DNA of 64,000 nucleotides from Actinomyces provencensis. GTDB taxonomy: Bacteria; Actinomycetota; Actinomycetes; Actinomycetales; Actinomycetaceae. The notes below the pieces were generated by a model, which made no database searches, had not been told where the DNA came from, and saw only the letters and a list, made by a program, of their open reading frames with translations. The position numbers and the translations under genes are program-made. Positions 1 through 64,000 of this stretch are shown here, one piece after another (the first letter of the stretch is position 1; each line of letters starts with the position of its first letter). The DNA lies in NCBI RefSeq assembly GCF_900155435.1, contig NZ_LT700212.1:1261857-1325856 (forward strand), in the 5' to 3' direction.

Positions 1-5
1 GGGGG

Positions 6-23
6 TCGAAGTCCGCTCTGTTT
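6..23 (+). repeat. Single copy of the 23-bp repeat family at the window edge
   Basis: Positions 8-22 read GAAGTCCGCTCTGTT, identical to the core of the units in the arrays at 56798-56912 and 57045-57159. The next position 23 bp to the right carries no copy, so this is probably the last unit of an array that lies to the left of the window. Confidence 0.7.
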
Positions 24-35
24 GCCGCCATCGCA

Positions 36-58
36 GGTCATCCACCCATCGGATGACC
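36..58. repeat. Short inverted repeat (8-bp arms)
   Basis: GGTCATCC at 36-43 pairs perfectly with GGATGACC at 51-58 across a 7-nt loop. It could be a hairpin or a protein-binding dyad. No T-run follows. Confidence 0.4.
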
Positions 59-274
59 GCCAGTGGGTGGGAGATGGAGGCCGGGTGGGAGACCGGGGCA
101 TCGCTGCAGATCCCGACCGGGCCGGGACCTCTGCGCCACAGCGGCCCACAGACGGCTCCCAAGAGAACCTCTCCGACCTCCACCGGGAACAGGAACGCCC
201 GTAATGCCCGCACGGGACGTGTCCTGGTCCCCGTCCGGGTACCCGTCCCGATGCGGTGCGCACATCCGATGCGC

Positions 275-408
275 AGAAATGCACCCAGTTTCGAGCGACT
301 GCGCCTGGGCTCCGATGAACGCACAAGCATCGTCGCAGGTCAGAAGGAGGGGCCGCCGCCACGAGTGGCGCCACCCGCCCATTGCACGCAGAAACTGGGT
401 GCATTCCT
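275..408. repeat. Inverted repeat, 18-bp arms, 98-bp spacer
   Basis: AGAAATGCACCCAGTTTC (275-292) matches the reverse complement of 391-408 at 17 of 18 positions. The arms enclose non-coding DNA. This resembles the ends of a tiny non-autonomous element or a dispersed palindromic repeat, but no target-site duplication could be confirmed. Confidence 0.5.
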
Positions 409-458
409 GCACAGGATCAGCCGTGCCGACTCAGGGGCGCGAGCTCAGGGGCCCCAGC

Positions 459-1193
459 TCAGGGCCGCGTACCGACGAAACCGGGCGCCAAGTGCTGCAT
501 GGCATCGCGGGAGGCCATGTTCTCCGCATGCTTCTTCGACGAGGCCGTCGCCACGCCCTGCGCCTCGCCCTCACCGAAGGACACCTCTGCGGTGAACAGC
601 CGGTGGTGGTCGGGACCCTGGCCGTGCACGGTGAACACAGGTTCCGGCAGGTGTTCCTGCTGGGCGTACTCCGCGATGATCGTCTTCCAGTCCTGGGTCT
701 GGCCCCGCTCCACCGCCTGGTCGAGCAGGAAGGCCACCAGGTCCAGGACCACACGCCGGGTCTGCTCCAGGCCCAGGGACAGGTACGTCGCCCCGATCAG
801 CGCTTCCACGGTGTCGGAGAGGATCGAGTCCTTGTCACGACCGCCGGTCAGGCCCTCGCCCTTGCCCAGGCGGATGAAGTCTCCCAGCCCGATGCGGCGT
901 GCCACCTGGGCCAGTGGCTCCTGGGAGACGGTGGCCGCGCGCATGCGGGACAGGTCCGACTCCGGCAGGTCAGGGTGGTCGTGGTAGAGCCGGTCGGCCA
1001 CCACGATGGACAGGACCGCATCGCCGAGGAACTCCAGGCGCTCGTTGTGGGGGATCCCCCCGGCCTCGTAGGCGTAGGAGCGGTGGGTGAGTGCCAGGTC
1101 CAGGAGCTCCGGGTCGATCTCCGCCCCCCAGAGGGGCAGCAGTTCCGCGGGGTTGTCATTGGGTGGGACGGGCAGTCGCAGCTTGCGGGACAT
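459..1193 (-). CDS. rnc: Ribonuclease III
   Basis: Endonuclease that cleaves double-stranded RNA, chiefly in rRNA precursor processing and mRNA turnover in the cytoplasm. The 244-residue product has the normal family length. Residues 50-60 carry the signature NERLEFLGDAV, whose acidic residues bind the catalytic metal, and a second acidic motif (DTVEALIGA) lies near residue 130. A double-stranded RNA-binding domain fills the C-terminal third, including the basic ASSKKHAEN stretch. Its ATG overlaps the TGA of the DUF177 gene, indicating coupled translation. In related bacteria bL32 (rpmF) usually lies between these two genes; it is absent here. Confidence 0.96.
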   Translation of the reverse strand: MSRKLRLPVPPNDNPAELLPLWGAEIDPELLDLALTHRSYAYEAGGIPHNERLEFLGDAVLSIVVADRLYHDHPDLPESDLSRMRAATVSQEPLAQVARRIGLGDFIRLGKGEGLTGGRDKDSILSDTVEALIGATYLSLGLEQTRRVVLDLVAFLLDQAVERGQTQDWKTIIAEYAQQEHLPEPVFTVHGQGPDHHRLFTAEVSFGEGEAQGVATASSKKHAENMASRDAMQHLAPGFVGTRP

Positions 1194-1858
1194 CAGGCCT
1201 GGTCACTCCCGTCGTCAGCGTGCCCTTCCGCGGTGTCCGCGCCGCCGTCGGGACCGTCGCCTCCCGCGGCGTCCCCACCGTCCCCGTCCTCCTCCGCAGC
1301 GTCCCCCTCGGGGTCCAGCAGCGCGGCGAGGGCGGCCAGTCTCGGATCGATGTCGTCGTGGTGGTGGTCAGCCGGGGCATCGGCCAGCCGGATCCCGCAC
1401 TGGGGGCACAGCCCCGGACAGTCGGGGCGGCACAGCGGCAGGGGGTCCACCATGTCGAGGACCTCGTCACGGACCAGTGGCTCCAGGTCCACGACGTCGC
1501 CGTCCTGGACGGTGAGCATCTCCTCGGGGAGCTCGTCCTCCGGGGTGGGGGTGGTGCGACGCTTCGGGGACTCGAAGTAGACCTCTGCGGCGTGGAACTC
1601 GCCCTCCTCCACCACCGGGTCCAGGCAGCGCACGCACTCGCCGTGGAGTTCCACGTCGCCCGTGACCTGGGCGAGGACCCCCTCGTCCACGCTGGTCAGG
1701 GCGACGTCCAGGTGCAGGGTGCTGCGCGGCTCGACCCACATGGCGGAGGTCCCCAGGTCATCGGGGACCGTCCAGTCGACCTCGTGGTGTGCGGTCGACC
1801 CCAGGGTCCGGGGAAGGCCGCGCAGGGAGAGCTGCAGGTTGGTGTCAGTCGTGGTCAA
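1193..1858 (-). CDS. DUF177 (YceD-family) metal-binding protein
   Basis: Member of the YceD/DUF177 family, linked in other bacteria to 23S rRNA and bL32 biogenesis. The family core runs from about residue 30 to 170, with GECVRCLDPV followed by a cysteine cluster (CRPDCPGLCPQCG) that probably binds zinc. The C-terminal 45 residues are a low-complexity Asp/Gly/Ala-rich tail not typical of the family. There is no ATG or GTG at the expected place; the likeliest start is TTG at 1858, giving 221 residues and overlapping the sepIVA-like gene by 14 nt. Upstream and downstream genes overlap it, so it is translated as part of the rnc operon. Family call is firm; start and function are less so. Confidence 0.8.
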   Translation of the reverse strand: MTTTDTNLQLSLRGLPRTLGSTAHHEVDWTVPDDLGTSAMWVEPRSTLHLDVALTSVDEGVLAQVTGDVELHGECVRCLDPVVEEGEFHAAEVYFESPKRRTTPTPEDELPEEMLTVQDGDVVDLEPLVRDEVLDMVDPLPLCRPDCPGLCPQCGIRLADAPADHHHDDIDPRLAALAALLDPEGDAAEEDGDGGDAAGGDGPDGGADTAEGHADDGSDQA

Positions 1859-2651
1859 TGTCAATGTCCGTCTGGTCGATTCCGTTCCGGTCGGCGATGG
1901 CCCGACGACCGGCGTCCGTGCGGCGCTGGAGGTCTGCCAGCAGGTGTGCGACCTCCGAGAGCGTCTTGGCAGCGTACTCGTCCGCGCCACGTCGCAGCTG
2001 GGCGTCCGTGGACTTGGCCTCCGCGACGATCTGGCGTGCGCGGTCCTCCGCCAGGTGGGTGATGTTCTCCGTGGAGACCAGTCGCTCCGCCTGGGCGTTG
2101 GCGTCGGCGATGGTCGACTCGGCGTCGGAGCGCGCCTGGTTGCGGGTCTCCTCGGCCTCCTCCTGGGCGCGGGTCACCGTGTGGGAGGCCTGCTCGCGTG
2201 CGTCCTGGAGCATCTGGTCGGCACGCTCGCGTGCGTCGTCCAGGGTGGAGCGCGCCCGCGTGTTCGCCTCGGCGATGGTGACCTCGGCGGCGGAGTCCGC
2301 GCGCCCGAGCACCGCATCGGCGTCCGCGACCACTGCGTCGGCGGCCACCAGGTCGTCCGGGAGTGCTTCGCGGGCCTGGTCGATGAGGTCCAGCAGCTCG
2401 GCCCTGTTCACCATGACGCTGGCTGACAGGGGCACCGAGCGGGCCTGGTCGATGAGGTCCTCCAGCTGGTCGAGGGCAGCGATGACCGTGGAGGGACCGT
2501 AGACGGCCTCACTCCCCCACTGCTGGCTCCCCTCGGCCCCGGACGCACCGGCCTGGCCGTGGTCCTCGCCCGTGCCGCCCACGCCGGTCGCCGCGGGGTG
2601 GGCGGCGTCGCCCTCGTCCATCGCGCCCCCGACGTGCTCCTGCTCAGACAT
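1845..2651 (-). CDS. SepIVA-like DivIVA-domain coiled-coil cell division protein
   Basis: A 268-residue protein with an acidic Gly/Ala-rich N-terminus (about 60 residues) and then a long charged coiled coil. Heptad-like stretches such as DQAREALPDDL and ARERADQMLQDAREQA, rich in Ala, Glu and Arg, run to the end. In mycobacteria the gene beside DUF177 and rnc encodes SepIVA, an essential septal and cell-elongation factor; the same order here is the main reason for the name. The ATG at 2651 overlaps the coaD stop by 8 nt. The C-terminal tail is Asp-rich. It might instead be described simply as a DivIVA/ATP synthase-B-like coiled-coil protein. Confidence 0.72.
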   Translation of the reverse strand: MSEQEHVGGAMDEGDAAHPAATGVGGTGEDHGQAGASGAEGSQQWGSEAVYGPSTVIAALDQLEDLIDQARSVPLSASVMVNRAELLDLIDQAREALPDDLVAADAVVADADAVLGRADSAAEVTIAEANTRARSTLDDARERADQMLQDAREQASHTVTRAQEEAEETRNQARSDAESTIADANAQAERLVSTENITHLAEDRARQIVAEAKSTDAQLRRGADEYAAKTLSEVAHLLADLQRRTDAGRRAIADRNGIDQTDIDIDHD

Positions 2652-3162
2652 CGCTGCCTCCCTCTTGCCCGGCACCACGGTGGGTGCCCTCGGGCCCATT
2701 GTCCGCCATCGCGCGCGCGACGCCTGCCGGAACATACCGGGAGACGTCCATTCCCCACGAGGCGAGTTCGCGCACGATGGAGGAGGAGACGTGCACCAGC
2801 TCGGGGCTGGTGGGCAGCAGGACCGTCTCGACGCCCCCGATCTCGCGGTTCACGCTGGCCTGGAGGATCTCCCAGGACACGTCCGCGGAGTCACGGATGC
2901 CCTTGATGACCATGTCCGCGTCGTGCTCGCGGCAGAAGTCGACGAGGAGCCCGTCCATGCGGGCGACCTCCACGCGCGGCATGCCCTCCAGCGCCCCACG
3001 GATGAACCCGGTGCGCCGGTCGATGTCGAAGTGGGCGGTCTTGTGGGCGTTGACACCCACCGCCACGACCACCAGGTCCGCCACACGCGTCGCGCGCCGG
3101 ATCAGGTCGACGTGGCCCAGGGTGACCGGGTCGAAGGACCCGGGCAGGACAGCTGTGGTCAT
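2644..3162 (-). CDS. coaD: Phosphopantetheine adenylyltransferase
   Basis: Transfers AMP from ATP to 4'-phosphopantetheine, the penultimate step of coenzyme A synthesis. The 172-residue product has the nucleotidyltransferase motif GSFDPVTLGH at residues 8-17 and the later VSSSIVRELA segment that closes the ATP site. The last 20 residues form a Gly-rich tail beyond the usual 160-residue length. A TAGACT box lies exactly 6 nt before the ATG, so the gene may have its own leaderless promoter and drive the sepIVA-DUF177-rnc group behind it. Confidence 0.96.
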   Translation of the reverse strand: MTTAVLPGSFDPVTLGHVDLIRRATRVADLVVVAVGVNAHKTAHFDIDRRTGFIRGALEGMPRVEVARMDGLLVDFCREHDADMVIKGIRDSADVSWEILQASVNREIGGVETVLLPTSPELVHVSSSIVRELASWGMDVSRYVPAGVARAMADNGPEGTHRGAGQEGGSDV

Positions 3163-3168
3163 GGGCCC

Positions 3169-3174
3169 AGTCTA
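3169..3174 (-). promoter_or_regulatory. -10 box for leaderless coaD transcript
   Basis: TAGACT on the minus strand, separated from the coaD ATG by 6 nt. Transcription would begin at or next to the start codon, and no Shine-Dalgarno sequence is present. Confidence 0.55.
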
Positions 3175-3195
3175 CGAGGGCGACGCCGTGGCCAG

Positions 3196-3912
3196 TCAGG
3201 CGGGTGGCTGCGCGTCCGGTGGTGGCTGGGTGCCGGGCAGCGCGTCCGGTGGTGGCTGGGTGCCGGGCAGTGCACCCGGCGCGAGCTGTGTGGACCGCAC
3301 GGAAGGGGTCGGTGCCGCCGGCACGGTGGTGTGGGACTCCTCCGGTGCCAGCGGCGGGCCGGCGAACCACACGGCGGTCTCGCCGTAGGTGCGCTGTTCC
3401 TCCAGGTGCAGGTGCTCGGGCCATCCGGGCTCGGGGCTGCGCGTGGAACGCTCGACGACGACCAAAGTGTCCGCCCCGATCCACGGGCCCAGGAGGTGCA
3501 GGACCTCGGTGAGGTCGTCCTCGGGGACGTCGTAGGGCGGGTCGACCAGGACGAGGTCGATGTCACCCCCCAGTGCCTCCCCACGGCGCGACAGCAGGTA
3601 GGAACGCACATCGGCGGAGTGCACCCGCGCCACCTCCCCCAGGCCCAAGGTGCGCACATTGGCGCTGATCACCTGGGCTGCGGGGCGGGACCGCTCCACG
3701 AGGTCGACCTCGGCGGCACCACGGGAGGCGGCCTCCAGGCCGAGCGCCCCGGAACCGGCGTACAGGTCCAGGACGTGGGCCCCGTCCACGACGTCCATGT
3801 GCTCCAGGCGCGAGAAGAGCGCCTCGCGGACACGCTCCGAGGTGGGTCGTGTCCCGCGTGCTGGGACCCTCAGGGTGCGTCCCCCGGCCTCGCCCGCCAC
3901 GATCCTGGTCAT
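3196..3912 (-). CDS. rsmD: 16S rRNA (guanine-966-N2)-methyltransferase RsmD
   Basis: SAM-dependent enzyme that methylates G966 of 16S rRNA in the small ribosomal subunit. Visible motifs are the SAM-binding loop DLYAGSGALGLEA near residue 50 and the catalytic DPPY motif (VLVDPPYDV) near residue 125. After about residue 185 the 238-residue protein continues as a low-complexity Pro/Thr/Gln-rich tail containing a duplicated ten-residue unit (LPGTQPPPDA), encoded by two identical 30-bp DNA repeats. A TAGAGT box sits 6 nt upstream of the ATG. It is followed by coaD, the conserved partner in many genomes. Confidence 0.93.
   Translation of the reverse strand: MTRIVAGEAGGRTLRVPARGTRPTSERVREALFSRLEHMDVVDGAHVLDLYAGSGALGLEAASRGAAEVDLVERSRPAAQVISANVRTLGLGEVARVHSADVRSYLLSRRGEALGGDIDLVLVDPPYDVPEDDLTEVLHLLGPWIGADTLVVVERSTRSPEPGWPEHLHLEEQRTYGETAVWFAGPPLAPEESHTTVPAAPTPSVRSTQLAPGALPGTQPPPDALPGTQPPPDAQPPA
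3211..3270. repeat. Perfect 30-bp tandem duplication inside rsmD
   Basis: Bases 3211-3240 and 3241-3270 are identical. The period is a multiple of three, so the rsmD frame is preserved, and the repeat encodes a doubled decapeptide in the disordered C-terminal tail. Confidence 0.95.
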
Positions 3913-3918
3913 GCCCCA

Positions 3919-3924
3919 ACTCTA
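3919..3924 (-). promoter_or_regulatory. -10 box for leaderless rsmD transcript
   Basis: TAGAGT on the minus strand, 6 nt before the rsmD ATG, with no Shine-Dalgarno sequence between them. Confidence 0.55.
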
Positions 3925-4001
3925 GGGGCACTTCACCTGGTGGCGCCCCCGCGCCCCGGACAGCTCGGCGGCGTGGACAGCGGGTGGGGAGAATGTGGAC
4001 C

Positions 4002-4937
4002 ATGTCCCCGACCAGGTCCCCGCACGCCGACGTGGCGTCACCGAGCGGCAGGGCGCCGGTTCCGGGCCGGGTCGCCGAGGTCCGGGCCGGGCTCGCCACG
4101 GTCCTGCCGGCGGCCGTGGCGATCGCCTGCACGGGGGCGACCTTCGGGGTGCTGGTCGTCCAGAGCGGTCTGCCGTGGTGGTGGGCGCCGCTGTGCCAGG
4201 CCGTCGTCTTCGCGGGCTCGCTGGAGTTCGTGCTGGTGGGTCTGGCCGTGGCCTCGGCCCCACTGGGGACCGTGGCCCTGACCGCGCTCCTCGTGAACTC
4301 CCGCCACGTCTTCTACGCGCTGTCCTTCCCCCTCGACCGCGTCCACGGACGCCTCGCCCGCCTGTACTCGATCCACACCCTCACCGACGAGGCCTACGCC
4401 CTCACCGCCACGCCCGCGGCGCGGACCTGGTCGGGCACCCGCATCCTCACCATCCAGGCCGCACTCCAGGTCTCCTGGGTGGCGGGTGGCCTGCTGGGAG
4501 TCGGGCTGGGTTCCCTGCTGCCCCCGGAGGTGCCGGGGCTGGGTTTCGCCTTCACCGCGCTGTTCGTGGTGCTGGCCATGGATGCCCACCGCGCGACCGG
4601 CTCGTTGCCCTTCCCGCTGGTCGCCGCTGCCTGCGCGACGGCGGCCGCCGTGTGGGCCCCGCACGACATGCTGCTCGTCGCCATGGTCGCCTACGTCTGC
4701 GTGCTGCTGGGCGTGTGGGGCACCGCGGGCCTGCGGGCCGGGCGTCGTGGGCCCGTCCTCGCGGACGAGGGCGGGGCCCGCGTCGTCCTGACGGGAGGCG
4801 GGAAGCACCGCGCAGCGGCCACGGACGCAGCAGTCCCGGACGCCGCGGGCACCCGGAGCACCGGGGACGAGGGCGGCCCGGCACCCGGGAACCCCGACGG
4901 GGACCGCGACGAGCACAGGGGAGGACCCCGTGTCTGA
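4002..4937 (+). CDS. azlC: AzlC-family branched-chain amino acid exporter, large subunit
   Basis: Membrane subunit of an AzlCD exporter for branched-chain or related amino acids. The product has several hydrophobic helices between about residues 35 and 240, and typical family features such as TGATFGVL, FAGSLEFVLVGL and LLVNSRHVFYALS. The last 60 residues are a hydrophilic Gly/Asp-rich tail, making it longer (311 residues) than the usual 230-250. ATG 4002 is preferred because a GGGGAG motif lies about 10 nt upstream; an ATG 9 nt earlier is possible. The stop overlaps the azlD GTG by 8 nt, so the two subunits are co-translated. Confidence 0.9.
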   Translation: MSPTRSPHADVASPSGRAPVPGRVAEVRAGLATVLPAAVAIACTGATFGVLVVQSGLPWWWAPLCQAVVFAGSLEFVLVGLAVASAPLGTVALTALLVNSRHVFYALSFPLDRVHGRLARLYSIHTLTDEAYALTATPAARTWSGTRILTIQAALQVSWVAGGLLGVGLGSLLPPEVPGLGFAFTALFVVLAMDAHRATGSLPFPLVAAACATAAAVWAPHDMLLVAMVAYVCVLLGVWGTAGLRAGRRGPVLADEGGARVVLTGGGKHRAAATDAAVPDAAGTRSTGDEGGPAPGNPDGDRDEHRGGPRV

Positions 4938-5253
4938 GACCTACCTGGTCGCCGTCGTCCTGGTCGCGGCCGCCGTCACCTTCGTCCTGCGGGCGGCTCC
5001 CTTCGCACTGGTCGCACGGCTGCGGGAGTCACGACTCCTGCCGTGGCTCGGGGCCCGCATGCCGGTGGGCATCATGGTGATCCTGGCCGTCTACACGGTC
5101 CACGACACCGACTTCGGGGACAGTGCGCAGTTGTCGCCCCTGCTGGTCGGCCTGGCGGTGACCGTCGGTCTGCACCTGTGGCGCCACAACCCCGTCCTCA
5201 GCATCGTCGCCGGCACCGTGGCCTGCATCGGTGCCTCCGCACTGTTCACCTGA
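4930..5253 (+). CDS. azlD: AzlD-family exporter small subunit
   Basis: Small membrane partner of AzlC. The 107-residue protein has three to four hydrophobic segments and the family pattern RAAPFALVARLRES followed by LPWLGARMPVGIMVILAVYT. It begins with GTG inside the 3' end of azlC (8-nt overlap). The gene converges on recG across about 100 bp. Confidence 0.9.
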   Translation: MSETYLVAVVLVAAAVTFVLRAAPFALVARLRESRLLPWLGARMPVGIMVILAVYTVHDTDFGDSAQLSPLLVGLAVTVGLHLWRHNPVLSIVAGTVACIGASALFT

Positions 5254-5310
5254 GGACCTGTGTCCACGCTCCGCCGCGCACGACGCGACCCACGGGAGAC
5301 AATGATCCCG

Positions 5311-5332
5311 TCCGGGTGTCCGTGCATCCGGA
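5311..5332. terminator. Possible terminator between azlD and recG
   Basis: TCCGGGTG (5311-5318) can pair with CATCCGGA (5325-5332) over a 6-nt loop with one G-U pair. It lies in the convergent gap and lacks a T-run, so support is weak. Confidence 0.3.
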
Positions 5333-5352
5333 GAGGAGCCCCCTCGGGCCCC

Positions 5353-7569
5353 TCAGGAACGTTCCATCCACACGATGTCGCTGCCCGCCCTCGCGCGCAC
5401 CGCTCGCGCCAGATCGGGGTGCTCCGACAGGGCCGGATCGGCACCGACCACCAGTGAGGCCTCCTCACGGGCCTCACGGATGACGGCCTCGTCGCGCTGC
5501 ACGGAGAGGAACCGCAGGCCCGAGGTGCGCCCCGACTGGTCCGCCCCGAGCACGTCTCCCTCCCGGCGCAGGCGCAGGTCCTCATCCGCCAGCTCGAAGC
5601 CGTTGGTGGTGGAGGCGAAGGCCCGCAGCCTCTCCATGGACCACTCCGAGATCTCGTGGCGGTGCACCGCCATGCACACCGACGCCCGTGTCGACCTCCC
5701 CACCCGCCCGCGCAGCTGGTGGAGCTGGGAGAGCCCGAACTGCTGGGCGTCCAGGACCACCATCATGGAGGCCTCCGGCACGTCGACCCCGACCTCGACC
5801 ACCGTCGTCGCCACCACCACCGGCGCGCGGCCCTCCGCGAAGTCGTCCATGACCTGTGTCTTCTCCGCGGCGTTCATGCGCCCGTGGAGCTCGTGGATAC
5901 CGAGTCCGGCCAGTGGGCCGCCCGTGCGCAGGGACTCCGCCACGGCATGCACGCTGGCCAGGGGTGGTGGGGTGTGGCCCGCCGCAGCCCCCGCACCGCT
6001 CCCGGCCTCCGCATCGGCCACGGGGTCGCCCTCGTCGATGCGCGGGCACACGACGTAGACGCGTCCGCCGGCGTCGACCTCCTCGCGGGCGCGCGCCCAC
6101 AGGCGTGTCATCCAGGCGGGGTTCGCGGCGTCGACGAGGAAGGTCTCGACGGGGGTGCGCCCCGGGGGCAGGCCGGTCATGCGGGTCTCGTCGAGGTCGC
6201 CGAAGACCGTCATCGCGACCGTGCGCGGAATGGGTGTGGCCGTCATGACGAGCTGGTGGGGCACGCTCACGCCGCCCTCGTCACCGGCCGCATCGATGCT
6301 CCCACCGCCGCCCGGGCGGCGCAGGCGATCACGTTGGGCGACGCCGAAACGGTGCTGCTCGTCCACGACCACCAGGCCCAGGTCGGGGAATTCCACGGAG
6401 TCCTGCAGCAGGGCGTGGGTGCCCACGACGATCAACGGCCCGCCCGCCCTCAGGGCCACGTCCACCTCGCGCCTGACCACCGCCCGGGTGGAGCCGGTCA
6501 GCAGGCGCAGCTCGACATCCGTCCCCTCCGCGCGCAGCGCCGCCAACAGGGCCGTCAGGGAGGCGGCGTGCTGCTCGGCGAGGATCTCGGTGGGGGCCAG
6601 GAGCGCGGCCTGGTGGCCTGCGCCCACGACCTGGCACATGGCGGCCAGCGCGACCACGGTCTTGCCGGACCCGACATCGCCCTGGAGCAGGCGTTGCATG
6701 GGACGGGTGCCCTCGAGGTCGACCTGGACCTCCGAGAGCGCACGACGTTGGGAGTCGGTGAGCTCGAAGGGCAGGGAGTCCAGCAACCCCTCCAGCACGC
6801 GGTTGCCCTCCACGGGGCAGGCCGGAGCCCGCTCGGCACGGGCCCCTTCCCTCGCCTCCAGCAGCCCGGTCTGGAGGACGAAGGCCTCGGCCCAGGCGAG
6901 GCTGGCGCGCGCGGCCCGGTGCTCGGCGTCGTCGAGGGGCCGGTGCAACTGACGCAGGGCCGCCGCATGGGCGAGCAGTCCGCGGCGCGTCCGCACCTCG
7001 GCGGGCACGGGGTCGGGCACCTCCGCGTCGACGAGGGCGTCCAGAACCATGCCGACTGCGCGGGCCACCATCCAGGAGGTGAGTCCTGACCCACCGGGGT
7101 AGATGGGGATCGGGCGCTCCTGGCGGCGGCGGATGTCCTCCTCCGTCTCACCCTCCGCACCCTCGAACTGGGGGTGGGTGAGCTGGAGGTGCCCGCGGTA
7201 GGAGCCGACCTTGCCCGCGAACAGGAAATGGGCCCCGGGCACCAGGAGCCTCTGGTGGGGGGCCAGGCGGAACTCGTTGGTGGCGAAGAAGGTGGCGTCG
7301 ATGACGTCGGTGCCGTCGGTGAGTGCCACCTCCAGGCGCACCCCCTTGCGGGAGCGGTTGGGGACGAGGCGGGTGGAGACGACCTCGGCGAGGATCGTGA
7401 CGTCCTCCCCCTCACGCAGGCCCGACAGCCTGGTCATCGCTCCCCAGTGGTAGTAGCGACGCGGCGCCACCGCCAGCAGGTCCCCGACCGTCGTCAGTCC
7501 CGCCCCCGCCAGCTTGCGTGCGGTGGCCTTGGGCAGGCGCAGGTCGAGGGGGACGTCGAGGGCGTTCAT
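5353..7569 (-). CDS. recG: ATP-dependent DNA helicase RecG
   Basis: Branch-migrating helicase that remodels stalled forks and Holliday junctions. The 738-residue product has the N-terminal wedge/OB region (residues 20-150), Walker A GDVGSGKT at 297-304, the box II motif DEQHRFG, motif III TATPIPRT and a C-terminal helicase domain ending in the characteristic QLRGRVGRS segment. Two Gly/Ala-rich insertions (after GVAQRDRLRR and after CPRIDEGDP) are not typical. The ATG overlaps the stop of the upstream DAK-domain gene as ATGA, and recG commonly follows such a gene in Gram-positive bacteria. Confidence 0.96.
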   Translation of the reverse strand: MNALDVPLDLRLPKATARKLAGAGLTTVGDLLAVAPRRYYHWGAMTRLSGLREGEDVTILAEVVSTRLVPNRSRKGVRLEVALTDGTDVIDATFFATNEFRLAPHQRLLVPGAHFLFAGKVGSYRGHLQLTHPQFEGAEGETEEDIRRRQERPIPIYPGGSGLTSWMVARAVGMVLDALVDAEVPDPVPAEVRTRRGLLAHAAALRQLHRPLDDAEHRAARASLAWAEAFVLQTGLLEAREGARAERAPACPVEGNRVLEGLLDSLPFELTDSQRRALSEVQVDLEGTRPMQRLLQGDVGSGKTVVALAAMCQVVGAGHQAALLAPTEILAEQHAASLTALLAALRAEGTDVELRLLTGSTRAVVRREVDVALRAGGPLIVVGTHALLQDSVEFPDLGLVVVDEQHRFGVAQRDRLRRPGGGGSIDAAGDEGGVSVPHQLVMTATPIPRTVAMTVFGDLDETRMTGLPPGRTPVETFLVDAANPAWMTRLWARAREEVDAGGRVYVVCPRIDEGDPVADAEAGSGAGAAAGHTPPPLASVHAVAESLRTGGPLAGLGIHELHGRMNAAEKTQVMDDFAEGRAPVVVATTVVEVGVDVPEASMMVVLDAQQFGLSQLHQLRGRVGRSTRASVCMAVHRHEISEWSMERLRAFASTTNGFELADEDLRLRREGDVLGADQSGRTSGLRFLSVQRDEAVIREAREEASLVVGADPALSEHPDLARAVRARAGSDIVWMERS

Positions 7570-9242
7570 CGCACCCCCTGGAGCAGGCTGGGGCCCTCCT
7601 GGCCGCCGTCGATGACCTCGAGGTCGGGGGCAGGGGTCCACGGGTCGATGCCCTGGTTCATCTGGCGCAGCGTGGCGACGAGGACGGGGCCGTCGGCCCG
7701 CGAGGCCAGCAGACGCAGACGACGCGGCGGGAGTGCCGAGATCTCCTGGAGGGCGGCGGAGAGGTCCCCACCCTGCGCGTCCACCGCCAGGGTGGCGACC
7801 AGACTGCGTGCGAGGGCCCGGTGGGCGGACTCCCGCAGCATCGGCTCCATGACCCCGGCGGCTCCGGGGCCACCCGGTCGGGGCACGAAGAACGTCCCGC
7901 AGGCCTGGGCGACCTGGAGTGCGGACAGGTCGTCGCAGGAGTCCGCGACCAGCACCCGCAGCGGGACCCCCTCACGCGTGGTCGCGGGGTCGGCTCCTGC
8001 GGTGCCCGCGCCCCCGCCCTCGTCGGTCGTCGGCGGCAGTTCCAAGTGCCGGGCGACGCTGCGCGCGAGGTCGACCGAGGCCGGGTCGCAGGGCGCGACG
8101 AGGCACACGCCCGTGGTGGAGGCGCGCGCGGCCTGCACGAGCGCCTGGGTATCCTCGGGATCGGGGTCCAGCAGCGTGACGGCGCCCGCCTGGGCGAGGT
8201 CCTCGACGAGGCCGGGGGCCCGTGTGCAGGCCACGACCATCGCCCGTTCGACCCGCGCCAGGGTGCGCCGCTCCAGCAGCCGCACGCCGCGGTGGGTCAC
8301 CCCGTCGGAGAGCATGTCCTGGCCGATGAGTTCGTCGGGGCGCGCATCGCAGACCTGGAAGCGCACCACGGTCCCCGACCGGGGTCGCACCGCCAGGGGG
8401 GCGGAGGTGTCGACGTGGAGGCGCCACTCCCCCACACCGAAGAGGTCGGCCCGTCCCACCACCGAGTGGCGCACCCCCAGGCCGGCCAGTGCGTGGCGGG
8501 CGGAGGCGGCGTCCTCCGAGGTGCCGTGCAGGACGATGTCGACGGTGAAGGCGCGTCCCGGCGCGGGGACCTGGGGTCGTGGGGAGGCTGCGCCGGGCGA
8601 CCCGGCCAGGTCGGCGAGCATGTGCACCAGGGAGTCCAGCATCGAGTGGTCCGAGCGCACGGTGGCGTCCAGGGAGGCGAGCAGCAGTGCGAGCACCGCC
8701 GCGCCCGCGTCCACCCTCCCCGTGGAGTCGTTCGTCGCGTTGACCAGTCCGTACTGCGCCTGGGCGGAGAAGACCGCCACGAGGCCTCCCACGTCGGGCA
8801 GTGTGTCGCCCAGGGTCTCCAGCTCCGAGGTCCCCTCGTCGAACATGGACTCCAGGGCCAGGGACCAGTCCATGTGCACGCCCTCGCACTCCCAGGGGTT
8901 CGCACGCAGCATGCGCGCCACGTCGACGGGGCGCAGGGACTGGGCGCCCCCCAGCGCCTGCGCCCAGGTCGCGAGCACGGCCCCGAGGAGGACACCGACG
9001 TGCCCGACCCCGCTGCGCACTGCGGCGTCGACTCCCACCTCCAGTGCGGACTCGAAGGAATCCGCGGGCTCCAGTTCCCCCACGGCGCGCGCCAGCGCGT
9101 CCAGGGTCAGCGCGGCGTTCGACCCGGTGTCGCAGTCCTGGCCGTCCGACCCGTCGAGGTCGTCGATGAAGGCCCGCAGCCGCCCCGCCTCGTCCGCTGC
9201 GGTGCGCAGGGTCTCCGCGAGCGTCCCCGCAGTGGGTTCCAC
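7566..9242 (-). CDS. DAK2/DhaL-domain protein (FakA/YloV family)
   Basis: The family comprises fatty acid kinase A and related dihydroxyacetone kinase-like proteins that phosphorylate acyl groups delivered by a DegV-type FakB partner. The N-terminal domain has the nucleotide/Mg-binding pattern CDTGSN, close to the canonical DGDTGTN. The 558-residue length and three-part layout (DhaL domain, middle domain, C-terminal domain ending near VIDGG) fit FakA. GTG 9242 is chosen because GGAGG lies 7 nt upstream and the domain begins soon after. It is translationally coupled to recG. No FakB/DegV gene is present in the window, so the substrate is unproven. Confidence 0.78.
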   Translation of the reverse strand: MEPTAGTLAETLRTAADEAGRLRAFIDDLDGSDGQDCDTGSNAALTLDALARAVGELEPADSFESALEVGVDAAVRSGVGHVGVLLGAVLATWAQALGGAQSLRPVDVARMLRANPWECEGVHMDWSLALESMFDEGTSELETLGDTLPDVGGLVAVFSAQAQYGLVNATNDSTGRVDAGAAVLALLLASLDATVRSDHSMLDSLVHMLADLAGSPGAASPRPQVPAPGRAFTVDIVLHGTSEDAASARHALAGLGVRHSVVGRADLFGVGEWRLHVDTSAPLAVRPRSGTVVRFQVCDARPDELIGQDMLSDGVTHRGVRLLERRTLARVERAMVVACTRAPGLVEDLAQAGAVTLLDPDPEDTQALVQAARASTTGVCLVAPCDPASVDLARSVARHLELPPTTDEGGGAGTAGADPATTREGVPLRVLVADSCDDLSALQVAQACGTFFVPRPGGPGAAGVMEPMLRESAHRALARSLVATLAVDAQGGDLSAALQEISALPPRRLRLLASRADGPVLVATLRQMNQGIDPWTPAPDLEVIDGGQEGPSLLQGVR

Positions 9243-9563
9243 GGTGTCCTCCAGGGTCGGTGGCCGGGAGCTGCCTCCCGGTGTCTGGGTGTTCCAGGTG
9301 TCCGGATGCTCTCGATGTCCCGGTACCTGTGTCACTGGTCGTGCACCCGGGCGCGGGGATGCCCGCGCAGCCAAGGTGGTGATGCCACGATTGTCGCCGC
9401 AGGGCCACGCTGTGTGCCACCTGACACGCGGCGCGGGGCCCCACGACTTGGATCGACGAGGGCGGATCGGGTATTCTCTTGTGGTTGCCTGCGGTGGATC
9501 TCCACCGCTGCATGAACCGACCCGCGTGAGCGGGACCCAGAATCTGGAACCGAGGAGAACATC
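9243..9563. other. Divergent intergenic region between the DAK gene and rpmB
   Basis: No gene recognised. It holds the rpmB promoter near its right end; the remainder has no clear signal apart from mild repetition of GGTGTCC/GATGTCC-like words around 9278-9325. Confidence 0.5.
9448..9477 (+). promoter_or_regulatory. Promoter of rpmB
   Basis: A TTGGAT -35 element (9448-9453) and a TATTCT -10 element (9472-9477) are separated by 18 bp in an otherwise GC-rich region, leaving a leader of about 80 nt before the rpmB start. Confidence 0.55.
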
Positions 9564-9755
9564 GTGGCTTCCGTTTGCGACGTCTGCGGCAAGGGACCGG
9601 GCTTCGGCAAGAGCGTCTCGCACTCCCATGTGCGCAACAACCGCCGGTGGAACCCGAACATCCAGCGCGTCCGCGCTCTGGTGGGTGGCACCCCGAAGCG
9701 CCTGAACGTGTGCACCAAGTGCCTGAAGTCGGACAAGGTCGCCCGCGCGATCTGA
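9564..9755 (+). CDS. rpmB: 50S ribosomal protein bL28 (zinc-ribbon form)
   Basis: Component of the large ribosomal subunit. The 63-residue protein has two CxxC pairs (CDVC near the start and CTKC near residue 50), marking it as the zinc-binding C+ form, and the usual basic centre [11 protein letters not shown]. Start is GTG, with a GAGGAG ribosome binding site 6 nt upstream. It is transcribed alone and ends at a strong hairpin terminator. Confidence 0.96.
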
Positions 9756-9804
9756 GTCCTGACGGGTCGCGCCCCGTGCGCGTCCCACGGTGCTGAACTG
9801 AGCC

Positions 9805-9840
9805 CGAGGGCCCGGTGGGAGTGATCCCACCGGGCCCTCG
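9805..9840. terminator. Strong terminator between rpmB and thiL
   Basis: A perfect 16-bp stem (9805-9820 with 9825-9840) closes a GTGA loop. It lies between convergent genes and can serve both. There is no long T-run, as is usual in high-GC actinobacteria. Confidence 0.85.
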
Positions 9841-9960
9841 GCGTGTCCGGAGTCCGTGGCCGGAACCCGTGTCCGGTGTCGGGCCGACGGACCCGCGTCC
9901 ACCGATGCCGTCGGGTGAGGAACTCGGTCGATGCGGGTGTCGGCGTGCTGCGCCCGCGCC

Positions 9961-10944
9961 TCAGTGGCGGAAGTGGCCCCAGCCCCCGGAGATGTCGGTG
10001 CCGTCCAGCCTGACCCGCGGGGAACCCTCCGGTTCCACCGCGCCGATGACGCCGATGGGTCGGAACGGGGTGGGCAGCACCACGCGTGGCGGGAAGGCGG
10101 CCAGCATCGGGTGGTCCTCGCCCCCGAAGAGCACCCAGTCCAGTGCGGGGCGCCCACAGGCTCGTGCCGGCGCCTCCAGGGCCCGCACATCGGGGGCGAG
10201 GAGAGCGGGGTCGAGCTCGACGATGACGCCGGAGGCCCGAGCCATGCGCCCGGCATCCATGACCAGTCCGTCGGAGACGTCCATCATCGCGTGGGCGTCG
10301 TGGGCAGCGGCCGTGGGTCCGGCCTCCAGCGGCGGGGTGGGTGCCCGGTACGTCGTGACGGCTTCCGCCAGGTCCCCCAGGACCTCGGCGTCATGACAGG
10401 CCGGGTCCACCAGCCCGCGCGAGAGCAGTTCCAGCCCGGCACCGGAACGTCCCAGGGTCCCGGCGATCGCCAGGATGTCACCTGGTCGGGCGCCGGTGCG
10501 CAGTACCGGGGTCTCGTGCGTCCACCCCTGGGCCGTCACGGAGACCACGACCTCCCCACCGGATGAGAGATCCCCTCCCACCACCCCTGCTCCCGCGAGA
10601 CGCGCACGCTCGCCGAAACCGGCGGCCAGTGCGACCACCCAGTCGACGGGGGTGTCGGGAGGCAGGACCAGGGAGACGACCAGGGAGGAGGTCCGACCCC
10701 CCATGGCGGCCACGTCGGCGAGGTTCTGGGCGGCGGCGCGCGCTCCGATCTCGTCGGGTGAGGACCAGTCCGTACGGAAGTGCTCCCCGCCCACGAGGAT
10801 GTCCGTGGTCACCAGGAACCCCGCCTCGGGAGAGGCCACGAAGGCGCAGTCGTCACCGGAACCCAGGATGGTGCGCTCCCCGGTCGGCAGCACAGCCGTC
10901 AGGAGGGAGATGAGTTCGGACTCGTCCAGGTCTCGCACGCGCAT
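9961..10944 (-). CDS. thiL: Thiamine-monophosphate kinase
   Basis: Phosphorylates thiamine monophosphate to the active cofactor thiamine diphosphate. The 327-residue product has the Mg-ATP motif GSGDDCAF near residue 28, the hydrophobic strand plus VTTDILVGGEHF, the GGDLSSG loop and the MMDVSDGL motif, all diagnostic of ThiL. No other thiamine gene is nearby. A TAGGCT box lies 6 nt before the ATG, suggesting a leaderless transcript separate from the rRNA methyltransferase gene upstream. Confidence 0.95.
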   Translation of the reverse strand: MRVRDLDESELISLLTAVLPTGERTILGSGDDCAFVASPEAGFLVTTDILVGGEHFRTDWSSPDEIGARAAAQNLADVAAMGGRTSSLVVSLVLPPDTPVDWVVALAAGFGERARLAGAGVVGGDLSSGGEVVVSVTAQGWTHETPVLRTGARPGDILAIAGTLGRSGAGLELLSRGLVDPACHDAEVLGDLAEAVTTYRAPTPPLEAGPTAAAHDAHAMMDVSDGLVMDAGRMARASGVIVELDPALLAPDVRALEAPARACGRPALDWVLFGGEDHPMLAAFPPRVVLPTPFRPIGVIGAVEPEGSPRVRLDGTDISGGWGHFRH

Positions 10945-10950
10945 GGACCC

Positions 10951-10956
10951 AGCCTA
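10951..10956 (-). promoter_or_regulatory. -10 box for leaderless thiL transcript
   Basis: TAGGCT on the minus strand, 6 nt from the thiL ATG. The same hexamer and spacing precede hisD and the fadD-type gene. Confidence 0.55.
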
Positions 10957-11036
10957 TCGGGGTGTGGCAGGTGTTCCGCTCCGAAGCGGTGGGCACCTGT
11001 CCACCGCGGCGGCTGACCGGAGGAGTCGAGCGGCTC

Positions 11037-11186
11037 CGGGCGGGCCGAGCACGGACGATTCCGGCCCGGGCGGGCTCAGCACCCACGAACCCGGTTCGGG
11101 TGCGCCGACCACGGACGGATCACGCGCGGGCGGGACAGGCACGGGCGGACCCGGTGCGGGCGGGACCCGTCTGGGCCGAGCGGGCC
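11037..11186. repeat. Five degenerate 30-bp tandem repeats downstream of the TrmH-type gene
   Basis: Units at 11037, 11067, 11097, 11127 and 11157, each opening with CGGGCGGG or a close variant, keep an exact 30-bp spacing. They begin about 30 nt beyond the methyltransferase stop codon. Read past that stop in the same frame they would encode ten-residue Pro/Gly/Ser-rich repeats. Confidence 0.8.
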
Positions 11187-11214
11187 GCCAGCGACCCGGG
11201 AGGGCCCCTGCCCG

Positions 11215-12072
11215 TCAGGAGTGACGGGCGGTGGTCCCGCACTGGGAGGCGAAGAGACACATGGCCGCTGCCGAGGAGACGTTCAACGACTCGGCCTGCC
11301 CGGTCATCGGGATGCGGACGAGGACGTCGCAGGCCTCCTCCTCCTGGTCCGAGAGCCCCTGCGCCTCGTTGCCGAGCACCCAGGCGTGGGGCACCGTCAG
11401 TGCCCCCTCCCCCAGGCGCACGGCCTCGGCGAGCAGGTCGGACAGGTCCAGGGATCCATCGCCGCCCGAGGTGCCCATCACCACGACCCCGCCCTCGTGG
11501 ATCTCCTCGACGACGGAGGCCAGCTCGACACCCGTGGACACGGGGAGGTGGAAGGCGGAGCCAGCGGTGGCCCGCAACACCTTCGGATTGCGCACGTCGA
11601 CGGAGTCGCGGGTCAGCACCACACGGGAGGCGCCCATGGCATCAGCGGTGCGGATGATGGTCCCGGCGTTGCCGGGGTCCTGCGCGCGGACGAGGATGAC
11701 CACCGGTCCCCCGCCCTCGCGCGGCGAACCGTCGGCGACGGCCTCACTGCGGGCCACGGCGATGACTCCCTGGGCGTCGGGTGACATCGCGTGGGCGACC
11801 TCGTCGGTGACCTCGTGCACCCAGCGGGTGGCCGAGCGCGCGGCGTCGACGATGTCGGGGTGCTGCTGTGCGGCTCCCCCACTCAGGTAGACGTCGCGCA
11901 CGTGTTCGCCACGATGGGTCACCAGCTCGCGCACGGCCTGCGGCCCCTCGACGAGCATGAGACCCGAGCGTGAACGCGCTGAGCGCCCGGCCAACCCGGC
12001 AACCCGCCTCACGCGTTCGGCGTGGGGGTTGTCCAGGATGGACGGGCGCTCAGCGTCAGACCGGTCGGACAC
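11215..12072 (-). CDS. TrmH/SpoU-family RNA 2'-O-methyltransferase
   Basis: SAM-dependent ribose methyltransferase of the SPOUT class, probably acting on 23S rRNA. The N-terminal substrate-binding domain (to about residue 110) precedes the knotted catalytic domain, with motif 1 DPGNAGTIIRTADAMG, motif 2 HAWVLGNEAQGLS and motif 3 IPMTGQAESLNVSSAA. Length is 285 residues from a GTG start. Location next to rplT-rpmI-infC is common in actinobacteria. Which nucleotide is methylated cannot be told from sequence. Confidence 0.92.
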   Translation of the reverse strand: MSDRSDAERPSILDNPHAERVRRVAGLAGRSARSRSGLMLVEGPQAVRELVTHRGEHVRDVYLSGGAAQQHPDIVDAARSATRWVHEVTDEVAHAMSPDAQGVIAVARSEAVADGSPREGGGPVVILVRAQDPGNAGTIIRTADAMGASRVVLTRDSVDVRNPKVLRATAGSAFHLPVSTGVELASVVEEIHEGGVVVMGTSGGDGSLDLSDLLAEAVRLGEGALTVPHAWVLGNEAQGLSDQEEEACDVLVRIPMTGQAESLNVSSAAAMCLFASQCGTTARHS

Positions 12073-12092
12073 GGAGTCCCGATCCGTCGGTC

Positions 12093-12476
12093 TCAGGCCT
12101 GCTTGGCGGCGTTGACGTCCGCGGGCAGTGCTGCCTTCGCGGTCTCGACGAGCGACGCGAATGCGGCGGGCTCATTGACGGCCAGCTCGGCCAGCATGCG
12201 ACGGTCGACCTCCACGCCAGCCAGGTTCAGGCCCTGGATGAAGCGGTTGTAGGTGAGGCCGTTCTGGCGGGACGCAGCGTTGATGCGCTGAATCCACAGG
12301 CGACGGAAGTCGCCCTTGCGGGCCTTGCGGTCGCGGTAGGAGTAGGTGAAGGAGTGGGTGACCTGCTCCTTGGCCTTGCGGTACAGGCGCGAACGCTGAC
12401 CGCGGTAACCCGACGCCTGCTCCAGGACGACGCGACGCTTCTTGTGGGCGTTGACGGCCCTCTTCACACGTGCCAT
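12093..12476 (-). CDS. rplT: 50S ribosomal protein bL20
   Basis: Early-assembly protein of the large subunit that binds 23S rRNA. The 127-residue product has the basic N-terminal helix ([14 protein letters not shown]) and the conserved [17 protein letters not shown] segment. An AAGGAG ribosome binding site precedes the ATG. It is last in infC-rpmI-rplT. In several bacteria bL20 represses its own operon; no L20-binding structure was recognised here. Confidence 0.97.
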
Positions 12477-12508
12477 TTCTCAGTTTCTCCTTGGTGCGGA
12501 CGGGCCGG

Positions 12509-12703
12509 TCAGATGCCCAGCAGGTTGCGGACGCGCTTCTGGTCGGACTTGGCGACCGGCTGGTCGGAAGCCAGACGACGCTTCTTGCGGCTCGACTTGT
12601 GCTCGAGGAGGTGGCGCGCACCTGCCTGCTCACGCATGAGCTTGCCGGAGCCGGTCTTGCGGACGCGCTTCTTCGTCCCGGAGTGGGTCTTGTTCTTGGG
12701 CAT
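12509..12703 (-). CDS. rpmI: 50S ribosomal protein bL35
   Basis: Small basic ribosomal protein of 64 residues starting MPKNKTHSGTKKR, with the usual GSGKLMREQAGARH and DQKRVRNLL segments. It lies 32 bp before rplT and 59 bp after infC, in the classic operon. Confidence 0.97.
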   Translation of the reverse strand: MPKNKTHSGTKKRVRKTGSGKLMREQAGARHLLEHKSSRKKRRLASDQPVAKSDQKRVRNLLGI

Positions 12704-12762
12704 GTCTTCCATTCCTTCTGTGTCGAACGCGGGGCCCGATCGGGGTCCTGCGTCTGAGCCAT

Positions 12763-13389
12763 TCACCGTGCGGCTTCGGCCCCGCGAGCCTGGTCCCTGG
12801 TGGAACGCTCGGCCCTCTTGTCCTTGCGAGCCTCGCGCTCGGCCTCGCGGCGCTGGCGCTGCTCGGTGATCGCGTCGGCCTTGCGGCGCGTCGGGGCGAG
12901 CACCATCGTCATGTTGCGTCCGTCCTGGCGGGGCATCGACTCCACGGTCGCCAGGTCACCGACATCCTCCGCCAGCCTCTGCAGCAGACGCACGCCCGCC
13001 TCGGGACGTGACTGCTCGCGGCCGCGGAACATGATCATGACCTTGACCTTGTCCCCCTGGGTGAGGAAGCGCACGACGTGCCCCTTCTTCACCTCGAAGT
13101 CGTGGTCGTCGATCTTCAGGCGGAAACGGATCTCCTTGAGCTGCGTGTTCGCCTGGTTGCGGCGGGCGTCGCGAGCCTTCTGGGCGGCCTCGTACTTGAA
13201 CTTGCCGTAGTCCATGAGCTTGCAGACGGGCGGCTTGGCGTCGGGCGCGACCTCGACGAGGTCGAGTCCGGCCTCCTCGGCCAGTCGGAGCGCGGCGTCG
13301 ATACGGACGACGCCGACCTGCTCCCCGCCGGGTCCGACGAGGCGGACCTCGGGGACTCGGATGCGATCATTGATGCGGGTCTCGCTGAT
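12763..13389 (-). CDS. infC: Translation initiation factor IF-3 with probable ATC start
   Basis: Keeps ribosomal subunits apart and checks the start codon and initiator tRNA. The family body begins [17 protein letters not shown] and includes [16 protein letters not shown] and the C-terminal RNA-binding domain with [10 protein letters not shown]. The last 35 residues are a charged Arg/Glu/Lys tail. AAGGAG lies 7 nt upstream of an ATC codon that encodes the first residue; no ATG or GTG has equal support. A rare AUU/AUC start is known in infC of other bacteria and lets IF-3 repress itself. An upstream in-frame GTG (about 13 codons earlier) is the alternative. Confidence 0.93.
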
Positions 13390-13432
13390 GGGTGACTCCT
13401 TCCACGGTGTCAACTGTTCCGGCACGAAGAAA

Positions 13433-13462
13433 GGCCTCCGTGCCATGACGCACACGGAGGCC
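13433..13462 (-). terminator. Attenuator-like hairpin in the infC leader
   Basis: On the minus strand GGCCTCCGTG pairs perfectly with CACGGAGGCC across a 10-nt loop and is followed at once by TTTCTTC. It is an intrinsic terminator about 45 nt before the infC start, so it could regulate the operon by attenuation. Confidence 0.65.
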
Positions 13463-13631
13463 CACAACGACGCGCGGCAGTACCACGTGTCGACGGACCC
13501 GATCCCCTGTACCGCGCTCCCGGTGTTGGCCGGGTCGGGCACGAACCACCGTGACGGGCACGGTGGCGGGCATCCAGGTGGGAGGATCTCCGCTTGCGTC
13601 CCGGGCACAGGTGCCCGGACGGTCGACACAC

Positions 13632-13640
13632 AGGATATCA
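13632..13640 (-). promoter_or_regulatory. Possible extended -10 promoter of infC-rpmI-rplT
   Basis: TGATATCCT on the minus strand fits TGn plus a TATCCT -10 box, about 240 nt before the infC start and upstream of the attenuator. No convincing -35 element is seen. Confidence 0.35.
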
Positions 13641-13769
13641 CCAGCTCGGTCCGGCCCACCAGCAGGGCGGCCCGAGGTCCGGGTGCCGTCCCTCACAGGA
13701 GGGGCAGGAGGAGGTCACTGTCTCGGCTCGCTCACGCGGGGCCCCTGCGCGGCGGCGCGTCCGGGCCGT

Positions 13770-13881
13770 GGGCTGCCGGGCTGCCGGGCCACCGGGCTGC
13801 CGGGCCACCGGGCTGCCGGGCCACCGGGCTGCCGGGCCACCGGGCTGCCGGGCCACCGGGCTGCCGGGCCACCGGGCTGCC
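13770..13881. repeat. Tandem repeat of GGGCTGCC / GGGCCACC octamers
   Basis: Fourteen consecutive octamers with no interruption: eight GGGCTGCC and six GGGCCACC, alternating after the first two, so the higher-order period is 16 bp. It is non-coding and lies between the sseB-like gene and the infC promoter. Such an array is likely to vary in copy number between strains. Confidence 0.95.
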
Positions 13882-13921
13882 GGGAGTGGTACCACTCCCA
13901 GCACCACTCACATTTTGTGAG
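13882..13921. terminator. Pair of dyads downstream of the sseB-like gene
   Basis: GGGAGTGGTACCACTCCC (13882-13899) is a perfect 18-bp palindrome, and CTCACATTTTGTGAG (13907-13921) a 6-bp stem with a 3-nt loop. They sit about 70 nt past the stop of the sseB-like gene and may end the histidine operon, or may be protein-binding sites. Confidence 0.4.
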
Positions 13922-13990
13922 TACTTCCCCCAGGGAAGGTCCACCCGGCCGCACCCGGTGCCGCGAGGCCCCGGAACGTGGTCGGCGAGG

Positions 13991-14998
13991 TCACACCATG
14001 GGCGCCCACAGGGGCACGACCTCCACGCGTTCGGCAGCCACGGACAGGCGTGGGGACCCGGCAACTGCACGGGCCGCCCTCGCAAGGGCTCCCCGCACGG
14101 CCAGGGGTTCGGTGTTGGGGTCGGCCACGAGATCGACCCGGACCGCGACTCCCCCGCCGTAGGACACCCGGACGTCCTTGACCCCACGCTCGACTCCGCA
14201 ACCCGCCAGGGTTCGCAGCTCCTCGCGCAGCTCGGGGTCCCGCCAGGCCGGGAGCCACTCGTCCCCCTGGGCGAGGGCGGACACGGCGGGCCTGGGCAGG
14301 AGCAACTCCGCAGCACCGGGATCGACGAGGACGTGACCGCCGACCTCGACGAGGGCGGTCAGTGCCACCGTGCGGAAGGAGATCGGCATGGGCCGGGCGC
14401 CGGGACGGTCGGAGGCGAGCGCCGCAGCAGAGGTGTAGACGGCCAGGGCAGGACCGGACGGAGTCTCCACCCGGGCGAAGTCCGCCCCGCTCGCATCACC
14501 GATCCCCAGCCCGGCGTGCACGCCGGTCACCCGTGGATCCGCCTCGACCTCGATGGGGACGATGACCCGTTCCGCTGCCAGCGCGGCGACCAGTGCCTCC
14601 AGGCGCTCGGTGGGATCGGACAGGTCCATCGCCCCGGCCGTGCGCGGGAGCAGATCGCCGTGGTCGCCGTCCCCTCGCCTCATGGACAGTCTCTGGGCGA
14701 GGCGGGAACGCTGCTCCGAGGTGAGGGCGGGGACGTGGCCACCACGGGGCGCGCGATGGGGCGTCCCGTGGCCCACCGACCGGTCAGGAGCGGGCAGGTC
14801 AGCACCCGGCAGCAGGCCCTCGGCAGCGGCGGGGAGGCCAGCACCCGGCAGGTCCTCCGCGTCGGCGCGCAGGTCTGCACCCGGCAGGTCTTCGGTGCGG
14901 GCAGGCAGGTCGCCACCCGGCAGGTCTTCGGTGCGGGCAGGCAGGTCGCCACCCGGCACGCCCTCCGGGCCGGTGGGCGACTTCCCCGTCCCGCTCAC
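13991..14998 (-). CDS. SseB-family protein with N-terminal tandem repeats
   Basis: A 335-residue protein. Residues from about 125 on resemble the SseB family found between priA and infC in many actinobacteria (for example [20 protein letters not shown] and [15 protein letters not shown]); its biochemical role is unknown. The N-terminus is unusual: residues 15-62 are four 12-residue repeats of the type [12 protein letters not shown], encoded by 36-bp DNA repeats, followed by another partial copy. The GTG start overlaps the priA stop as GTGA. The repeats may be disordered, and an internal start near residue 100 is conceivable. Confidence 0.75.
14813..14956. repeat. Four 36-bp in-frame repeats in the sseB-like gene
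   Basis: The two units nearest the start are practically identical at DNA level; the next two are diverged. The 36-bp period preserves the frame. Confidence 0.88.
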
Positions 14999-15735
14999 TC
15001 GCCCGCCTCGCCACGTGCGACGGCCAGGGCCTCCTCAAGGGTGAAGGCACCCGCGTAGAGGGCCTTGCCCACGATCGCCCCTTCGACTCCGGACGGGACC
15101 AGGTCCCTCAGGGCCGCGATGTCGGCCAGGGAGGACACCCCACCCGAGGCCACCACGGCGGCGTCGGTGGCTGCGCACACGCGCGCGAGCAGGTCCAGGT
15201 TCGGACCCGACAGCATCCCGTCGCGGGCGACGTCGGTGACGACGTAGCGCTGGCAGCCCGCGCGGTCGAGGCGTTCCATGACCTCCCAGAGATTGCCACC
15301 GTCGCGTGTCCAGCCGCGTGCCGACAGTGTCTCGCCACGCACGTCGAGCCCGACGGCGACCCGGTCACCGAACTCGGCGATCGCCCGCTCGGTCCACTCC
15401 GGGTCCTCCAGGGCGGCGGTACCCAGGTTCACGCGGCGGGCGCCCGCGTCCAGGGCGCGACGCAGGGAGGAGTCGTCGCGGATGCCCCCGGAGAGCTCGA
15501 CGTCGATGGGCAGTTCCGCGACGATCCCGGCGAGCAGCTCCGCATTGGAACCGCGTCCGAAGGCGGCGTCGAGGTCCACCAGGTGCAGCCACTGGGCCCC
15601 GGCCTCCACGAAGGTCCGGGCGGCCTCCACCGGTGCCCCGTAGGAGGTCTCGGTGCCGGCCTCGCCCTGCGTCAGGCGGACGGCCCGGCCCTCGACGACG
15701 TCGACGGCGGGCAGCAGGATCAGGGAATCACTCAT
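14995..15735 (-). CDS. priA: Bifunctional HisA/TrpF isomerase PriA
   Basis: TIM-barrel isomerase acting on ProFAR in histidine synthesis and, in actinobacteria, also on PRA in tryptophan synthesis. The 246-residue product has the first catalytic Asp in [15 protein letters not shown], the phosphate-binding SGGI and ASGGVSS loops and the second catalytic Asp in [14 protein letters not shown]. It follows hisH and precedes the sseB-like gene. No trpF lies in this window, consistent with dual use but not proof of it. Confidence 0.93.
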
Positions 15736-15766
15736 GGGGGTGTCCTTCCGGGAGGGGCCAGTGTTG

Positions 15767-15838
15767 AGGAGTGGCGGGTGTGGTACCCGGGGCACGGGCA
15801 GGAGAGGCGCCCGGGGCATCGGCGGGAGTGGTGCCCCG
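15767..15838. repeat. Three degenerate 24-bp tandem repeats between hisH and priA
   Basis: Units of about 24 bp at 15767, 15791 and 15815, each containing a CCGGG or CCCCGG block, lie just downstream of the hisH stop codon. They could encode Ala/Pro/Thr-rich octapeptides but are outside any recognised gene. Confidence 0.6.
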
Positions 15839-15870
15839 GGCGTGTGCACCTCGGTCGCACGGCACCCGCA

Positions 15871-16509
15871 TCAGCCGAGCGTCGCCAGCCAATTGCGCAG
15901 CAGCTGTGCCCCGGCCTCGCCGGACTTCTCCGGGTGGAACTGGGTGGCGCAGAGCGCCCCGTCCTCCACGGCGGCCACGAAGCGGGAACCGTGCTCGGCC
16001 CAGGTCGTGCGCGGAGGTGTCATCGGCCCCTCGGGCATCCCCTCGGCCGGGTCGGTGAGCACCCCGTAGGAGTGCACGAAGTAGAAACGCTGGTCCTCCA
16101 CGCCCCGGAACAGCTCGGAACCCTCCGGAGGGATCACCTCCGACCAGCCCATGTGCGGCACGACCGGTGCGTCCAGGCGCTCCACGGTCCCGTGCCACTG
16201 GCCGAGGCCCTCGTGGGTCCCCTTCTCCACGGACCCCTCGAACATCACCTGCAACCCGACACAGATCCCGAGCACCGCCCGGCCCCCGGCGAGGCGACGG
16301 TCGATCAGCGCGGGCGCACCCACGGCGCGCAGCTGGTCCATGACGGCGGCGAAGGCCCCCACACCGGGCACCACCAGACCGTCGGCCGCCAGGACCTCGT
16401 CCGGGTCGGCGGTGAGTGCCACCTCGGCACCGGCACGCTCCAGGGCGCGGTACGCGGAACGGACGTTGCCGGACCCGTAGTCCAGCACGACGACGCGAGG
16501 AGCTGCCAT
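15871..16509 (-). CDS. hisH: Imidazole glycerol phosphate synthase glutaminase subunit HisH
   Basis: Class I glutamine amidotransferase that supplies ammonia to HisF. Nucleophile Cys lies in LGICVGLQ and the catalytic His-Glu in [10 protein letters not shown]; the oxyanion region PGVGAF is also present. ATG 16509 is chosen because AGGAGG lies 8 nt upstream; a GTG six nucleotides earlier is too close to it. The 212-residue length is normal. hisF is not adjacent, so the partner subunit must be encoded elsewhere. Confidence 0.95.
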
Positions 16510-16511
16510 GG

Positions 16512-17189
16512 TCACTTCCTCCTGAACCAGCCGAAGGGGCCGGGTCTGCGCTGGACGGTGCCGTCGGGCGCCACCGAGTCCTCGTAGTCGGTCGGCTTCG
16601 TGCGCCCCAGCAGCAGGTCCTCCGTGGCGGGGGGCATGGAACCCAGCAGCACGCCGGCGGGGATGTCCTCCTCGGGCTCGCCGTGGACGTAACGGCGAGC
16701 CGTGATCTGCCCGGAGACCCCGGGCTCGATGCCCTCACCCTCGACCAGCCAGGACATGATCGCCACCGCGCCGAACTTCGACAGGCGGGAGACCACGCGC
16801 GCGACCGTGTCGACGGGGGCGGGCATCTCGCGTGCACCACCGAGCAGGGAGGCCAGTTCGTCCTCGGGGCTGGGCGTGGTCTCCACGCTCAACCACACCG
16901 CGGTCCAGGGACGCAGGCGCACGACCGCCTCCTTGAGACCGGCCAGTGCCAGGAGGGAGTGGAGGGCCCCGGGTGAGGGCAGAGGCGCGAGGACGAGGGC
17001 GACGGAGAGGTGTCCACCCTCCAGGTGCAGGGACTCGTCGACAGGGGTGTCGAGGTCCTCCTCGGAGGTGTCCCCCGCTGCGTCCTCCCCCGACTCCTCG
17101 GGGTTCCCACCGTGTTCCGGGGTCGAGCTCGCGAAGTGGGAGACGATGTCCTCGAACTCCGCATCGATGTCGTCGGCGTCGCCGCTCAC
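16512..17189 (-). CDS. Unknown protein within the histidine operon
   Basis: Not recognised. The 225-residue product has an acidic, probably disordered N-terminus (residues 1-60), a compact middle part starting [20 protein letters not shown], and a basic C-terminal end (GPFGWFRRK). There is no signal peptide, clear membrane segment or metal motif. GTG 17189 is chosen for its GGAGG 7 nt upstream. It lies between hisB and hisH and stops just before the hisH start, so it is co-expressed with the pathway. The middle part could be a small alpha/beta domain with a regulatory role, but nothing in the sequence proves this. Confidence 0.7.
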
Positions 17190-17263
17190 ACCCGTTCCTC
17201 CTGCGTCTCGCTCGGGCGTCCCCGCCCCCGCGCACGAGGGCGGACGCCGCCAGTCACCCATCA

Positions 17264-17282
17264 CGCGCGGTCGGGCCGCGCG
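17264..17282 (-). terminator. Hairpin just downstream of hisB
   Basis: CGCGCGG and CCGCGCG pair perfectly over a 5-nt loop, starting 10 nt after the hisB stop. It lies inside the operon and may cause partial termination or protect the upstream mRNA. Confidence 0.38.
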
Positions 17283-17292
17283 ACGGTCAATG

Positions 17293-17898
17293 CTACAGCG
17301 CGCCCTTGGTCGAGGGGATCCCCGTCACCCGGGGGTCCGGCTCCACCGCGAAGCGCAGCGCGCGTGCCAGGGCCTTGAACTGGGCCTCCACGATGTGGTG
17401 GGGGTCGCGCCCGTGCAGGACGGTCATGTGCAGGCAGATCCCGGAGTTGAACACGAGCGACTCCAGCACGTGGCGCGTCATGGACCCGGTGAAGTGCCCA
17501 CCGATGAGGTGGTACTCCTGTCCGGCGGGTTCGCCCTCGTGGACGATGTAGGGCCTGCCCGCCACGTCCACGACTGCGCGGGCGAGGGCCTCGTCCAGGG
17601 GCACGGTCGCGTCGGCGAAGCGACGGATGCCGCGCTTGTCACCGAGCGCCTGCTTGAGTCCGAGCCCCAGGCAGATCGCGGTGTCCTCGACCGTGTGGTG
17701 GACGTCGATGTCGGTGTCCCCGCTCGCCTGGACGACCAGGTCGATGAGGGAGTGCTTGCCGAGCGCGGTGAGCATGTGGTCGTAGAAGGGGACGGTGGTC
17801 GAGATCTCGGTGCGTCCCGTCCCGTCCAGGTCCATCTCCACGTGCACGCTCGACTCCGAGGTCACCCGGTCGATCGTCGCGATCCTGGTCCCGCTCAT
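17293..17898 (-). CDS. hisB: Imidazoleglycerol-phosphate dehydratase
   Basis: Manganese-dependent dehydratase converting imidazole glycerol phosphate to imidazole acetol phosphate. The two metal-binding motifs DVHHTVEDT and [10 protein letters not shown] and the FYDHML segment are intact. At 201 residues it is the monofunctional form without the phosphatase domain of enteric HisB. The ATG overlaps the hisC stop as ATGA. Confidence 0.97.
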
Positions 17899-19040
17899 GC
17901 CGTTACCTCCGTCAGTGCGGCCCTGAAGGCCGCGGTCTCCTCCGGTGTGCCCACTGACACACGCAGCCACCCCTCCGGACCGACGACGCGGATGAGCACC
18001 CCGCGGTCCAGCAAAGCACGGAAGACGCCCTCGCGGTCCGGGAAGGTCCCGAAGAGCACGAAGTTCGCGTCCGAGTCCGCCACCGTGTACCCCTGCTCGC
18101 GCAGCCAGGTGGCCAGCGCGTCACGCTCCCCGCGCAGGCCCGCGATCTGTGCCATGAGTTCCTTGCGGTGGCGCAGCGCGGCCAGGGCAGCCGCCTGGGT
18201 GACGGCGGAGAGGTGGTAGGGCAGGCGCACCAGCATGACGGCGTCGATGACCTCGCGTGCCGCCACCATGTAGCCCAGTCGCAGGCCCGCCATGCCGAAG
18301 GCCTTCGACATGGTGCGCGAGACGACCAGGTGCGGGTTGTCGGCGAGCATCTCCAGGGCGGAAGGCACACCGTCGCGGCGGAACTCGCCGTAGGCCTCGT
18401 CGATGACGACCAGGGTGGCGGCGCGCCCGCCTTCGACCTCGGGCCCCGAGGCCCGGGTCAGGTCGAGGACGCGTCGCGCGGAGTCGGGGTCCAGGGCGGT
18501 GCCGGTGGGGTTGTTGGGGCTGGCGAGCAGCAGCACCGAGGGGTGCTCCCGCTCCAGCACGCGCTCGACCTCGTCGAGGTCGAGGCGGAAGCCGTCCCCG
18601 CGCTCCCCCTGGACCCAGCGGGTGCAGGTGTCGCGCGCGTACTCGTGGTACATGGAGTAGGTCGGGGCGAAGGACACGACGGTGCGGCCACAGCCACCGA
18701 AGGCCTGGAGGATCTGCACCATGACCTCGTTGGAGCCGTTGGCGGCCCAGACGAGTCCGGGGTCCACGCGCACGTGGGACTCCACCGCCAGGTAGTCGGC
18801 GAGTGCGGCGCGCAGTTCCGGGAAGTCGCGGTCGGGGTAGCGGTTCAGGCCCGCCGCCGCGCGCCCGACGGAGGCCGCGATGTCCTCCACCACGGCGGAC
18901 GAGGGCGGGAACGGGTTCTCGTTGACGTTGAGTCGCACGGGCACGTCGAGCTGGGGCGCGCCGTAGGGCTCCAGGCCGGCCAGGTCACTGCGGACCGGCA
19001 GCATGGGCCGCACGGGTACGGGTTCCTGTGGGGACGTCAT
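17895..19040 (-). CDS. hisC: Histidinol-phosphate aminotransferase
   Basis: PLP-dependent transaminase producing L-histidinol phosphate. The 381-residue fold-type I enzyme shows [11 protein letters not shown] at the N-terminus, the substrate pattern [30 protein letters not shown] and the PLP-lysine in [14 protein letters not shown]. Its start overlaps the hisD stop and its stop overlaps the hisB start, giving a fully coupled hisDCB unit. Confidence 0.97.
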
Positions 19041-20479
19041 GGGCGCAGCACCCCGACCGTGTCGGAGAACCCGGTGTCCTTCCCGGCGCCGCCGTCCCCC
19101 TCGTCCGCACCGGCATCGGCGGCATCCGTGACCTCCGCGGACTCGAACGTGTCCGCTCGCGCCGCAGTGCCCCTCCCCTGCCGCAACAGGACCGAGGCAC
19201 CGTGGGCGGGCAGGTCCTCCGCGCGGGCCAGTGCGTCCAACGGGTCGGCCACGGAGGCCAGGGCCGCGTCGGAGTACTCCACGACCTGCTGGGAGCGCAG
19301 GAACTGCAGGACGTTGAGCCCCGAGGAGAACCGTGCGGTGCCGCCCGTGGGCAGCACGTGGTTGGAGCCCGCCATGTAGTCACCCAGGGGCACCGGCGTC
19401 CAGGGTCCGACGAAGACGGCGCCGGCATTGCGCACCCGCGCGGCCACGGCTGCCGCGTCGCGGGTCTGGACCTCGAGGTGCTCGGCGGCGTAGGCATCGA
19501 CGACGCGCAGGGCCTGCTCGAGGTCGTCGACGAGGACGATCCCGGACTGCGGTCCCGACAGCGCCTCGCCGATGCGCCCGGAGTGCTTCGTCGCCGCCAC
19601 CTGGGCGGGCAGTGCCGCCTCGACGGCGTCCGCCAGTGCCGGGGAGTCGGTGATGAGGACGGAGGCGGCGGCCGGGTCGTGCTCGGCCTGGCTGACGAGG
19701 TCGGCCGCCACGAGGGCGGGGTCGGCGGAGTCATCGGCGAGGACCGCGATCTCCGTGGTCCCGGCCTCGGCGTCGATGCCGACGACACCCCGGACCAGGC
19801 GCTTGGCGGCAGCCACGTAGATGTTGCCCGGACCGGTGACGACGTCGACGGGTTCGCAGGAGCCGCCCTCGTCCTCGAATCCCCAGGCGAGCGCGGCGAT
19901 GGCCTGCGCGCCTCCCATGGCCCAGACCTCCTCCACACCCAGCAGTGCGCAGGCGGCGAGGATCGTGGGGTGCGGGAGGCCCCCGAAGGCGGCCTGGGGC
20001 GGGGAGGCCAGGGCGATCGACTCCACGCCCGCCACCTGGGCGGGCACGACGTTCATGACCACCGACGAGGGGTAGACCGCGAGCCCGCCGGGCACGTAGA
20101 GGCCCACGCGACGCACCGGCACCCACCGCTGGGAGACGGTGCCGCCGGGGACGACCTCGACGGTCGCAGGGGCAGGAACCTGCTGGAGGTGGCCCTCACG
20201 GTTGTGGGCGATGGAGAGCTCCAGGGCGCGGCGGACCTCGGGGTCGAGCCCGTCCAGGGCCCGGCCGATCGCCTCGGCGGGGACGCGCAGGGCGGGGGGA
20301 CGCACGTGGTCGAAGCGCTCGGCGAGGTCGAGGAGGGCGGGGGCGCCCTCGGTGCGGACCCGCTCGATGATCGGGCGGACCACCTCCGTGGCGGCGGTGA
20401 TGTCCACGGCCGCACGCGGGAGTGCCCGGCGCAGGTCCTGGGCCGAGGGCGTGGTGCCCCGCAGATCGATGCGTCTCAT
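19037..20479 (-). CDS. hisD: Histidinol dehydrogenase
   Basis: Zinc-dependent, NAD-linked enzyme that catalyses the last two oxidations to L-histidine. The family motifs [19 protein letters not shown] and [14 protein letters not shown], the zinc-site region and [14 protein letters not shown] are present. The final 45 residues form an acidic Gly/Ala-rich tail beyond the normal 430-440 residues. It is first in the operon; a TAGGCT -10 box 6 nt before the ATG suggests a leaderless operon mRNA. Confidence 0.96.
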
Positions 20480-20485
20480 GCCCCC

Positions 20486-20491
20486 AGCCTA
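20486..20491 (-). promoter_or_regulatory. -10 box for leaderless his operon mRNA
   Basis: TAGGCT on the minus strand, 6 nt from the hisD ATG. No Shine-Dalgarno motif intervenes. Confidence 0.55.
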
Positions 20492-20596
20492 GGCAAGACA
20501 CCCCCGACACGACGCGCCCGGCCGAGCCCCGGACAGTGCGGATGTGAGATCGCAGCAGATCGTGGCTGATTCGGTCCGGGGAGCACCCGCGGCTCC

Positions 20597-20602
20597 TACA
20601 CT
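20597..20602 (+). promoter_or_regulatory. -10 box of the aldolase gene
   Basis: TACACT at 20597-20602, predicting a start of transcription near 20609 and a 40-nt leader before the GTG at 20651. The -35 region is weak. Confidence 0.42.
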
Positions 20603-20622
20603 GTGTGTGATGGCGCACACAG
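20601..20622. promoter_or_regulatory. Operator-like dyad at the aldolase transcription start
   Basis: CTGTGTG (20601-20607) and CACACAG (20616-20622) form perfect 7-bp half-sites with an 8-bp spacer, right over the predicted start point. A dimeric repressor is the natural reader; which one is unknown. Confidence 0.45.
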
Positions 20623-20650
20623 CGCACGACTGCTCGGAAGGGAGTCCGAA

Positions 20651-21538
20651 GTGAATGACGAACAACTGACACAGATGGAGTCGGGTGCCGGATTCATCGC
20701 CGCACTCGACCAATCGGGCGGCTCCACGCCGAAGGCACTGGCGGGGTACGGGATCCAGCCGGACGCGTGGCACAGCGAGGCCGAGATGTTCGACCTGGTC
20801 CACCAGATGCGCACCCGGGTCATCACCGACCCCGCCTTCACCTCCGAGCACATCCTCGCCGCGATCCTCTTCGAGATGACGGTGGACCGCGAGATCGAGG
20901 GCATGCCGACCGCGACCTTCCTGTGGGACGAGAAGCACATCGTGCCCTTCCTCAAGATCGACAAGGGACTGGCCGACGAGGACAAGGGCGTGCGCCTCAT
21001 GAAGCCGATCCCCGACCTGGACGCGCTCCTGGACAAGGCGGTGGCCAAGGGCATCTTCGGGACCAAGGAACGCTCCGTCGTCCTGGAGGCCAAGCCCTCG
21101 GGCATCCGCTCCGTGGTGCGCCAGCAGTTCGAGCTCGCCCACCAGGTGCTCGGGCACGGACTCGTCCCCATCATCGAACCCGAGGTCGACATCCACACCG
21201 TCGACCGTGCCGTCGCCGAGACGGTCCTGCTCACGGAGATCAACGCCTGCCTCGACGAGCTCGCCGAGGGACAGCGCGTCATGCTCAAGCTGACCATCCC
21301 GGAACGGGACAACTTCTACGCCGACCTCATCGCCGACCCCCGCGTCATCCGGGTGGTCGCCCTGTCCGGCGGCTTCTCCCGCGACGAGGCCTGCGACAAG
21401 CTCTCCCGCAACCCCGGGCTCATCGCCTCCTTCTCCCGTGCCCTGCTCCAGGGGCTCTCCGCCCAGCAGAGCGACGAGGAGTTCACCGCGACGCTGAGCG
21501 CCTCCATCGAGGAGATCGCCCGGGCCTCCGCGTCCTGA
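20651..21538 (+). CDS. Class I fructose-bisphosphate aldolase
   Basis: Schiff-base aldolase interconverting fructose 1,6-bisphosphate and triose phosphates in glycolysis. The 295-residue length matches the compact bacterial class I type. Visible motifs are [51 protein letters not shown] and MLKLTIPE, which probably contains the Schiff-base lysine, then [15 protein letters not shown] 20651 is preferred because GGGAG precedes it by about 8 nt. It is divergent from hisD and probably controlled by the dyad at 20601-20622. Confidence 0.92.
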
Positions 21539-21548
21539 CCCGACCCGC

Positions 21549-21564
21549 CCGGGCCGATGCCCGG
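21549..21564 (+). terminator. Short hairpin after the aldolase gene
   Basis: CCGGGC and GCCCGG pair perfectly over CGAT, 10 nt past the stop codon. It is small but very stable; no T-run follows. Confidence 0.38.
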
Positions 21565-21611
21565 ACCTGCCCCCCACGACCCGGCCCCTGCGCCGGTGGC
21601 ACACTGTCACC

Positions 21612-22091
21612 ATGCGCAGGGGCCGGGTCGTCGTGTGGGTGGTCCTGCTCCTCGTGCAGTGCTGGGTGCTCTACACGCCCCAGGCCGCGGACGGCCCCGG
21701 TTTCCTGGCTCCGCTGTGGGACCTCACCCGCTCATGGCCGGGTCCGACCGCCCCGGGGGAGCCCGGCTTCGACAAGATCGTGCACGCCACCTCCTTCGCC
21801 CTGGTCACCGCCGCCGGACTCCTGGCGGGGTGGCCGACGTGGTTCGCGGTCGGCCCGCCGCTGGTGCACGCACCCGCCTCGGAGCTCATCCAGTGGGCGT
21901 GGGTGCCCGGACGCGCGGGCGACCCCCGTGACGCGGCGGCCGACATCGCTGGGATACTGGTCGCATGGGCGGTGGTCGCCCTGTGGCGACGGCATGCGGA
22001 GGACGGACACGATGGGCACGACGAGGACGGTCGAGGTGCGCGGCAGCATCAGGCTCGGGCAGTTCCTGAAGCTGGCGGGCCTGGCCGATGA
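21612..22091 (+). CDS. VanZ-like membrane protein
   Basis: Small integral membrane protein of the VanZ-like family, in which one member raises teicoplanin resistance but most have no known role. Hydrophobic helices lie at about residues 5-22, 55-85 and 112-128. The family pattern is visible in FDKIVHATSFALV and ELIQWAWVPGRAGDPRDAAADIAG. The 159-residue frame ends with a hydrophilic tail overlapping the next gene by 80 nt, an unusually long overlap. Start is the ATG directly after CACTGTCACC. Confidence 0.75.
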   Translation: MRRGRVVVWVVLLLVQCWVLYTPQAADGPGFLAPLWDLTRSWPGPTAPGEPGFDKIVHATSFALVTAAGLLAGWPTWFAVGPPLVHAPASELIQWAWVPGRAGDPRDAAADIAGILVAWAVVALWRRHAEDGHDGHDEDGRGARQHQARAVPEAGGPGR

Positions 22092-22248
22092 CGGCGCCCT
22101 CGCCCGCGAACTCGTCCAGGAGGGCGGCGTGAGCGTCAACGGTGGCGTCGAGCTGCGTCGGGGCCACCACCTCCAGGACGGGGACCTCGTCGAGGTCGAC
22201 ACACCGATGGGCAGCGAGTCCGCCCTCGTGCGCGTCCTCCCCGACTGA
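22012..22248 (+). CDS. Small S4-domain RNA-binding protein
   Basis: A 78-residue protein made almost entirely of one S4 domain: RLGQFLKLAGLADDGALARELVQ followed by GGVSVNGGVELRRGHHLQDGD is the classic fold signature, here quoted in two parts. Such YaaA/RbgA-neighbour proteins bind structured RNA; the target is unknown. ATG 22012 is supported by GGAGG about 10 nt upstream. It starts inside the VanZ-like gene. Confidence 0.8.
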   Translation: MGTTRTVEVRGSIRLGQFLKLAGLADDGALARELVQEGGVSVNGGVELRRGHHLQDGDLVEVDTPMGSESALVRVLPD

Positions 22249-22290
22249 GGACCGCCGCCCACTCCACCGGGACCCGGGCGTGCGGGTGCG

Positions 22291-22319
22291 GCACACCCCC
22301 GGCGCGACCGGGGAGGTGC
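22291..22319. terminator. Terminator between the S4 gene and the transglutaminase gene
   Basis: CCCCGG (22297-22302) pairs with CCGGGG (22308-22313) over CGCGA, and GCAC/GTGC extend the stem beyond a small internal loop. It lies between convergent genes. Confidence 0.5.
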
Positions 22320-22320
22320 C

Positions 22321-23163
22321 TCAGCCCAGCAGCGTGATCTCCACCTGCACGAAGAGCTCCGACTCGGGTCCACCGGTGAAGATGCCCCGCAGGGGCGTGA
22401 CACCCGAGTAGTCGGGGGCGGAGCCCACGCGCACGTGCAGGTCCCCCGGCTCGTTGGCATTGGTGGGGTCGTAGGCCAGCCAACGACCGTCCCAGTACTC
22501 GACCCACGCATGGGACTCCCCCGTGCGTGTCTCGCCGATCGAGGCCGTGCCGTCGGGCAGGACGTACCCCGAGACGTAACGGGCCGGCACGTGTGCCACC
22601 CGCAGTGCGCCGATCATCAGGTGGGCGAGGTCCTGGCAGACCCCCGCGTGCGAGGCCCAGGCCTCACGCGCCCGGGTGTGGACCGTGGTGGACCCCGTGA
22701 CGTACTCGACCCGTTCGTGGATGAATGCCCCCACCCGGGGTGCGAAGTCCCCGGGCCCCTGGGACTCCAGCAGCAGTGCCGAGAGGGCGTCCCGCAGCTC
22801 AGGACCCGGGTCGACGCGCGGGGAGATGCTGAGGAACTCCGCGAACCGGTCCTCCACCGCCGCGGAGGTGAGGTCCTCCCATGTCATCCCCATGCCCCCG
22901 AGTCCCCTCCGAGAGACCTCGACGGTCGAGGAGGAGGTGACGTCGAGACGCATGTGGGGCTGGTGGAGTTCGAAGGCGACGACACGCGTGCCCCAGTAGT
23001 CGGTGTACTCCTGGGTCCAGGCCTTCGGGGAGATCTCCAGGCGGTGCTCCACCAGGTGCTGGTCGGCATCCGTGCACGGGACCATGCGTGCCTCGTTGAA
23101 TGAGGCGAGTGTGGGCTCGTGGTAGGTGTACCCCGTGCGGTGGACGATCCTGATCCTGCTCAC
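22321..23163 (-). CDS. Transglutaminase-like cysteine protease family protein
   Basis: A 280-residue protein with an N-terminal beta-rich domain (starting RIVHRTGYTYHEP) and a transglutaminase-like core. The catalytic triad is visible: Cys in HAGVCQDLAHLM, His in GESHAWVEYW and Asp in AYDPTNANEPG. Similar genes occur with alpha-E and circularly permuted ATP-grasp genes, as here, and are thought to hydrolyse or modify a peptide made by the ATP-grasp partner. The GTG overlaps the stop of the alpha-E gene as GTGA. Confidence 0.9.
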   Translation of the reverse strand: MSRIRIVHRTGYTYHEPTLASFNEARMVPCTDADQHLVEHRLEISPKAWTQEYTDYWGTRVVAFELHQPHMRLDVTSSSTVEVSRRGLGGMGMTWEDLTSAAVEDRFAEFLSISPRVDPGPELRDALSALLLESQGPGDFAPRVGAFIHERVEYVTGSTTVHTRAREAWASHAGVCQDLAHLMIGALRVAHVPARYVSGYVLPDGTASIGETRTGESHAWVEYWDGRWLAYDPTNANEPGDLHVRVGSAPDYSGVTPLRGIFTGGPESELFVQVEITLLG

Positions 23164-24080
23164 AGGTGGTCCCCCGTCCAGCGCGTCGCCGAGGTGCCCT
23201 CGAAGAATCTCTCCTGGACGCAGGCACTGATCTCGGCGCAGGTCGTACCCAGGGCCGCCATGCGGGCGGGCAGGTCCTCCATCGTTGCCTCCGGTGCGCG
23301 GTAGAGCAGGCGGGAGCGGGTCTGGCCCACCAGACGCGTCGCCTCCGAGACGTGCCCGCGCACGGGGTCCGACCGGTCGATCGTGTCCAGGGCGTGGGCG
23401 ACCGCGTCCAGGCTGAAGAGCAGGGAACGGGGGAAGGACTCGTCGAGGAGCAGGAAGCGGGCGATGTCCAGGTCCGTCGAGGCGGCACCCCGGCTGCGGA
23501 TGTAGGCGTGCTGGCCCGCACAACTGCTGAGGGCATCCGACCAGGAGGTCGGTGAGGGCCGCAGCGCCGCGAGTCGGATGACGCGCGCCGTCATGTCCAC
23601 ACGCTCCAGGTTGCGTCCCATGATGAGGAACCACCACCCCTCGTCACGCAGCAGCTGGGAGTGCATCATGCCGGAGATCATGGCGCACCGGTTGGTGATC
23701 CCCGTCATCACGTCGGTGGGTCGCCCCTTCTCCAGGGAACCGGCGCGCGTGGCGCGCCACCACCGGTTGAGGATCTCCCACTGGTCGTCGGGCACGGTCT
23801 CGCGTGCACGGTGGGCGGCCTCGTGGGCCGCGTCGATGGAGGAGATGATGGAGCTGGTCGATGCCGGGTCCAGGCACAACAGGCGCATCACGTCGGAGGT
23901 GTCGGCGTCCTCCACCGGGATGCCCATGACGGAGAGCAGCGCGGCGGATGCCTGGCCCTCGTCCGCCAGTGGGTCCTCGATGAGGAGGCGCAGGTGCACC
24001 TTGAGCAGACGCGCCGTGTCCTCCGTCCGCTCCAGGTAGCGTCCGATCCAGAACAGTGATTCAGCGATGCGACTGAGCAT
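23160..24080 (-). CDS. Alpha-E domain protein
   Basis: The 306-residue, mostly helical product has the DUF403/alpha-E hallmarks: LSRIAESLFWIGRYLERTED at the start, RCAMISGMM with a nearby WWFLIMGRNLERVDMTAR, and FLLLDESFPRSLLFSLDAV. The fold resembles helical scaffolds that work with circularly permuted ATP-grasp enzymes in predicted peptide or amide synthesis. It overlaps the ATP-grasp gene by 20 nt and the transglutaminase gene by 4 nt, so the three form one translational unit. The substrate is unknown. Confidence 0.9.
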   Translation of the reverse strand: MLSRIAESLFWIGRYLERTEDTARLLKVHLRLLIEDPLADEGQASAALLSVMGIPVEDADTSDVMRLLCLDPASTSSIISSIDAAHEAAHRARETVPDDQWEILNRWWRATRAGSLEKGRPTDVMTGITNRCAMISGMMHSQLLRDEGWWFLIMGRNLERVDMTARVIRLAALRPSPTSWSDALSSCAGQHAYIRSRGAASTDLDIARFLLLDESFPRSLLFSLDAVAHALDTIDRSDPVRGHVSEATRLVGQTRSRLLYRAPEATMEDLPARMAALGTTCAEISACVQERFFEGTSATRWTGDHL

Positions 24081-25767
24081 GTCGACCTCCGGTGTGCGCG
24101 GTCGTGGCGGTGGCGGGGGTGGTCGTCGCGGGGGCCGCGCTCGCGCCGTCCAGGGGCACGGGCGACGCCGGACAGGCCTGCTGCTGTTGCTGTTGTTGCT
24201 GCTGCTGACGGCGCTCCTCGAGCATGTCGGGCACCTCGAGGGCCACGTCGAGGGCCCCCTCCTGGGCGGAGCGGACCTCGTGGGCGACCCCCTTGGCCGC
24301 AGCCAGGGAGAGCACGGTGGAGAACTCGACCCGGGCGTCCGGGTCCGCGAGCACCCAGGTGTCCTTGGATCCGCCACCCTGGGAGGAGTTGACCACGAGC
24401 TTGCCCTCGGGCAGGGCGACACGGGTGAGGCCACCGGCGAGCACCCGTGGCTCCTGCCCGTCGTTGACGATGAAGGGGCGCAGGTCCACGTGACGTGGTG
24501 CCATGGTGTCACCCACGAGCGTGGGCACGGTGGAGAGCTGGATGATGGGCTGGGCGATCCAGCTGCGCGGTGAGGCCAGGATGTGCGTGCGCAGGGTCTC
24601 CAGCTCGGCGGGGCTCGCCTGGGACCCGATGACGATCCCCTTGCCACCCGATCCGTCCACGGGTTTGACGACCATCTCGGTGAGGCGGTCCAGGACCAGT
24701 TCGCGGCTGTCGGGGTCCTCCAACCTCCAGGTGTCCACACCCGGGATCAGCGGTTCCTCCCCCAGGTAGTAGCGGATGAAGTCCGGCACGTAGGTGTACA
24801 CGAGCTTGTCGTCGGCCACCCCGTTGCCGATGGCATTGGCGATGGTCACGTTCCCCGCGCGCGCCGCGTTGACCAGACCCGCGCACCCCAGCAGGGAGTC
24901 ACCCCGGAAGTGGACGGGGTCCAGGAAGTCGTCGTCCACGCGGCGGTAGATGACGTGGACCGGGGCCAGGCCGGTCGTCGTGTGGGTCCAGACATGGCCG
25001 TCGCGGCACACGAGGTCGCGGCCCTCGACCAGCTCCACGCCCATCATGCGGGCCAGGAGGGCGTGCTCGAAGTAGGCCGAGTTGTGCACGCCCGGTGTCA
25101 GGACGACGACGGTGGGTTCCGCGACGCCCTCGGGCGCGCAGCGCTCCAGCGCGGAGAGCAGCATGCGGGGGTATCCGTGGACCGGGGAGACCCGGTAGCG
25201 CTGGACGGCCTCGGGCAGGGCGACACCCATGACGGCGCGGTTGGTGAGCACGTAGGACACACCCGAGGGGATGCGGACGTTGTCCTCCAGCACGCGGAAG
25301 GTGCCCTCGGCGTCGCGGATCAGGTCCGTGCCACAGACGTGGATGCGCACACCACCCGGTGGACGGAAGCCGTGGACCACACGGTGGAAGTGCGGCGAGG
25401 TCGTCACGACGCGCCTCGGGATGACACCGTCGTGGAGGATGCGGCCCTCCCCGTAGACGTCGTCGAGGAAGGCCTCCAGGGCCCGGACGCGCTGGATGAG
25501 GCCCGCCTCGACCGATCGCCACTGCTCCGCCTCGATGATGCGGGGGACGATGTCGAGGGGGAAGGGGCGCTCGGTCCCGCCCACGGCGAAGGTCACGCCG
25601 CGGTCCAGGTAGGTCGAGGAGAGGTAGTCCGCCCGGGTGCGCACCTCCTGGGCGGACAGGCCCGAGAAGGCCTCGGCGAGCTCGCGGTACTGGGGGCGCA
25701 CCTCACGGCCGTCGAACATCTCGTCGAATGTCCGCTCGGGGGACTGGTACCCGTCAAAGGTTGTCAC
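24061..25767 (-). CDS. Circularly permuted ATP-grasp protein with polyglutamine tract
   Basis: The 568-residue product matches the circularly permuted ATP-grasp type 2 family: YQSPERTFDEMFDG near the start, FRVLEDNVRIPSGVSYVL, TPGVHNSAYFEHALLARMMG and VVKPVDGSGGKGIVIG. Such enzymes are predicted to form amide bonds using ATP. GTG 25767 is preferred, because a TAGAGT box lies 7 nt upstream and the conserved core starts immediately. Near the C-terminus are ten consecutive glutamines (mixed CAG and CAA codons) followed by an Ala/Thr/Pro-rich tail, an odd feature in such GC-rich DNA. Confidence 0.88.
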   Translation of the reverse strand: MTTFDGYQSPERTFDEMFDGREVRPQYRELAEAFSGLSAQEVRTRADYLSSTYLDRGVTFAVGGTERPFPLDIVPRIIEAEQWRSVEAGLIQRVRALEAFLDDVYGEGRILHDGVIPRRVVTTSPHFHRVVHGFRPPGGVRIHVCGTDLIRDAEGTFRVLEDNVRIPSGVSYVLTNRAVMGVALPEAVQRYRVSPVHGYPRMLLSALERCAPEGVAEPTVVVLTPGVHNSAYFEHALLARMMGVELVEGRDLVCRDGHVWTHTTTGLAPVHVIYRRVDDDFLDPVHFRGDSLLGCAGLVNAARAGNVTIANAIGNGVADDKLVYTYVPDFIRYYLGEEPLIPGVDTWRLEDPDSRELVLDRLTEMVVKPVDGSGGKGIVIGSQASPAELETLRTHILASPRSWIAQPIIQLSTVPTLVGDTMAPRHVDLRPFIVNDGQEPRVLAGGLTRVALPEGKLVVNSSQGGGSKDTWVLADPDARVEFSTVLSLAAAKGVAHEVRSAQEGALDVALEVPDMLEERRQQQQQQQQQQACPASPVPLDGASAAPATTTPATATTAHTGGRHAQSHR

Positions 25768-25774
25768 GTTCTTG

Positions 25775-25780
25775 ACTCTA
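25775..25780 (-). promoter_or_regulatory. -10 box for leaderless ATP-grasp operon mRNA
   Basis: TAGAGT on the minus strand, 7 nt before the GTG start of the ATP-grasp gene, in a small A/T-rich patch. Confidence 0.5.
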
Positions 25781-25837
25781 CCTTTAACCGAGGTCGTCCG
25801 GGGCACTGTCCGCGAACCGGTCAACCCGGCGCCCCTG

Positions 25838-29386
<3,549 letters not shown>

Positions 29387-29392
29387 GCCCCG

Positions 29393-29398
29393 ATCCTA
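29393..29398 (-). promoter_or_regulatory. -10 box for leaderless dnaE transcript
   Basis: TAGGAT on the minus strand, 6 nt before the dnaE ATG. Its first three bases are also the TAG stop codon of the GNAT gene. Confidence 0.55.
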
Positions 29399-29971
29399 GT
29401 GGCGGGCCTCCGCCTCCAGCGTCCTGGACATGGTGACATGTTCGATACCGGCGTCCAGGAACACCTCCCCCGGTGTGCGCGTGTAGCCCAGTGCCTCGTA
29501 GAAGCCGATGGCCTGCACCTGCGCGTCCAGGACCACGACCGGGCCGGGTCCCGCCCACGTGCCGACCTGCGCCAGGAGCAGCGCGTGCACGGCGCGCACC
29601 AGCTCTGCCCCGATCCCCCGCCCTCGTGCCTCCCGGCGCACCGCCAGGCGGCCCAGGTGGAAGTGACCGCCACCGTCGGGGATCACCCGCACGACGCCCA
29701 GTGCGCGCCCCGATGCGTCCAGTGCCACCAGGTGGACGACGTCGGGGCGGAAGTCGCGCGCGTCGACCTCGAGGACCACGGGCACACCCTGCTCGCGGAC
29801 GAAGACCTCCCAGCGCACCTGGATCTCCTGGGCGCGCAGGCCCGGGTGGACCGCCTCGACCACGCGCAGGCCGTCCGCGGTGGCCCCGCCCACGAAGGGA
29901 CCGGTGCCGCCGGGGCGGCCCCTCCCCCCGGAGGGTTCCGGGGAGGGAAGGGTGGTGTGCGCGCCCGTCAT
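29396..29971 (-). CDS. GNAT-family N-acetyltransferase
   Basis: Acetyl-CoA-dependent acetyltransferase with unknown acceptor. The acetyl-CoA pyrophosphate loop reads [13 protein letters not shown], preceded by the strand HFHLGRLAV, and the family C-terminal motif [13 protein letters not shown] is present. The first 30 residues are Gly/Pro-rich and probably disordered; 191 residues in all. ATG overlaps the rluD stop as ATGA, so it belongs to the lspA-rluD unit. The motif VFVREQGVP suggests an ElaA-like subgroup. Confidence 0.87.
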
Positions 29972-30888
29972 GCGCCCGGTTCCCTCAGGACGTCCAGGGC
30001 ATGGGCCAGGTCCGCGGGGTACTCCGAGCGCACCGTCACCGGCAGACCGGTCCGGGGGTGGGTGAAGCCCAGTTCGACGGCGTGGAGCCACTGGCGTCCC
30101 AGTCCCAGGCGCTCGGCCTGGACGGGATCCGCACCGTAGAACACGTCCCCCACGCAGGGGTGGTGCACGGCGGCCATGTGGACCCGGATCTGGTGGGTGC
30201 GACCCGTCTCGAGGTGCACCCGCACCAGTGCGGCCCCGGCCAGGGTCTCGAGCGTGTCGTAGTGGGTGACGGCCCTCTTGCCGCCGTCGATGACCGCCAT
30301 GCGCCACTCGCGTGAGGGGTGGCGTCCGATGGGGGCGTCGATCGTGCCCGAGGACGGGTCGGGATGGCCCGCGACCACGGCGTGGTAGATCTTGCGCACG
30401 GTGCGCTCCCGGAAGGCCCTCTTCATCACCGAGTAGGCCAGTTCCGACTTGGCGACCATCATCGCCCCCGAGGTGCCCACGTCGAGACGGTGGACGATCC
30501 CCTGCCTCTCCGGCGGTCCCGAGGTGGAGATGCGGTAGCCGGCGGCCTCCAGGTTGCCCAGGACGGTCGGCCCGCTCCAGCCGGGCCCGGTGTGCGCGGC
30601 GACGCCCACGGGTTTGTCGACCACGACCACGTCGTCATCGTCGTAGAGGATGCCCATGCCGGTCACCGGTGTGGCGGCGGGGCGGTCCTCGGGGATCTCG
30701 ACCTGCAGGAGGTCGCCCGCTCCCAGGCGCTGTGACTTCGAGCAGGCCTGTCCGTCCACCAGGACGTGCCCGTCGCTGGCCAGTTCCCCGGCACGGGTGC
30801 GGGAGAGCCCGAGCAGACGTGACAGTGCCACGTCGACCCTCTCCCCCACCAGGCCCTCGGGAACGGGCAGGAGTCGCGCCTCAGCCAC
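29968..30888 (-). CDS. rluD: RluA-family 23S rRNA pseudouridine synthase (RluD-like)
   Basis: Converts uridines to pseudouridine in rRNA. An S4 RNA-binding domain ([20 protein letters not shown]) is followed by the catalytic domain with the active Asp in HRLDVGTSG and the conserved [13 protein letters not shown]. Length 306 residues. Gene order lspA-rluD is typical in Gram-positive bacteria; its start overlaps the lspA stop by 8 nt. Exact rRNA sites are inferred from family only. Confidence 0.93.
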
Positions 30889-31426
30889 GGTGCTCCCCTG
30901 CGGGTGTCACGTCCGGGGAGCTCCCCTGGTGGCCGAAGGCGTAGATGACCGCCAGCCAGATCGCGGCACCGACGATCCAGATGTCGGCGACGTTGCCGAC
31001 GAAGAGTCCGCCGTAGTTGATGAAGTCCACGACGTGGCCCTGCCCGAACGAGGGCGGCTGCACGAGCCTGTCGATGAGGTTGCCGATCGCCCCTCCGGCC
31101 AGCAGACCCAATGCGATGAGGGTGGGCATGTGGGACGTACGGGGAAGGAGCCAGACGATGGCGGCCACCACACAGGTCGCCAGCACCGTGAAGACCCACG
31201 TCGCACCCGCACCCAGGGAGAACGCGGCACCGGAGTTGTGGACCAGCTGCAGGGTGAGGACGTCACCCACGAGTGGACGGGAGCGTCCCGTCTGCAGGTG
31301 TTCCACCGCCCAGGCCTTGGAGACCTGGTCGAGGACGACGGCCACCACGACCACCACGACGGCGACCAGCACACGGACCCACGTGCGGGGGCCGCCGACT
31401 GCCCGCTCGGCGTGGGAGTCACTCAC
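30881..31426 (-). CDS. lspA: Lipoprotein signal peptidase
   Basis: Membrane aspartyl protease that removes signal peptides from prolipoproteins. The 181-residue protein has four hydrophobic segments, NSGAAFSLG, and the two catalytic Asp motifs [10 protein letters not shown] and [12 protein letters not shown] 31426 has GGAGG 5 nt upstream. It forms an overlapping unit with rluD and the GNAT gene. Confidence 0.95.
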
Positions 31427-31485
31427 TGGTACCTCCGTGGGGCACCTGCGTCGCCCGCAGGTGGATGTCTGGTTCCGGACACACT

Positions 31486-31516
31486 CGTGGCGGCGACGTC
31501 AGGCGTCGCCGCCACG
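31486..31516 (-). terminator. Terminator downstream of divIVA
   Basis: A perfect 13-bp stem (31486-31498 with 31504-31516) closes a 5-nt loop, 26 nt after the divIVA stop, separating the division cluster from lspA. Confidence 0.75.
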
Positions 31517-31541
31517 GGGCGTTGGTCCGGTGGGACCTGGA

Positions 31542-32153
31542 TCAGTTCGAGGATCCCTGGTTGACCTCCTTGAGGAGGGTCTCCAGGTGCGCGCGGATCG
31601 AGGCCCGGTACTCGGACTCGAAACCGCGCAGCTCGTTGATCTTGGACTCGAGGAGCCCGCGCTCCTGGTCCAGCTGGGCCAGGATCGTCTCGCGCTGCTT
31701 CTGGGCGTCGGCGACGATCTCGTCACCCTTGGAACGTGCCTCCGCGATGATCTTCTCGGACTCCTCGCGGCCGTCACGCACGTACTCGTCGTGGACACGC
31801 TGGGCGAGGGCGAGCATGGAGGTCGCGGACTCCGGCTCCGCAGGCGTCGCCGCCGCGGGCTGGGGCTCGGGAGCGGGCTCGGGGGTCGTATCCGGCTCCG
31901 GGGTCGGCTCGGGCTCGGGGGACGCCGCGACGGCGGGCTCCGCCTGGACGGGGGCACCGGAGGAGAGCTCGGAGACGCGGCGCTCGGCAGCCTCCAGCTT
32001 CTCCTTCAGCTCCTGGTTCTCGACGTTGAGCGCGTAGATGGTGGCGACAACCTCGTCGAGGAACTCGTCGACCTCCACCTGGTCGTAGCCCTCGCGGAAC
32101 TTCACGTACTGGAACTTCTTGTTGAGGACGTCCTCGGTCGTGAGCAGCGCCAT
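31542..32153 (-). CDS. divIVA: Polar growth and division protein DivIVA (Wag31)
   Basis: Coiled-coil protein that marks curved membrane at poles and septa and directs wall growth in actinobacteria. The N-terminal lipid-binding domain contains FREGYDQVEVDEFLDEVV. A coiled coil follows, then a Pro/Glu/Ala linker made of PEPEPTPEPDTTPEP-type residues (about 75-110) and a second long coiled coil to residue 203. It has its own promoter and terminator, although it lies next to yggT and sepF. Confidence 0.96.
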   Translation of the reverse strand: MALLTTEDVLNKKFQYVKFREGYDQVEVDEFLDEVVATIYALNVENQELKEKLEAAERRVSELSSGAPVQAEPAVAASPEPEPTPEPDTTPEPAPEPQPAAATPAEPESATSMLALAQRVHDEYVRDGREESEKIIAEARSKGDEIVADAQKQRETILAQLDQERGLLESKINELRGFESEYRASIRAHLETLLKEVNQGSSN

Positions 32154-32262
32154 TTCCTCACCCTCTTGGTAATCGGATCGTCGATCGGGGGACGGGATGA
32201 ACTCCCATTCTCCGTCACCGGACCACCCGAGTCTCCGGACGATCCTGCTTCAGACTATTGGA

Positions 32263-32293
32263 ATGATAACCGACTCGCGTGCAACTTGGACAA
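32263..32293 (-). promoter_or_regulatory. Promoter of divIVA
   Basis: On the minus strand TTGTCC (32288-32293) and TATCAT (32263-32268) are 19 bp apart in a conspicuous A/T-rich patch, giving a leader of about 100 nt. Confidence 0.5.
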
Positions 32294-32374
32294 CAGGAGT
32301 CACACATCTCCCGCGTCGGCGGTGTCCTTCACCCCCACGGAGGGCCTCTGAGGGGTCTCTGCGGGTGTTCACCG

Positions 32375-32680
32375 TCACAGCCCCACGAGGATCATCGACA
32401 GGCGTTGGACGATGATGACGCCGATGAAGAGGACCATGAAACCGACGTCCAGGGCGAAGCCCTCCCCGAGCCTCAGAGGGGGGATGTAGCGCCGGAGGAA
32501 GCGCAGCGGCGGGTCGGTGAGGGCGTACATCAGGTTGGCCAGGGCCAGGAGGGCACCACTGGGTCGCCACTGCGGCGAGAAGAACCTCACCCAATCCAGC
32601 ACCATGCGCGTGAGCAGGACGAGCATGTAGAGGCCGGCGGCGTAGTACAGGACGAGACCGACCACGTGGAGGACCACCAC
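32375..32680 (-). CDS. YggT-family membrane protein
   Basis: A 101-residue protein with two long hydrophobic segments (residues 3-28 and 72-95) around a polar middle containing DPPLRFLRRYIPPLR, the typical YggT pattern. Such proteins are linked to division or osmotic stress and are nearly always encoded between sepF and divIVA. Start is GTG, 3 nt after the sepF stop. Confidence 0.9.
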   Translation of the reverse strand: MVVLHVVGLVLYYAAGLYMLVLLTRMVLDWVRFFSPQWRPSGALLALANLMYALTDPPLRFLRRYIPPLRLGEGFALDVGFMVLFIGVIIVQRLSMILVGL

Positions 32681-32683
32681 GGG

Positions 32684-33151
32684 TCAGCCCTGGTTGAACA
32701 GGGCGCCGCGACGCGAACCCGTGACGTCCCCGGTGACCTCGACGGTCCTGGGCGAGAGCAGGAAGACCCTGTTCGTCACGCGCTCGATGACCCCGTGCAG
32801 CCCGAAGGTCAGACCGGCGGCGAAATCGACGACACGCCGCGCCTCCATGTCCGACATCTCGGTGAGGTTGATGATCACCGGGATCCCCTGTCGGAAGGAC
32901 TCCCCGATCGGGAGGGCGTCGTTGTAGGAACCCGGGTGCACCGTGACGATGCGGCTGAGGTCGGTCGCGCTCGCACGCCGGGGCTCGCCCTCGCGTCGCA
33001 GCGGGGTGACGGCGGGGGCCTCGACGGGCGCGAGGTCGGTCATCTCGGGCATGTCGTCCTCCACGTCGAACGCGTCGAATTCCTGGTCATCGTCCTCGGG
33101 CGTGTACCAGCCCATGAACTTCCGTGCCTTGTTCCCGAACGATCCTGCCAT
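32684..33151 (-). CDS. sepF: Cell division protein SepF
   Basis: Membrane anchor for the FtsZ ring, replacing FtsA in this lineage. The 155-residue protein begins with an amphipathic helix ([15 protein letters not shown]), has an acidic linker, then the conserved domain: [38 protein letters not shown] and [14 protein letters not shown] 33151 is preceded by GAGGAG at good spacing. Confidence 0.95.
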
Positions 33152-33187
33152 CGTCCACTCCTCACCTGTCGGTCCGCTGACCACACG

Positions 33188-34057
33188 TTAGTTCAGGTCG
33201 ATCGGTCCGGGACCCAGGACCCGCGGCATGTCGTCACACCGGGCCGCCCCTGTCCGGACACGTGGGAGGACCACTCCGACCTGGCGGCCGCACCGCGGAT
33301 CGCGCCGGTGGGAGTGCAACCCGGGATCCTCGCGTGTGCACCGGCCGTCACGTCGGACGTCGAGCAGGCCCAGTCCCCGCAGTTCCTCCTCCGCCCCGGC
33401 CGGGAGGTCCAGGGACGGCGTCCCCCAGGAGGTCAGGGACCGGGATGCGGGGTGGGTGCGGGCGACCGCGGCGCGCAGGGCCGCGGGGACCTCGTAGCAG
33501 CGCCCGCACACGGCAGGTCCGATGAGCGCGTGCAACCGGTCCGCACCGCCGACCAGGGGCGCCATGAGGGAGACGGCGCGGGAGAGGATGCCCCCGGCCA
33601 GACCCTTGCGCCCGGCGTGCACGGCGGCCACCACCTCGCCGGAGGAGTCCGCGAGGAGCACGGGCAGGCAGTCCGCCACCATCACGGCCACCCCGGGGGC
33701 GGAGGGCCAACCACGGGCATCGATGACCACGCCGTCCGCGTCGAGCGTCCCCCACTCGCCCTCGGAGGGGTCGGGGGCCGTGGGGCCGGTGCGCTCCTGG
33801 AGGACGGTGCCGGTCCCCGCGTCCACGTCACCGTGGGCGGGCACAGCACTGGCACGGTCCAGCACCGCCACCCCGACGGAGTGCGTCTGTTCCATCCACA
33901 CCAGGGGGCGCCCGACCTCCCGCGCCAGGGCGGACCTGCGGGCGTGGACCAGGTCGGGGTCGTCACCGACGTGCAGGCCGAGGTTGGCGCGCAGGGGTTC
34001 GGTGCCGGGGCCCGCCGTGGTGAACAGGACCCGTGCCCCGCCCAGCTCGCCGCCCAT
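33188..34057 (-). CDS. pgeF: Polyphenol oxidase/laccase-domain (YlmD/YfiH) protein
   Basis: Member of the YfiH/LACC1 family; the E. coli relative (PgeF) clears faulty peptidoglycan precursors, others act on purine nucleosides. The Zn-binding His-Cys-His set is visible in MEQTHSVGVAV, MVADCLPVLL and AAVHAGRKGLAGG, with VCGRCYEVP further on. The 289-residue product follows ftsZ by 3 nt, as ylmD does in many Gram-positive bacteria. The usual ylmE neighbour is missing here. Confidence 0.88.
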   Translation of the reverse strand: MGGELGGARVLFTTAGPGTEPLRANLGLHVGDDPDLVHARRSALAREVGRPLVWMEQTHSVGVAVLDRASAVPAHGDVDAGTGTVLQERTGPTAPDPSEGEWGTLDADGVVIDARGWPSAPGVAVMVADCLPVLLADSSGEVVAAVHAGRKGLAGGILSRAVSLMAPLVGGADRLHALIGPAVCGRCYEVPAALRAAVARTHPASRSLTSWGTPSLDLPAGAEEELRGLGLLDVRRDGRCTREDPGLHSHRRDPRCGRQVGVVLPRVRTGAARCDDMPRVLGPGPIDLN

Positions 34058-34060
34058 GGG

Positions 34061-35380
34061 TCAGCGCAGGAAGTCGGGGATGTCCAGGTCGTCGCCGCGG
34101 TCCTCGTCCTCGTCGAAGATGCGGGGCACCTCGAGCGAGCGGTCCTCGGCGCGGCCGGCCTGGGCGCGCGCCGACTCCTCGGCACGCTGTCGTGCTTCGG
34201 CCAGGGGGATCGCACCCGTGCGTGTGGGCACCTCGGGGGCTGCGCGGTGCGCGGGTCGGGCCACCGGGGCCGAGGCCTGGGGAAGGGTGCCCAGGGGGCG
34301 CGAGGTCTGCGTGCCCGCGCCCGCAGCGGGTGCCGCCGTGGCGCCCGACTGTGCGACGGGGGCCGCCGGGACGGCGGGGGCCGCAGCAGGGGCGGTCGAC
34401 TCGCGCAGGGCGTCGGCGGAGGAGGGGGTGTCCCCGGTCTCGTCGAACCCGGCAGCGATGATCGTCACGCGGATCTCGTCGCCCAGGGAGTCGTCGATGA
34501 CATTGCCGAAGATGATGTTGGCCTCGGGGTGGGCGGCCTCGCGCACCAGCAGCGAGGACTGGAAGATCTCCTGCAGGCCCAGGTCGGAACCACCCTGGAA
34601 GAAGATGAGGACGCCGTGGGCCCCGTCGATGGAGGCCTCCAGCAGCGGGGAGGAGATCGCCGTCTCCACGGCGCGCAGGGCACGATCCTCACCGGTGGCG
34701 GCACCGATGCCCATGAGGGCGGAGCCCGCATCCTTCATCACGGACTTCACGTCGTTGAAGTCGACGTTGATGAGACCCGGGGTGGTGATCAGTTCGGTGA
34801 TGCCCTGGACACCGGAGAGCAGGACCTGGTCGGCGGCACGGAAGGCGTCGAGAACGGAGATGTTGGAGTCGGAGATCTCCAGGAGCCGGTCGTTGGGGAT
34901 GACGATCAGCGTGTCGACCTCGTCGCGCAGGGCCTCGACGCCCACGTCGGCCTGGGAGGCACGACGGTTGCCCTCGAAGGAGAAGGGGCGCGTGACGACA
35001 CCGACGGTCAGGGCGCCTGCGCCCCGGGCGATGCGGGCCACGACGGGGGCGCCACCGGTGCCCGTCCCACCGCCCTCACCTGCGGTGACGAAGACCATGT
35101 CGGCCCCCTCCAGGGAGTCCTCGATCTCCTCGGAGTGGTCCTCCGCCGCCTGCCGCCCCACGGCCGGATCGGCGCCCGCACCCAGCCCGTGGGTGAGGTC
35201 CCGACCGATGTCGAGCTTCGTCTCGGCGTCGGACATGAGGAGTGCCTGGGCATCGGTGTTCACCGCGATGAACTCCACACCCTTGAGACCCACCTCGATC
35301 ATGCGGTTCACGGCATTCACGCCGCCGCCGCCGACGCCGACGACCTTGATGACTGCCAGATGGTTCTGCGGTGTCCCCAC
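34061..35380 (-). CDS. ftsZ: Cell division protein FtsZ
   Basis: Tubulin-like GTPase forming the Z-ring. GTP-binding motifs [14 protein letters not shown] and [12 protein letters not shown] are intact, as is the NTDAQAL segment. After the C-terminal domain there is an Ala/Pro-rich linker of about 90 residues and the conserved terminal peptide [10 protein letters not shown], which binds SepF or FtsW. GTG 35380 has a strong AAGGGGGA ribosome binding site. The gap of 166 bp to ftsQ may hold an ftsZ promoter, but none was clear. Confidence 0.97.
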
Positions 35381-35546
35381 GTTGTCCCCCTTGCCACCGT
35401 AACCTTCAAGCTCTAGTTCAAGGTTGGTGTTGTGCCTGCATTCTGCCGGGATGAAGGTAGGGAACCCTCGGGTCCCCGGCAAGGAGGCTGGCGGGCGTGT
35501 CGGCACACGGATCCACGCGGACCGTCACCGTCGCCGTCGCCAATCC

Positions 35547-36656
35547 TCAGGAGGTGACGGGCCTGGTGGGGTCCGAGACGTCGTAGACGCTGGCGGGTCG
35601 TTGGTCGAGGAGCAGTGCGAGGACCTTCGCCTTCAGGTCGCCGTCCTCGTCCGTGCCCCAGCGCACGGTGCGCCCGCCGCTGAGTGCCAGGGTCACCATG
35701 TGTCCGTCGGCCCGGACCTCCTCGACCTCCGGGCGCAGGTCCTCGGGCAGTGCCGCCCAGGTGGTCGCCGCAGCGCCCGCGGCACGCACACGGTCCTCGC
35801 CCTCGGCGGGCAGCGTCACCACGGGCATCCCGTCGGGGGCGTCCCCACGGTGGGAGACGGCCACGCCCTGGTCGTCGACGAGGGCGAACCCGTCACCCTC
35901 CTTCTCCGCCAGGACGGCCACCCGTGCCCGGACGACGACGGACAGGCCGTCGGGCCACCGCCGGGACACCTCGGCGTCGCGGACGAGGGGGATCTCCCCC
36001 ACGGCCCGGACCACTGCCCCGGTGTCGATGCGCGGGAGGGGCGTGCCCACGAAGGGTCGGACCGCCTGGGTGACCTGGCCCGACAGGTCGTCGTCAGCAC
36101 CTGTGACCGAGACCTTGTCCGCACTCAGCGCGAGGAGCGGCGAGAAGAGGATGCCCCAGACGACCACGGCCACCGTGGCCAGGGCGGACACGAGGACCAG
36201 GAGATGTGTCCCCCTCAGGCGCATGCGTGCCCGTCTGCGCTCCTCCAGCCTCTCCCCCAGGCCCGTCGAGACGGCCTCCTCTCGGGAACCCAGGACACTG
36301 GCCGCGTCCCCGGCCTCCAGCGGACGCTCCAGGCTGCGCGGAGTCCTGTGCCGGGCCACCGCGCGCTCCGTGGTGCCCCGCGCAGGGGAGTCCCCACCTG
36401 CCCGACCGGACCTGCCTGCGCGACCCCGGTCGCGGTCGGACCCGGCCCTCCCGGCACCTGTCCCGGGCACGTGCGACTCCACCGTGGAGTGCTCCCCACT
36501 CCCGCCACCCGACGGTGGGCGGGGGACGTCGCCCTCGTCGGTGGTCCTGGTCCCGTCGCCGCCCGACGGGTCCGCCGGGCGTGAGGGGGGTGTCTGCGCG
36601 GTCGCGCGGGTACCTGCCGACTGGCGGGGCACCCTGGGGCGGGGGGGTTGCTTCAC
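35547..36656 (-). CDS. ftsQ: Cell division protein FtsQ with long cytoplasmic N-terminus
   Basis: Bitopic divisome protein. Residues 1-150 are a Pro/Gly/Arg-rich cytoplasmic region, one hydrophobic helix lies at about 151-171, and a POTRA domain follows (LSADKVSVTGADDDLSGQV), then the FtsQ beta domain ending in VYDVSDPTRPVTS. The 369-residue length is above the usual 250-310 because of the N-terminal region. GTG 36656 overlaps the murC stop as GTGA and has GGAGGGG upstream. Confidence 0.9.
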   Translation of the reverse strand: MKQPPRPRVPRQSAGTRATAQTPPSRPADPSGGDGTRTTDEGDVPRPPSGGGSGEHSTVESHVPGTGAGRAGSDRDRGRAGRSGRAGGDSPARGTTERAVARHRTPRSLERPLEAGDAASVLGSREEAVSTGLGERLEERRRARMRLRGTHLLVLVSALATVAVVVWGILFSPLLALSADKVSVTGADDDLSGQVTQAVRPFVGTPLPRIDTGAVVRAVGEIPLVRDAEVSRRWPDGLSVVVRARVAVLAEKEGDGFALVDDQGVAVSHRGDAPDGMPVVTLPAEGEDRVRAAGAAATTWAALPEDLRPEVEEVRADGHMVTLALSGGRTVRWGTDEDGDLKAKVLALLLDQRPASVYDVSDPTRPVTS

Positions 36657-38119
36657 TCCCCCGTCCCCTCCTCCTGGCGCCACTCCTCCAACGCGTCCTG
36701 GGCCGTCGTCGTGATCGATCCTGCGCCCATGGTCACCAGGATCCCGCCCGGACCCGTGAGACGGGCGCCGAGACGTGCGGCCTCGTGCATGTCGTGCACC
36801 AGGTGCGATCCGGGCAGGTGTGCGGTGATGAGCGAGGAGTCCACACCGTCGACGGGGTCCTCCCGCGAGGCGTAGATATCCGTGACGACCACCGTGTCCG
36901 CAGCCGAGAGCGCGCGGGCGAAGCGGTCCGAGAAGGCCCGGGTGCGGGAGAACAGGTGGGGCTGGAAGACCACGGTCACCGGTCCCTCCCCCGCCACCAC
37001 CCGCGCCTCGGCGAGGGCGGCGGCCACCTCGGTGGGGTGGTGGGCGTAGTCGTCGAAGACCCTGCGGTCCCCGACCTGTCCGCGCAGCTGGAAGCGACGC
37101 TCCGCACCGCGGAAGGCACCCAGTGCACGGGCCATCGCCACCGGGTCCACGCCCAGCTCCACGCCCACTGTCCAGGCGCCCGCTGCGTTCACGATGTTCT
37201 GCCATCCCGGCACGCCCAGGGACAGGTCCACCACGGTGTCCCCTTCCACCAGACGCGCCGTGGAGCCGTCCGCGTGCTCCACGACGTCCTCGATGCGCAC
37301 GTCGGGGGCCTCGGGGCACAGGTCGGGCCGCCCGTAGGTCAGCACCCGCCGTCCCTGACCGCGCGCGGTGGCTGCGAGGCGCGAGGCCCCCCGGTCCTCG
37401 GCGCAGCACACGAGGAGGCCCCCCTCGACCAGGCGTTCGACGAAGTCGACGAAGACCTGTTCGAAGGCCTCCTGCGTGCGGTAGTGGTCGAGGTGGTCGG
37501 GCTCCACATTGGTGACCAGTTCGACGCTGGGGGTGTAGTTGAGGAAGGACCCGTCCGACTCGTCGGCCTCGGCGACGAAGATGTCGCCCCCGCCCAGGTG
37601 CGCTCCGGTCCCGAACTCGGGGAGGACCCCGCCGATGGCCGCAGAGGGGTCCAGACCCACGGCCCGGAGGGCCAGGGCGAGCATGGCCGACGTCGTGGTC
37701 TTGCCGTGGGCACCTGCCACGGCCACGAACCGCATGCCCGCGGCAGCCAGGGCCAGTGCCTGGGAGCGGTGGATCACCCGCTGTCCGCGCGAGCGCGCCG
37801 CGGCGAGTTCGACATTCGAGTCACGGATCGCGCTGGAGACCACGACCACGGCGTCGGGGGGCACATTGGCCGGATCGTGGCCGACGTGGACCCGGATGCC
37901 CAGGCCCCGCAGGTGGTCCATCACCGCGGAGTCGGCCCGGTCGGAACCGGAGACCTCCAGTCCGCGGTCGGCGAGGAGCTCGGCGACCACGGACATTCCC
38001 GCACCCCCGATCCCGATGAAGTGGAACGCGGGTGCACCCCTCTCGGCGGCGCCCGCGCCGGTGGTGTCCTCGCGGAGGGTGTCCCCTCCTGCGGTCGTGC
38101 CGGTGTGGTCAGTGGTCAT
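36653..38119 (-). CDS. murC: UDP-N-acetylmuramate-L-alanine ligase
   Basis: Adds L-alanine to UDP-MurNAc, the first peptide step of wall precursor synthesis. The 488-residue protein has the nucleotide fold HFIGIGGAGMSVVAELL near residue 35, the ATP loop GAHGKTTTSAM, AEADESDGSFL and the C-terminal ligase domain with FDDYAHHPTEV. Start ATG 38119 overlaps murG by 11 nt. Confidence 0.97.
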   Translation of the reverse strand: MTTDHTGTTAGGDTLREDTTGAGAAERGAPAFHFIGIGGAGMSVVAELLADRGLEVSGSDRADSAVMDHLRGLGIRVHVGHDPANVPPDAVVVVSSAIRDSNVELAAARSRGQRVIHRSQALALAAAGMRFVAVAGAHGKTTTSAMLALALRAVGLDPSAAIGGVLPEFGTGAHLGGGDIFVAEADESDGSFLNYTPSVELVTNVEPDHLDHYRTQEAFEQVFVDFVERLVEGGLLVCCAEDRGASRLAATARGQGRRVLTYGRPDLCPEAPDVRIEDVVEHADGSTARLVEGDTVVDLSLGVPGWQNIVNAAGAWTVGVELGVDPVAMARALGAFRGAERRFQLRGQVGDRRVFDDYAHHPTEVAAALAEARVVAGEGPVTVVFQPHLFSRTRAFSDRFARALSAADTVVVTDIYASREDPVDGVDSSLITAHLPGSHLVHDMHEAARLGARLTGPGGILVTMGAGSITTTAQDALEEWRQEEGTGE

Positions 38120-39269
38120 TGCCGTGGTCCTTCCCCTTGCCCGTGTGCGGCTCCCCGGCCCCCACCTGTGCGAGGACCAGGTCTGCCAGCGCCTCGGCCC
38201 CGTCGGTGCGCGCATGCTCCCGGGAGGCGCGACCCATCCGCGCCAACTCGTCCGAGACGAGCAGGGGCAGGAGCTGGGTGCGTGCCACCTCCGGTGTGAA
38301 GTCGTGGTCGGCCACCAGGCGTGCTCCCCCGGTGGCGACGTGGTCGGCGGCGTTGAGGCGCTGCTCCCCGTTGCCGATGGGCAGGGGGACGTAGAAGGCC
38401 GGCAGTCCCAGGGCCGTCAGCTCCGCCACCGTCCCCGCACCCGAGCGGCACACGACGAGGTCGGCCACGGCGAGCGCGTCCTCCATGGTCGTCAGGTAGT
38501 CCAGGACCTTCCACCGCCCCGCCACACCGGCACGCTCGACGGCACTCCTGACGGGGGCGTCCTTGCCCCGCCCGGTGAGGTGGAGGACCTGGGTGCCCTC
38601 GGGCAGTTCGCCGGCGACCTCCGTCATGACCTCATTGAGGTGCTGGGCACCCAACGACCCACCGGTGATGACCAGGGTGCGCAGCCCGGGATCGAGACCG
38701 AGGCGCGCGGCGGCGGCCCGGCGCGCCTCGACGCGCCCGCCCTCGGAGCCCCGGATCGCCGCCAGGTCCGCGATGGCGGGGCGCAGCGGGAGACCCGTGA
38801 CCACCGTGCGCCCCCGCGCCGCGCGTAGCGGGGTGGAGGGGAAGGTCAGCGCCACGACAGCCGCGTGCCGGGCGCCGAGCCTGTTGGCCAGGCCGGGTCG
38901 GGCGTTCTGCTCCTGGACGATGACGGGCAGTCCGAGGGTGCGCGCGGCCCTGTAGGCGGGTGTCGAGACGTAGCCGCCGAAGCCGACGAGCGCGTCCGCC
39001 CCCTCCATGGCGGCACGTGCCTCCCGCACCGCCTCGTGCATCCGCATCGGCAGGGTCAGCAGCGACACACTGGGACGCCGCGGCAGGGGCACCTTCGGGA
39101 TGGTCACCAGGTGGTACCCGGCAGCGGGCACGAGGTCGGACTCCAGCCCCTGGGAGGTCCCCAGCACGACGATCGTGCATCCCCTGGCACGCAGGGCGTC
39201 GGCGGTGGCCAGCAGCGGGTTGACGTGACCGGCGGTGCCCCCACCTGCCAGGACGATGGTCGGACTCAT
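38109..39269 (-). CDS. murG: UDP-GlcNAc:lipid I N-acetylglucosaminyltransferase
   Basis: Membrane-associated glycosyltransferase that turns lipid I into lipid II. The GGGTAGHVNP loop opens the protein, with VGFGGYVSTP, QEQNARPGLANR, VITGGSLGAQHLNE and CRSGAGTVAELTALGLP as further motifs. It is 386 residues, normal length. ATGA overlap with ftsW shows coupling. Confidence 0.97.
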   Translation of the reverse strand: MSPTIVLAGGGTAGHVNPLLATADALRARGCTIVVLGTSQGLESDLVPAAGYHLVTIPKVPLPRRPSVSLLTLPMRMHEAVREARAAMEGADALVGFGGYVSTPAYRAARTLGLPVIVQEQNARPGLANRLGARHAAVVALTFPSTPLRAARGRTVVTGLPLRPAIADLAAIRGSEGGRVEARRAAAARLGLDPGLRTLVITGGSLGAQHLNEVMTEVAGELPEGTQVLHLTGRGKDAPVRSAVERAGVAGRWKVLDYLTTMEDALAVADLVVCRSGAGTVAELTALGLPAFYVPLPIGNGEQRLNAADHVATGGARLVADHDFTPEVARTQLLPLLVSDELARMGRASREHARTDGAEALADLVLAQVGAGEPHTGKGKDHGNDH

Positions 39270-40567
39270 GGGCGCACCTCGGAGGTCGGACGGGTGATGT
39301 GTCGGTCTGGACGTGGGGCACGGGCCGCGCCGCGGCGTCTGGGGGCGCGGCGTGGATCGCGCCCGGCGGAGGCCTCGTCGGGGCGCCCGAACATCCACAT
39401 CCCGGCCTGGCCGCGGGCGAAGGAGGCGACCATCCCCACCGCGGCAGCGGTGAAGAGGAGCGAGGAACCGCCGTAGGACACCAGCGGGAGCGGTACACCG
39501 ATCACCGGTCCCAGGCCCGTGACCGAGAAGACGTTGATGATCCCCTGGGACGCGATCCAGGCCGCCACCCCACCCGAGACGACCCGCGCATAGGCGGAGG
39601 TGTGGTTCTGGCAGATGCGCACCATGCCCCACACCAGGAGTCCCAGGCAGACGAGCACCGTGCAGGTGCCCAGCAGCCCGAGCTCCTCCCCGATGATCGC
39701 CAGGATGAAGTCCGTGTGGGCGGCGGGCAGGTAGTTCCACTTCTCCCGCGAGGCACCGGGGCCCAGGCCCGTCCACCCACCGGATCCCAACGCCCACAGC
39801 GCGTGGTCGGTCTGGGTGGGTGCGGACGTGGAGGGGGCCGTGCCGAGGCCCGGGATCACCTGCTTGACGCGGGCGAGCCGGGTGGGGTTCTGGAAGACGA
39901 GGAAGACGACCGCGGGGACCGCGACCAGCCCCATCGCGCCGAACCACTTGCCGGGAAGACCTGCGACCCACAGGGCGCCCAGGGCACAGGCCGCCATGAC
40001 GATGGCAGTCCCGAGATCGTGGCCGAACATGACGGCGACGAGGGCGAGGACCACGGGGATGCCGGCGGTGACCAGCATCTGGCGCCAGTCGTCGACCCGG
40101 GCACCGGGACGGGTGAGTGCCCGTCCGAGGAAGAGGGCGAGGGCGAGTTTGAGGAACTCCGAGGGCTGGACGAGGACGGGGACGCCCGGGATGTGCACCC
40201 AGTTGGTGTTCCCTCCCTCGGTGGCGCCCAGGGGGGTCAGCACCAGGCTCTGGAAGACGAGGGCGGCGACGAAAACGCCCACCGACGCACGCCACCAGAC
40301 GCGTTCGGGCACCATCTGTGCCGCAGCGGCCACGAGGAGCGCCACGACGATGATGGCGAGGGGGCGCAGGAAGGCGAGGTAGGGGTCCTCTCCCTTGGCG
40401 ATGTTCGTCACCGCCGAGGCGGAGAAACCCATGAGGAGGCCGAACACGGTGAGGATCAGGGCGGGGATGACGACGAGGTAGTAGGTGACCACCGGTGAGG
40501 GCGCAGTCGCCCCGCGTTCCCCGGAACCGAAGCGGACCCTGGGCAGGCTCCGCCACCACGTCGTCAC
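39266..40567 (-). CDS. ftsW: Septal peptidoglycan polymerase FtsW
   Basis: SEDS-family lipid II polymerase working with FtsI. The protein has about ten hydrophobic segments and the SEDS markers VQPSEFLKLALALFLG, MFGHDLGTAIVM and PLPLVSYGGSS. GTG 40567 is chosen because it overlaps the murD stop as GTGA, like the other junctions of this cluster; a GTG 15 nt upstream is also possible. The last 40 residues are a basic, Arg/Pro-rich cytoplasmic tail. Confidence 0.95.
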   Translation of the reverse strand: MTTWWRSLPRVRFGSGERGATAPSPVVTYYLVVIPALILTVFGLLMGFSASAVTNIAKGEDPYLAFLRPLAIIVVALLVAAAAQMVPERVWWRASVGVFVAALVFQSLVLTPLGATEGGNTNWVHIPGVPVLVQPSEFLKLALALFLGRALTRPGARVDDWRQMLVTAGIPVVLALVAVMFGHDLGTAIVMAACALGALWVAGLPGKWFGAMGLVAVPAVVFLVFQNPTRLARVKQVIPGLGTAPSTSAPTQTDHALWALGSGGWTGLGPGASREKWNYLPAAHTDFILAIIGEELGLLGTCTVLVCLGLLVWGMVRICQNHTSAYARVVSGGVAAWIASQGIINVFSVTGLGPVIGVPLPLVSYGGSSLLFTAAAVGMVASFARGQAGMWMFGRPDEASAGRDPRRAPRRRGAARAPRPDRHITRPTSEVRP

Positions 40568-42006
40568 GGCCGCGGTCCCCACTGGGCGTCGAGTCGGTGC
40601 ACGGCGTCGACGAAGGCGTCGCCGCGCTGGCCGTAGTTGTCGAACTGGTCCCAGGAGGCGCAGGCCGGCGCGAGCACGACGGTGTCGCCGGGGCGCGAGA
40701 GTCCCACGGCCTCGTTGACGACGGAGAACATCCAGTCCGGGTGCCCGTCCACCTCGACCACGGGGACCGCCGGCGCCTCGCTCGCGAGCACGTCGCGCAG
40801 CTCCGTGCGGTCGGCGCCGATGAGCACCACCCCGCGCAGGCCGGGGGCGACGCTGCGCACCAGTTCGTGGAAGTCCTGTCCCTTCGCGTCCCCGCCGGCC
40901 ACCCAGATGGCCGTGCCGGGACGGATACCCGCCAGGGAGGCCGCAGCCGCGTGGGCATTGGTCGCCTTGGAGTCGTCGATCCAGGTCAGGTCCGCCACCT
41001 CGCCGATGATCGCGCGCCGGTGGGCAGCGGGGTGGAAGGCGAGCAGGCCCTCCGCCACGTGCTCGGGCGCGACACCGTGGGCGCGTGCGAGCGCGGAGGC
41101 GGCCAGCGCGTCCGAGACGACGGCAGGTGAGGGTTGGTCACCGGTGATGTGGCGCAGGTCCGCCAGGTCGGCCAGGTGCAGTGCCTCCTTGTGGCGGGTG
41201 GGCAGGAAGGCACGGTCGACGATCGTGCCCTCGACCAGGCCCACCTGGGAGATCGCGGGCACACCCAGGGTCGTGCCGATGGCGCGTGCCCCCTCGATGA
41301 CGTCGGCCTCCTCCACCATGCGCTCGACGAGGGCGTCGGCAGCCGGGTACACGCAGGCGATCCGGGTGTTGTGGTAGACCCTCGCCTTGGCCGCGGCATA
41401 GGCCTGCGCCGACCCGTGCCAGTCGATGTGGTCCTCGTCGACGTTGAGGCACACCGAGGCCTCCGGGCAGACGCTGGACGTCGTGGCCAGCTGGAAGCTG
41501 GAGAGCTCGACGGCGAACACCGTCGCATCGGAGTCGATGGCGCGGGTGATCGGGGTGCCGATGTTCCCGACCTCCAGGGCGTCCTCCCCGGCGGCGCGCA
41601 GGATGGCGCCGAGCATGCCGACGGTGGTGGTCTTGCCGTTGGTGCCGGTGACCGTCAGCCACGGGCGACCGGCGTGGGGACCCTCCTCCTGGAGGTGCCA
41701 GGCGAGTTCGACCTCGCCCCAGAGGGGGATCCCGGCCGCGGCGACCCCACGCCACACGGCTGTGTGGGGGGCGATGCCGGGCGAGAGGACCACGAGGCCG
41801 GGCGACTCGGCGAGGACCGCCCTCGCGAGCTCCTCGTCGTCGGGGATGACGCGGAGGTCGACGTCGGCGAGCTCGGGGTCGCTCGGGGCGACCTGGGGAC
41901 GCTGGTCGAAGGCGATGACGTGGTGTCCCCGGGACACCAGTGCTCCGGCCGCTCCGCGTCCGGAACGACCCCATCCGATGACTGCGACTGGTTCGGTGAT
42001 GTTCAC
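40564..42006 (-). CDS. murD: UDP-N-acetylmuramoyl-L-alanine-D-glutamate ligase
   Basis: Adds D-glutamate to the wall precursor. Motifs: N-terminal [18 protein letters not shown] loop TGTNGKTTTVGML, VELSSFQL, NVDEDHIDWHG and the C-terminal WIDDSKATNAHA. 480 residues; GTG start overlaps the mraY stop as GTGA. Confidence 0.97.
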   Translation of the reverse strand: MNITEPVAVIGWGRSGRGAAGALVSRGHHVIAFDQRPQVAPSDPELADVDLRVIPDDEELARAVLAESPGLVVLSPGIAPHTAVWRGVAAAGIPLWGEVELAWHLQEEGPHAGRPWLTVTGTNGKTTTVGMLGAILRAAGEDALEVGNIGTPITRAIDSDATVFAVELSSFQLATTSSVCPEASVCLNVDEDHIDWHGSAQAYAAAKARVYHNTRIACVYPAADALVERMVEEADVIEGARAIGTTLGVPAISQVGLVEGTIVDRAFLPTRHKEALHLADLADLRHITGDQPSPAVVSDALAASALARAHGVAPEHVAEGLLAFHPAAHRRAIIGEVADLTWIDDSKATNAHAAAASLAGIRPGTAIWVAGGDAKGQDFHELVRSVAPGLRGVVLIGADRTELRDVLASEAPAVPVVEVDGHPDWMFSVVNEAVGLSRPGDTVVLAPACASWDQFDNYGQRGDAFVDAVHRLDAQWGPRP

Positions 42007-43088
42007 AGGTGTGATGCCCACTCCGCGTAGAAGAGCCCGACGCCGGTGATCGCGAAGAGCGCGGCGATCAACCAGAACCGGACGACGATGGTGATCTCCT
42101 TCCACCCCTTCAGTTCGAAGTGGTGGTGGAGCGGGGCCATGCGGAAGACGCGCTTGTGCGTGGCCTTGAAGACCCCGATCTGGATGACGTCGGACATCGT
42201 GATCACCACGAACATCCCGCCGATGACGACCGCGATGAACTCCGTGTTGGTGAGGATGGTGAGGCCCGCGAAGGCACCGCCCAGGGCCAGTGAACCCGTG
42301 TCGCCCATGAAGATCTGGGCCGGTGACGCGTTCCACCAGAGGAAGCCCGCCAGGGCCCCGACGACGCCTGCGGAGAAGATCGCGAGGCCCAGCGGGTCAC
42401 GGGTCGGGTAGCAGGCGGCGACGTTGACGGTGGACCCCCAGCAGGACTGGATGTTCTGGAACACCGTGATCATCGTGTAGGCGCCGAAGACGAAGATCGA
42501 GCAGCCCGTGGCGAGACCGTCCAGACCGTCCGTGAGGTTGACCGCGTTGGACCAGGCGGCGACGAGGAAGTTCGCCCAGAGGACGAAGAGCACGGCGCCG
42601 ACACCCACGCCCGCGAAGGCCAGGCTCGCCACGGTGGGACGGAAGACCGAGATCTCCATGAACCCCGGGGTGACCCCGTGGCGGTCCGGACGCAGGAGCG
42701 CACCGGCCGCGAAGAGGGAACCGACCAGGAGCTGACCGACGATCTTCGCACCCGGGTGGAGGCCGAGCGACCTCTCCTTGCGGATCTTGATGCCGTCGTC
42801 GAGGAGGCCGATGGCCCCGAGTCCGACGAAGAGGAAGACGAGCAGCGTCGAGGACCAGTCCGGGGTGGACCCGATGGCCAGGTACCCCACCAGCCAGGCC
42901 ACCACTGCGGCGAGGATGAACACGACCCCGCCCATGGTCGGTGTGCCGCGCTTGGCGAGGTGCTGGGTGGGTCCGTCCTGCCGGATGAACTGCCCGAAGT
43001 GGTGGGCGACGAGGAAGCGTATGAAGACGGGCGTGAGGCCCATGGAGAGCACGAGGCCCACCGCGAAGGAGACGATGACTCCGATCAC
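42003..43088 (-). CDS. mraY: Phospho-N-acetylmuramoyl-pentapeptide transferase
   Basis: Polytopic membrane enzyme that links the precursor to undecaprenyl phosphate, forming lipid I. The 361-residue protein has about ten hydrophobic segments and the family motifs GTPTMGGVVF, NLTDGLDGLATG, the MGDTGSLALGG loop with catalytic Asp, and LHHHFELKGW near the C-terminus. It begins with GTG overlapping the murF stop. Confidence 0.97.
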   Translation of the reverse strand: MIGVIVSFAVGLVLSMGLTPVFIRFLVAHHFGQFIRQDGPTQHLAKRGTPTMGGVVFILAAVVAWLVGYLAIGSTPDWSSTLLVFLFVGLGAIGLLDDGIKIRKERSLGLHPGAKIVGQLLVGSLFAAGALLRPDRHGVTPGFMEISVFRPTVASLAFAGVGVGAVLFVLWANFLVAAWSNAVNLTDGLDGLATGCSIFVFGAYTMITVFQNIQSCWGSTVNVAACYPTRDPLGLAIFSAGVVGALAGFLWWNASPAQIFMGDTGSLALGGAFAGLTILTNTEFIAVVIGGMFVVITMSDVIQIGVFKATHKRVFRMAPLHHHFELKGWKEITIVVRFWLIAALFAITGVGLFYAEWASHL

Positions 43089-44485
43089 TGCGGGTCCCCC
43101 TGTCCTGTCAGGGCATCAGCCGTGCGCCACACACCCGAGTCGTTCGATCCCTTCACCAGGACCACGTCACCGTCGTGCAGGACACCCCGCACCAGGGCGG
43201 TGGCCTCCTCCGCGGTCGCAGCGTGCTCGGTGACTGCGTGGCCGGCCAGGGGCTCCAGCAGTGCGCCCGCCCCCTGCCCGACGGCGACGACCACGTCCGT
43301 GCCGAGGCTCGCGGCGAACTCACCGACCTGGCGGTGCAGGGCCGGGGAGGTGTCCCCGAGCTCGAGCATCTCACCCAGGACCGCGACGGTGCGGCGCCCG
43401 TGGGCCAGGGAGGCCAGCGCCTCGAGCGCCGCCCGCACGGAGTCGGGGTTGGCGTTGTAGGCATCGTCGATGACCGTCACCGGGTGCCCGTCGACCCGGA
43501 CCTCCGAGACCGCCATGCGGTGGGGGGACAGGGCGGTCGCCCCGCTCAAGGACTCCGCGATGTCGGCGGTGCCCAGGCCGAGGACGCGGCACACGGTGGC
43601 GGCGGCCAGGGCGTTGTGGACGTGGTGGGCGCCCACCAGCCCGAGGTCGACGTGGGCCCGACCCTCGCCGGTCACCAGGGTGAAGGAGGGGTGGTCGTCC
43701 GCGTCGACGCTGATGTCCAGGGCGTGGACGTCCGCCGGGACGCCCTCGTCGACGGAGAAGCGCACGACAGGACCCTTCGCGTGCGACCCCATGGCGGAGA
43801 CCAGGTCGTCGTCGGCGTTGAGGACCGTGGTCGCTCCCGGGACCTCCCCGTCGACCAGCTCGACCTTGGCGCGGGCGAGGCCCTCGCGGGACCCGAAGCC
43901 ACCCAGGTGCGCGCTGCCGACCCGGAGCTCGACGGCGACGTCAGGGGCGGCGATGCCGGTGAGGTAGGTGAGGTTGCCGGGAGCCGATGCCCCCATCTCC
44001 AGGACCAGGTAGCGCGTGGAGAGGTCCGCCCTGAGCACGGTCAGGGGTGTCCCTACCTCGTTGTTGAAGGAGCGCAGGGGTGCGACGGTCGGTGCGTGCG
44101 CAGCGAGGACCTGGGCGAGGAGGTCCTTCGTGGTGGTCTTCCCGACCGAACCGGTGATGGCGACGACGGTGATCCCGGTGCGGGAACGCAGGTCCTCGAG
44201 GTGGGCGTGCGCGAGGTCCCCCAGGGCCCGCGTGGAGTCACCCACCACCACCTGGGTGAGGTCTGCTCCGTCGACGGGGTGCTCGACGAGGGCACAGACG
44301 GCACCGGCCTCGGCAGCAGCACGCGTGAAGGCATGCCCGTCCGTGGTCTCGCCGCGGCGGGCCACGTAGAGGGATCCGGGGAGCGCCTCACGTGAGTCGG
44401 TCACCACGGGACCCGTGACCTCCACGTCCGGGCCGACCAGTCGTCCTGAGACGGCACTGGCAACCCAACTGGCGTGCCTGTCCAT
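43085..44485 (-). CDS. murF: UDP-MurNAc-tripeptide D-alanyl-D-alanine ligase
   Basis: Attaches D-Ala-D-Ala to complete the pentapeptide. The ATP loop GSVGKTTTKDLL, LEMGASAPGNL and DDAYNANPDSVRAALE are diagnostic. Length 466. ATG 44485 is preceded by GGAGGGAGG. The gene directly follows ftsI; murE, which normally lies between them, is missing. Confidence 0.97.
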   Translation of the reverse strand: MDRHASWVASAVSGRLVGPDVEVTGPVVTDSREALPGSLYVARRGETTDGHAFTRAAAEAGAVCALVEHPVDGADLTQVVVGDSTRALGDLAHAHLEDLRSRTGITVVAITGSVGKTTTKDLLAQVLAAHAPTVAPLRSFNNEVGTPLTVLRADLSTRYLVLEMGASAPGNLTYLTGIAAPDVAVELRVGSAHLGGFGSREGLARAKVELVDGEVPGATTVLNADDDLVSAMGSHAKGPVVRFSVDEGVPADVHALDISVDADDHPSFTLVTGEGRAHVDLGLVGAHHVHNALAAATVCRVLGLGTADIAESLSGATALSPHRMAVSEVRVDGHPVTVIDDAYNANPDSVRAALEALASLAHGRRTVAVLGEMLELGDTSPALHRQVGEFAASLGTDVVVAVGQGAGALLEPLAGHAVTEHAATAEEATALVRGVLHDGDVVLVKGSNDSGVWRTADALTGQGDPQ

Positions 44486-44532
44486 CGTCCTCCCTCCGGG
44501 AACCACGGGGGTCCCCTGTCCTGCCTCCACCG

Positions 44533-46302
44533 TCACTCCCCGGGGGTGTTCGGGTAGAGGTCCGCGGCCCCTGTCGAGGCCGGGATTCCGAGGTTGCGCA
44601 CGGCCTGCGTGACGACCTCGCCGAAGAGTGGTGCCGCCGAGTCCGACGACAGCCATCCGACCTTGGGATTGTAGAGCACCACGGCCACGGCCAGCCGAGG
44701 CGCGTCGGCCGGGACGATGCCTGCGACCGTGGACACAGTTCCACCCGTGATCTCCGCCGTTCCGGTCTTCACGGCGAGGCGGTAGCCGTCCACCTTCGCC
44801 ATCTGTCCGGTCCCCTCATCGGTGTCGACGGTGGACTCCATCATGCGCAGCAGGTGGGAGGCCGTTTCCGAGGACATGGCCTGGACGGGTTCCACGGCGT
44901 CGGGCTGGTGGACCGTGCCATCGGCCAGGGTCCAGGACTCGACGAGCCTCGGTGGCATGCGCACGCCCCCGTTGCCGATGGTCGCCATGAGCCCGGCCTC
45001 CTGCAGGGCGGTCATCATGTAGGACTGGCCGAACATCGAGACGTAGCGGTCGCGTCCCACCCACAGGTCCGGGGTGCGCACGAGCCCCGCGGACTCACCC
45101 GCCAGCTCGATGCCGGTGGTCTCCCCCAGGCCCAGTGCCCGCATCATGTCGTAGCGGTCCTGGTCCGTGACGGTCTCCCCGACCAGGACGGTCCCGGTGT
45201 TGGAGGACTCGGCCAGGATGCCGGTCGTGGTCATCTTCTGGGTCTCGTGCTCGTGGAAGTCCGTGATCGGAAGTGTCTCCCCGGGGATGTCCAGGGCGTA
45301 GGGCACCGTGAACACCGACGTGGGGGTGACCGTCCCCTTCTCCAGGGCGGTCGCCATGGTGACGACCTTGCCCACGGACCCGGGCTCGAAGGCGTACTGC
45401 ACCGAGCGCACCGTCTGGGGGGCCGCATTGTCCGGTGACACGGAGTCGGAGTCGGCCATGACCAGGACCTGCCCGGTGGCGACATCCGTGATGACCACTG
45501 CACCCCAGTCCGCCTGGTGCTGCTGCACGCGGGCGTCGAGGACCTCCTGGACGCTGTGCTGGAGGTCTGCGTGGAGGGTGGTGGTCACCGTGGCGCCGTC
45601 CTCGGGCTCCTGGGTCGTCTGCTTGCCCCCCGGCATGACGGCCCCGTTGGGAGCGATCTCGAAGGCCTCCTTGCCCGGGGTCCCCTGGAGCAGGTCGTCA
45701 AAGGTCGCCTCCAGACCGGAGCTGCCCGTCCCCTCCTCGTTCACGGTCCCGATCAGGGGGGCGGCGGTGTTGTCATTGGGGTACTCACGTTGGAAGACGG
45801 ACTCCCATTCGACCCCGTAGATGCCGAGCTCCCGGATCTTGCGGTAGGTGACGGCGTCGACGTTCTTCTTGAGGTACACGTAGGTGCCGTCGCCGATCAT
45901 CCGCCCGCCCAGTTCGACGGGGTCCATCCCCAGCAGCGGTGCCAGCTGGCGTGCGGCCTCGGCGGGGCCCTTGCCCACCAGGACCGACCGCGTCGTGCCG
46001 TCGGCCTGCTCCTGGTCCTCGTAGTGGCGCCACTTGCGCACGTTCACCTGGTTGATGGCGATGTGGTAGGTCTGCACCGAGTCCGCCAGCACCAGTCCGG
46101 TGGCATCCATGATGGACCCCCGCTTGGCGGCGACCTCGGAGACCGAGGTGCGCACCGTCTGACCCTGCTCCGCCAGGGACGGACCCCGGACGATCTGGAC
46201 ATAGAACAGGCGTGTCACGCACAGGACGAGCAGCAGCGTGGAGATCACCAGGATCCAGCGGGCACGTCGTGCCGAGGTCATGCCGGCTCCCCCTCTGCTC
46301 AT
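44533..46302 (-). CDS. ftsI: Penicillin-binding protein FtsI (class B transpeptidase)
   Basis: Septal transpeptidase that cross-links peptidoglycan with FtsW. A single hydrophobic anchor lies at about residues 15-35, then the pedestal domain, then the transpeptidase domain with the active serine in EPGSVGKVV (SxxK), SSN and KTGTAE. 589 residues. ATG 46302 overlaps the ftsL stop as ATGA; a second ATG at 46281 has a better ribosome binding site (GGGGGAG) and may be the true start. Confidence 0.96.
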   Translation of the reverse strand: MSRGGAGMTSARRARWILVISTLLLVLCVTRLFYVQIVRGPSLAEQGQTVRTSVSEVAAKRGSIMDATGLVLADSVQTYHIAINQVNVRKWRHYEDQEQADGTTRSVLVGKGPAEAARQLAPLLGMDPVELGGRMIGDGTYVYLKKNVDAVTYRKIRELGIYGVEWESVFQREYPNDNTAAPLIGTVNEEGTGSSGLEATFDDLLQGTPGKEAFEIAPNGAVMPGGKQTTQEPEDGATVTTTLHADLQHSVQEVLDARVQQHQADWGAVVITDVATGQVLVMADSDSVSPDNAAPQTVRSVQYAFEPGSVGKVVTMATALEKGTVTPTSVFTVPYALDIPGETLPITDFHEHETQKMTTTGILAESSNTGTVLVGETVTDQDRYDMMRALGLGETTGIELAGESAGLVRTPDLWVGRDRYVSMFGQSYMMTALQEAGLMATIGNGGVRMPPRLVESWTLADGTVHQPDAVEPVQAMSSETASHLLRMMESTVDTDEGTGQMAKVDGYRLAVKTGTAEITGGTVSTVAGIVPADAPRLAVAVVLYNPKVGWLSSDSAAPLFGEVVTQAVRNLGIPASTGAADLYPNTPGE

Positions 46303-46694
46303 TGTGCCGGTTGTCCGCCCTCGACACTACCGCCCGAGAGGGAGATGAAGCCGGTGGCACCCGCGGGCACCATTCCCTGGGCGCGCGCCGCCTTCTCCAG
46401 GGAGATGGGCGAGGCGATCTCCTGGAGCTGGGTCTGGAGCGTCCAGGACTGCGCCTCCAGGGCGTTGAGCTTGAGCTGCTGGTCGCGGATCGCGAAGGAG
46501 GTCTCCGCCATCTGCGTGTTGATGACCATGGGCGCGATGATCGCCGCCACCAGCACGAGGAGGGCGACGAGGACCAGCGGCACGAGGGAACGGCGGGGGT
46601 CCCGCCCCTCCACGACGCGGAGGTCGGGGCGGGTGGTCTCACGGAGGCGTTCCGGCCTGGAGGCGGGTCGGGTCCGTGCAGCAGCTGTGCTCAT
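46299..46694 (-). CDS. ftsL: FtsL-like cell division protein
   Basis: Bitopic septal protein of 131 residues: basic cytoplasmic N-terminus of about 35 residues, one hydrophobic helix (SLVPLVLVALLVLVAAIIAP), and a leucine-zipper-like coiled coil (QQLKLNALEAQSWTLQTQL) outside. Position between rsmH and ftsI is the classic ftsL locus. Sequence similarity within this family is always low, so the name rests mainly on layout and position. Confidence 0.87.
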   Translation of the reverse strand: MSTAAARTRPASRPERLRETTRPDLRVVEGRDPRRSLVPLVLVALLVLVAAIIAPMVINTQMAETSFAIRDQQLKLNALEAQSWTLQTQLQEIASPISLEKAARAQGMVPAGATGFISLSGGSVEGGQPAQ

Positions 46695-47767
46695 GATCGG
46701 TTCCTCCAGGGTGAGACGATCTCCACACCCCGCAGCCTCACGGAGGCGGAGCGGGGATTGCGGACGAGTTCGGCTTGGTCGGCTCGACCCGCACCGCGGG
46801 TCAGGAGTCGGAGCGGGGCGTCGGTGTGGTCGGGCATGACGGGCAGTCCCGGGGGTGTGGTGTCCCGGCTGCCCTCCCGGAAGACGGCCTTGACGATGCG
46901 GTCCTCCAGGGACTGGTAGGACTCCACGACCACGCGGCCCCCCACCCGCACCGAGGTGAGTGCGCGGGGCAGGGCGTCCTCGAGGATGTGCAGCTCGTCG
47001 TTGACGGCCACGCGCAACGCCTGGAAGGTCCGCTTGGACGGGTTCCCCCCGGTGCGCCTCGCCGGGGCCGGGATCGCGCGGCGGACCAGGTCCGCCAGCT
47101 GGGAGGTGCGGGTCAGCGGGGCGGTCCCGCGCTCGGCGACGACGAGACGCGCGATACGTTGCGCGAAGCGTTCCTCGCCGTAGGTGCGCAGGATGCGGGT
47201 CAACTCGTGCTCGTCGGCGGTGGCGAGCAGCTCGGAGGCGGGGATCCCACTGGTGGGGTCCATGCGCATGTCGAGCGGGGCGTCGTGGGCGTAGGAGAAC
47301 CCACGCTCCTCGTCGTCGAGCTGGAGACTGGAGACCCCGAGGTCCATGAGGACGCCGTCGACCAGGCCGTCGGTGCCGTGCTCCGCCGCGACCTCGTCGA
47401 TGTGGTCATAGGTGGTGTTCACCGCCGTGAAGCGCCCAGCGAACGGGGCCAGGCGCGCCGAGGCGAGGGTGATCGCCTCGGGGTCGCGGTCGATGCCGAC
47501 CACGTGCAGGTCGGGGAAGCGGGTGAGGGCTCCCTCGGTGTGTCCGCCCATCCCGAGGGTCGCGTCGACGAGCACCGCACCGGGGTGTGAGACGGCAGGG
47601 GCGAGCATGGCCAGGCACTCCTCCAGGAGCACCGGGACGTGCAGGTCGGCCGCGCGTCGGAGGCCGCCCTCGTGGGTGGGGCCCTGGTGTGGGGATCCCT
47701 GTTCGACGTCGTACGGGTCCGAGGGTCCGCCCTCGTACGCGTCCCCGGTCGCTCCGCTCCCTGCCAC
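46691..47767 (-). CDS. rsmH: 16S rRNA (cytosine-1402-N4)-methyltransferase
   Basis: SAM-dependent methyltransferase (formerly MraW) for C1402 of 16S rRNA. Motifs: HVPVLLEECL, VDATLGMGGHTEG, GIDRDPEAI, GVLMDLGVSSLQLD and NPSKRTFQALRVAVN. The 358-residue product has an N-terminal extension of about 40 acidic/Gly-rich residues before the conserved HVPVL; a later start is possible. It overlaps ftsL. Confidence 0.95.
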   Translation of the reverse strand: MAGSGATGDAYEGGPSDPYDVEQGSPHQGPTHEGGLRRAADLHVPVLLEECLAMLAPAVSHPGAVLVDATLGMGGHTEGALTRFPDLHVVGIDRDPEAITLASARLAPFAGRFTAVNTTYDHIDEVAAEHGTDGLVDGVLMDLGVSSLQLDDEERGFSYAHDAPLDMRMDPTSGIPASELLATADEHELTRILRTYGEERFAQRIARLVVAERGTAPLTRTSQLADLVRRAIPAPARRTGGNPSKRTFQALRVAVNDELHILEDALPRALTSVRVGGRVVVESYQSLEDRIVKAVFREGSRDTTPPGLPVMPDHTDAPLRLLTRGAGRADQAELVRNPRSASVRLRGVEIVSPWRNRS

Positions 47768-47884
47768 CTGCCCACCCCCTCTCGTGCCCGTCCCGGCCTC
47801 CCGTGCACGGACCGGGGTCCCCCACCGTGATCTGCCATCGGGGAAGTGATGTCAGAGCAGCGGGCGGAGACCTCGGCCCATGCC

Positions 47885-48316
47885 TCAGAACATGCCGGGG
47901 ATGATCTCTTCTGCGGTGTTGGAGAACACGTCCTCCTGGACGGCGAGGTACTCGCGCCAGGCGACCGCGTCCCAGATCTCGGCGCGGGACCCGGCGCCGA
48001 TGACGGCGAGTTCCTTGCCCAGTCCTGCGTAGGTGCGCAGGTCCGCGGGGACGACGATGCGTCCCTGCTTGTCGGGGACCTCCTTGTAGGCGCCCGAGAG
48101 CATCACACGGACCCAGTCGCGCGCCTGTTTGGAGGACAGGGGTGCGCGGCGGAGCTCCACCGTCATGGACTCGAACTCCTGGGCCGGGAACGCGTAGATG
48201 CAGCGCTCCTGACCACGGGTGAGGACGATGCCGCCCTCCATGTCGTCACGGAAACGGGCGGGCAGGATGACACGTCCCTTCTCGTCGAGCTTCGGCTCGT
48301 ACGTCCCGAGGAACAT
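47885..48316 (-). CDS. mraZ: Transcriptional regulator MraZ
   Basis: DNA-binding protein that represses or tunes the division and wall cluster it heads. The 143-residue product contains two AbrB-like swapped-hairpin repeats: [15 protein letters not shown] near the start and [17 protein letters not shown] in the second half. MraZ forms rings that bind direct repeats near its own promoter; such boxes are found at 48348-48365. The gene lies 117 bp before rsmH. Confidence 0.96.
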
Positions 48317-48347
48317 GTCTCACCGCCTTCCCCTCCGTGACACGTGG

Positions 48348-48365
48348 CCCCACTTTACCCCACTT
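48348..48365 (-). promoter_or_regulatory. MraZ-box direct repeats
   Basis: On the minus strand AAGTGGGG occurs twice with a 10-bp step (48358-48365 and 48348-48355), 32-49 nt before the mraZ ATG. Phased GTGG-containing repeats of this kind are the known binding sites of MraZ in other bacteria. Confidence 0.65.
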
Positions 48366-48617
48366 CCCTCCCCAGATCGCTGGGAAAGTGCTGGGGATGC
48401 TCGGCGTGTCGACCCTGGTTCCGCGAAATCCTGCGGTTCGTGGAAGGTGGTGGAAGGTGGAGGGAAAATCGCGTCCGATCCCTCCCGACGATCGACGAGG
48501 GCGGGGCCGGGGTTCCCCGCCAGGTGGGGTTCCCTGGAGGTCCCGACGCACGGACGGGTGACCGAAACACTCCTGAGCTGGGCGGACACCCGGGATCCGC
48601 GCGCGACGGTGCGCACG

Positions 48618-48823
48618 GTGGAGCGGAGTGGAGGTCGGGCGTGGAGGGATGTGGAGCGCGGTGTGGAGCAGGGTGCAAGTGCCTGGTGGTGCGGCCCGGA
48701 TGCGCCCGGTGGCACGACGTGGAGGTGCCCGGTGGCGCGAAGTGGAGCTGCCCGGTGGCGCGGAGTGGAGATGCCCCGTGGCACGAAGTGGAGATGCCGG
48801 GTGGCGCAGCGTCGGAACGCCGG
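48618..48823. repeat. Phased GTGG array with 23-bp tandem units
   Basis: GTGG occurs on the plus strand at 48618, 48628, 48641, 48651, 48663, 48686, 48709, 48719, 48732, 48742, 48755, 48765, 48778, 48788 and 48801. From 48704 the sequence is a true 23-bp tandem repeat; within each unit the GTGG words are spaced 10 and 13 bp. The period is not a multiple of three, which argues against coding. Confidence 0.85.
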
Positions 48824-48973
48824 ACGCCGAGCGCCACCACGGGCCTACCCGGTCATGCCGAAGGTCGCTGGTGCCCCGTCGCCGGAGGTCCAGGGGCGGG
48901 CACCTGGGGACAGGGACCTGGAGAGGACGGGCCGAGCCCGGGCGGTCACGGGCCGTACGTCACCTGAGGACGG

Positions 48974-49384
48974 TCAGCGGTCCTGTCGTCGGTCCCAGCG
49001 TCGTTCCTGGCCGGACATGAACGCGGACCAGCCCTTCGGCTTCTGGGGCTTGCCGGCGGCTCCGGGCGCCTGTGCCCGACCCTGTCCGGGGTCCGTGTGG
49101 AGGGCCAGGAGGACTCCCCCGACCATCATCGCGAAACCGACGACTCCCAGCGCGATGGCCCAGACGATCTGGCCCACGGAGACACCTGCGAGGACGACTC
49201 CGAGGCCCGCGAGCGCGAGCACGGAACCCGCGGCCAGGCGGCGCGGATTGAGCCGACCCGGGGCAGCAGGGGTGTCGGAGGGCCGGGCCTTGGCGGACAT
49301 GGTCGAGGCGAGGTCCGGATCGGCGCGCCGGAGCTCGGCCTCCATCTGTTCGAGAACCTGTTTCTCGTAGTCGGACAACGCCAC
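48974..49384 (-). CDS. DUF3040 membrane protein
   Basis: Small membrane protein family of unknown function, common near mraZ in actinobacteria. The N-terminus ALSDYEKQVLEQMEAELRR is the family signature, followed by two hydrophobic segments (about residues 45-63 and 68-86) and a basic C-terminal tail (SGQERRWDRRQDR). GTG 49384 has GAGGAGG 6 nt upstream. 136 residues. Confidence 0.88.
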   Translation of the reverse strand: MALSDYEKQVLEQMEAELRRADPDLASTMSAKARPSDTPAAPGRLNPRRLAAGSVLALAGLGVVLAGVSVGQIVWAIALGVVGFAMMVGGVLLALHTDPGQGRAQAPGAAGKPQKPKGWSAFMSGQERRWDRRQDR

Positions 49385-49458
49385 CGGGCACCTCCTCAGG
49401 GGTCGAAGGGTTGCGTGCCCCCAGTCTACTGTGCAGGTGCCCACCCCCACCATTCCAG

Positions 49459-50676
49459 TCAGGCATCCTTGTCAAGGAGTGAGGCCGGTCCGACGGCCGA
49501 TCCACCGAACCGCTCCCGCACGGCATCCATGGCGCGTTCGGCAGCCAGGGGGCGACGGTCTTCGTCGAGGGTGACGGCGACCCCGTCACTGCGCCGTTGG
49601 AGGTTCTCGACCCGTACCCCGAGCAGGCGCACTCCACCGGAGGGAATGGACTCCCGGGCGAAGAGCTCCCCGGATGCCCGCGCGACCTCACGGCCGACGT
49701 CGGTGGGCGCGGGCAGGGTGAGGGACCGGGTGATGGTGGTGAAGTCGGCTCCCCGGAGTTTGATCGACACCGTCCAGGCCACCATGTCCGCCGCACGCAG
49801 TCTGGCGGCGCACTGGTGGGAGGCACGCAGGATGAAGCGCTCCAGGGACGCGCGGTCGACGACGTCCTCGGAGAACGTGGACTCCGTGCCGATCGACTTC
49901 TCCTCCCGGCCCGGGGAGACCCGGCGTCTGTCGATGCCCCAGGCGAGGTCGTGGAGGTGGTGGCCCGAGGCCTGCCCCACCAGGCGGACCAGGCGCCGGA
50001 GGTCGGTGTGTGCGAGGTCGCCGATGGTCACGATCCCCTCACGGTCGAGGACCTCCCCCGTCCGCCCGCCGACACCCCACAGGGCACCGACCGGCAGTCC
50101 GTGGAGGAAGTCCACCGTGGAGTCCGCCGGGACCAGCAGCAGCCCGTCGGGCTTGGCGTGTGAGGAGGCGATCTTCGCGACGCTCTTGGTGGCCGCGATG
50201 CCGACCGAGGCGGGGAGTCCGACCTCCTCGCGGATGCGTCGCCTGATCGTGGTCCCGATCTCGACGGGGCCACCCAGTCGGCGGCGCGCCCCCGAGACGT
50301 CCAGGAATGCCTCGTCGACGCTGACCTGCTCGAGGTCAGGGGTGATGCTGGCGAGGACTCCCATGACGCGACGCGAGTACTCCCCGTAGACGCCGTGGCG
50401 TCCCTGGACGACGCGGGCCTGGGGGCACAGTGCCCGGGCACGTCCTGTCGGCATGCCGGCGCGCACCCCCTTCGCGCGGGCCGGATAGGTCGCGGAGGTG
50501 ACGACCCCGCGCGGTCCCGTCCCGCCGACGATGAGGGGCCGCCCGGCCAGTGAGGGGTCCTCCGCGATCTCGACCGAGGCGAAGAAGGAGTCCATGTCGA
50601 CGTGGAGGACATCGGTACCGGAGTCGTCGTGTCCCCAGTCGCGGCGCGCACGGGAGTCCCTCGGCGCGTTCGACAT
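49459..50676 (-). CDS. dinB: DNA polymerase IV (Y-family)
   Basis: Translesion polymerase. Catalytic acidic motifs HVDMDSFFASVE and SVDEAFLDV are intact, as are the helix-hairpin-helix LWGVGGRTGEVLDREGI and the little-finger domain. 405 residues; ATG 50676 has an upstream GAGGGGG. No SOS box was seen before the gene. The C-terminus (VGPASLL) lacks a clear QLxLF-type clamp motif. Confidence 0.95.
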   Translation of the reverse strand: MSNAPRDSRARRDWGHDDSGTDVLHVDMDSFFASVEIAEDPSLAGRPLIVGGTGPRGVVTSATYPARAKGVRAGMPTGRARALCPQARVVQGRHGVYGEYSRRVMGVLASITPDLEQVSVDEAFLDVSGARRRLGGPVEIGTTIRRRIREEVGLPASVGIAATKSVAKIASSHAKPDGLLLVPADSTVDFLHGLPVGALWGVGGRTGEVLDREGIVTIGDLAHTDLRRLVRLVGQASGHHLHDLAWGIDRRRVSPGREEKSIGTESTFSEDVVDRASLERFILRASHQCAARLRAADMVAWTVSIKLRGADFTTITRSLTLPAPTDVGREVARASGELFARESIPSGGVRLLGVRVENLQRRSDGVAVTLDEDRRPLAAERAMDAVRERFGGSAVGPASLLDKDA

Positions 50677-50696
50677 GGCATCCACCCCCTCGCCCA

Positions 50697-50702
50697 ATCG
50701 TA
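50697..50702 (-). promoter_or_regulatory. -10 box of dinB
   Basis: TACGAT on the minus strand, about 20 nt upstream of the ATG, leaving room for a short leader with a ribosome binding site. Confidence 0.42.
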
Positions 50703-50854
50703 GGTGTGCCCGTGTGCGTCGCGCGTCGCACAGGGGACCGCGCAGGGGGCGGCGCCGACCAGGACGGGCACGACCCAGGAGCTGTGCCCGGGCCAGGCCG
50801 GGTGCGGGCCCACCGGGGACGGGTGCCCGGGGACCTGTGCCCACCGCACGGCAC

Positions 50855-50860
50855 TACAGT
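50855..50860 (+). promoter_or_regulatory. -10 box for leaderless aminopropyltransferase-like gene
   Basis: TACAGT, 7 nt before the ATG at 50868; no ribosome binding site lies between them. Confidence 0.5.
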
Positions 50861-50867
50861 TGCCCCC

Positions 50868-51716
50868 ATGTCCCGACGCACCGTGCCCCGTGGGAGTGAA
50901 CGCTTCGAGGTCTCCTCCGGCACCGCCACCCTGCGCTGGGACGGGACGAGGGCGACCCTGCTGCTGGACGACGTGGAGTCCTCCAACGTGGACGTCGCCG
51001 ACCCCACCCACCTCGAGTTCGAGTACATGCAGCACATGGATGCCGCGCTGGACACCCTCCTGCCCTCACCCGCCCCCGTGCGCGCCCTGCACCTGGGAGC
51101 CGCGGCCTGTGCGCTGCCCTGGGCCTGGGCCCGCAGCCGCCCGGGCTCGCGCCAGGTCGCGGTCGAGATCGACGAGCTCCTCGCCCGACACGTCCGGGAG
51201 TGGTTCGACCTGCCGCGCTCCCCCGAGCTGCGCATCCGTGTCGGGGACGGGCGCGACGTCCTCTCCCGGGCACGACCGGGGGGACTCGACGTCGTCGTCC
51301 GCGATGCCTTCGACCACGGGCAGGTCCCCGCGGCACTCGCCACGGTCGAGTCCGCGCGCGAGGCCGCCCGGGCCCTGCGCCCCGGGGGCCTCTACCTGCT
51401 CAACTCCCCCCACGGCGGTCCTGTCGACGCCCGTCCCGACGTGTCGGCACTGATGGAGGTCTTCCCCCTGGTCTGCGCCGTGACGGATCCGAAGGTGGGG
51501 CGTTCCCAGAGGCGCGGCAATGTCGTCCTCGTCGCCCAGACCCCACCCCAGGAGGGCGGACGCCTCGACCTCGACGAGCTCGACCGGCACCTGCGTCGGC
51601 TCCCCCTCCCGGCGCGCGTCCTGCGGGGACGTGCCCTGGAGCGTTGGACTGCGGGGGCACCGGCACCCAGGGACGCCCCGGCTCCCGACCGGTCTCAGCC
51701 GGGCGACCCCGCGTGA
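50868..51716 (+). CDS. Spermidine synthase-like methyltransferase-fold protein
   Basis: A 282-residue protein with the Rossmann core of polyamine aminopropyltransferases: the SAM/decarboxy-SAM loop ALHLGAAACALPWAWA, the acidic AVEIDELLAR strand end and VVRDAFDHGQVP at the active-site position. Canonical spermidine synthases have GGGDGG and an Asp-rich gate that are not seen, so a true polyamine role is uncertain; many actinobacteria carry such spermidine synthase-like proteins. Its 3' end overlaps the convergent MFS gene by 22 nt. Confidence 0.75.
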   Translation: MSRRTVPRGSERFEVSSGTATLRWDGTRATLLLDDVESSNVDVADPTHLEFEYMQHMDAALDTLLPSPAPVRALHLGAAACALPWAWARSRPGSRQVAVEIDELLARHVREWFDLPRSPELRIRVGDGRDVLSRARPGGLDVVVRDAFDHGQVPAALATVESAREAARALRPGGLYLLNSPHGGPVDARPDVSALMEVFPLVCAVTDPKVGRSQRRGNVVLVAQTPPQEGGRLDLDELDRHLRRLPLPARVLRGRALERWTAGAPAPRDAPAPDRSQPGDPA

Positions 51717-53023
51717 CGGCGTGAGACGGCCCGCGCGCAGAGCACCACGCCCACCAGCCCGGCCAACCAGGTGACGCCCTGCAGGGCCATGGCCACCCGG
51801 AAGTCCGCCCACACGTAGTCGCGCCCACTCGAGACGTGGTCCAGCGCCCAACCGATCCCCTGGACCGCCAGGAGTGTCGCGGTGAACCCACCCATGTTGG
51901 TGGTCCCGATCGCCGTGCCGAGGCGGTGGCGTGCGGTGTCCTCGCGGACGAAGTCGAACCCGATCGAGGAGGACACCCCGGTGGCGGAGAGCACCACCGC
52001 CAGGACCACCGCCGTCCAGGGGGCCGGCGGCACCGTCGGTGCCAGGACCACGGCCCAGGCCAGGCCCGCCAGGAGTGCGCAGATGACGACCCCGGGCACG
52101 CGCCACCGGGGCCGGCGCGCCGTGAGGTGCCCGAAGACGGGCCCGAGGGCGATGTTCGCCACGGTGAAGACGACGAGCACACCCGCCGCACCCGACTTGG
52201 ACATGCCCATCCCCAGCGTCATGAAGGGCACCCCCCACAGCAGCGTGAAGGTCATGGCGGGTCCCGCCCCGGACCAGTGCGTGAAGAACCCCAACCATGC
52301 CGAGGGTGAGCCCAGGACCTCCCGCAGGGTCGTGCCGAGGCCTTCGCGTGGCGCGGTCGCAACCGGCGGCTGCGGGGCGGGCGGGTGGACAGGGAGGGGG
52401 GTGTCGCCCTCGTCAGCGTCGGTTGCGGGGGGCGGGGGGACGTCGCGGACGAAGGCCAGGACGACGAGGGCGGCGGCGAAGCCCAGTCCCGCCATGACGC
52501 CGAAGGCCGTCCCCCACCCGAAGCGGTGGAGGACACCCATGAACGGCACGGCCGAGACCACCTGGCCGAGCAGGCCGAGGATCGAGGTCAGCTGGGTGAG
52601 CAGTGGGATCCGGAACGGGTTGAACCAGGAGGGGATCAGCCTGAGGACCGACACGAACGCGGTCGCGTCGCCGACCCCGAGCAGGACCCTCGCGGCGAGG
52701 GCGGAGGGGACGTCCTGTGAGAGGGCCATGGCCACCTGGGCGAGGGCGACGAGGAGAGCCCCGCCCCCCAGCATGCGGCGCGGACCCCACCGGTCCAGGG
52801 CGAGTCCGACGGGGATCTGTGCGACGCCGTAGACGCCCACCTGCACACTGGAGAAGAGGGCGAGGGTGGCTGCGGGCATGTCGAAGCGCGACATGGCCTC
52901 GACACCGGCGACACCCAGCGAGGTCCGCGCGGCGATCGCGCAGACGTAGGCGGCCATGGCGCAGGCCCACACGGTCAGGGCGGTCCGGACAGGTGCCGGG
53001 CGCGACGAGGGGGAAGCGGTCAT
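51695..53023 (-). CDS. MFS transporter
   Basis: Twelve-helix secondary transporter of unknown substrate, 442 residues. Motif A appears as GLALDRWGPRRMLGG after helix 2, and RVLLGVGDATAF corresponds to the helix 4 region. A long Pro/Thr/Asp-rich cytoplasmic loop (about residues 200-235) splits the two six-helix halves. Lack of a linked pathway prevents naming the cargo. Confidence 0.88.
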   Translation of the reverse strand: MTASPSSRPAPVRTALTVWACAMAAYVCAIAARTSLGVAGVEAMSRFDMPAATLALFSSVQVGVYGVAQIPVGLALDRWGPRRMLGGGALLVALAQVAMALSQDVPSALAARVLLGVGDATAFVSVLRLIPSWFNPFRIPLLTQLTSILGLLGQVVSAVPFMGVLHRFGWGTAFGVMAGLGFAAALVVLAFVRDVPPPPATDADEGDTPLPVHPPAPQPPVATAPREGLGTTLREVLGSPSAWLGFFTHWSGAGPAMTFTLLWGVPFMTLGMGMSKSGAAGVLVVFTVANIALGPVFGHLTARRPRWRVPGVVICALLAGLAWAVVLAPTVPPAPWTAVVLAVVLSATGVSSSIGFDFVREDTARHRLGTAIGTTNMGGFTATLLAVQGIGWALDHVSSGRDYVWADFRVAMALQGVTWLAGLVGVVLCARAVSRRHAGSPG

Positions 53024-53092
53024 GCGCCCGCACCCGTTGCCGGGCGGAGGAGGTGGCCGAGAGGGGCGGGGATGCGGTGTGCGCTCCCGGGC

Positions 53093-54232
53093 TCACTCGC
53101 CCCTCGGGGTCTCCCAGGGGTCGTCCACGCGGTGGCGGGGACGCCGCGGGGCCTGTCCCGGGTCGTCCGCGTCCCGGTGACGTGAGGCGAGACGGTCGAG
53201 GACGTCCTGGACGGAGTCCGCGGACCCGTCCTCGTCGTCCCCGGGGGCGGTGTCGGGGCCTTCCTGGAGGGGGTGCGCCGCTTCGTCGCCCACGACCTCA
53301 CCCGTACCGCCTCCTGCTCGCCTCGACTGGTTGGCGAGGTAGGCCTCGAGGACGTCGCCGATGTCACGGTCCCCGGAGTCGTCCCACCCACCGTCCGAGA
53401 TCGTGGGCGAGGTGCCTTCCTCCGCCATGGCATCGTAGTGCCGCTCGAGGGCCTGCACGGTCCGCTCGACCTCGGGGTTGGCCTCGACCAGGGCCGAGAC
53501 CTGCGCGATGTCCTCGGTGGCACCGCGCTCGAGATCGCCGACGGGCAGGGAGAGGTCACCCAGGTCGGAGAGCTTGCCCAGCAGGGCCGAGGCCGCGCGC
53601 GGGTAGGCGTTGTCCGCCATGTAGTACGGCACGGCGGCCAGCAGGGTCGCTCCCTCGATGCCCGTGGTCGAGAGCCTCTCCTGGAGGAAGGCCGACAGGG
53701 GCGCGGGGAACTGCATGGTGCCCGACATCTGGGGCTGGTCGGGGACCAGTGCCGGATCGGTGGCCTGGACGTGGACCGGGGTCGGGCGGGTGTGGGGGAC
53801 GCCGGCGGGGATGCCGTGGATGGAGAAGGAGATCTCCACGCCTGCGTCGTGGGCCAGTTCGGCCACGGTCTGGGTGAAGGTCTCCCACTTCGCGTCGGGC
53901 TCGGGACCGTGGAGCAGCAGGACGGGGTGACCCAGGTCGTCGTGGACGAGGTCGAGTGCGATCTCGGGGGTCTCCACACCCGTGGTGACCCAGTCCTCCA
54001 CCGTCATGACGGGGCGGTGGGAGCGGTAGTCGATGAACTGGTCGGAGTCGAAGGTCGCGACCCTCTCACCGCCCAGGGTGCGCAGCATCTGCATGACCGC
54101 GAGCGAGCCGGCAGCGCCGGCGTCCATGGCCCCGTCGAAGTGGGTGAGGAGGATCGGGGCGCGCGCACCCGATGCGGGCCCGGCGACGAAGAGCCCGCCG
54201 TGCGGATCCTCGTGGCGTTCGTCCACGGTCAT
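53093..54232 (-). CDS. PAC2-family protein
   Basis: Member of the PAC2 (proteasome assembly chaperone 2-like) family widespread in actinobacteria; mycobacterial relatives have known structures but no settled function. The core (residues 15-280) includes LLTHFDGAMDAGAAGSLAV, LLHGPEPDAKWETF and ATLLAAVPYYMADN. The remaining 100 residues are an acidic, low-complexity tail. 379 residues. No proteasome genes are in the window. Confidence 0.86.
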   Translation of the reverse strand: MTVDERHEDPHGGLFVAGPASGARAPILLTHFDGAMDAGAAGSLAVMQMLRTLGGERVATFDSDQFIDYRSHRPVMTVEDWVTTGVETPEIALDLVHDDLGHPVLLLHGPEPDAKWETFTQTVAELAHDAGVEISFSIHGIPAGVPHTRPTPVHVQATDPALVPDQPQMSGTMQFPAPLSAFLQERLSTTGIEGATLLAAVPYYMADNAYPRAASALLGKLSDLGDLSLPVGDLERGATEDIAQVSALVEANPEVERTVQALERHYDAMAEEGTSPTISDGGWDDSGDRDIGDVLEAYLANQSRRAGGGTGEVVGDEAAHPLQEGPDTAPGDDEDGSADSVQDVLDRLASRHRDADDPGQAPRRPRHRVDDPWETPRGE

Positions 54233-54484
54233 TGCTCCCCCTCCCGGTCCGGGACCGACACCTGCGGTTGCGGTCCTCCTGCGCTGATGCCTCCACGCTA
54301 CCCGTGTGGTAGTGCGCGGGCGAGGGGGGACCCGCCGATTGCGCCACGGGTGGAATCAGGAATGCGGCCGTTGCCGGGCCCGGCGTCACCGGGGCGCACT
54401 GCGGTGTCCGCGGTGTGGTGATCCCCACGACCTCCCTGCTGATGGGGCACAATGGACAACCGGTTTTCGTCGAGGGAGGCATGC

Positions 54485-56785
54485 ATGAGCGAGGACGGTA
54501 CCCGGTCGCAGCGCTACGACATCGAACTCGCCTCTGAGCAGGCGTTCGTGGACCGGGCCTACGCCCGTCTCGACGACACCCGGGACCGGTACCGGGCCAA
54601 CCAGCGCGCTGCCGAGGCCAGTCCCGGGGTCGGCAACGCCCAGGGCCTCACGGAGCGTGACGCCATCGCCGCCCACTACGGCGACCAGGCGACCCGGCTG
54701 GAGCAGGTCGGTGAGCGCCTGGTGTTCGGGCGTGTCGACTCCCGCGGCGACCAGGTCCGCTACATCGGCCGCATCGGGCTGCGCGACGAGGACGGCTCGC
54801 GTCTGCTCGTCGACTGGCGCGCTCCTGCGGCGCGCCCCTTCTACCAGGCCACCGCCGTGGAACCCCAGGGTGTCGTGCGGCGGCGCCACATCGCCAGCCG
54901 CCTGCGTCGGGTGACCGGGTTGGAGGACGAGCTCCTCGACGCCTGCGGCGCCGACGAGGACGGCATGTCCCTGCAAGGAGAGGGTGCGCTCATGTCCGCC
55001 CTCACCCAGGCCCGTGACGGGCGCATGGGTGACATCGTGGCCACGATCCAGGGTGAGCAGGACCGGGTGATCCGTGCGGACGACCAGGGGATCATGGTCG
55101 TCCAGGGGGGTCCCGGGACCGGGAAGACGGCCGTCGCCCTGCACCGCGCCGCCTACCTCCTCTACGCCGAGCGGGAGCGGCTGGAGCGCACGGGCGTCCT
55201 CGTGGTGGGACCCTCGCGCGTCTTCCTGCGCTACATCGAGCAGGTGCTCCCCTCCCTCGGGGAGTCCGGGGTGGTCGCCCTGACCGTCGGGGACCTCGTG
55301 CCCGGCACGCACGCCACTGCCCAGGACACCGAGGAGGTGGACGCCGCCAAGGGGGACGAGGCGTGGGTGGGGATCCTGCGTGCCGCGGTCCGGGCGCTCC
55401 CCCGGGTGCCCGAGTCCGCCCAGGTCCTGCACGTGTGGAACCGCACGGTCACCCTGGAGCCCGCCGACGTCGTCGCGGCCCGTGGTCGGGCACGGCGCAC
55501 CGGCAAGCCGCACAACGTCGCCCGGGACGGCTTCGCGCTGGACCTCATGGACGTGCTGGCGCGACGCCTCCTCCAGCAGGTCGGGGACGTGGACCCCTCC
55601 GATGCCGAGGGGTACCGCGAGGAGCTGGAGATGTGGCGCTCCGAGGTGCGTGACTCCCTGGATGCGCGCCGGGCCATCAACCTCGCATGGATGCCCACGC
55701 CTGCCGCGCGCCTGCTGGAACGCCTCTACGCGCGACCCGACCAGCTCGCCGCCCTCAACGCCCAGGTCTCCCCGCGCCTGGACGCCCGCCAGCTGGAGCT
55801 GGTGCGGCGCCCGAAGGGCTCGCGTCTGACGGTCTCGGACATCCCCCTGCTCGACGAGTTGGAGGAACTCCTCGGGACCACCTCGGCCGTCCAGGTGCGC
55901 CGCGAGGACGCCCAGCGCCGACGCGAGGACGAGGAGGTCGCCCGCGCCCGTGAGGCGATCACCTCCCAGGGCCTGGGAGGGGGGATCGTCACCGCGGAGA
56001 TGCTGGCGAAGTCGGCACGCGGAGAGGTGGAGGCCGCGCCGCTCGCCGAGCGCGCGGCCATGGACCGGACCTGGACCTACGGCCACGTGGTGGTCGACGA
56101 GGCCCAGGAGCTCAGTCCCATGGCCTGGCGAGCCCTGCTGCGGCGCTGCCCGTCCCGGTCCTTCACCGTGGTGGGTGACCTGGACCAGCGTCGTGGCCAC
56201 GACCGCCCCGCCACCTGGGAGCAGGCGCTGGGACCGGCTGCGCGCGCCCTGTCCGCGGAGTACGTCCTCTCGGTCTCCTACCGGACGCCACGGACCCTGA
56301 TGGAGCTGGCCGAGCACACCATGGCTGCCCTGGGTGAGCCCGTGCGTTTCCCCCTGCGCGCGGTGCGCGACGCCGAGGACGCCTATGCGCTCACCCGTGT
56401 CGGGGGCGGGGCGCTGAAGGCCTCCGCACGTGACACGGACCCGCTGTGGGCACGCGTCCAGGAGGTCGTCGCACTGGAGACCGCCCACCTGGACTCCGTG
56501 GACGGTGAGGGCCGGGGTCGCCTCGCGGTCCTGGTCGGGGCGGAACGTGCCCGCGCCTGGGGTGCCGACTCCGAGGGCTTCACCGGGCTGGACCAGCGCA
56601 TCAGCCTGTTGGGCGCGGTGGGGGCCAAGGGCCTGGAGTTCGACACCGTGGTGCTCGTGGAGCCCTCGGAGGTCCTCGCCGATGGTCCCGGTGACCTCTT
56701 CGTCGCCCTCACACGCTCCACCCAGCGCCTCCACGTCGTGGCCGCGGGGGAACTCCCCCCGGGCCTGGACACCCCGCACCCCTGA
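54485..56785 (+). CDS. HelD/HelR-type superfamily 1 helicase-like ATPase
   Basis: UvrD-like ATPase of the HelD class; actinobacterial members bind RNA polymerase, release it from stalled complexes and can protect against rifampicin. The 766-residue protein has an N-terminal coiled-coil region (SEQAFVDRAYARLDDTRDRYRAN), Walker A GGPGTGKTAVALHR near residue 210, Walker B VVDEAQELSPM near 537, QRRGHD and a C-terminal motif GAKGLEFDTVVLVEP. ATG 54485 has GGGAGG just upstream. The 23-bp repeat arrays begin 13 nt after its stop codon. Confidence 0.9.
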   Translation: MSEDGTRSQRYDIELASEQAFVDRAYARLDDTRDRYRANQRAAEASPGVGNAQGLTERDAIAAHYGDQATRLEQVGERLVFGRVDSRGDQVRYIGRIGLRDEDGSRLLVDWRAPAARPFYQATAVEPQGVVRRRHIASRLRRVTGLEDELLDACGADEDGMSLQGEGALMSALTQARDGRMGDIVATIQGEQDRVIRADDQGIMVVQGGPGTGKTAVALHRAAYLLYAERERLERTGVLVVGPSRVFLRYIEQVLPSLGESGVVALTVGDLVPGTHATAQDTEEVDAAKGDEAWVGILRAAVRALPRVPESAQVLHVWNRTVTLEPADVVAARGRARRTGKPHNVARDGFALDLMDVLARRLLQQVGDVDPSDAEGYREELEMWRSEVRDSLDARRAINLAWMPTPAARLLERLYARPDQLAALNAQVSPRLDARQLELVRRPKGSRLTVSDIPLLDELEELLGTTSAVQVRREDAQRRREDEEVARAREAITSQGLGGGIVTAEMLAKSARGEVEAAPLAERAAMDRTWTYGHVVVDEAQELSPMAWRALLRRCPSRSFTVVGDLDQRRGHDRPATWEQALGPAARALSAEYVLSVSYRTPRTLMELAEHTMAALGEPVRFPLRAVRDAEDAYALTRVGGGALKASARDTDPLWARVQEVVALETAHLDSVDGEGRGRLAVLVGAERARAWGADSEGFTGLDQRISLLGAVGAKGLEFDTVVLVEPSEVLADGPGDLFVALTRSTQRLHVVAAGELPPGLDTPHP

Positions 56786-56797
56786 CCCTCCCCCGGC

Positions 56798-56912
56798 GCG
56801 AAGTCCGCTCTGTTCAAGGGTCGAAGTCCGCTCTGTTCGACCCGTGAGGTCCGCTCAGTTCTGACCTCGAAGTCCGCTCTGAAGTGACCGCGACGTCCGT
56901 CCCGTCGTGTCG
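56798..56912 (+). repeat. Left array: five 23-bp units
   Basis: The core GTCCGCTC occurs at 56803, 56826, 56849 and 56872 with a degenerate fifth copy at 56895: exactly 23 bp apart. Typical units contain GAAGTCCGCTCTGTTC. The innermost unit is the most diverged. Confidence 0.95.
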
Positions 56913-57044
56913 CCGAACCTCTGACCTTGGCAGACCTCACCGCGCCGGACCAGGATCTGGTCTCCCGATCCTGCCCCTGGGTCCGACGCCGGGATCAGGC
57001 CTCTTTTGGGGACGAGGGCGAGGGCGGGCGGACGTACCCATCCA

Positions 57045-57159
57045 GGGAAGGGATGAGCGGACCTCATGCCCCGAAGTGAGCGGACCTCATGCCCCGAACA
57101 GAGCGGACTTCGATCCCCGAAGTGAGCGGACTTCGAGGTCAGAACAGAGCGGACTTCGG
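57045..57159 (-). repeat. Right array: five 23-bp units in opposite orientation
   Basis: The reverse core GAGCGGAC occurs at 57055, 57078, 57101, 57124 and 57147, again exactly 23 bp apart. Some units form a dyad (GAAGT-N6-ACTTC). Together with the left array this makes a giant imperfect inverted repeat. Confidence 0.95.
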
Positions 57160-57271
57160 CGGGGAGGGTGGTGACCGAAGCCGCCCTCGTCGGCCCCCGA
57201 CGTGGGCACCACCACGTCCACGCGCTGGGCCCGAGGCCTCCCCACGGCGCCTTTCTGCGACCATGGAGGGC

Positions 57272-58477
57272 ATGACGCGCGCGCTGCTCCTCGAGAATCC
57301 CCACATCGATGCCGACACGATCTTCAACTCCAACGACATCCAGGTGACCCGCATCAAGGGAGCCCTGGACGAGGAGGACCTGATCAAGGCCCTCAACGGT
57401 TTCGAGATACTCGGCATCCGCTCCAAGACCACCGTCTCCCGCCGCGTCCTCGAGGCCCATCCCCAACTGGCCGCCATCGGAGCGTTCTGCATCGGCACCA
57501 ACCAGATCGACCTCGCCGCAGCCACCGAGCGCGGCGTCGCGGTCTTCAACGCCCCCTACTCCAACACCCGCTCCGTGGTGGAACTCGCCATCGGCGAGAT
57601 CATCGACCTCACACGGCGCGTGACGGTGAAGAACTCCAAGCTCCACCGTGGCATCTGGGACAAGTCCGCCGACGGCGCCCACGAGGTGCGCGGGCACACC
57701 CTGGGCATCATCGGCTACGGCAACATCGGCACGCAGCTGTCGGTCCTGGCCGAGGCGCTGGGACTCAACGTGATCTTCTACGACGTCGCCGAGCGCCTGG
57801 CCCTGGGCAATGCCAAGCGCATGCCCGACCTGGCGTCTGTCCTGCGCGAGGCCGACATCGTCTCCATCCACGTGGACGGGTCGCGATCGAACTCCGAGCT
57901 CTTCGGGGACCGCGAGTTCTCCCAGATGAAGCAGGGTGCGCTCTTCATCAACCTCTCGCGCGGGTTCGTCGTCGACATCGAGGCCCTGCGCTCCCACCTG
58001 GTCTCCGGACACCTCGGCGGCGCCGCCATCGACGTCTTCCCCGACGAGCCCAAGGCCAACGGTGACGAGTTCATCTCCCCCCTCGCGGGCCTGGACAACG
58101 TCATCCTCACCCCCCACGTGGGCGGGTCCACCGAGGAGGCCCAGCTGGACATCGGCCGCTTCGTCTCCACGAAGGTCTCGGACTACCTCCACACCGGGTC
58201 CACGGACATGAGCGTGAACCTGCCCAACCTCACGCTCACCGCGACCCCGTCCAGCCGCTACCGCATCCGCCTGATCCACCGCAACACGCCCGGGGTCCTG
58301 GCACTGGTCAACCAGACCTTCGCCGAGTCGGGCGCGAACATCAACGGCCAGATCCTGGGCACCGCCGGCCCGATCGGCTACGTGATCACGGACATCTCGT
58401 CCGAGCTGCCCCTGGAGGCGCTGGAGGCCATCTCCAGCATGGCGGACACCGTGCGCCTGGTCGTCGACCCGATCTGA
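57272..58477 (+). CDS. serA: D-3-phosphoglycerate dehydrogenase
   Basis: NAD-dependent first enzyme of serine synthesis. The 401-residue product shows the E. coli-type layout: substrate domain, NAD domain with GIIGYGNIGTQ, catalytic region ending LTPHVGGSTEEAQ, and a C-terminal ACT domain (RIRLIHRNTPGVLALV) that in relatives binds serine for feedback control. ATG 57272 is used, though its GGAGGG is very close; ATG 57263 is the alternative and adds three residues. Confidence 0.94.
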   Translation: MTRALLLENPHIDADTIFNSNDIQVTRIKGALDEEDLIKALNGFEILGIRSKTTVSRRVLEAHPQLAAIGAFCIGTNQIDLAAATERGVAVFNAPYSNTRSVVELAIGEIIDLTRRVTVKNSKLHRGIWDKSADGAHEVRGHTLGIIGYGNIGTQLSVLAEALGLNVIFYDVAERLALGNAKRMPDLASVLREADIVSIHVDGSRSNSELFGDREFSQMKQGALFINLSRGFVVDIEALRSHLVSGHLGGAAIDVFPDEPKANGDEFISPLAGLDNVILTPHVGGSTEEAQLDIGRFVSTKVSDYLHTGSTDMSVNLPNLTLTATPSSRYRIRLIHRNTPGVLALVNQTFAESGANINGQILGTAGPIGYVITDISSELPLEALEAISSMADTVRLVVDPI

Positions 58478-58482
58478 GTCCC

Positions 58483-58547
58483 GACCGGGGACGAGGGCGG
58501 TGCCGCCGGGGTCGTCACGGCAGGGTGTGGGGCGGGTGGCCCCGGTC
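58483..58547 (+). terminator. Possible branched terminator after serA
   Basis: GACCGGGG (58483-58490) pairs with CCCCGGTC (58540-58547) and encloses a small GGCGG-TG-CCGCC hairpin. The long loop makes this tentative. Confidence 0.3.
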
Positions 58548-58574
58548 CGCGCGCGAGGGCGACCTACGGTAGCG

Positions 58575-58580
58575 TAGGCT
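58575..58580 (+). promoter_or_regulatory. -10 box of the fadD-type gene
   Basis: TAGGCT, 6 nt before the GTG at 58587, matching the hexamer and spacing before hisD and thiL. Confidence 0.52.
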
Positions 58581-58586
58581 CGGGGT

Positions 58587-60512
58587 GTGGACGAGACATC
58601 TGGAGGACCGATGACGCTGACCGACGAGCTCCGGAAGGGCTACGCACCCGGCGTCCCCTACACCGTGTACGTGGGCGACGACCGCATCACCGACATCCTC
58701 GAGGACGTGGCCTCACGCTATCCGGACCGGGCGGCCCTCGACTTCTTCTCACGCCCCACCACATATGCCGAGCTGGTCGACCAGTCCCGCCGTGGTGCCT
58801 CCGCCCTGGCGGCGGCAGGGGTCCGACCGGGCGACCGTGTCGCACTCGTCATGCCCAACTGCCCCCAGCACGTCATCGCTGTCTTCGCGACCATGTTCCT
58901 GGGTGCCATCGTCGTCGAGCACAATCCCCTGGCCCCCAGTGGCGAGCTGCACGAGGAGTTCAAGCGCCATGACGCACGCGTCGTGATCGCCTGGGAGAAC
59001 TCCATCGAACGCCTCGACTTCCTGGAGCCCTCGGTCCGCGTCTTCGGCATGGACCTCTCCCGGGCGCTCCCCACCGCCTCACGTGTCCTGCTGGGTCTGC
59101 CCCTGCCTGCCGCGCGCCGCAAGCGTGCCGAGCTCAGCGCACCCACACCGTCCAGTGTCATCTCCTGGGACCGTGCTCTCGCCCGGGCTCCGCGTTGGGA
59201 GGGCGAATGCCCCTCGGACGCCGGCGAGCCCGCACTGCTGCTGCACACCGGGGGGACCACGGGCATTCCCAAAGCCGCGACCCTGTCGCATCGCAACCTC
59301 TGCTCCAACATCGAGGAGTCCATCGCGTGGGTGCCCGAACTCCACGAGGGGGCTGAGGTCTTCGACTGTGTCCTGCCCCTCTTCCACGCCTTCGGTTTCA
59401 CCGTCGGGCTCATGGCCGGCATCCGGCTGGGTGCCACCGTCGCGCTCTTCCCGAAGTTCGACACCACGATGGTGCTCACCTCCCAGCGCCGCCTGCCCTG
59501 CACCTTCTTCCTGGGCGTGCCTCCGATGTTCGAGCGTCTCCTGAAGTCCGCCCACGAGTTCGACGCGGACCTGACGTCCATGCGTTTCACCCTCTCCGGG
59601 GCGATGCCCCTGTCCGCCGACCTCGCCCGGCAGTGGGAGGAAGCCACGGGTGGACTGGTCATCGAGGGTTACGGAATGACGGAGGCCTCCCCCATCCTGC
59701 TGGGCTCCCCGCTGTCGACCGCTCGCCGGGCGGCCACACTCGGACTGCCCTTCCCCTCCACCGAGATCCGCATCGTCGACCCGGAGGACATCTCCCGTGA
59801 CGTCGACGAGGGAGACGTCGGTGAGCTCATCGCACGAGGCCCCCAGGTGTTCTCGGGATACTGGGGGCGACCCGATGAGACCGCCCAGACCCTCCAGGAC
59901 GGGTGGCTTCGCACCGGTGACCTGGTGCGCGTCACGGACGGCTTCGTGGTCATGGCGGACCGCCGCAAGGAGATGATCAACTCCTCCGGCTTCAACGTCT
60001 ATCCCTCCCAGGTGGAGGAAGCGGTACGGTCCATGCCCGGCGTCAGCGATGTCGCAGTGGTCGGTGTGCCCGCAGGGTCGGCAGGAGAGTCCGTCGTGGC
60101 GGCGGTCGTCCTGGAGGCCGGGGCGTCAGTCACCCTGGAGGACGTGCGCAAGTGGGCGGAGAAGTCCCTGGCCCACTACGCCCTGCCCCGCCAGCTGGTC
60201 GTCATGTCCGAGCTGCCGCGCTCCCAGATCGGCAAGGTCATGCGTCGCCGCGTCCGCGAGGAGCTCCTGGCGGTGCCCGCCCGCGTCGCCGAGCTGGCCG
60301 AGCAGGCCCAGGTCGCCGTCGACCAGGCACAGAGCGCGGTCTCCGCGGCGGCCGCCGACGCCAAGGAGCGTCTGCGCGAGGCCACCGAGGGACTGCGCGG
60401 CCAGACCCCGGACGTCCAGCACCCCGAGGCCCAGCACCCGGATTCCTCGACTTCGCTCGACAGTGGCTCAGCGGAGATCACCTCGGACGAGGACGCGCGC
60501 ACCGACGACTGA
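58587..60512 (+). CDS. Long-chain fatty acid-CoA ligase (FadD-type)
   Basis: AMP-forming acyl-CoA synthetase activating fatty acids. The P-loop LLLHTGGTTGIPKAATLSHRN is quoted here only in part as HTGGTTGIPKA; VIEGYGMTEAS, DGWLRTGDLV and the lysine region RSQIGKVMRR complete the family set. The first 565 residues are normal; the last 75 are an Ala/Gln-rich amphipathic helix (ELAEQAQVAVDQAQSAV) plus an acidic tail, not usual for FadD. GTG 58587 is preferred for its leaderless-type -10 box; ATG 58611 has GGAGG upstream and is an alternative. Confidence 0.9.
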   Translation: MDETSGGPMTLTDELRKGYAPGVPYTVYVGDDRITDILEDVASRYPDRAALDFFSRPTTYAELVDQSRRGASALAAAGVRPGDRVALVMPNCPQHVIAVFATMFLGAIVVEHNPLAPSGELHEEFKRHDARVVIAWENSIERLDFLEPSVRVFGMDLSRALPTASRVLLGLPLPAARRKRAELSAPTPSSVISWDRALARAPRWEGECPSDAGEPALLLHTGGTTGIPKAATLSHRNLCSNIEESIAWVPELHEGAEVFDCVLPLFHAFGFTVGLMAGIRLGATVALFPKFDTTMVLTSQRRLPCTFFLGVPPMFERLLKSAHEFDADLTSMRFTLSGAMPLSADLARQWEEATGGLVIEGYGMTEASPILLGSPLSTARRAATLGLPFPSTEIRIVDPEDISRDVDEGDVGELIARGPQVFSGYWGRPDETAQTLQDGWLRTGDLVRVTDGFVVMADRRKEMINSSGFNVYPSQVEEAVRSMPGVSDVAVVGVPAGSAGESVVAAVVLEAGASVTLEDVRKWAEKSLAHYALPRQLVVMSELPRSQIGKVMRRRVREELLAVPARVAELAEQAQVAVDQAQSAVSAAAADAKERLREATEGLRGQTPDVQHPEAQHPDSSTSLDSGSAEITSDEDARTDD

Positions 60513-60540
60513 CCTGCACGCGGGGGGGCGCGCATCAGTC

Positions 60541-60609
60541 GTCGAACAGCGTCAACGGAGGTCAGGCGTCGAGCAAGGCTCGTCGTCGAGCAAGGTCAGT
60601 CGTCGAGCA
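60541..60609. repeat. Short repeats around the nrdR stop codon
   Basis: GTCGAGCA or GTCGAACA occurs at 60541, 60568, 60585 and 60602, spaced 27, 17 and 17 bp. On the minus strand the units read like duplicated copies of the last codons of nrdR, most with a TGA. Confidence 0.65.
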
Positions 60610-61351
60610 GCGTCGGGGCGTCGTCCTTGGGTGTGCGACGGCGGCGACGCGCAGGACGTGTCTGCCGGGTGCTCCTGCCTGCTGTGTCGTCTGCTCCCGC
60701 GGGACCAGCACTCGCGGTACCGGTGGCGGTTCCACCCGGTACGGCGCGCCCTGCGGGATGAGGATCGTCGTCGCTCCCCTGTGGCGCGCCCTGCGCGTCA
60801 CCTGTGTGGGCGTCGGATCCAGGGGTGCTCACCGCGCGTCGAGGGTCGTCCGCACCAGCCTGCGCCTCATCATCGGACCCGTCAGTGGCGTGGGCAGCGA
60901 CCCGCGCATCCCGCGCACGCAGCTCCCCGATGGCCTCCTCGAAGTCATCGAGCGAGTTGAAGCTGCGGTAGACGGAAGCGAAGCGGAGGTAGGCGATCTC
61001 GTCGAGCTCCGAGAGGAAGGGGAGGATGGCCTTCCCGACCTCGGCGGTTGAGACACTGGAGACCCCGGTCGAGCGCAGTGCCTCCTCGACCTGTTGGGCC
61101 AGCAGTGCCAGGTCGTGGTCCGAGACCGGCCTGCCCTGGCAAGCCTTGCGCACGCCGGACACCACCTTCTCCCGGGAGAAGGGCTCGACCACACCGGAGC
61201 GCTTCACCACCTGGAACGAGGACGTCTCCAGCGTGGTGAACCGCCGTTTGCAGGCGGTGCACTCGCGCCGGCGGCGGATGGAGGCGCCATCATCGGCGAT
61301 CCGGGTGTCCACGACACGCGAATCTTCGTTGTGGCAGAAGGGGCAGTGCAC
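60596..61351 (-). CDS. nrdR: Ribonucleotide reductase repressor NrdR with C-terminal extension
   Basis: ATP/dATP-sensing repressor of ribonucleotide reductase genes. The zinc ribbon has Cys at residues 3, 6, 31 and 34 (HCPFC and CTAC), followed by the ATP-cone ([18 protein letters not shown]) to about residue 150. The protein then continues for about 100 residues as an acidic Gly/Ala/Asp-rich segment ending in a basic cluster ([13 protein letters not shown]), so it is 251 rather than about 150 residues. GTG 61351 has GGAGG 6 nt upstream and places the zinc ribbon at the very N-terminus. Confidence 0.93.
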
Positions 61352-61495
61352 GTGTAACCTCCGTCGGGAACCTGCCCCAACGCTACGTTCCCACACGTCC
61401 CATGTGCAACACACACCACAGGCAGTGCTCCACACCCGTCCCCGGTCGAGACTCCCCCCTCACGGAACCGACCCACCGGTCGGTATCCCTGGGTC

Positions 61496-61999
61496 TCACT
61501 GCCCGGGCAGGACCAGCTCCGTACCCGGGGTGAGCACCGCGTCGCTGCCGTCCAGGCCGTTGAGCTCCTGGATGTCCAGGACGACCTGCTCCAACGGGCG
61601 TTGGGAGTTGACCTGGTCCGCCAGCCCCCACAGGGACTCGCCCGCGGCGACGGAGTGGACATGGGTCGGCCCGGCGTAGGGGTCGGGCTGCGCGAGGAGC
61701 CCCGCACCTGCCCCGAGACCGCCTGCCACCGCAACGGCGACGACGGCGAGGACCACCCTGCGCACCACCTGGAGCGCTGCGGGACGCGCAGCGGTTTCCT
61801 CCCGGACACGTGCGCGCACGACGGGACGACGGCGCATCGCCGGGTCCTCGGCGAGCTGGGCTGCGCGCCGCCGACGCGCGGAGGGAGCCGAGGAGATCGC
61901 ACGGATCTCCGCGACACGGGACTCGGGCACGGCGCGCAGTCGGGGCCGATCCCCGCGCTGGTGTGCCGACCTCGTGGGTACCACATTGATCGCGCTCAT
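61496..61999 (-). CDS. LysM-domain membrane protein divergent from lexA
   Basis: A 167-residue protein with a basic Arg/Ala-rich cytoplasmic part (to about residue 70), one hydrophobic helix ([20 protein letters not shown]) and an external LysM domain ([20 protein letters not shown]) that binds peptidoglycan. The layout and the divergent position next to lexA match YneA-type SOS division inhibitors of Gram-positive bacteria, although sequence similarity cannot be shown here. ATG 61999 has GGAGGAG upstream. SOS boxes overlap its promoter, so it should be induced by DNA damage. Confidence 0.8.
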
Positions 62000-62022
62000 G
62001 GCTGCTCCTCCGTTCGTCCACG

Positions 62023-62038
62023 TCGAACACGCGTTCGT
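62023..62038. promoter_or_regulatory. SOS (LexA) box 1
   Basis: TCGAACACGCGTTCGT matches TCGAAC-N4-GTTCGA at all but the last base. It lies 24 nt before the LysM gene start. Confidence 0.75.
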
Positions 62039-62053
62039 CGAACACCTGTACGA
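62038..62053. promoter_or_regulatory. SOS (LexA) box 2
   Basis: TCGAACACCTGTACGA has one mismatch to the consensus, adjoins box 1 and overlaps the LysM gene -10 element. Confidence 0.75.
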
Positions 62054-62079
62054 TACACTGGTCCCCGAGGGAATGTCGA
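62050..62079 (-). promoter_or_regulatory. Promoter of the LysM gene
   Basis: Minus-strand TCGACA (62074-62079) and TATCGT (62050-62055) are 18 bp apart, close to the -35/-10 consensus; box 2 covers the -10. Confidence 0.55.
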
Positions 62080-62086
62080 GACCCGC

Positions 62087-62102
62087 TCGAACATGTGTTT
62101 CA
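62087..62102. promoter_or_regulatory. SOS (LexA) box 3
   Basis: TCGAACATGTGTTTCA keeps the left half-site perfectly and most of the right. It lies just upstream of a TAACCT -10-like element (62122-62127), so it probably controls lexA itself. Confidence 0.65.
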
Positions 62103-62209
62103 CATCCGTGTCGGACTCGCATAACCTGAGGACATCAGTGGAACAGCACCCATGTGCATCTGCGTCCGGCGACGGACGCGGCAGTTCACGGACGACCAGG
62201 AGGGCCACC

Positions 62210-62938
62210 GTGCACGAAGAGCCGAACCTCTCACCCCGTCAGATCCAGATCCTCGAGGTCGTCCGCGCCAGTGTGGACGGACACGGGTACCCACCCTCGG
62301 TCCGTGAGATCGCCGACCGGGTGGGGCTCGCCTCACCCTCGACGGTCAAGCACCACCTGGACGCGCTGGAGCGCGCGGGCTGCCTCCAACGTGTCCCCGG
62401 CCGCCCTCGTGCCCTGGAGGTCTCGACCCTGGGCCGCGCCGCACTGCCCACCCCGGCCGGCGCGACCGGGCAGGCGTCCGCGCCGACACCGGGCACGGAC
62501 GACGGGGTCGCAGCACCCCCCGCGCTCGTCACCGTCGAGGTCGCCGTCTCACACGCCGACGAGGACGCCTCCGCGGTACCACTGGTCGGCAGGATCGCAG
62601 CTGGCTCACCCATCACCGCCGAACAGCACGTGGAGGACGTCTTCGAGCTGCCCACCTCACTGACGGGACGCGGCGACCTCTTCATGCTGGAGGTGCGCGG
62701 GGAGTCCATGGTGGACGCCGGGATCCTGGACGGGGACTACGTCGTCGTGCGCGCCCAGGCCACCGCCGAGGACGGCCAGGTGGTGGCCGCCATGATCGAC
62801 GGTGAGGCCACGGTCAAGGTCCTCTCCCACACGGGCGGACACGTGTGGCTGATGCCGCGCAACACCGACTACTCCCCCATCCCCGGCGACGAGGCCACTG
62901 TTCTGGGAAGGGTCGTGACGGTCATCCGCTCCCTGTGA
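62210..62938 (+). CDS. lexA: SOS repressor LexA
   Basis: Represses DNA damage genes and cleaves itself when RecA is activated. The winged-helix N-terminus includes [12 protein letters not shown] and [20 protein letters not shown]. Cleavage would occur at Ala131-Gly132 (RIAAGSP), with catalytic Ser166 (GESMVDAG) and Lys203 (GEATVKVL). GTG 62210 has AGGAGG 6 nt upstream. A 45-residue Ala/Pro-rich linker makes it slightly longer (242 residues) than usual. Confidence 0.96.
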
Positions 62939-62970
62939 GCGCCGTGACCGACAACCACTCCCTGTGAGCG
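62929..62970. repeat. Direct repeat at the lexA stop codon
   Basis: CTCCCTGTGAGCG occurs at 62929-62941, spanning the lexA stop, and again at 62958-62970. Confidence 0.65.
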
Positions 62971-63103
62971 GGGTCGACCCGACCGGCGCAGGGCGTCGCG
63001 CGCACCCGGTGGCCACCGCCGTTCCCGGGCAACACTCCCACCCCCCTGGTCCGACACGCCGCGCTGAAGCGGACGCAGCGACACACAGTGATGCGGACAC
63101 AGC

Positions 63104-63136
63104 GGTGCCCCGCCGGCACCGGGCCGACGGGGCACC
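63104..63136. terminator. Terminator between lexA and ldh
   Basis: GGTGCCCCG (63104-63112) pairs perfectly with CGGGGCACC (63128-63136) over a GC-rich 15-nt loop between convergent genes. Confidence 0.5.
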
Positions 63137-63153
63137 ACCACGACAGGATCTGC

Positions 63154-64000
63154 TCAGAAGCCCAGGTCCCGGGCGACCTGGCGCAGACGCTGGGCGGAGG
63201 CGGTGAGGCCGTCGCGCTCGGCGAGCGTCAGGGGCGGGTTGAGGACCCGCCCGGCCCCGTTGCGCCCGACCAGGGTCGGAGCTGCCATGCACACGTCCGA
63301 GATGCCCTCCCAGTCCTCCAGCAGGCTGGAAACGGTGAGGACACGGTTCTCGTCACGCAGGACCGCGCCGGCGATGTTCGAGGCGGACAGGCCGATGGCG
63401 TAGTTCGTCGCGCCCTTGCCCTCGATGATCTTGTAGGCGGACTGCACGACCTCCGTGGCCAGCTCCTTGCGGAGCTCGGAGTCGAAGGTGCGCCCCGTCA
63501 GGGTCGGGCCCCACTGGGCCAGGGGGACGTTGCCGATCTCCGCGGACGACCACAGGGCCACCTCGGAGTCGCCGTGCTCACCGGCGACGTAGGCGTGGAT
63601 GTTCTGCGTGGCCACGCCCGTCTCCAGGGAGACGAGGTAGCGCAGGCGGGAGGTGTCCAGCACCGTGCCGGATCCGAAGACCTGGTTGCGGGGCAGGCCC
63701 ATGAGCTTCAGGGCCACGTAGGTGACGACGTCCACCGGGTTCGTGATGAACATGAAGACCGCGTTGGGCGCGACCTTCTGCAGGTTGGGGACGATCTTCT
63801 TCATGAGGTTGACCGTGGACCCGGCGAGCTCCAGGCGTGACTGGCCCGGCTTCTGCTTGGCACCGGCGGTGACGATCACCAGGTCCGCGCCGGCGACGAT
63901 CTCGACGTCGTCGGAGCCCTCCACGGAACCGCACGGGGTGAACTGGATCCCGTGGGCGATGTCGAGGGCCTCGGCCTCGACCTTGGGCTTGTTGATGTCC
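63154..64000 (-). CDS. ldh: L-lactate dehydrogenase, 5' end beyond the window
   Basis: NAD-dependent reduction of pyruvate to L-lactate. The visible 282 residues run from just after the NAD-binding Rossmann start (DINKPKVEAEALDIAHG) to the natural C-terminus. They include VIVTAGAKQKPGQSR, the substrate loop region, FITNPVDVVTYV, the specificity segment GSGTVLDTSRLRYL and the catalytic His in AGEHGDSEVALWS. The QKPGQSR loop with Gln favours lactate over malate dehydrogenase. About 35-40 N-terminal residues lie outside. Confidence 0.93.
   Translation of the reverse strand, partial: DINKPKVEAEALDIAHGIQFTPCGSVEGSDDVEIVAGADLVIVTAGAKQKPGQSRLELAGSTVNLMKKIVPNLQKVAPNAVFMFITNPVDVVTYVALKLMGLPRNQVFGSGTVLDTSRLRYLVSLETGVATQNIHAYVAGEHGDSEVALWSSAEIGNVPLAQWGPTLTGRTFDSELRKELATEVVQSAYKIIEGKGATNYAIGLSASNIAGAVLRDENRVLTVSSLLEDWEGISDVCMAAPTLVGRNGAGRVLNPPLTLAERDGLTASAQRLRQVARDLGF

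Follow-up and report, generated by a model that had tools for sequence, protein, structure and literature searches.

SOS Division Inhibitors Encoded beside lexA

In Gram-positive bacteria, SOS division inhibitors sit divergently beside lexA (PMC6851548; PMC3989709), and in these accounts both this kind of gene and its place, as seen in YneA, ChiZ, DivS, and SosA, are already known. The membrane helix of YneA, which interacts with FtsW, localizes to the division site, and the protein blocks septal wall synthesis, an inhibition that needs binding of LysM to peptidoglycan; the LysM residues D46 and T47 are needed for wall binding (PMC13396833). ChiZ (Rv2719c) of Mycobacterium tuberculosis adjoins lexA, carries a C-terminal extracellular LysM, and has been reported to hydrolyze the cell wall (PMC3989709; PMC6851548). 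It is predicted to act like YneA (PMC13396833) and interacts with FtsI and FtsQ, but its LysM is seemingly unnecessary (PMC3989709), so that these sources disagree on the need for LysM. DivS of Corynebacterium glutamicum is an SOS-induced division suppressor encoded beside lexA (PMC3989709; PMC6851548) and described without a LysM domain (PMC6851548). SosA of Staphylococcus aureus, from a different phylum, is encoded divergently from lexA, is LexA controlled, and has a single membrane helix and, as described, no LysM (PMC6851548). Streptomyces is described as being without clear homologs of the known inhibitors (PMC9380542).

As for the DNA that controls such genes, half-motif conservation and scattered extra sites were reported before actinobacterial lexA, with the suggestion of a change in LexA specificity or of monomer binding in Actinobacteria (PMC2248561). 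Among the matches listed in our literature search, no title or abstract opening mentions a tandem LexA operator for a lexA–inhibitor pair of Actinobacteria. One may nevertheless have been published, the main papers on DivS, Rv2719c, and the C. glutamicum LexA regulon lying outside the search.

The lexA Locus of Actinomyces provencensis

The window analyzed here is a stretch of 64,000 nucleotides from Actinomyces provencensis, at the end of which three genes lie in the order nrdR, LysM gene (both on the minus strand), and lexA (plus strand). The product of lexA (62210–62938, plus strand; 242 amino acids) contains the Pfam domains LexA_DNA_bind and Peptidase_S24 and scores 231.7 bits with TIGR00498 (cut-off 110.95). 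Divergent from it, the LysM gene (61496–61999, minus strand; 167 amino acids) is preceded by a ribosome-binding site recognized from the sequence, GGAGGAG (62005–62011, minus strand), and has its nearest named relative, 71% identical by tblastn, in Actinomyces polynesiensis. On the same strand and 3' of the LysM gene lies nrdR (60596–61354, minus strand; TIGR00244 155.1 bits, cut-off 124.65). The resulting order, lexA–LysM gene–nrdR, is what we take to be the gene order in mycobacteria (ChiZ/Rv2719c). A terminator-like site stands between the LysM gene and nrdR (61439–61418), and an nrdR-like motif was seen 3' of the LysM gene in 94 of the 140 class loci with sufficient DNA; SOS read-through from the LysM gene into nrdR is possible.

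Elsewhere in the window, 23-nt tandem repeats form two inverted arms (56799–56881 and 57055–57158), with a unit of about AGCGGACTTCG-N4-C-N-GAA. Genome-wide, this unit gave 346 matches (178 and 168 by strand, at most one mismatch), many of those listed being in short runs at 23-bp steps, and its reversed pattern gave 1 and 1. Each of the 14 genus and 7 order genomes searched held 0–3 matches. The unit is a dispersed repeat that does not occur in bulk in the relatives searched.

The LysM protein consists of a basic N-terminal tail, one predicted membrane helix, and a LysM that ends the protein. Its tail includes a motif of the genus (residues 36–59, ending in DPAMRRRP; 61823–61894, minus strand), which follows the pattern SAPSxRRR...DPxxxRRP and recurs, with variation, in most of the genus proteins listed; the start sites of these relatives were chosen by a script and some look wrong (L014, L017, and L024). 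The helix (residues 74–101; 61697–61780, minus strand) reaches a hydropathy of 2.19 in the 19-residue stretch starting at residue 82 and also appears, at low confidence, in an AlphaFold model that is poor outside the LysM (mean pLDDT 64.6, pTM 0.35). LysM (residues 115–165; 61505–61657, minus strand) is the only Pfam domain of the protein (E-value 1.3e-5) and is modeled as strand-helix-helix-strand, with pLDDT values of 76–90 in this block. The best Foldseek matches were mostly LysM-containing structures, although weak (best E-value 0.042), and searching the PDB with the LysM protein sequence returned nothing at an E-value of 0.01. Given the basic N-terminus, the tail is predicted to lie inside and LysM outside. 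An earlier note on this DNA had proposed one membrane helix with an external LysM domain, the layout of YneA-type inhibitors; the sequence agrees with this, for the helix through hydropathy and the low-confidence model, for the predicted orientation through the basic tail, and for the layout through the order of tail, helix, and C-terminal LysM, encoded divergently from lexA. Among class relatives, counts were made on 131 proteins, 17 of the 148 being left out because they are without the LysM start motif as written: a strong hydrophobic segment precedes LysM in all 131, an LTRRGR-like motif precedes the helix in 94, and the first Gly of LysM lies a median of 47 residues from the C-terminus.

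Because this layout and location match those of the Gram-positive SOS division inhibitors, the gene is of a known kind, and it probably encodes an SOS division inhibitor of the YneA/ChiZ type. The best NCBIfam model is that of YneA, NF010723, which aligns to the LysM part only and gives 28 bits against a cut-off of 60; the protein was therefore rejected as a YneA equivalog, and membership of the DivS group was rejected because a LysM is present. A tblastn search with the window protein reached Bacillus loci, one of which (L064) encodes a protein that scores 90.4 bits as YneA. Bacillus YneA resembles the window protein in its one helix and external LysM, and its gene in being divergent from lexA with LexA-like boxes upstream. 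However, the L064 boxes (1, 2, and 2 mismatches) are 30 and 39 bp apart, with no 15- or 16-bp tandem, and the long basic cytosolic tail of the window protein is absent from Bacillus YneA. Should D46 and T47 of YneA fall in the G-D-T of LysM, their counterparts in the window protein are E121 and S122, which are conservative changes, of a type found in 21 of the 131 scored class proteins.

LexA Boxes and Promoters between the Two Genes

The predicted LexA box consensus is TCGAAC-N4-GTTCGA, and the 187 bp before the lexA start contain three boxes, which carry no strand assignment. Box 1, TCGAACACGCGTTCGT (62023–62038), has one mismatch to TCGAACNNNNGTTCGA; box 2, TCGAACACCTGTACGA (62038–62053), has one mismatch to the palindrome, overlaps box 1 by one base, and stands 15 bp from it; box 3, TCGAACATGTGTTTCA (62087–62102), has two mismatches. 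Single matches at up to three mismatches are cheap, since the window holds 43 of them against 22.6 expected. At up to one mismatch, the genome contains 29 sites versus 3 for the reversed pattern, and boxes 1 and 2 are the only pair among the 29 that are less than 100 bp apart. There are six perfect boxes in the genome. One precedes, by 12 bp, an error-prone-polymerase-like gene, of which a 496-amino-acid fragment was read, four are just before DUF222 genes (L033, L034, L035, and L059), and the remaining one precedes a reading frame without a Pfam match. Because a perfect box precedes the error-prone-polymerase-like gene, this consensus very likely represents the motif that LexA uses in the genome, as judged from sequence.

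A scan of positions 61300–62260 yielded one sigma-70-like promoter, TCGACA-18-TATCGT (62079–62050, minus strand), the mean for shuffled controls being 0.0. Among 35 genus loci, its −35 (62074–62079, minus strand) reads TCGACA 25 times and TCGACT 4 times, and its −10 (62050–62055, minus strand) reads TATCGT 31 times; two of the four loci without TATCGT are those that were read in the wrong orientation (L012 and L288), LexA being recognized in 31 of the 35. Boxes 1 and 2 span this −10 and the predicted transcription start: box 2 shares four bases with the −10, its sole departure from the palindrome being the last T of TATCGT, and box 1, on the LysM side, is just downstream. For lexA, we propose on sequence grounds a −35, TTCACA (62099–62104, plus strand), and a −10, TAACCT (62122–62127, plus strand), both absent from the list of the promoter scan; box 3 overlaps this −35 and departs from the palindrome there. 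Read in the direction of the LysM gene, box 3 starts with TGAAAC in 28 and TCAAAC in 5 of the 35 genus loci, the remaining two being the misread L012 and L288, so that its departure is conserved, and the distance from box 3 to box 2 is 48 or 49 bp in 32 of them. Mismatches to the palindrome that coincide with bases required by the promoters are thus kept across the genus loci, as is typical of a functional promoter-operator. The LysM gene, like members of the SOS inhibitor family, has predicted LexA sites at its promoter. The earlier claims of three boxes fitting the consensus, two of them over the LysM gene promoter, are borne out, although "fit" is a somewhat loose word for box 3.

Between box 3 and the region of the LysM −35, and including this −35, lies a further block (62074–62090), GAGCGGGTCTCGACA, which forms a TCGAG-N5-CTCGA inverted repeat and is well conserved in many genus loci.

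Distribution of the Tandem Operator

Boxes 1 and 2 are spaced by 15 bp in all of 24 genus loci, and a genome-wide search retrieved the 15-bp tandem from 35 of 35 genus genomes, the A. provencensis genome included. At zero or one mismatch, each genome has one such place, except G010, which has two; at two mismatches, five genomes have one additional place each. The reversed 15-bp pattern gave 11 places across five genus genomes. In G010, the LysM gene and its three boxes are present in duplicate (L015 and L030), 4.7 kb apart and with equal match scores, which reflects either a duplication or an assembly fault.

We extended the comparison to the class. Of 89 order and 108 class genomes, two sets that overlap, 86 and 105, respectively, yielded a LexA, and upstream DNA was collected for 176 loci (L069–L244), several LexA matches being outside this set; after seven loci with an unrecognized LexA motif were dropped, 169 loci from 168 genomes remained. 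A sequence counted as a site if it had at most 3 mismatches in 12 positions (at most 2 in the inner 10). A divergent LysM gene adjoins lexA in 148 of the 168 genomes. Tandems with a spacing of 15–17 bp are present in 99 of these 148 (23 at 15 bp, 72 at 16 bp, and 4 at 17 bp), as well as in 4 of the 20 genomes without a recognized LysM gene, and 34 of 48 families include at least one tandem genome. Spacings between adjacent sites peak at 15–16 bp and at 52–53 bp; a spacing of 14 bp never occurs and one of 18 bp occurs twice. No 15–17-bp pair was found in 2,960 dinucleotide-shuffled upstream regions, which were 500 bp long, the survey regions reaching about 740 bp. At up to one mismatch, genome-wide searches for the 16-bp tandem gave matches in 57 of 148 class genomes, one in each, and the reversed pattern gave none in the 148. 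All 57 sites adjoin lexA, as established by a LexA motif in the locus (30), coordinates (21, at most 1,153 bp off), or DNA retrieved later (5); for the last one, lexA is about 2.4 kb away and a LysM gene is alongside.

The architecture is not obligatory, because 49 of the 148 LysM genomes and 14 of the 48 families showed no tandem at the survey thresholds. Families f5, f6, f19, f20, and f40 are among the latter: the LysM gene is present and the tandem is in none of the genomes examined, indicating that the architecture can be lost or replaced.

Among the exceptions are four loci of one genus (L198, L202, L211, and L212), which we call mycobacteria-like because the C-terminal domain of the L211 LexA is near-identical to PDB 6a2q, presumably the M. 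tuberculosis LexA; the other three share the genus label. The mycobacteria-like relatives resemble the window protein in having a long Arg-rich cytosolic tail and one helix, but all four of these loci are without a 15–17-bp tandem. Three of them contain exact matches to TTGTCRGTG-N8-TAnnnT, the PafBC-type promoter motif, and L212 has neither tandem nor motif. Rv2719c is reportedly damage inducible independently of RecA, according to the title of one paper, with which the motif in these loci agrees. At one mismatch, the motif also occurs in the tandem-less f40 loci L201, L236, and L238 and in the tandem-bearing L115; because L115 has both, tandem and motif are not strictly exclusive. The window differs from these three mycobacteria-like loci here: TTGTCRGTG-N7..9-TAnnnT was not found at up to one mismatch in the first part of the motif, and a PafBC promoter was rejected on this basis.

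Other exceptions concern the protein. In L101, L113, and L114, from the mycobacteria-like family, the tandem is kept before a gene for a predicted cytosolic tail and membrane helix, seemingly with no LysM (for L101, the reading frame was one chosen among several); these proteins resemble the description of DivS (PMC6851548). The fourth LysM-negative tandem locus, L120, is on a short contig.

A Probable LexA-Gated Division Checkpoint

We consider, with good confidence, that the locus as a whole is an SOS division checkpoint, in which a LysM inhibitor is gated by LexA; binding of LexA, induction by damage, and division arrest at this locus are what we infer from the comparisons above. LexA on box 3 would damp its own gene, and two adjacent LexA dimers, one on box 1 and one on box 2, would obstruct RNA polymerase where the LysM gene has its −10 and start. 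Upon DNA damage, RecA would trigger self-cleavage of LexA, both sites would become empty, and the LysM protein would be made and inserted as a single-pass protein, with its tail inside and LysM outside. Its helix may then dock on the late division machinery, as in YneA of Bacillus subtilis, and LysM may bind the new septal wall, septum synthesis stopping until repair is done. By analogy, this helix-led docking with LysM wall binding is the likeliest mode of action here. The abutting dimers would hold the inhibitor gene tighter than lexA and release it later.

Under this reading, boxes 1 and 2 serve the LysM gene, and box 3 serves lexA. All three could instead serve lexA autoregulation, with the LysM gene as a bystander, given that none of them is farther than 187 bp from the lexA start and that lexA is preceded by multiple LexA sites elsewhere. 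However, in the two loci where other DNA parts the genes, by about 2.2 kb in L292 and 1.0 kb in L181, the LysM gene keeps the tandem and additional sites in front of it, and a single TCAAAC-type box remains beside lexA; in family f35, no LysM gene was found in six of six genomes and one box is left. These split loci, together with f35, are our reason for the assignment, which the earlier note had already made and in which the boxes stay with their own gene; they led us to reject the assignment of all boxes to lexA, which is very improbable. If f35 is Streptomyces, its missing LysM gene fits the published statement on that genus. Equally improbable, in our view, is that the boxes are chance matches or loosely conserved half-sites, bound through a half-motif or by monomers. 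The stronger conservation of the half-motif, and the question of monomer binding raised with it (PMC2248561), speak for half-sites, as do the 82 of 506 half-sites that have no partner half. On the other hand, 424 of the 506 belong to sites with both halves at up to three mismatches, a pairing that is partly circular because one half is given, and the spacing peaks at 15/16 and 52/53 bp, with no 15–17-bp pair in the shuffled regions, also argue against half-sites. Chance was rejected on the shuffled regions and on the sole close pair genome-wide.

A third alternative accepts SOS induction of the LysM protein but has it act on the wall, by hydrolysis or remodeling, any division defect being secondary. 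It finds support in the report of ChiZ as a cell wall hydrolase (PMC3989709; PMC6851548). Against it, Pfam sees LysM alone in the protein, which LysM ends, and the reported mode of action of YneA is a block of septal wall synthesis by way of FtsW and binding to the wall (PMC13396833); we regard this alternative as improbable, if less so than the two above.

Beyond the window, we see about even chances for a broader reading of the LexA-gated inhibitor, in which, class-wide, one inhibitor promoter per genome is under two abutting LexA operators that cover its start and lexA under one weaker box, with what follows from this for thresholds, half-motifs, and PafBC. With 15 or 16 bp between the operator centers, the two dimers would be expected on different faces of the DNA helix. 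If this reading is true, division arrest would be the SOS output that needs the fullest loss of LexA, with a built-in threshold or delay, and the tandem would account for much of the half-motif signal that was once read as a specificity change or monomer binding; tandem sites that are the operator of the neighboring gene would be a simpler account of this signal. Where the tandem was lost, control may have moved to PafBC (mycobacteria), and in the three genomes of L101, L113, and L114, LysM would be gone with tandem and membrane helix staying.

The operator appears to be the new part of this locus, the kind of gene being known. With this gene, the known checkpoint family would take in Actinomyces and, judged by where the genes lie and how their proteins are laid out, a large part of the actinobacterial class. 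Where present, the tandem would be a one-per-genome signature that flags the SOS division inhibitor in unannotated genomes, LysM-less versions included. It would also provide a timing model, in which arrest comes last, or only after heavy damage.
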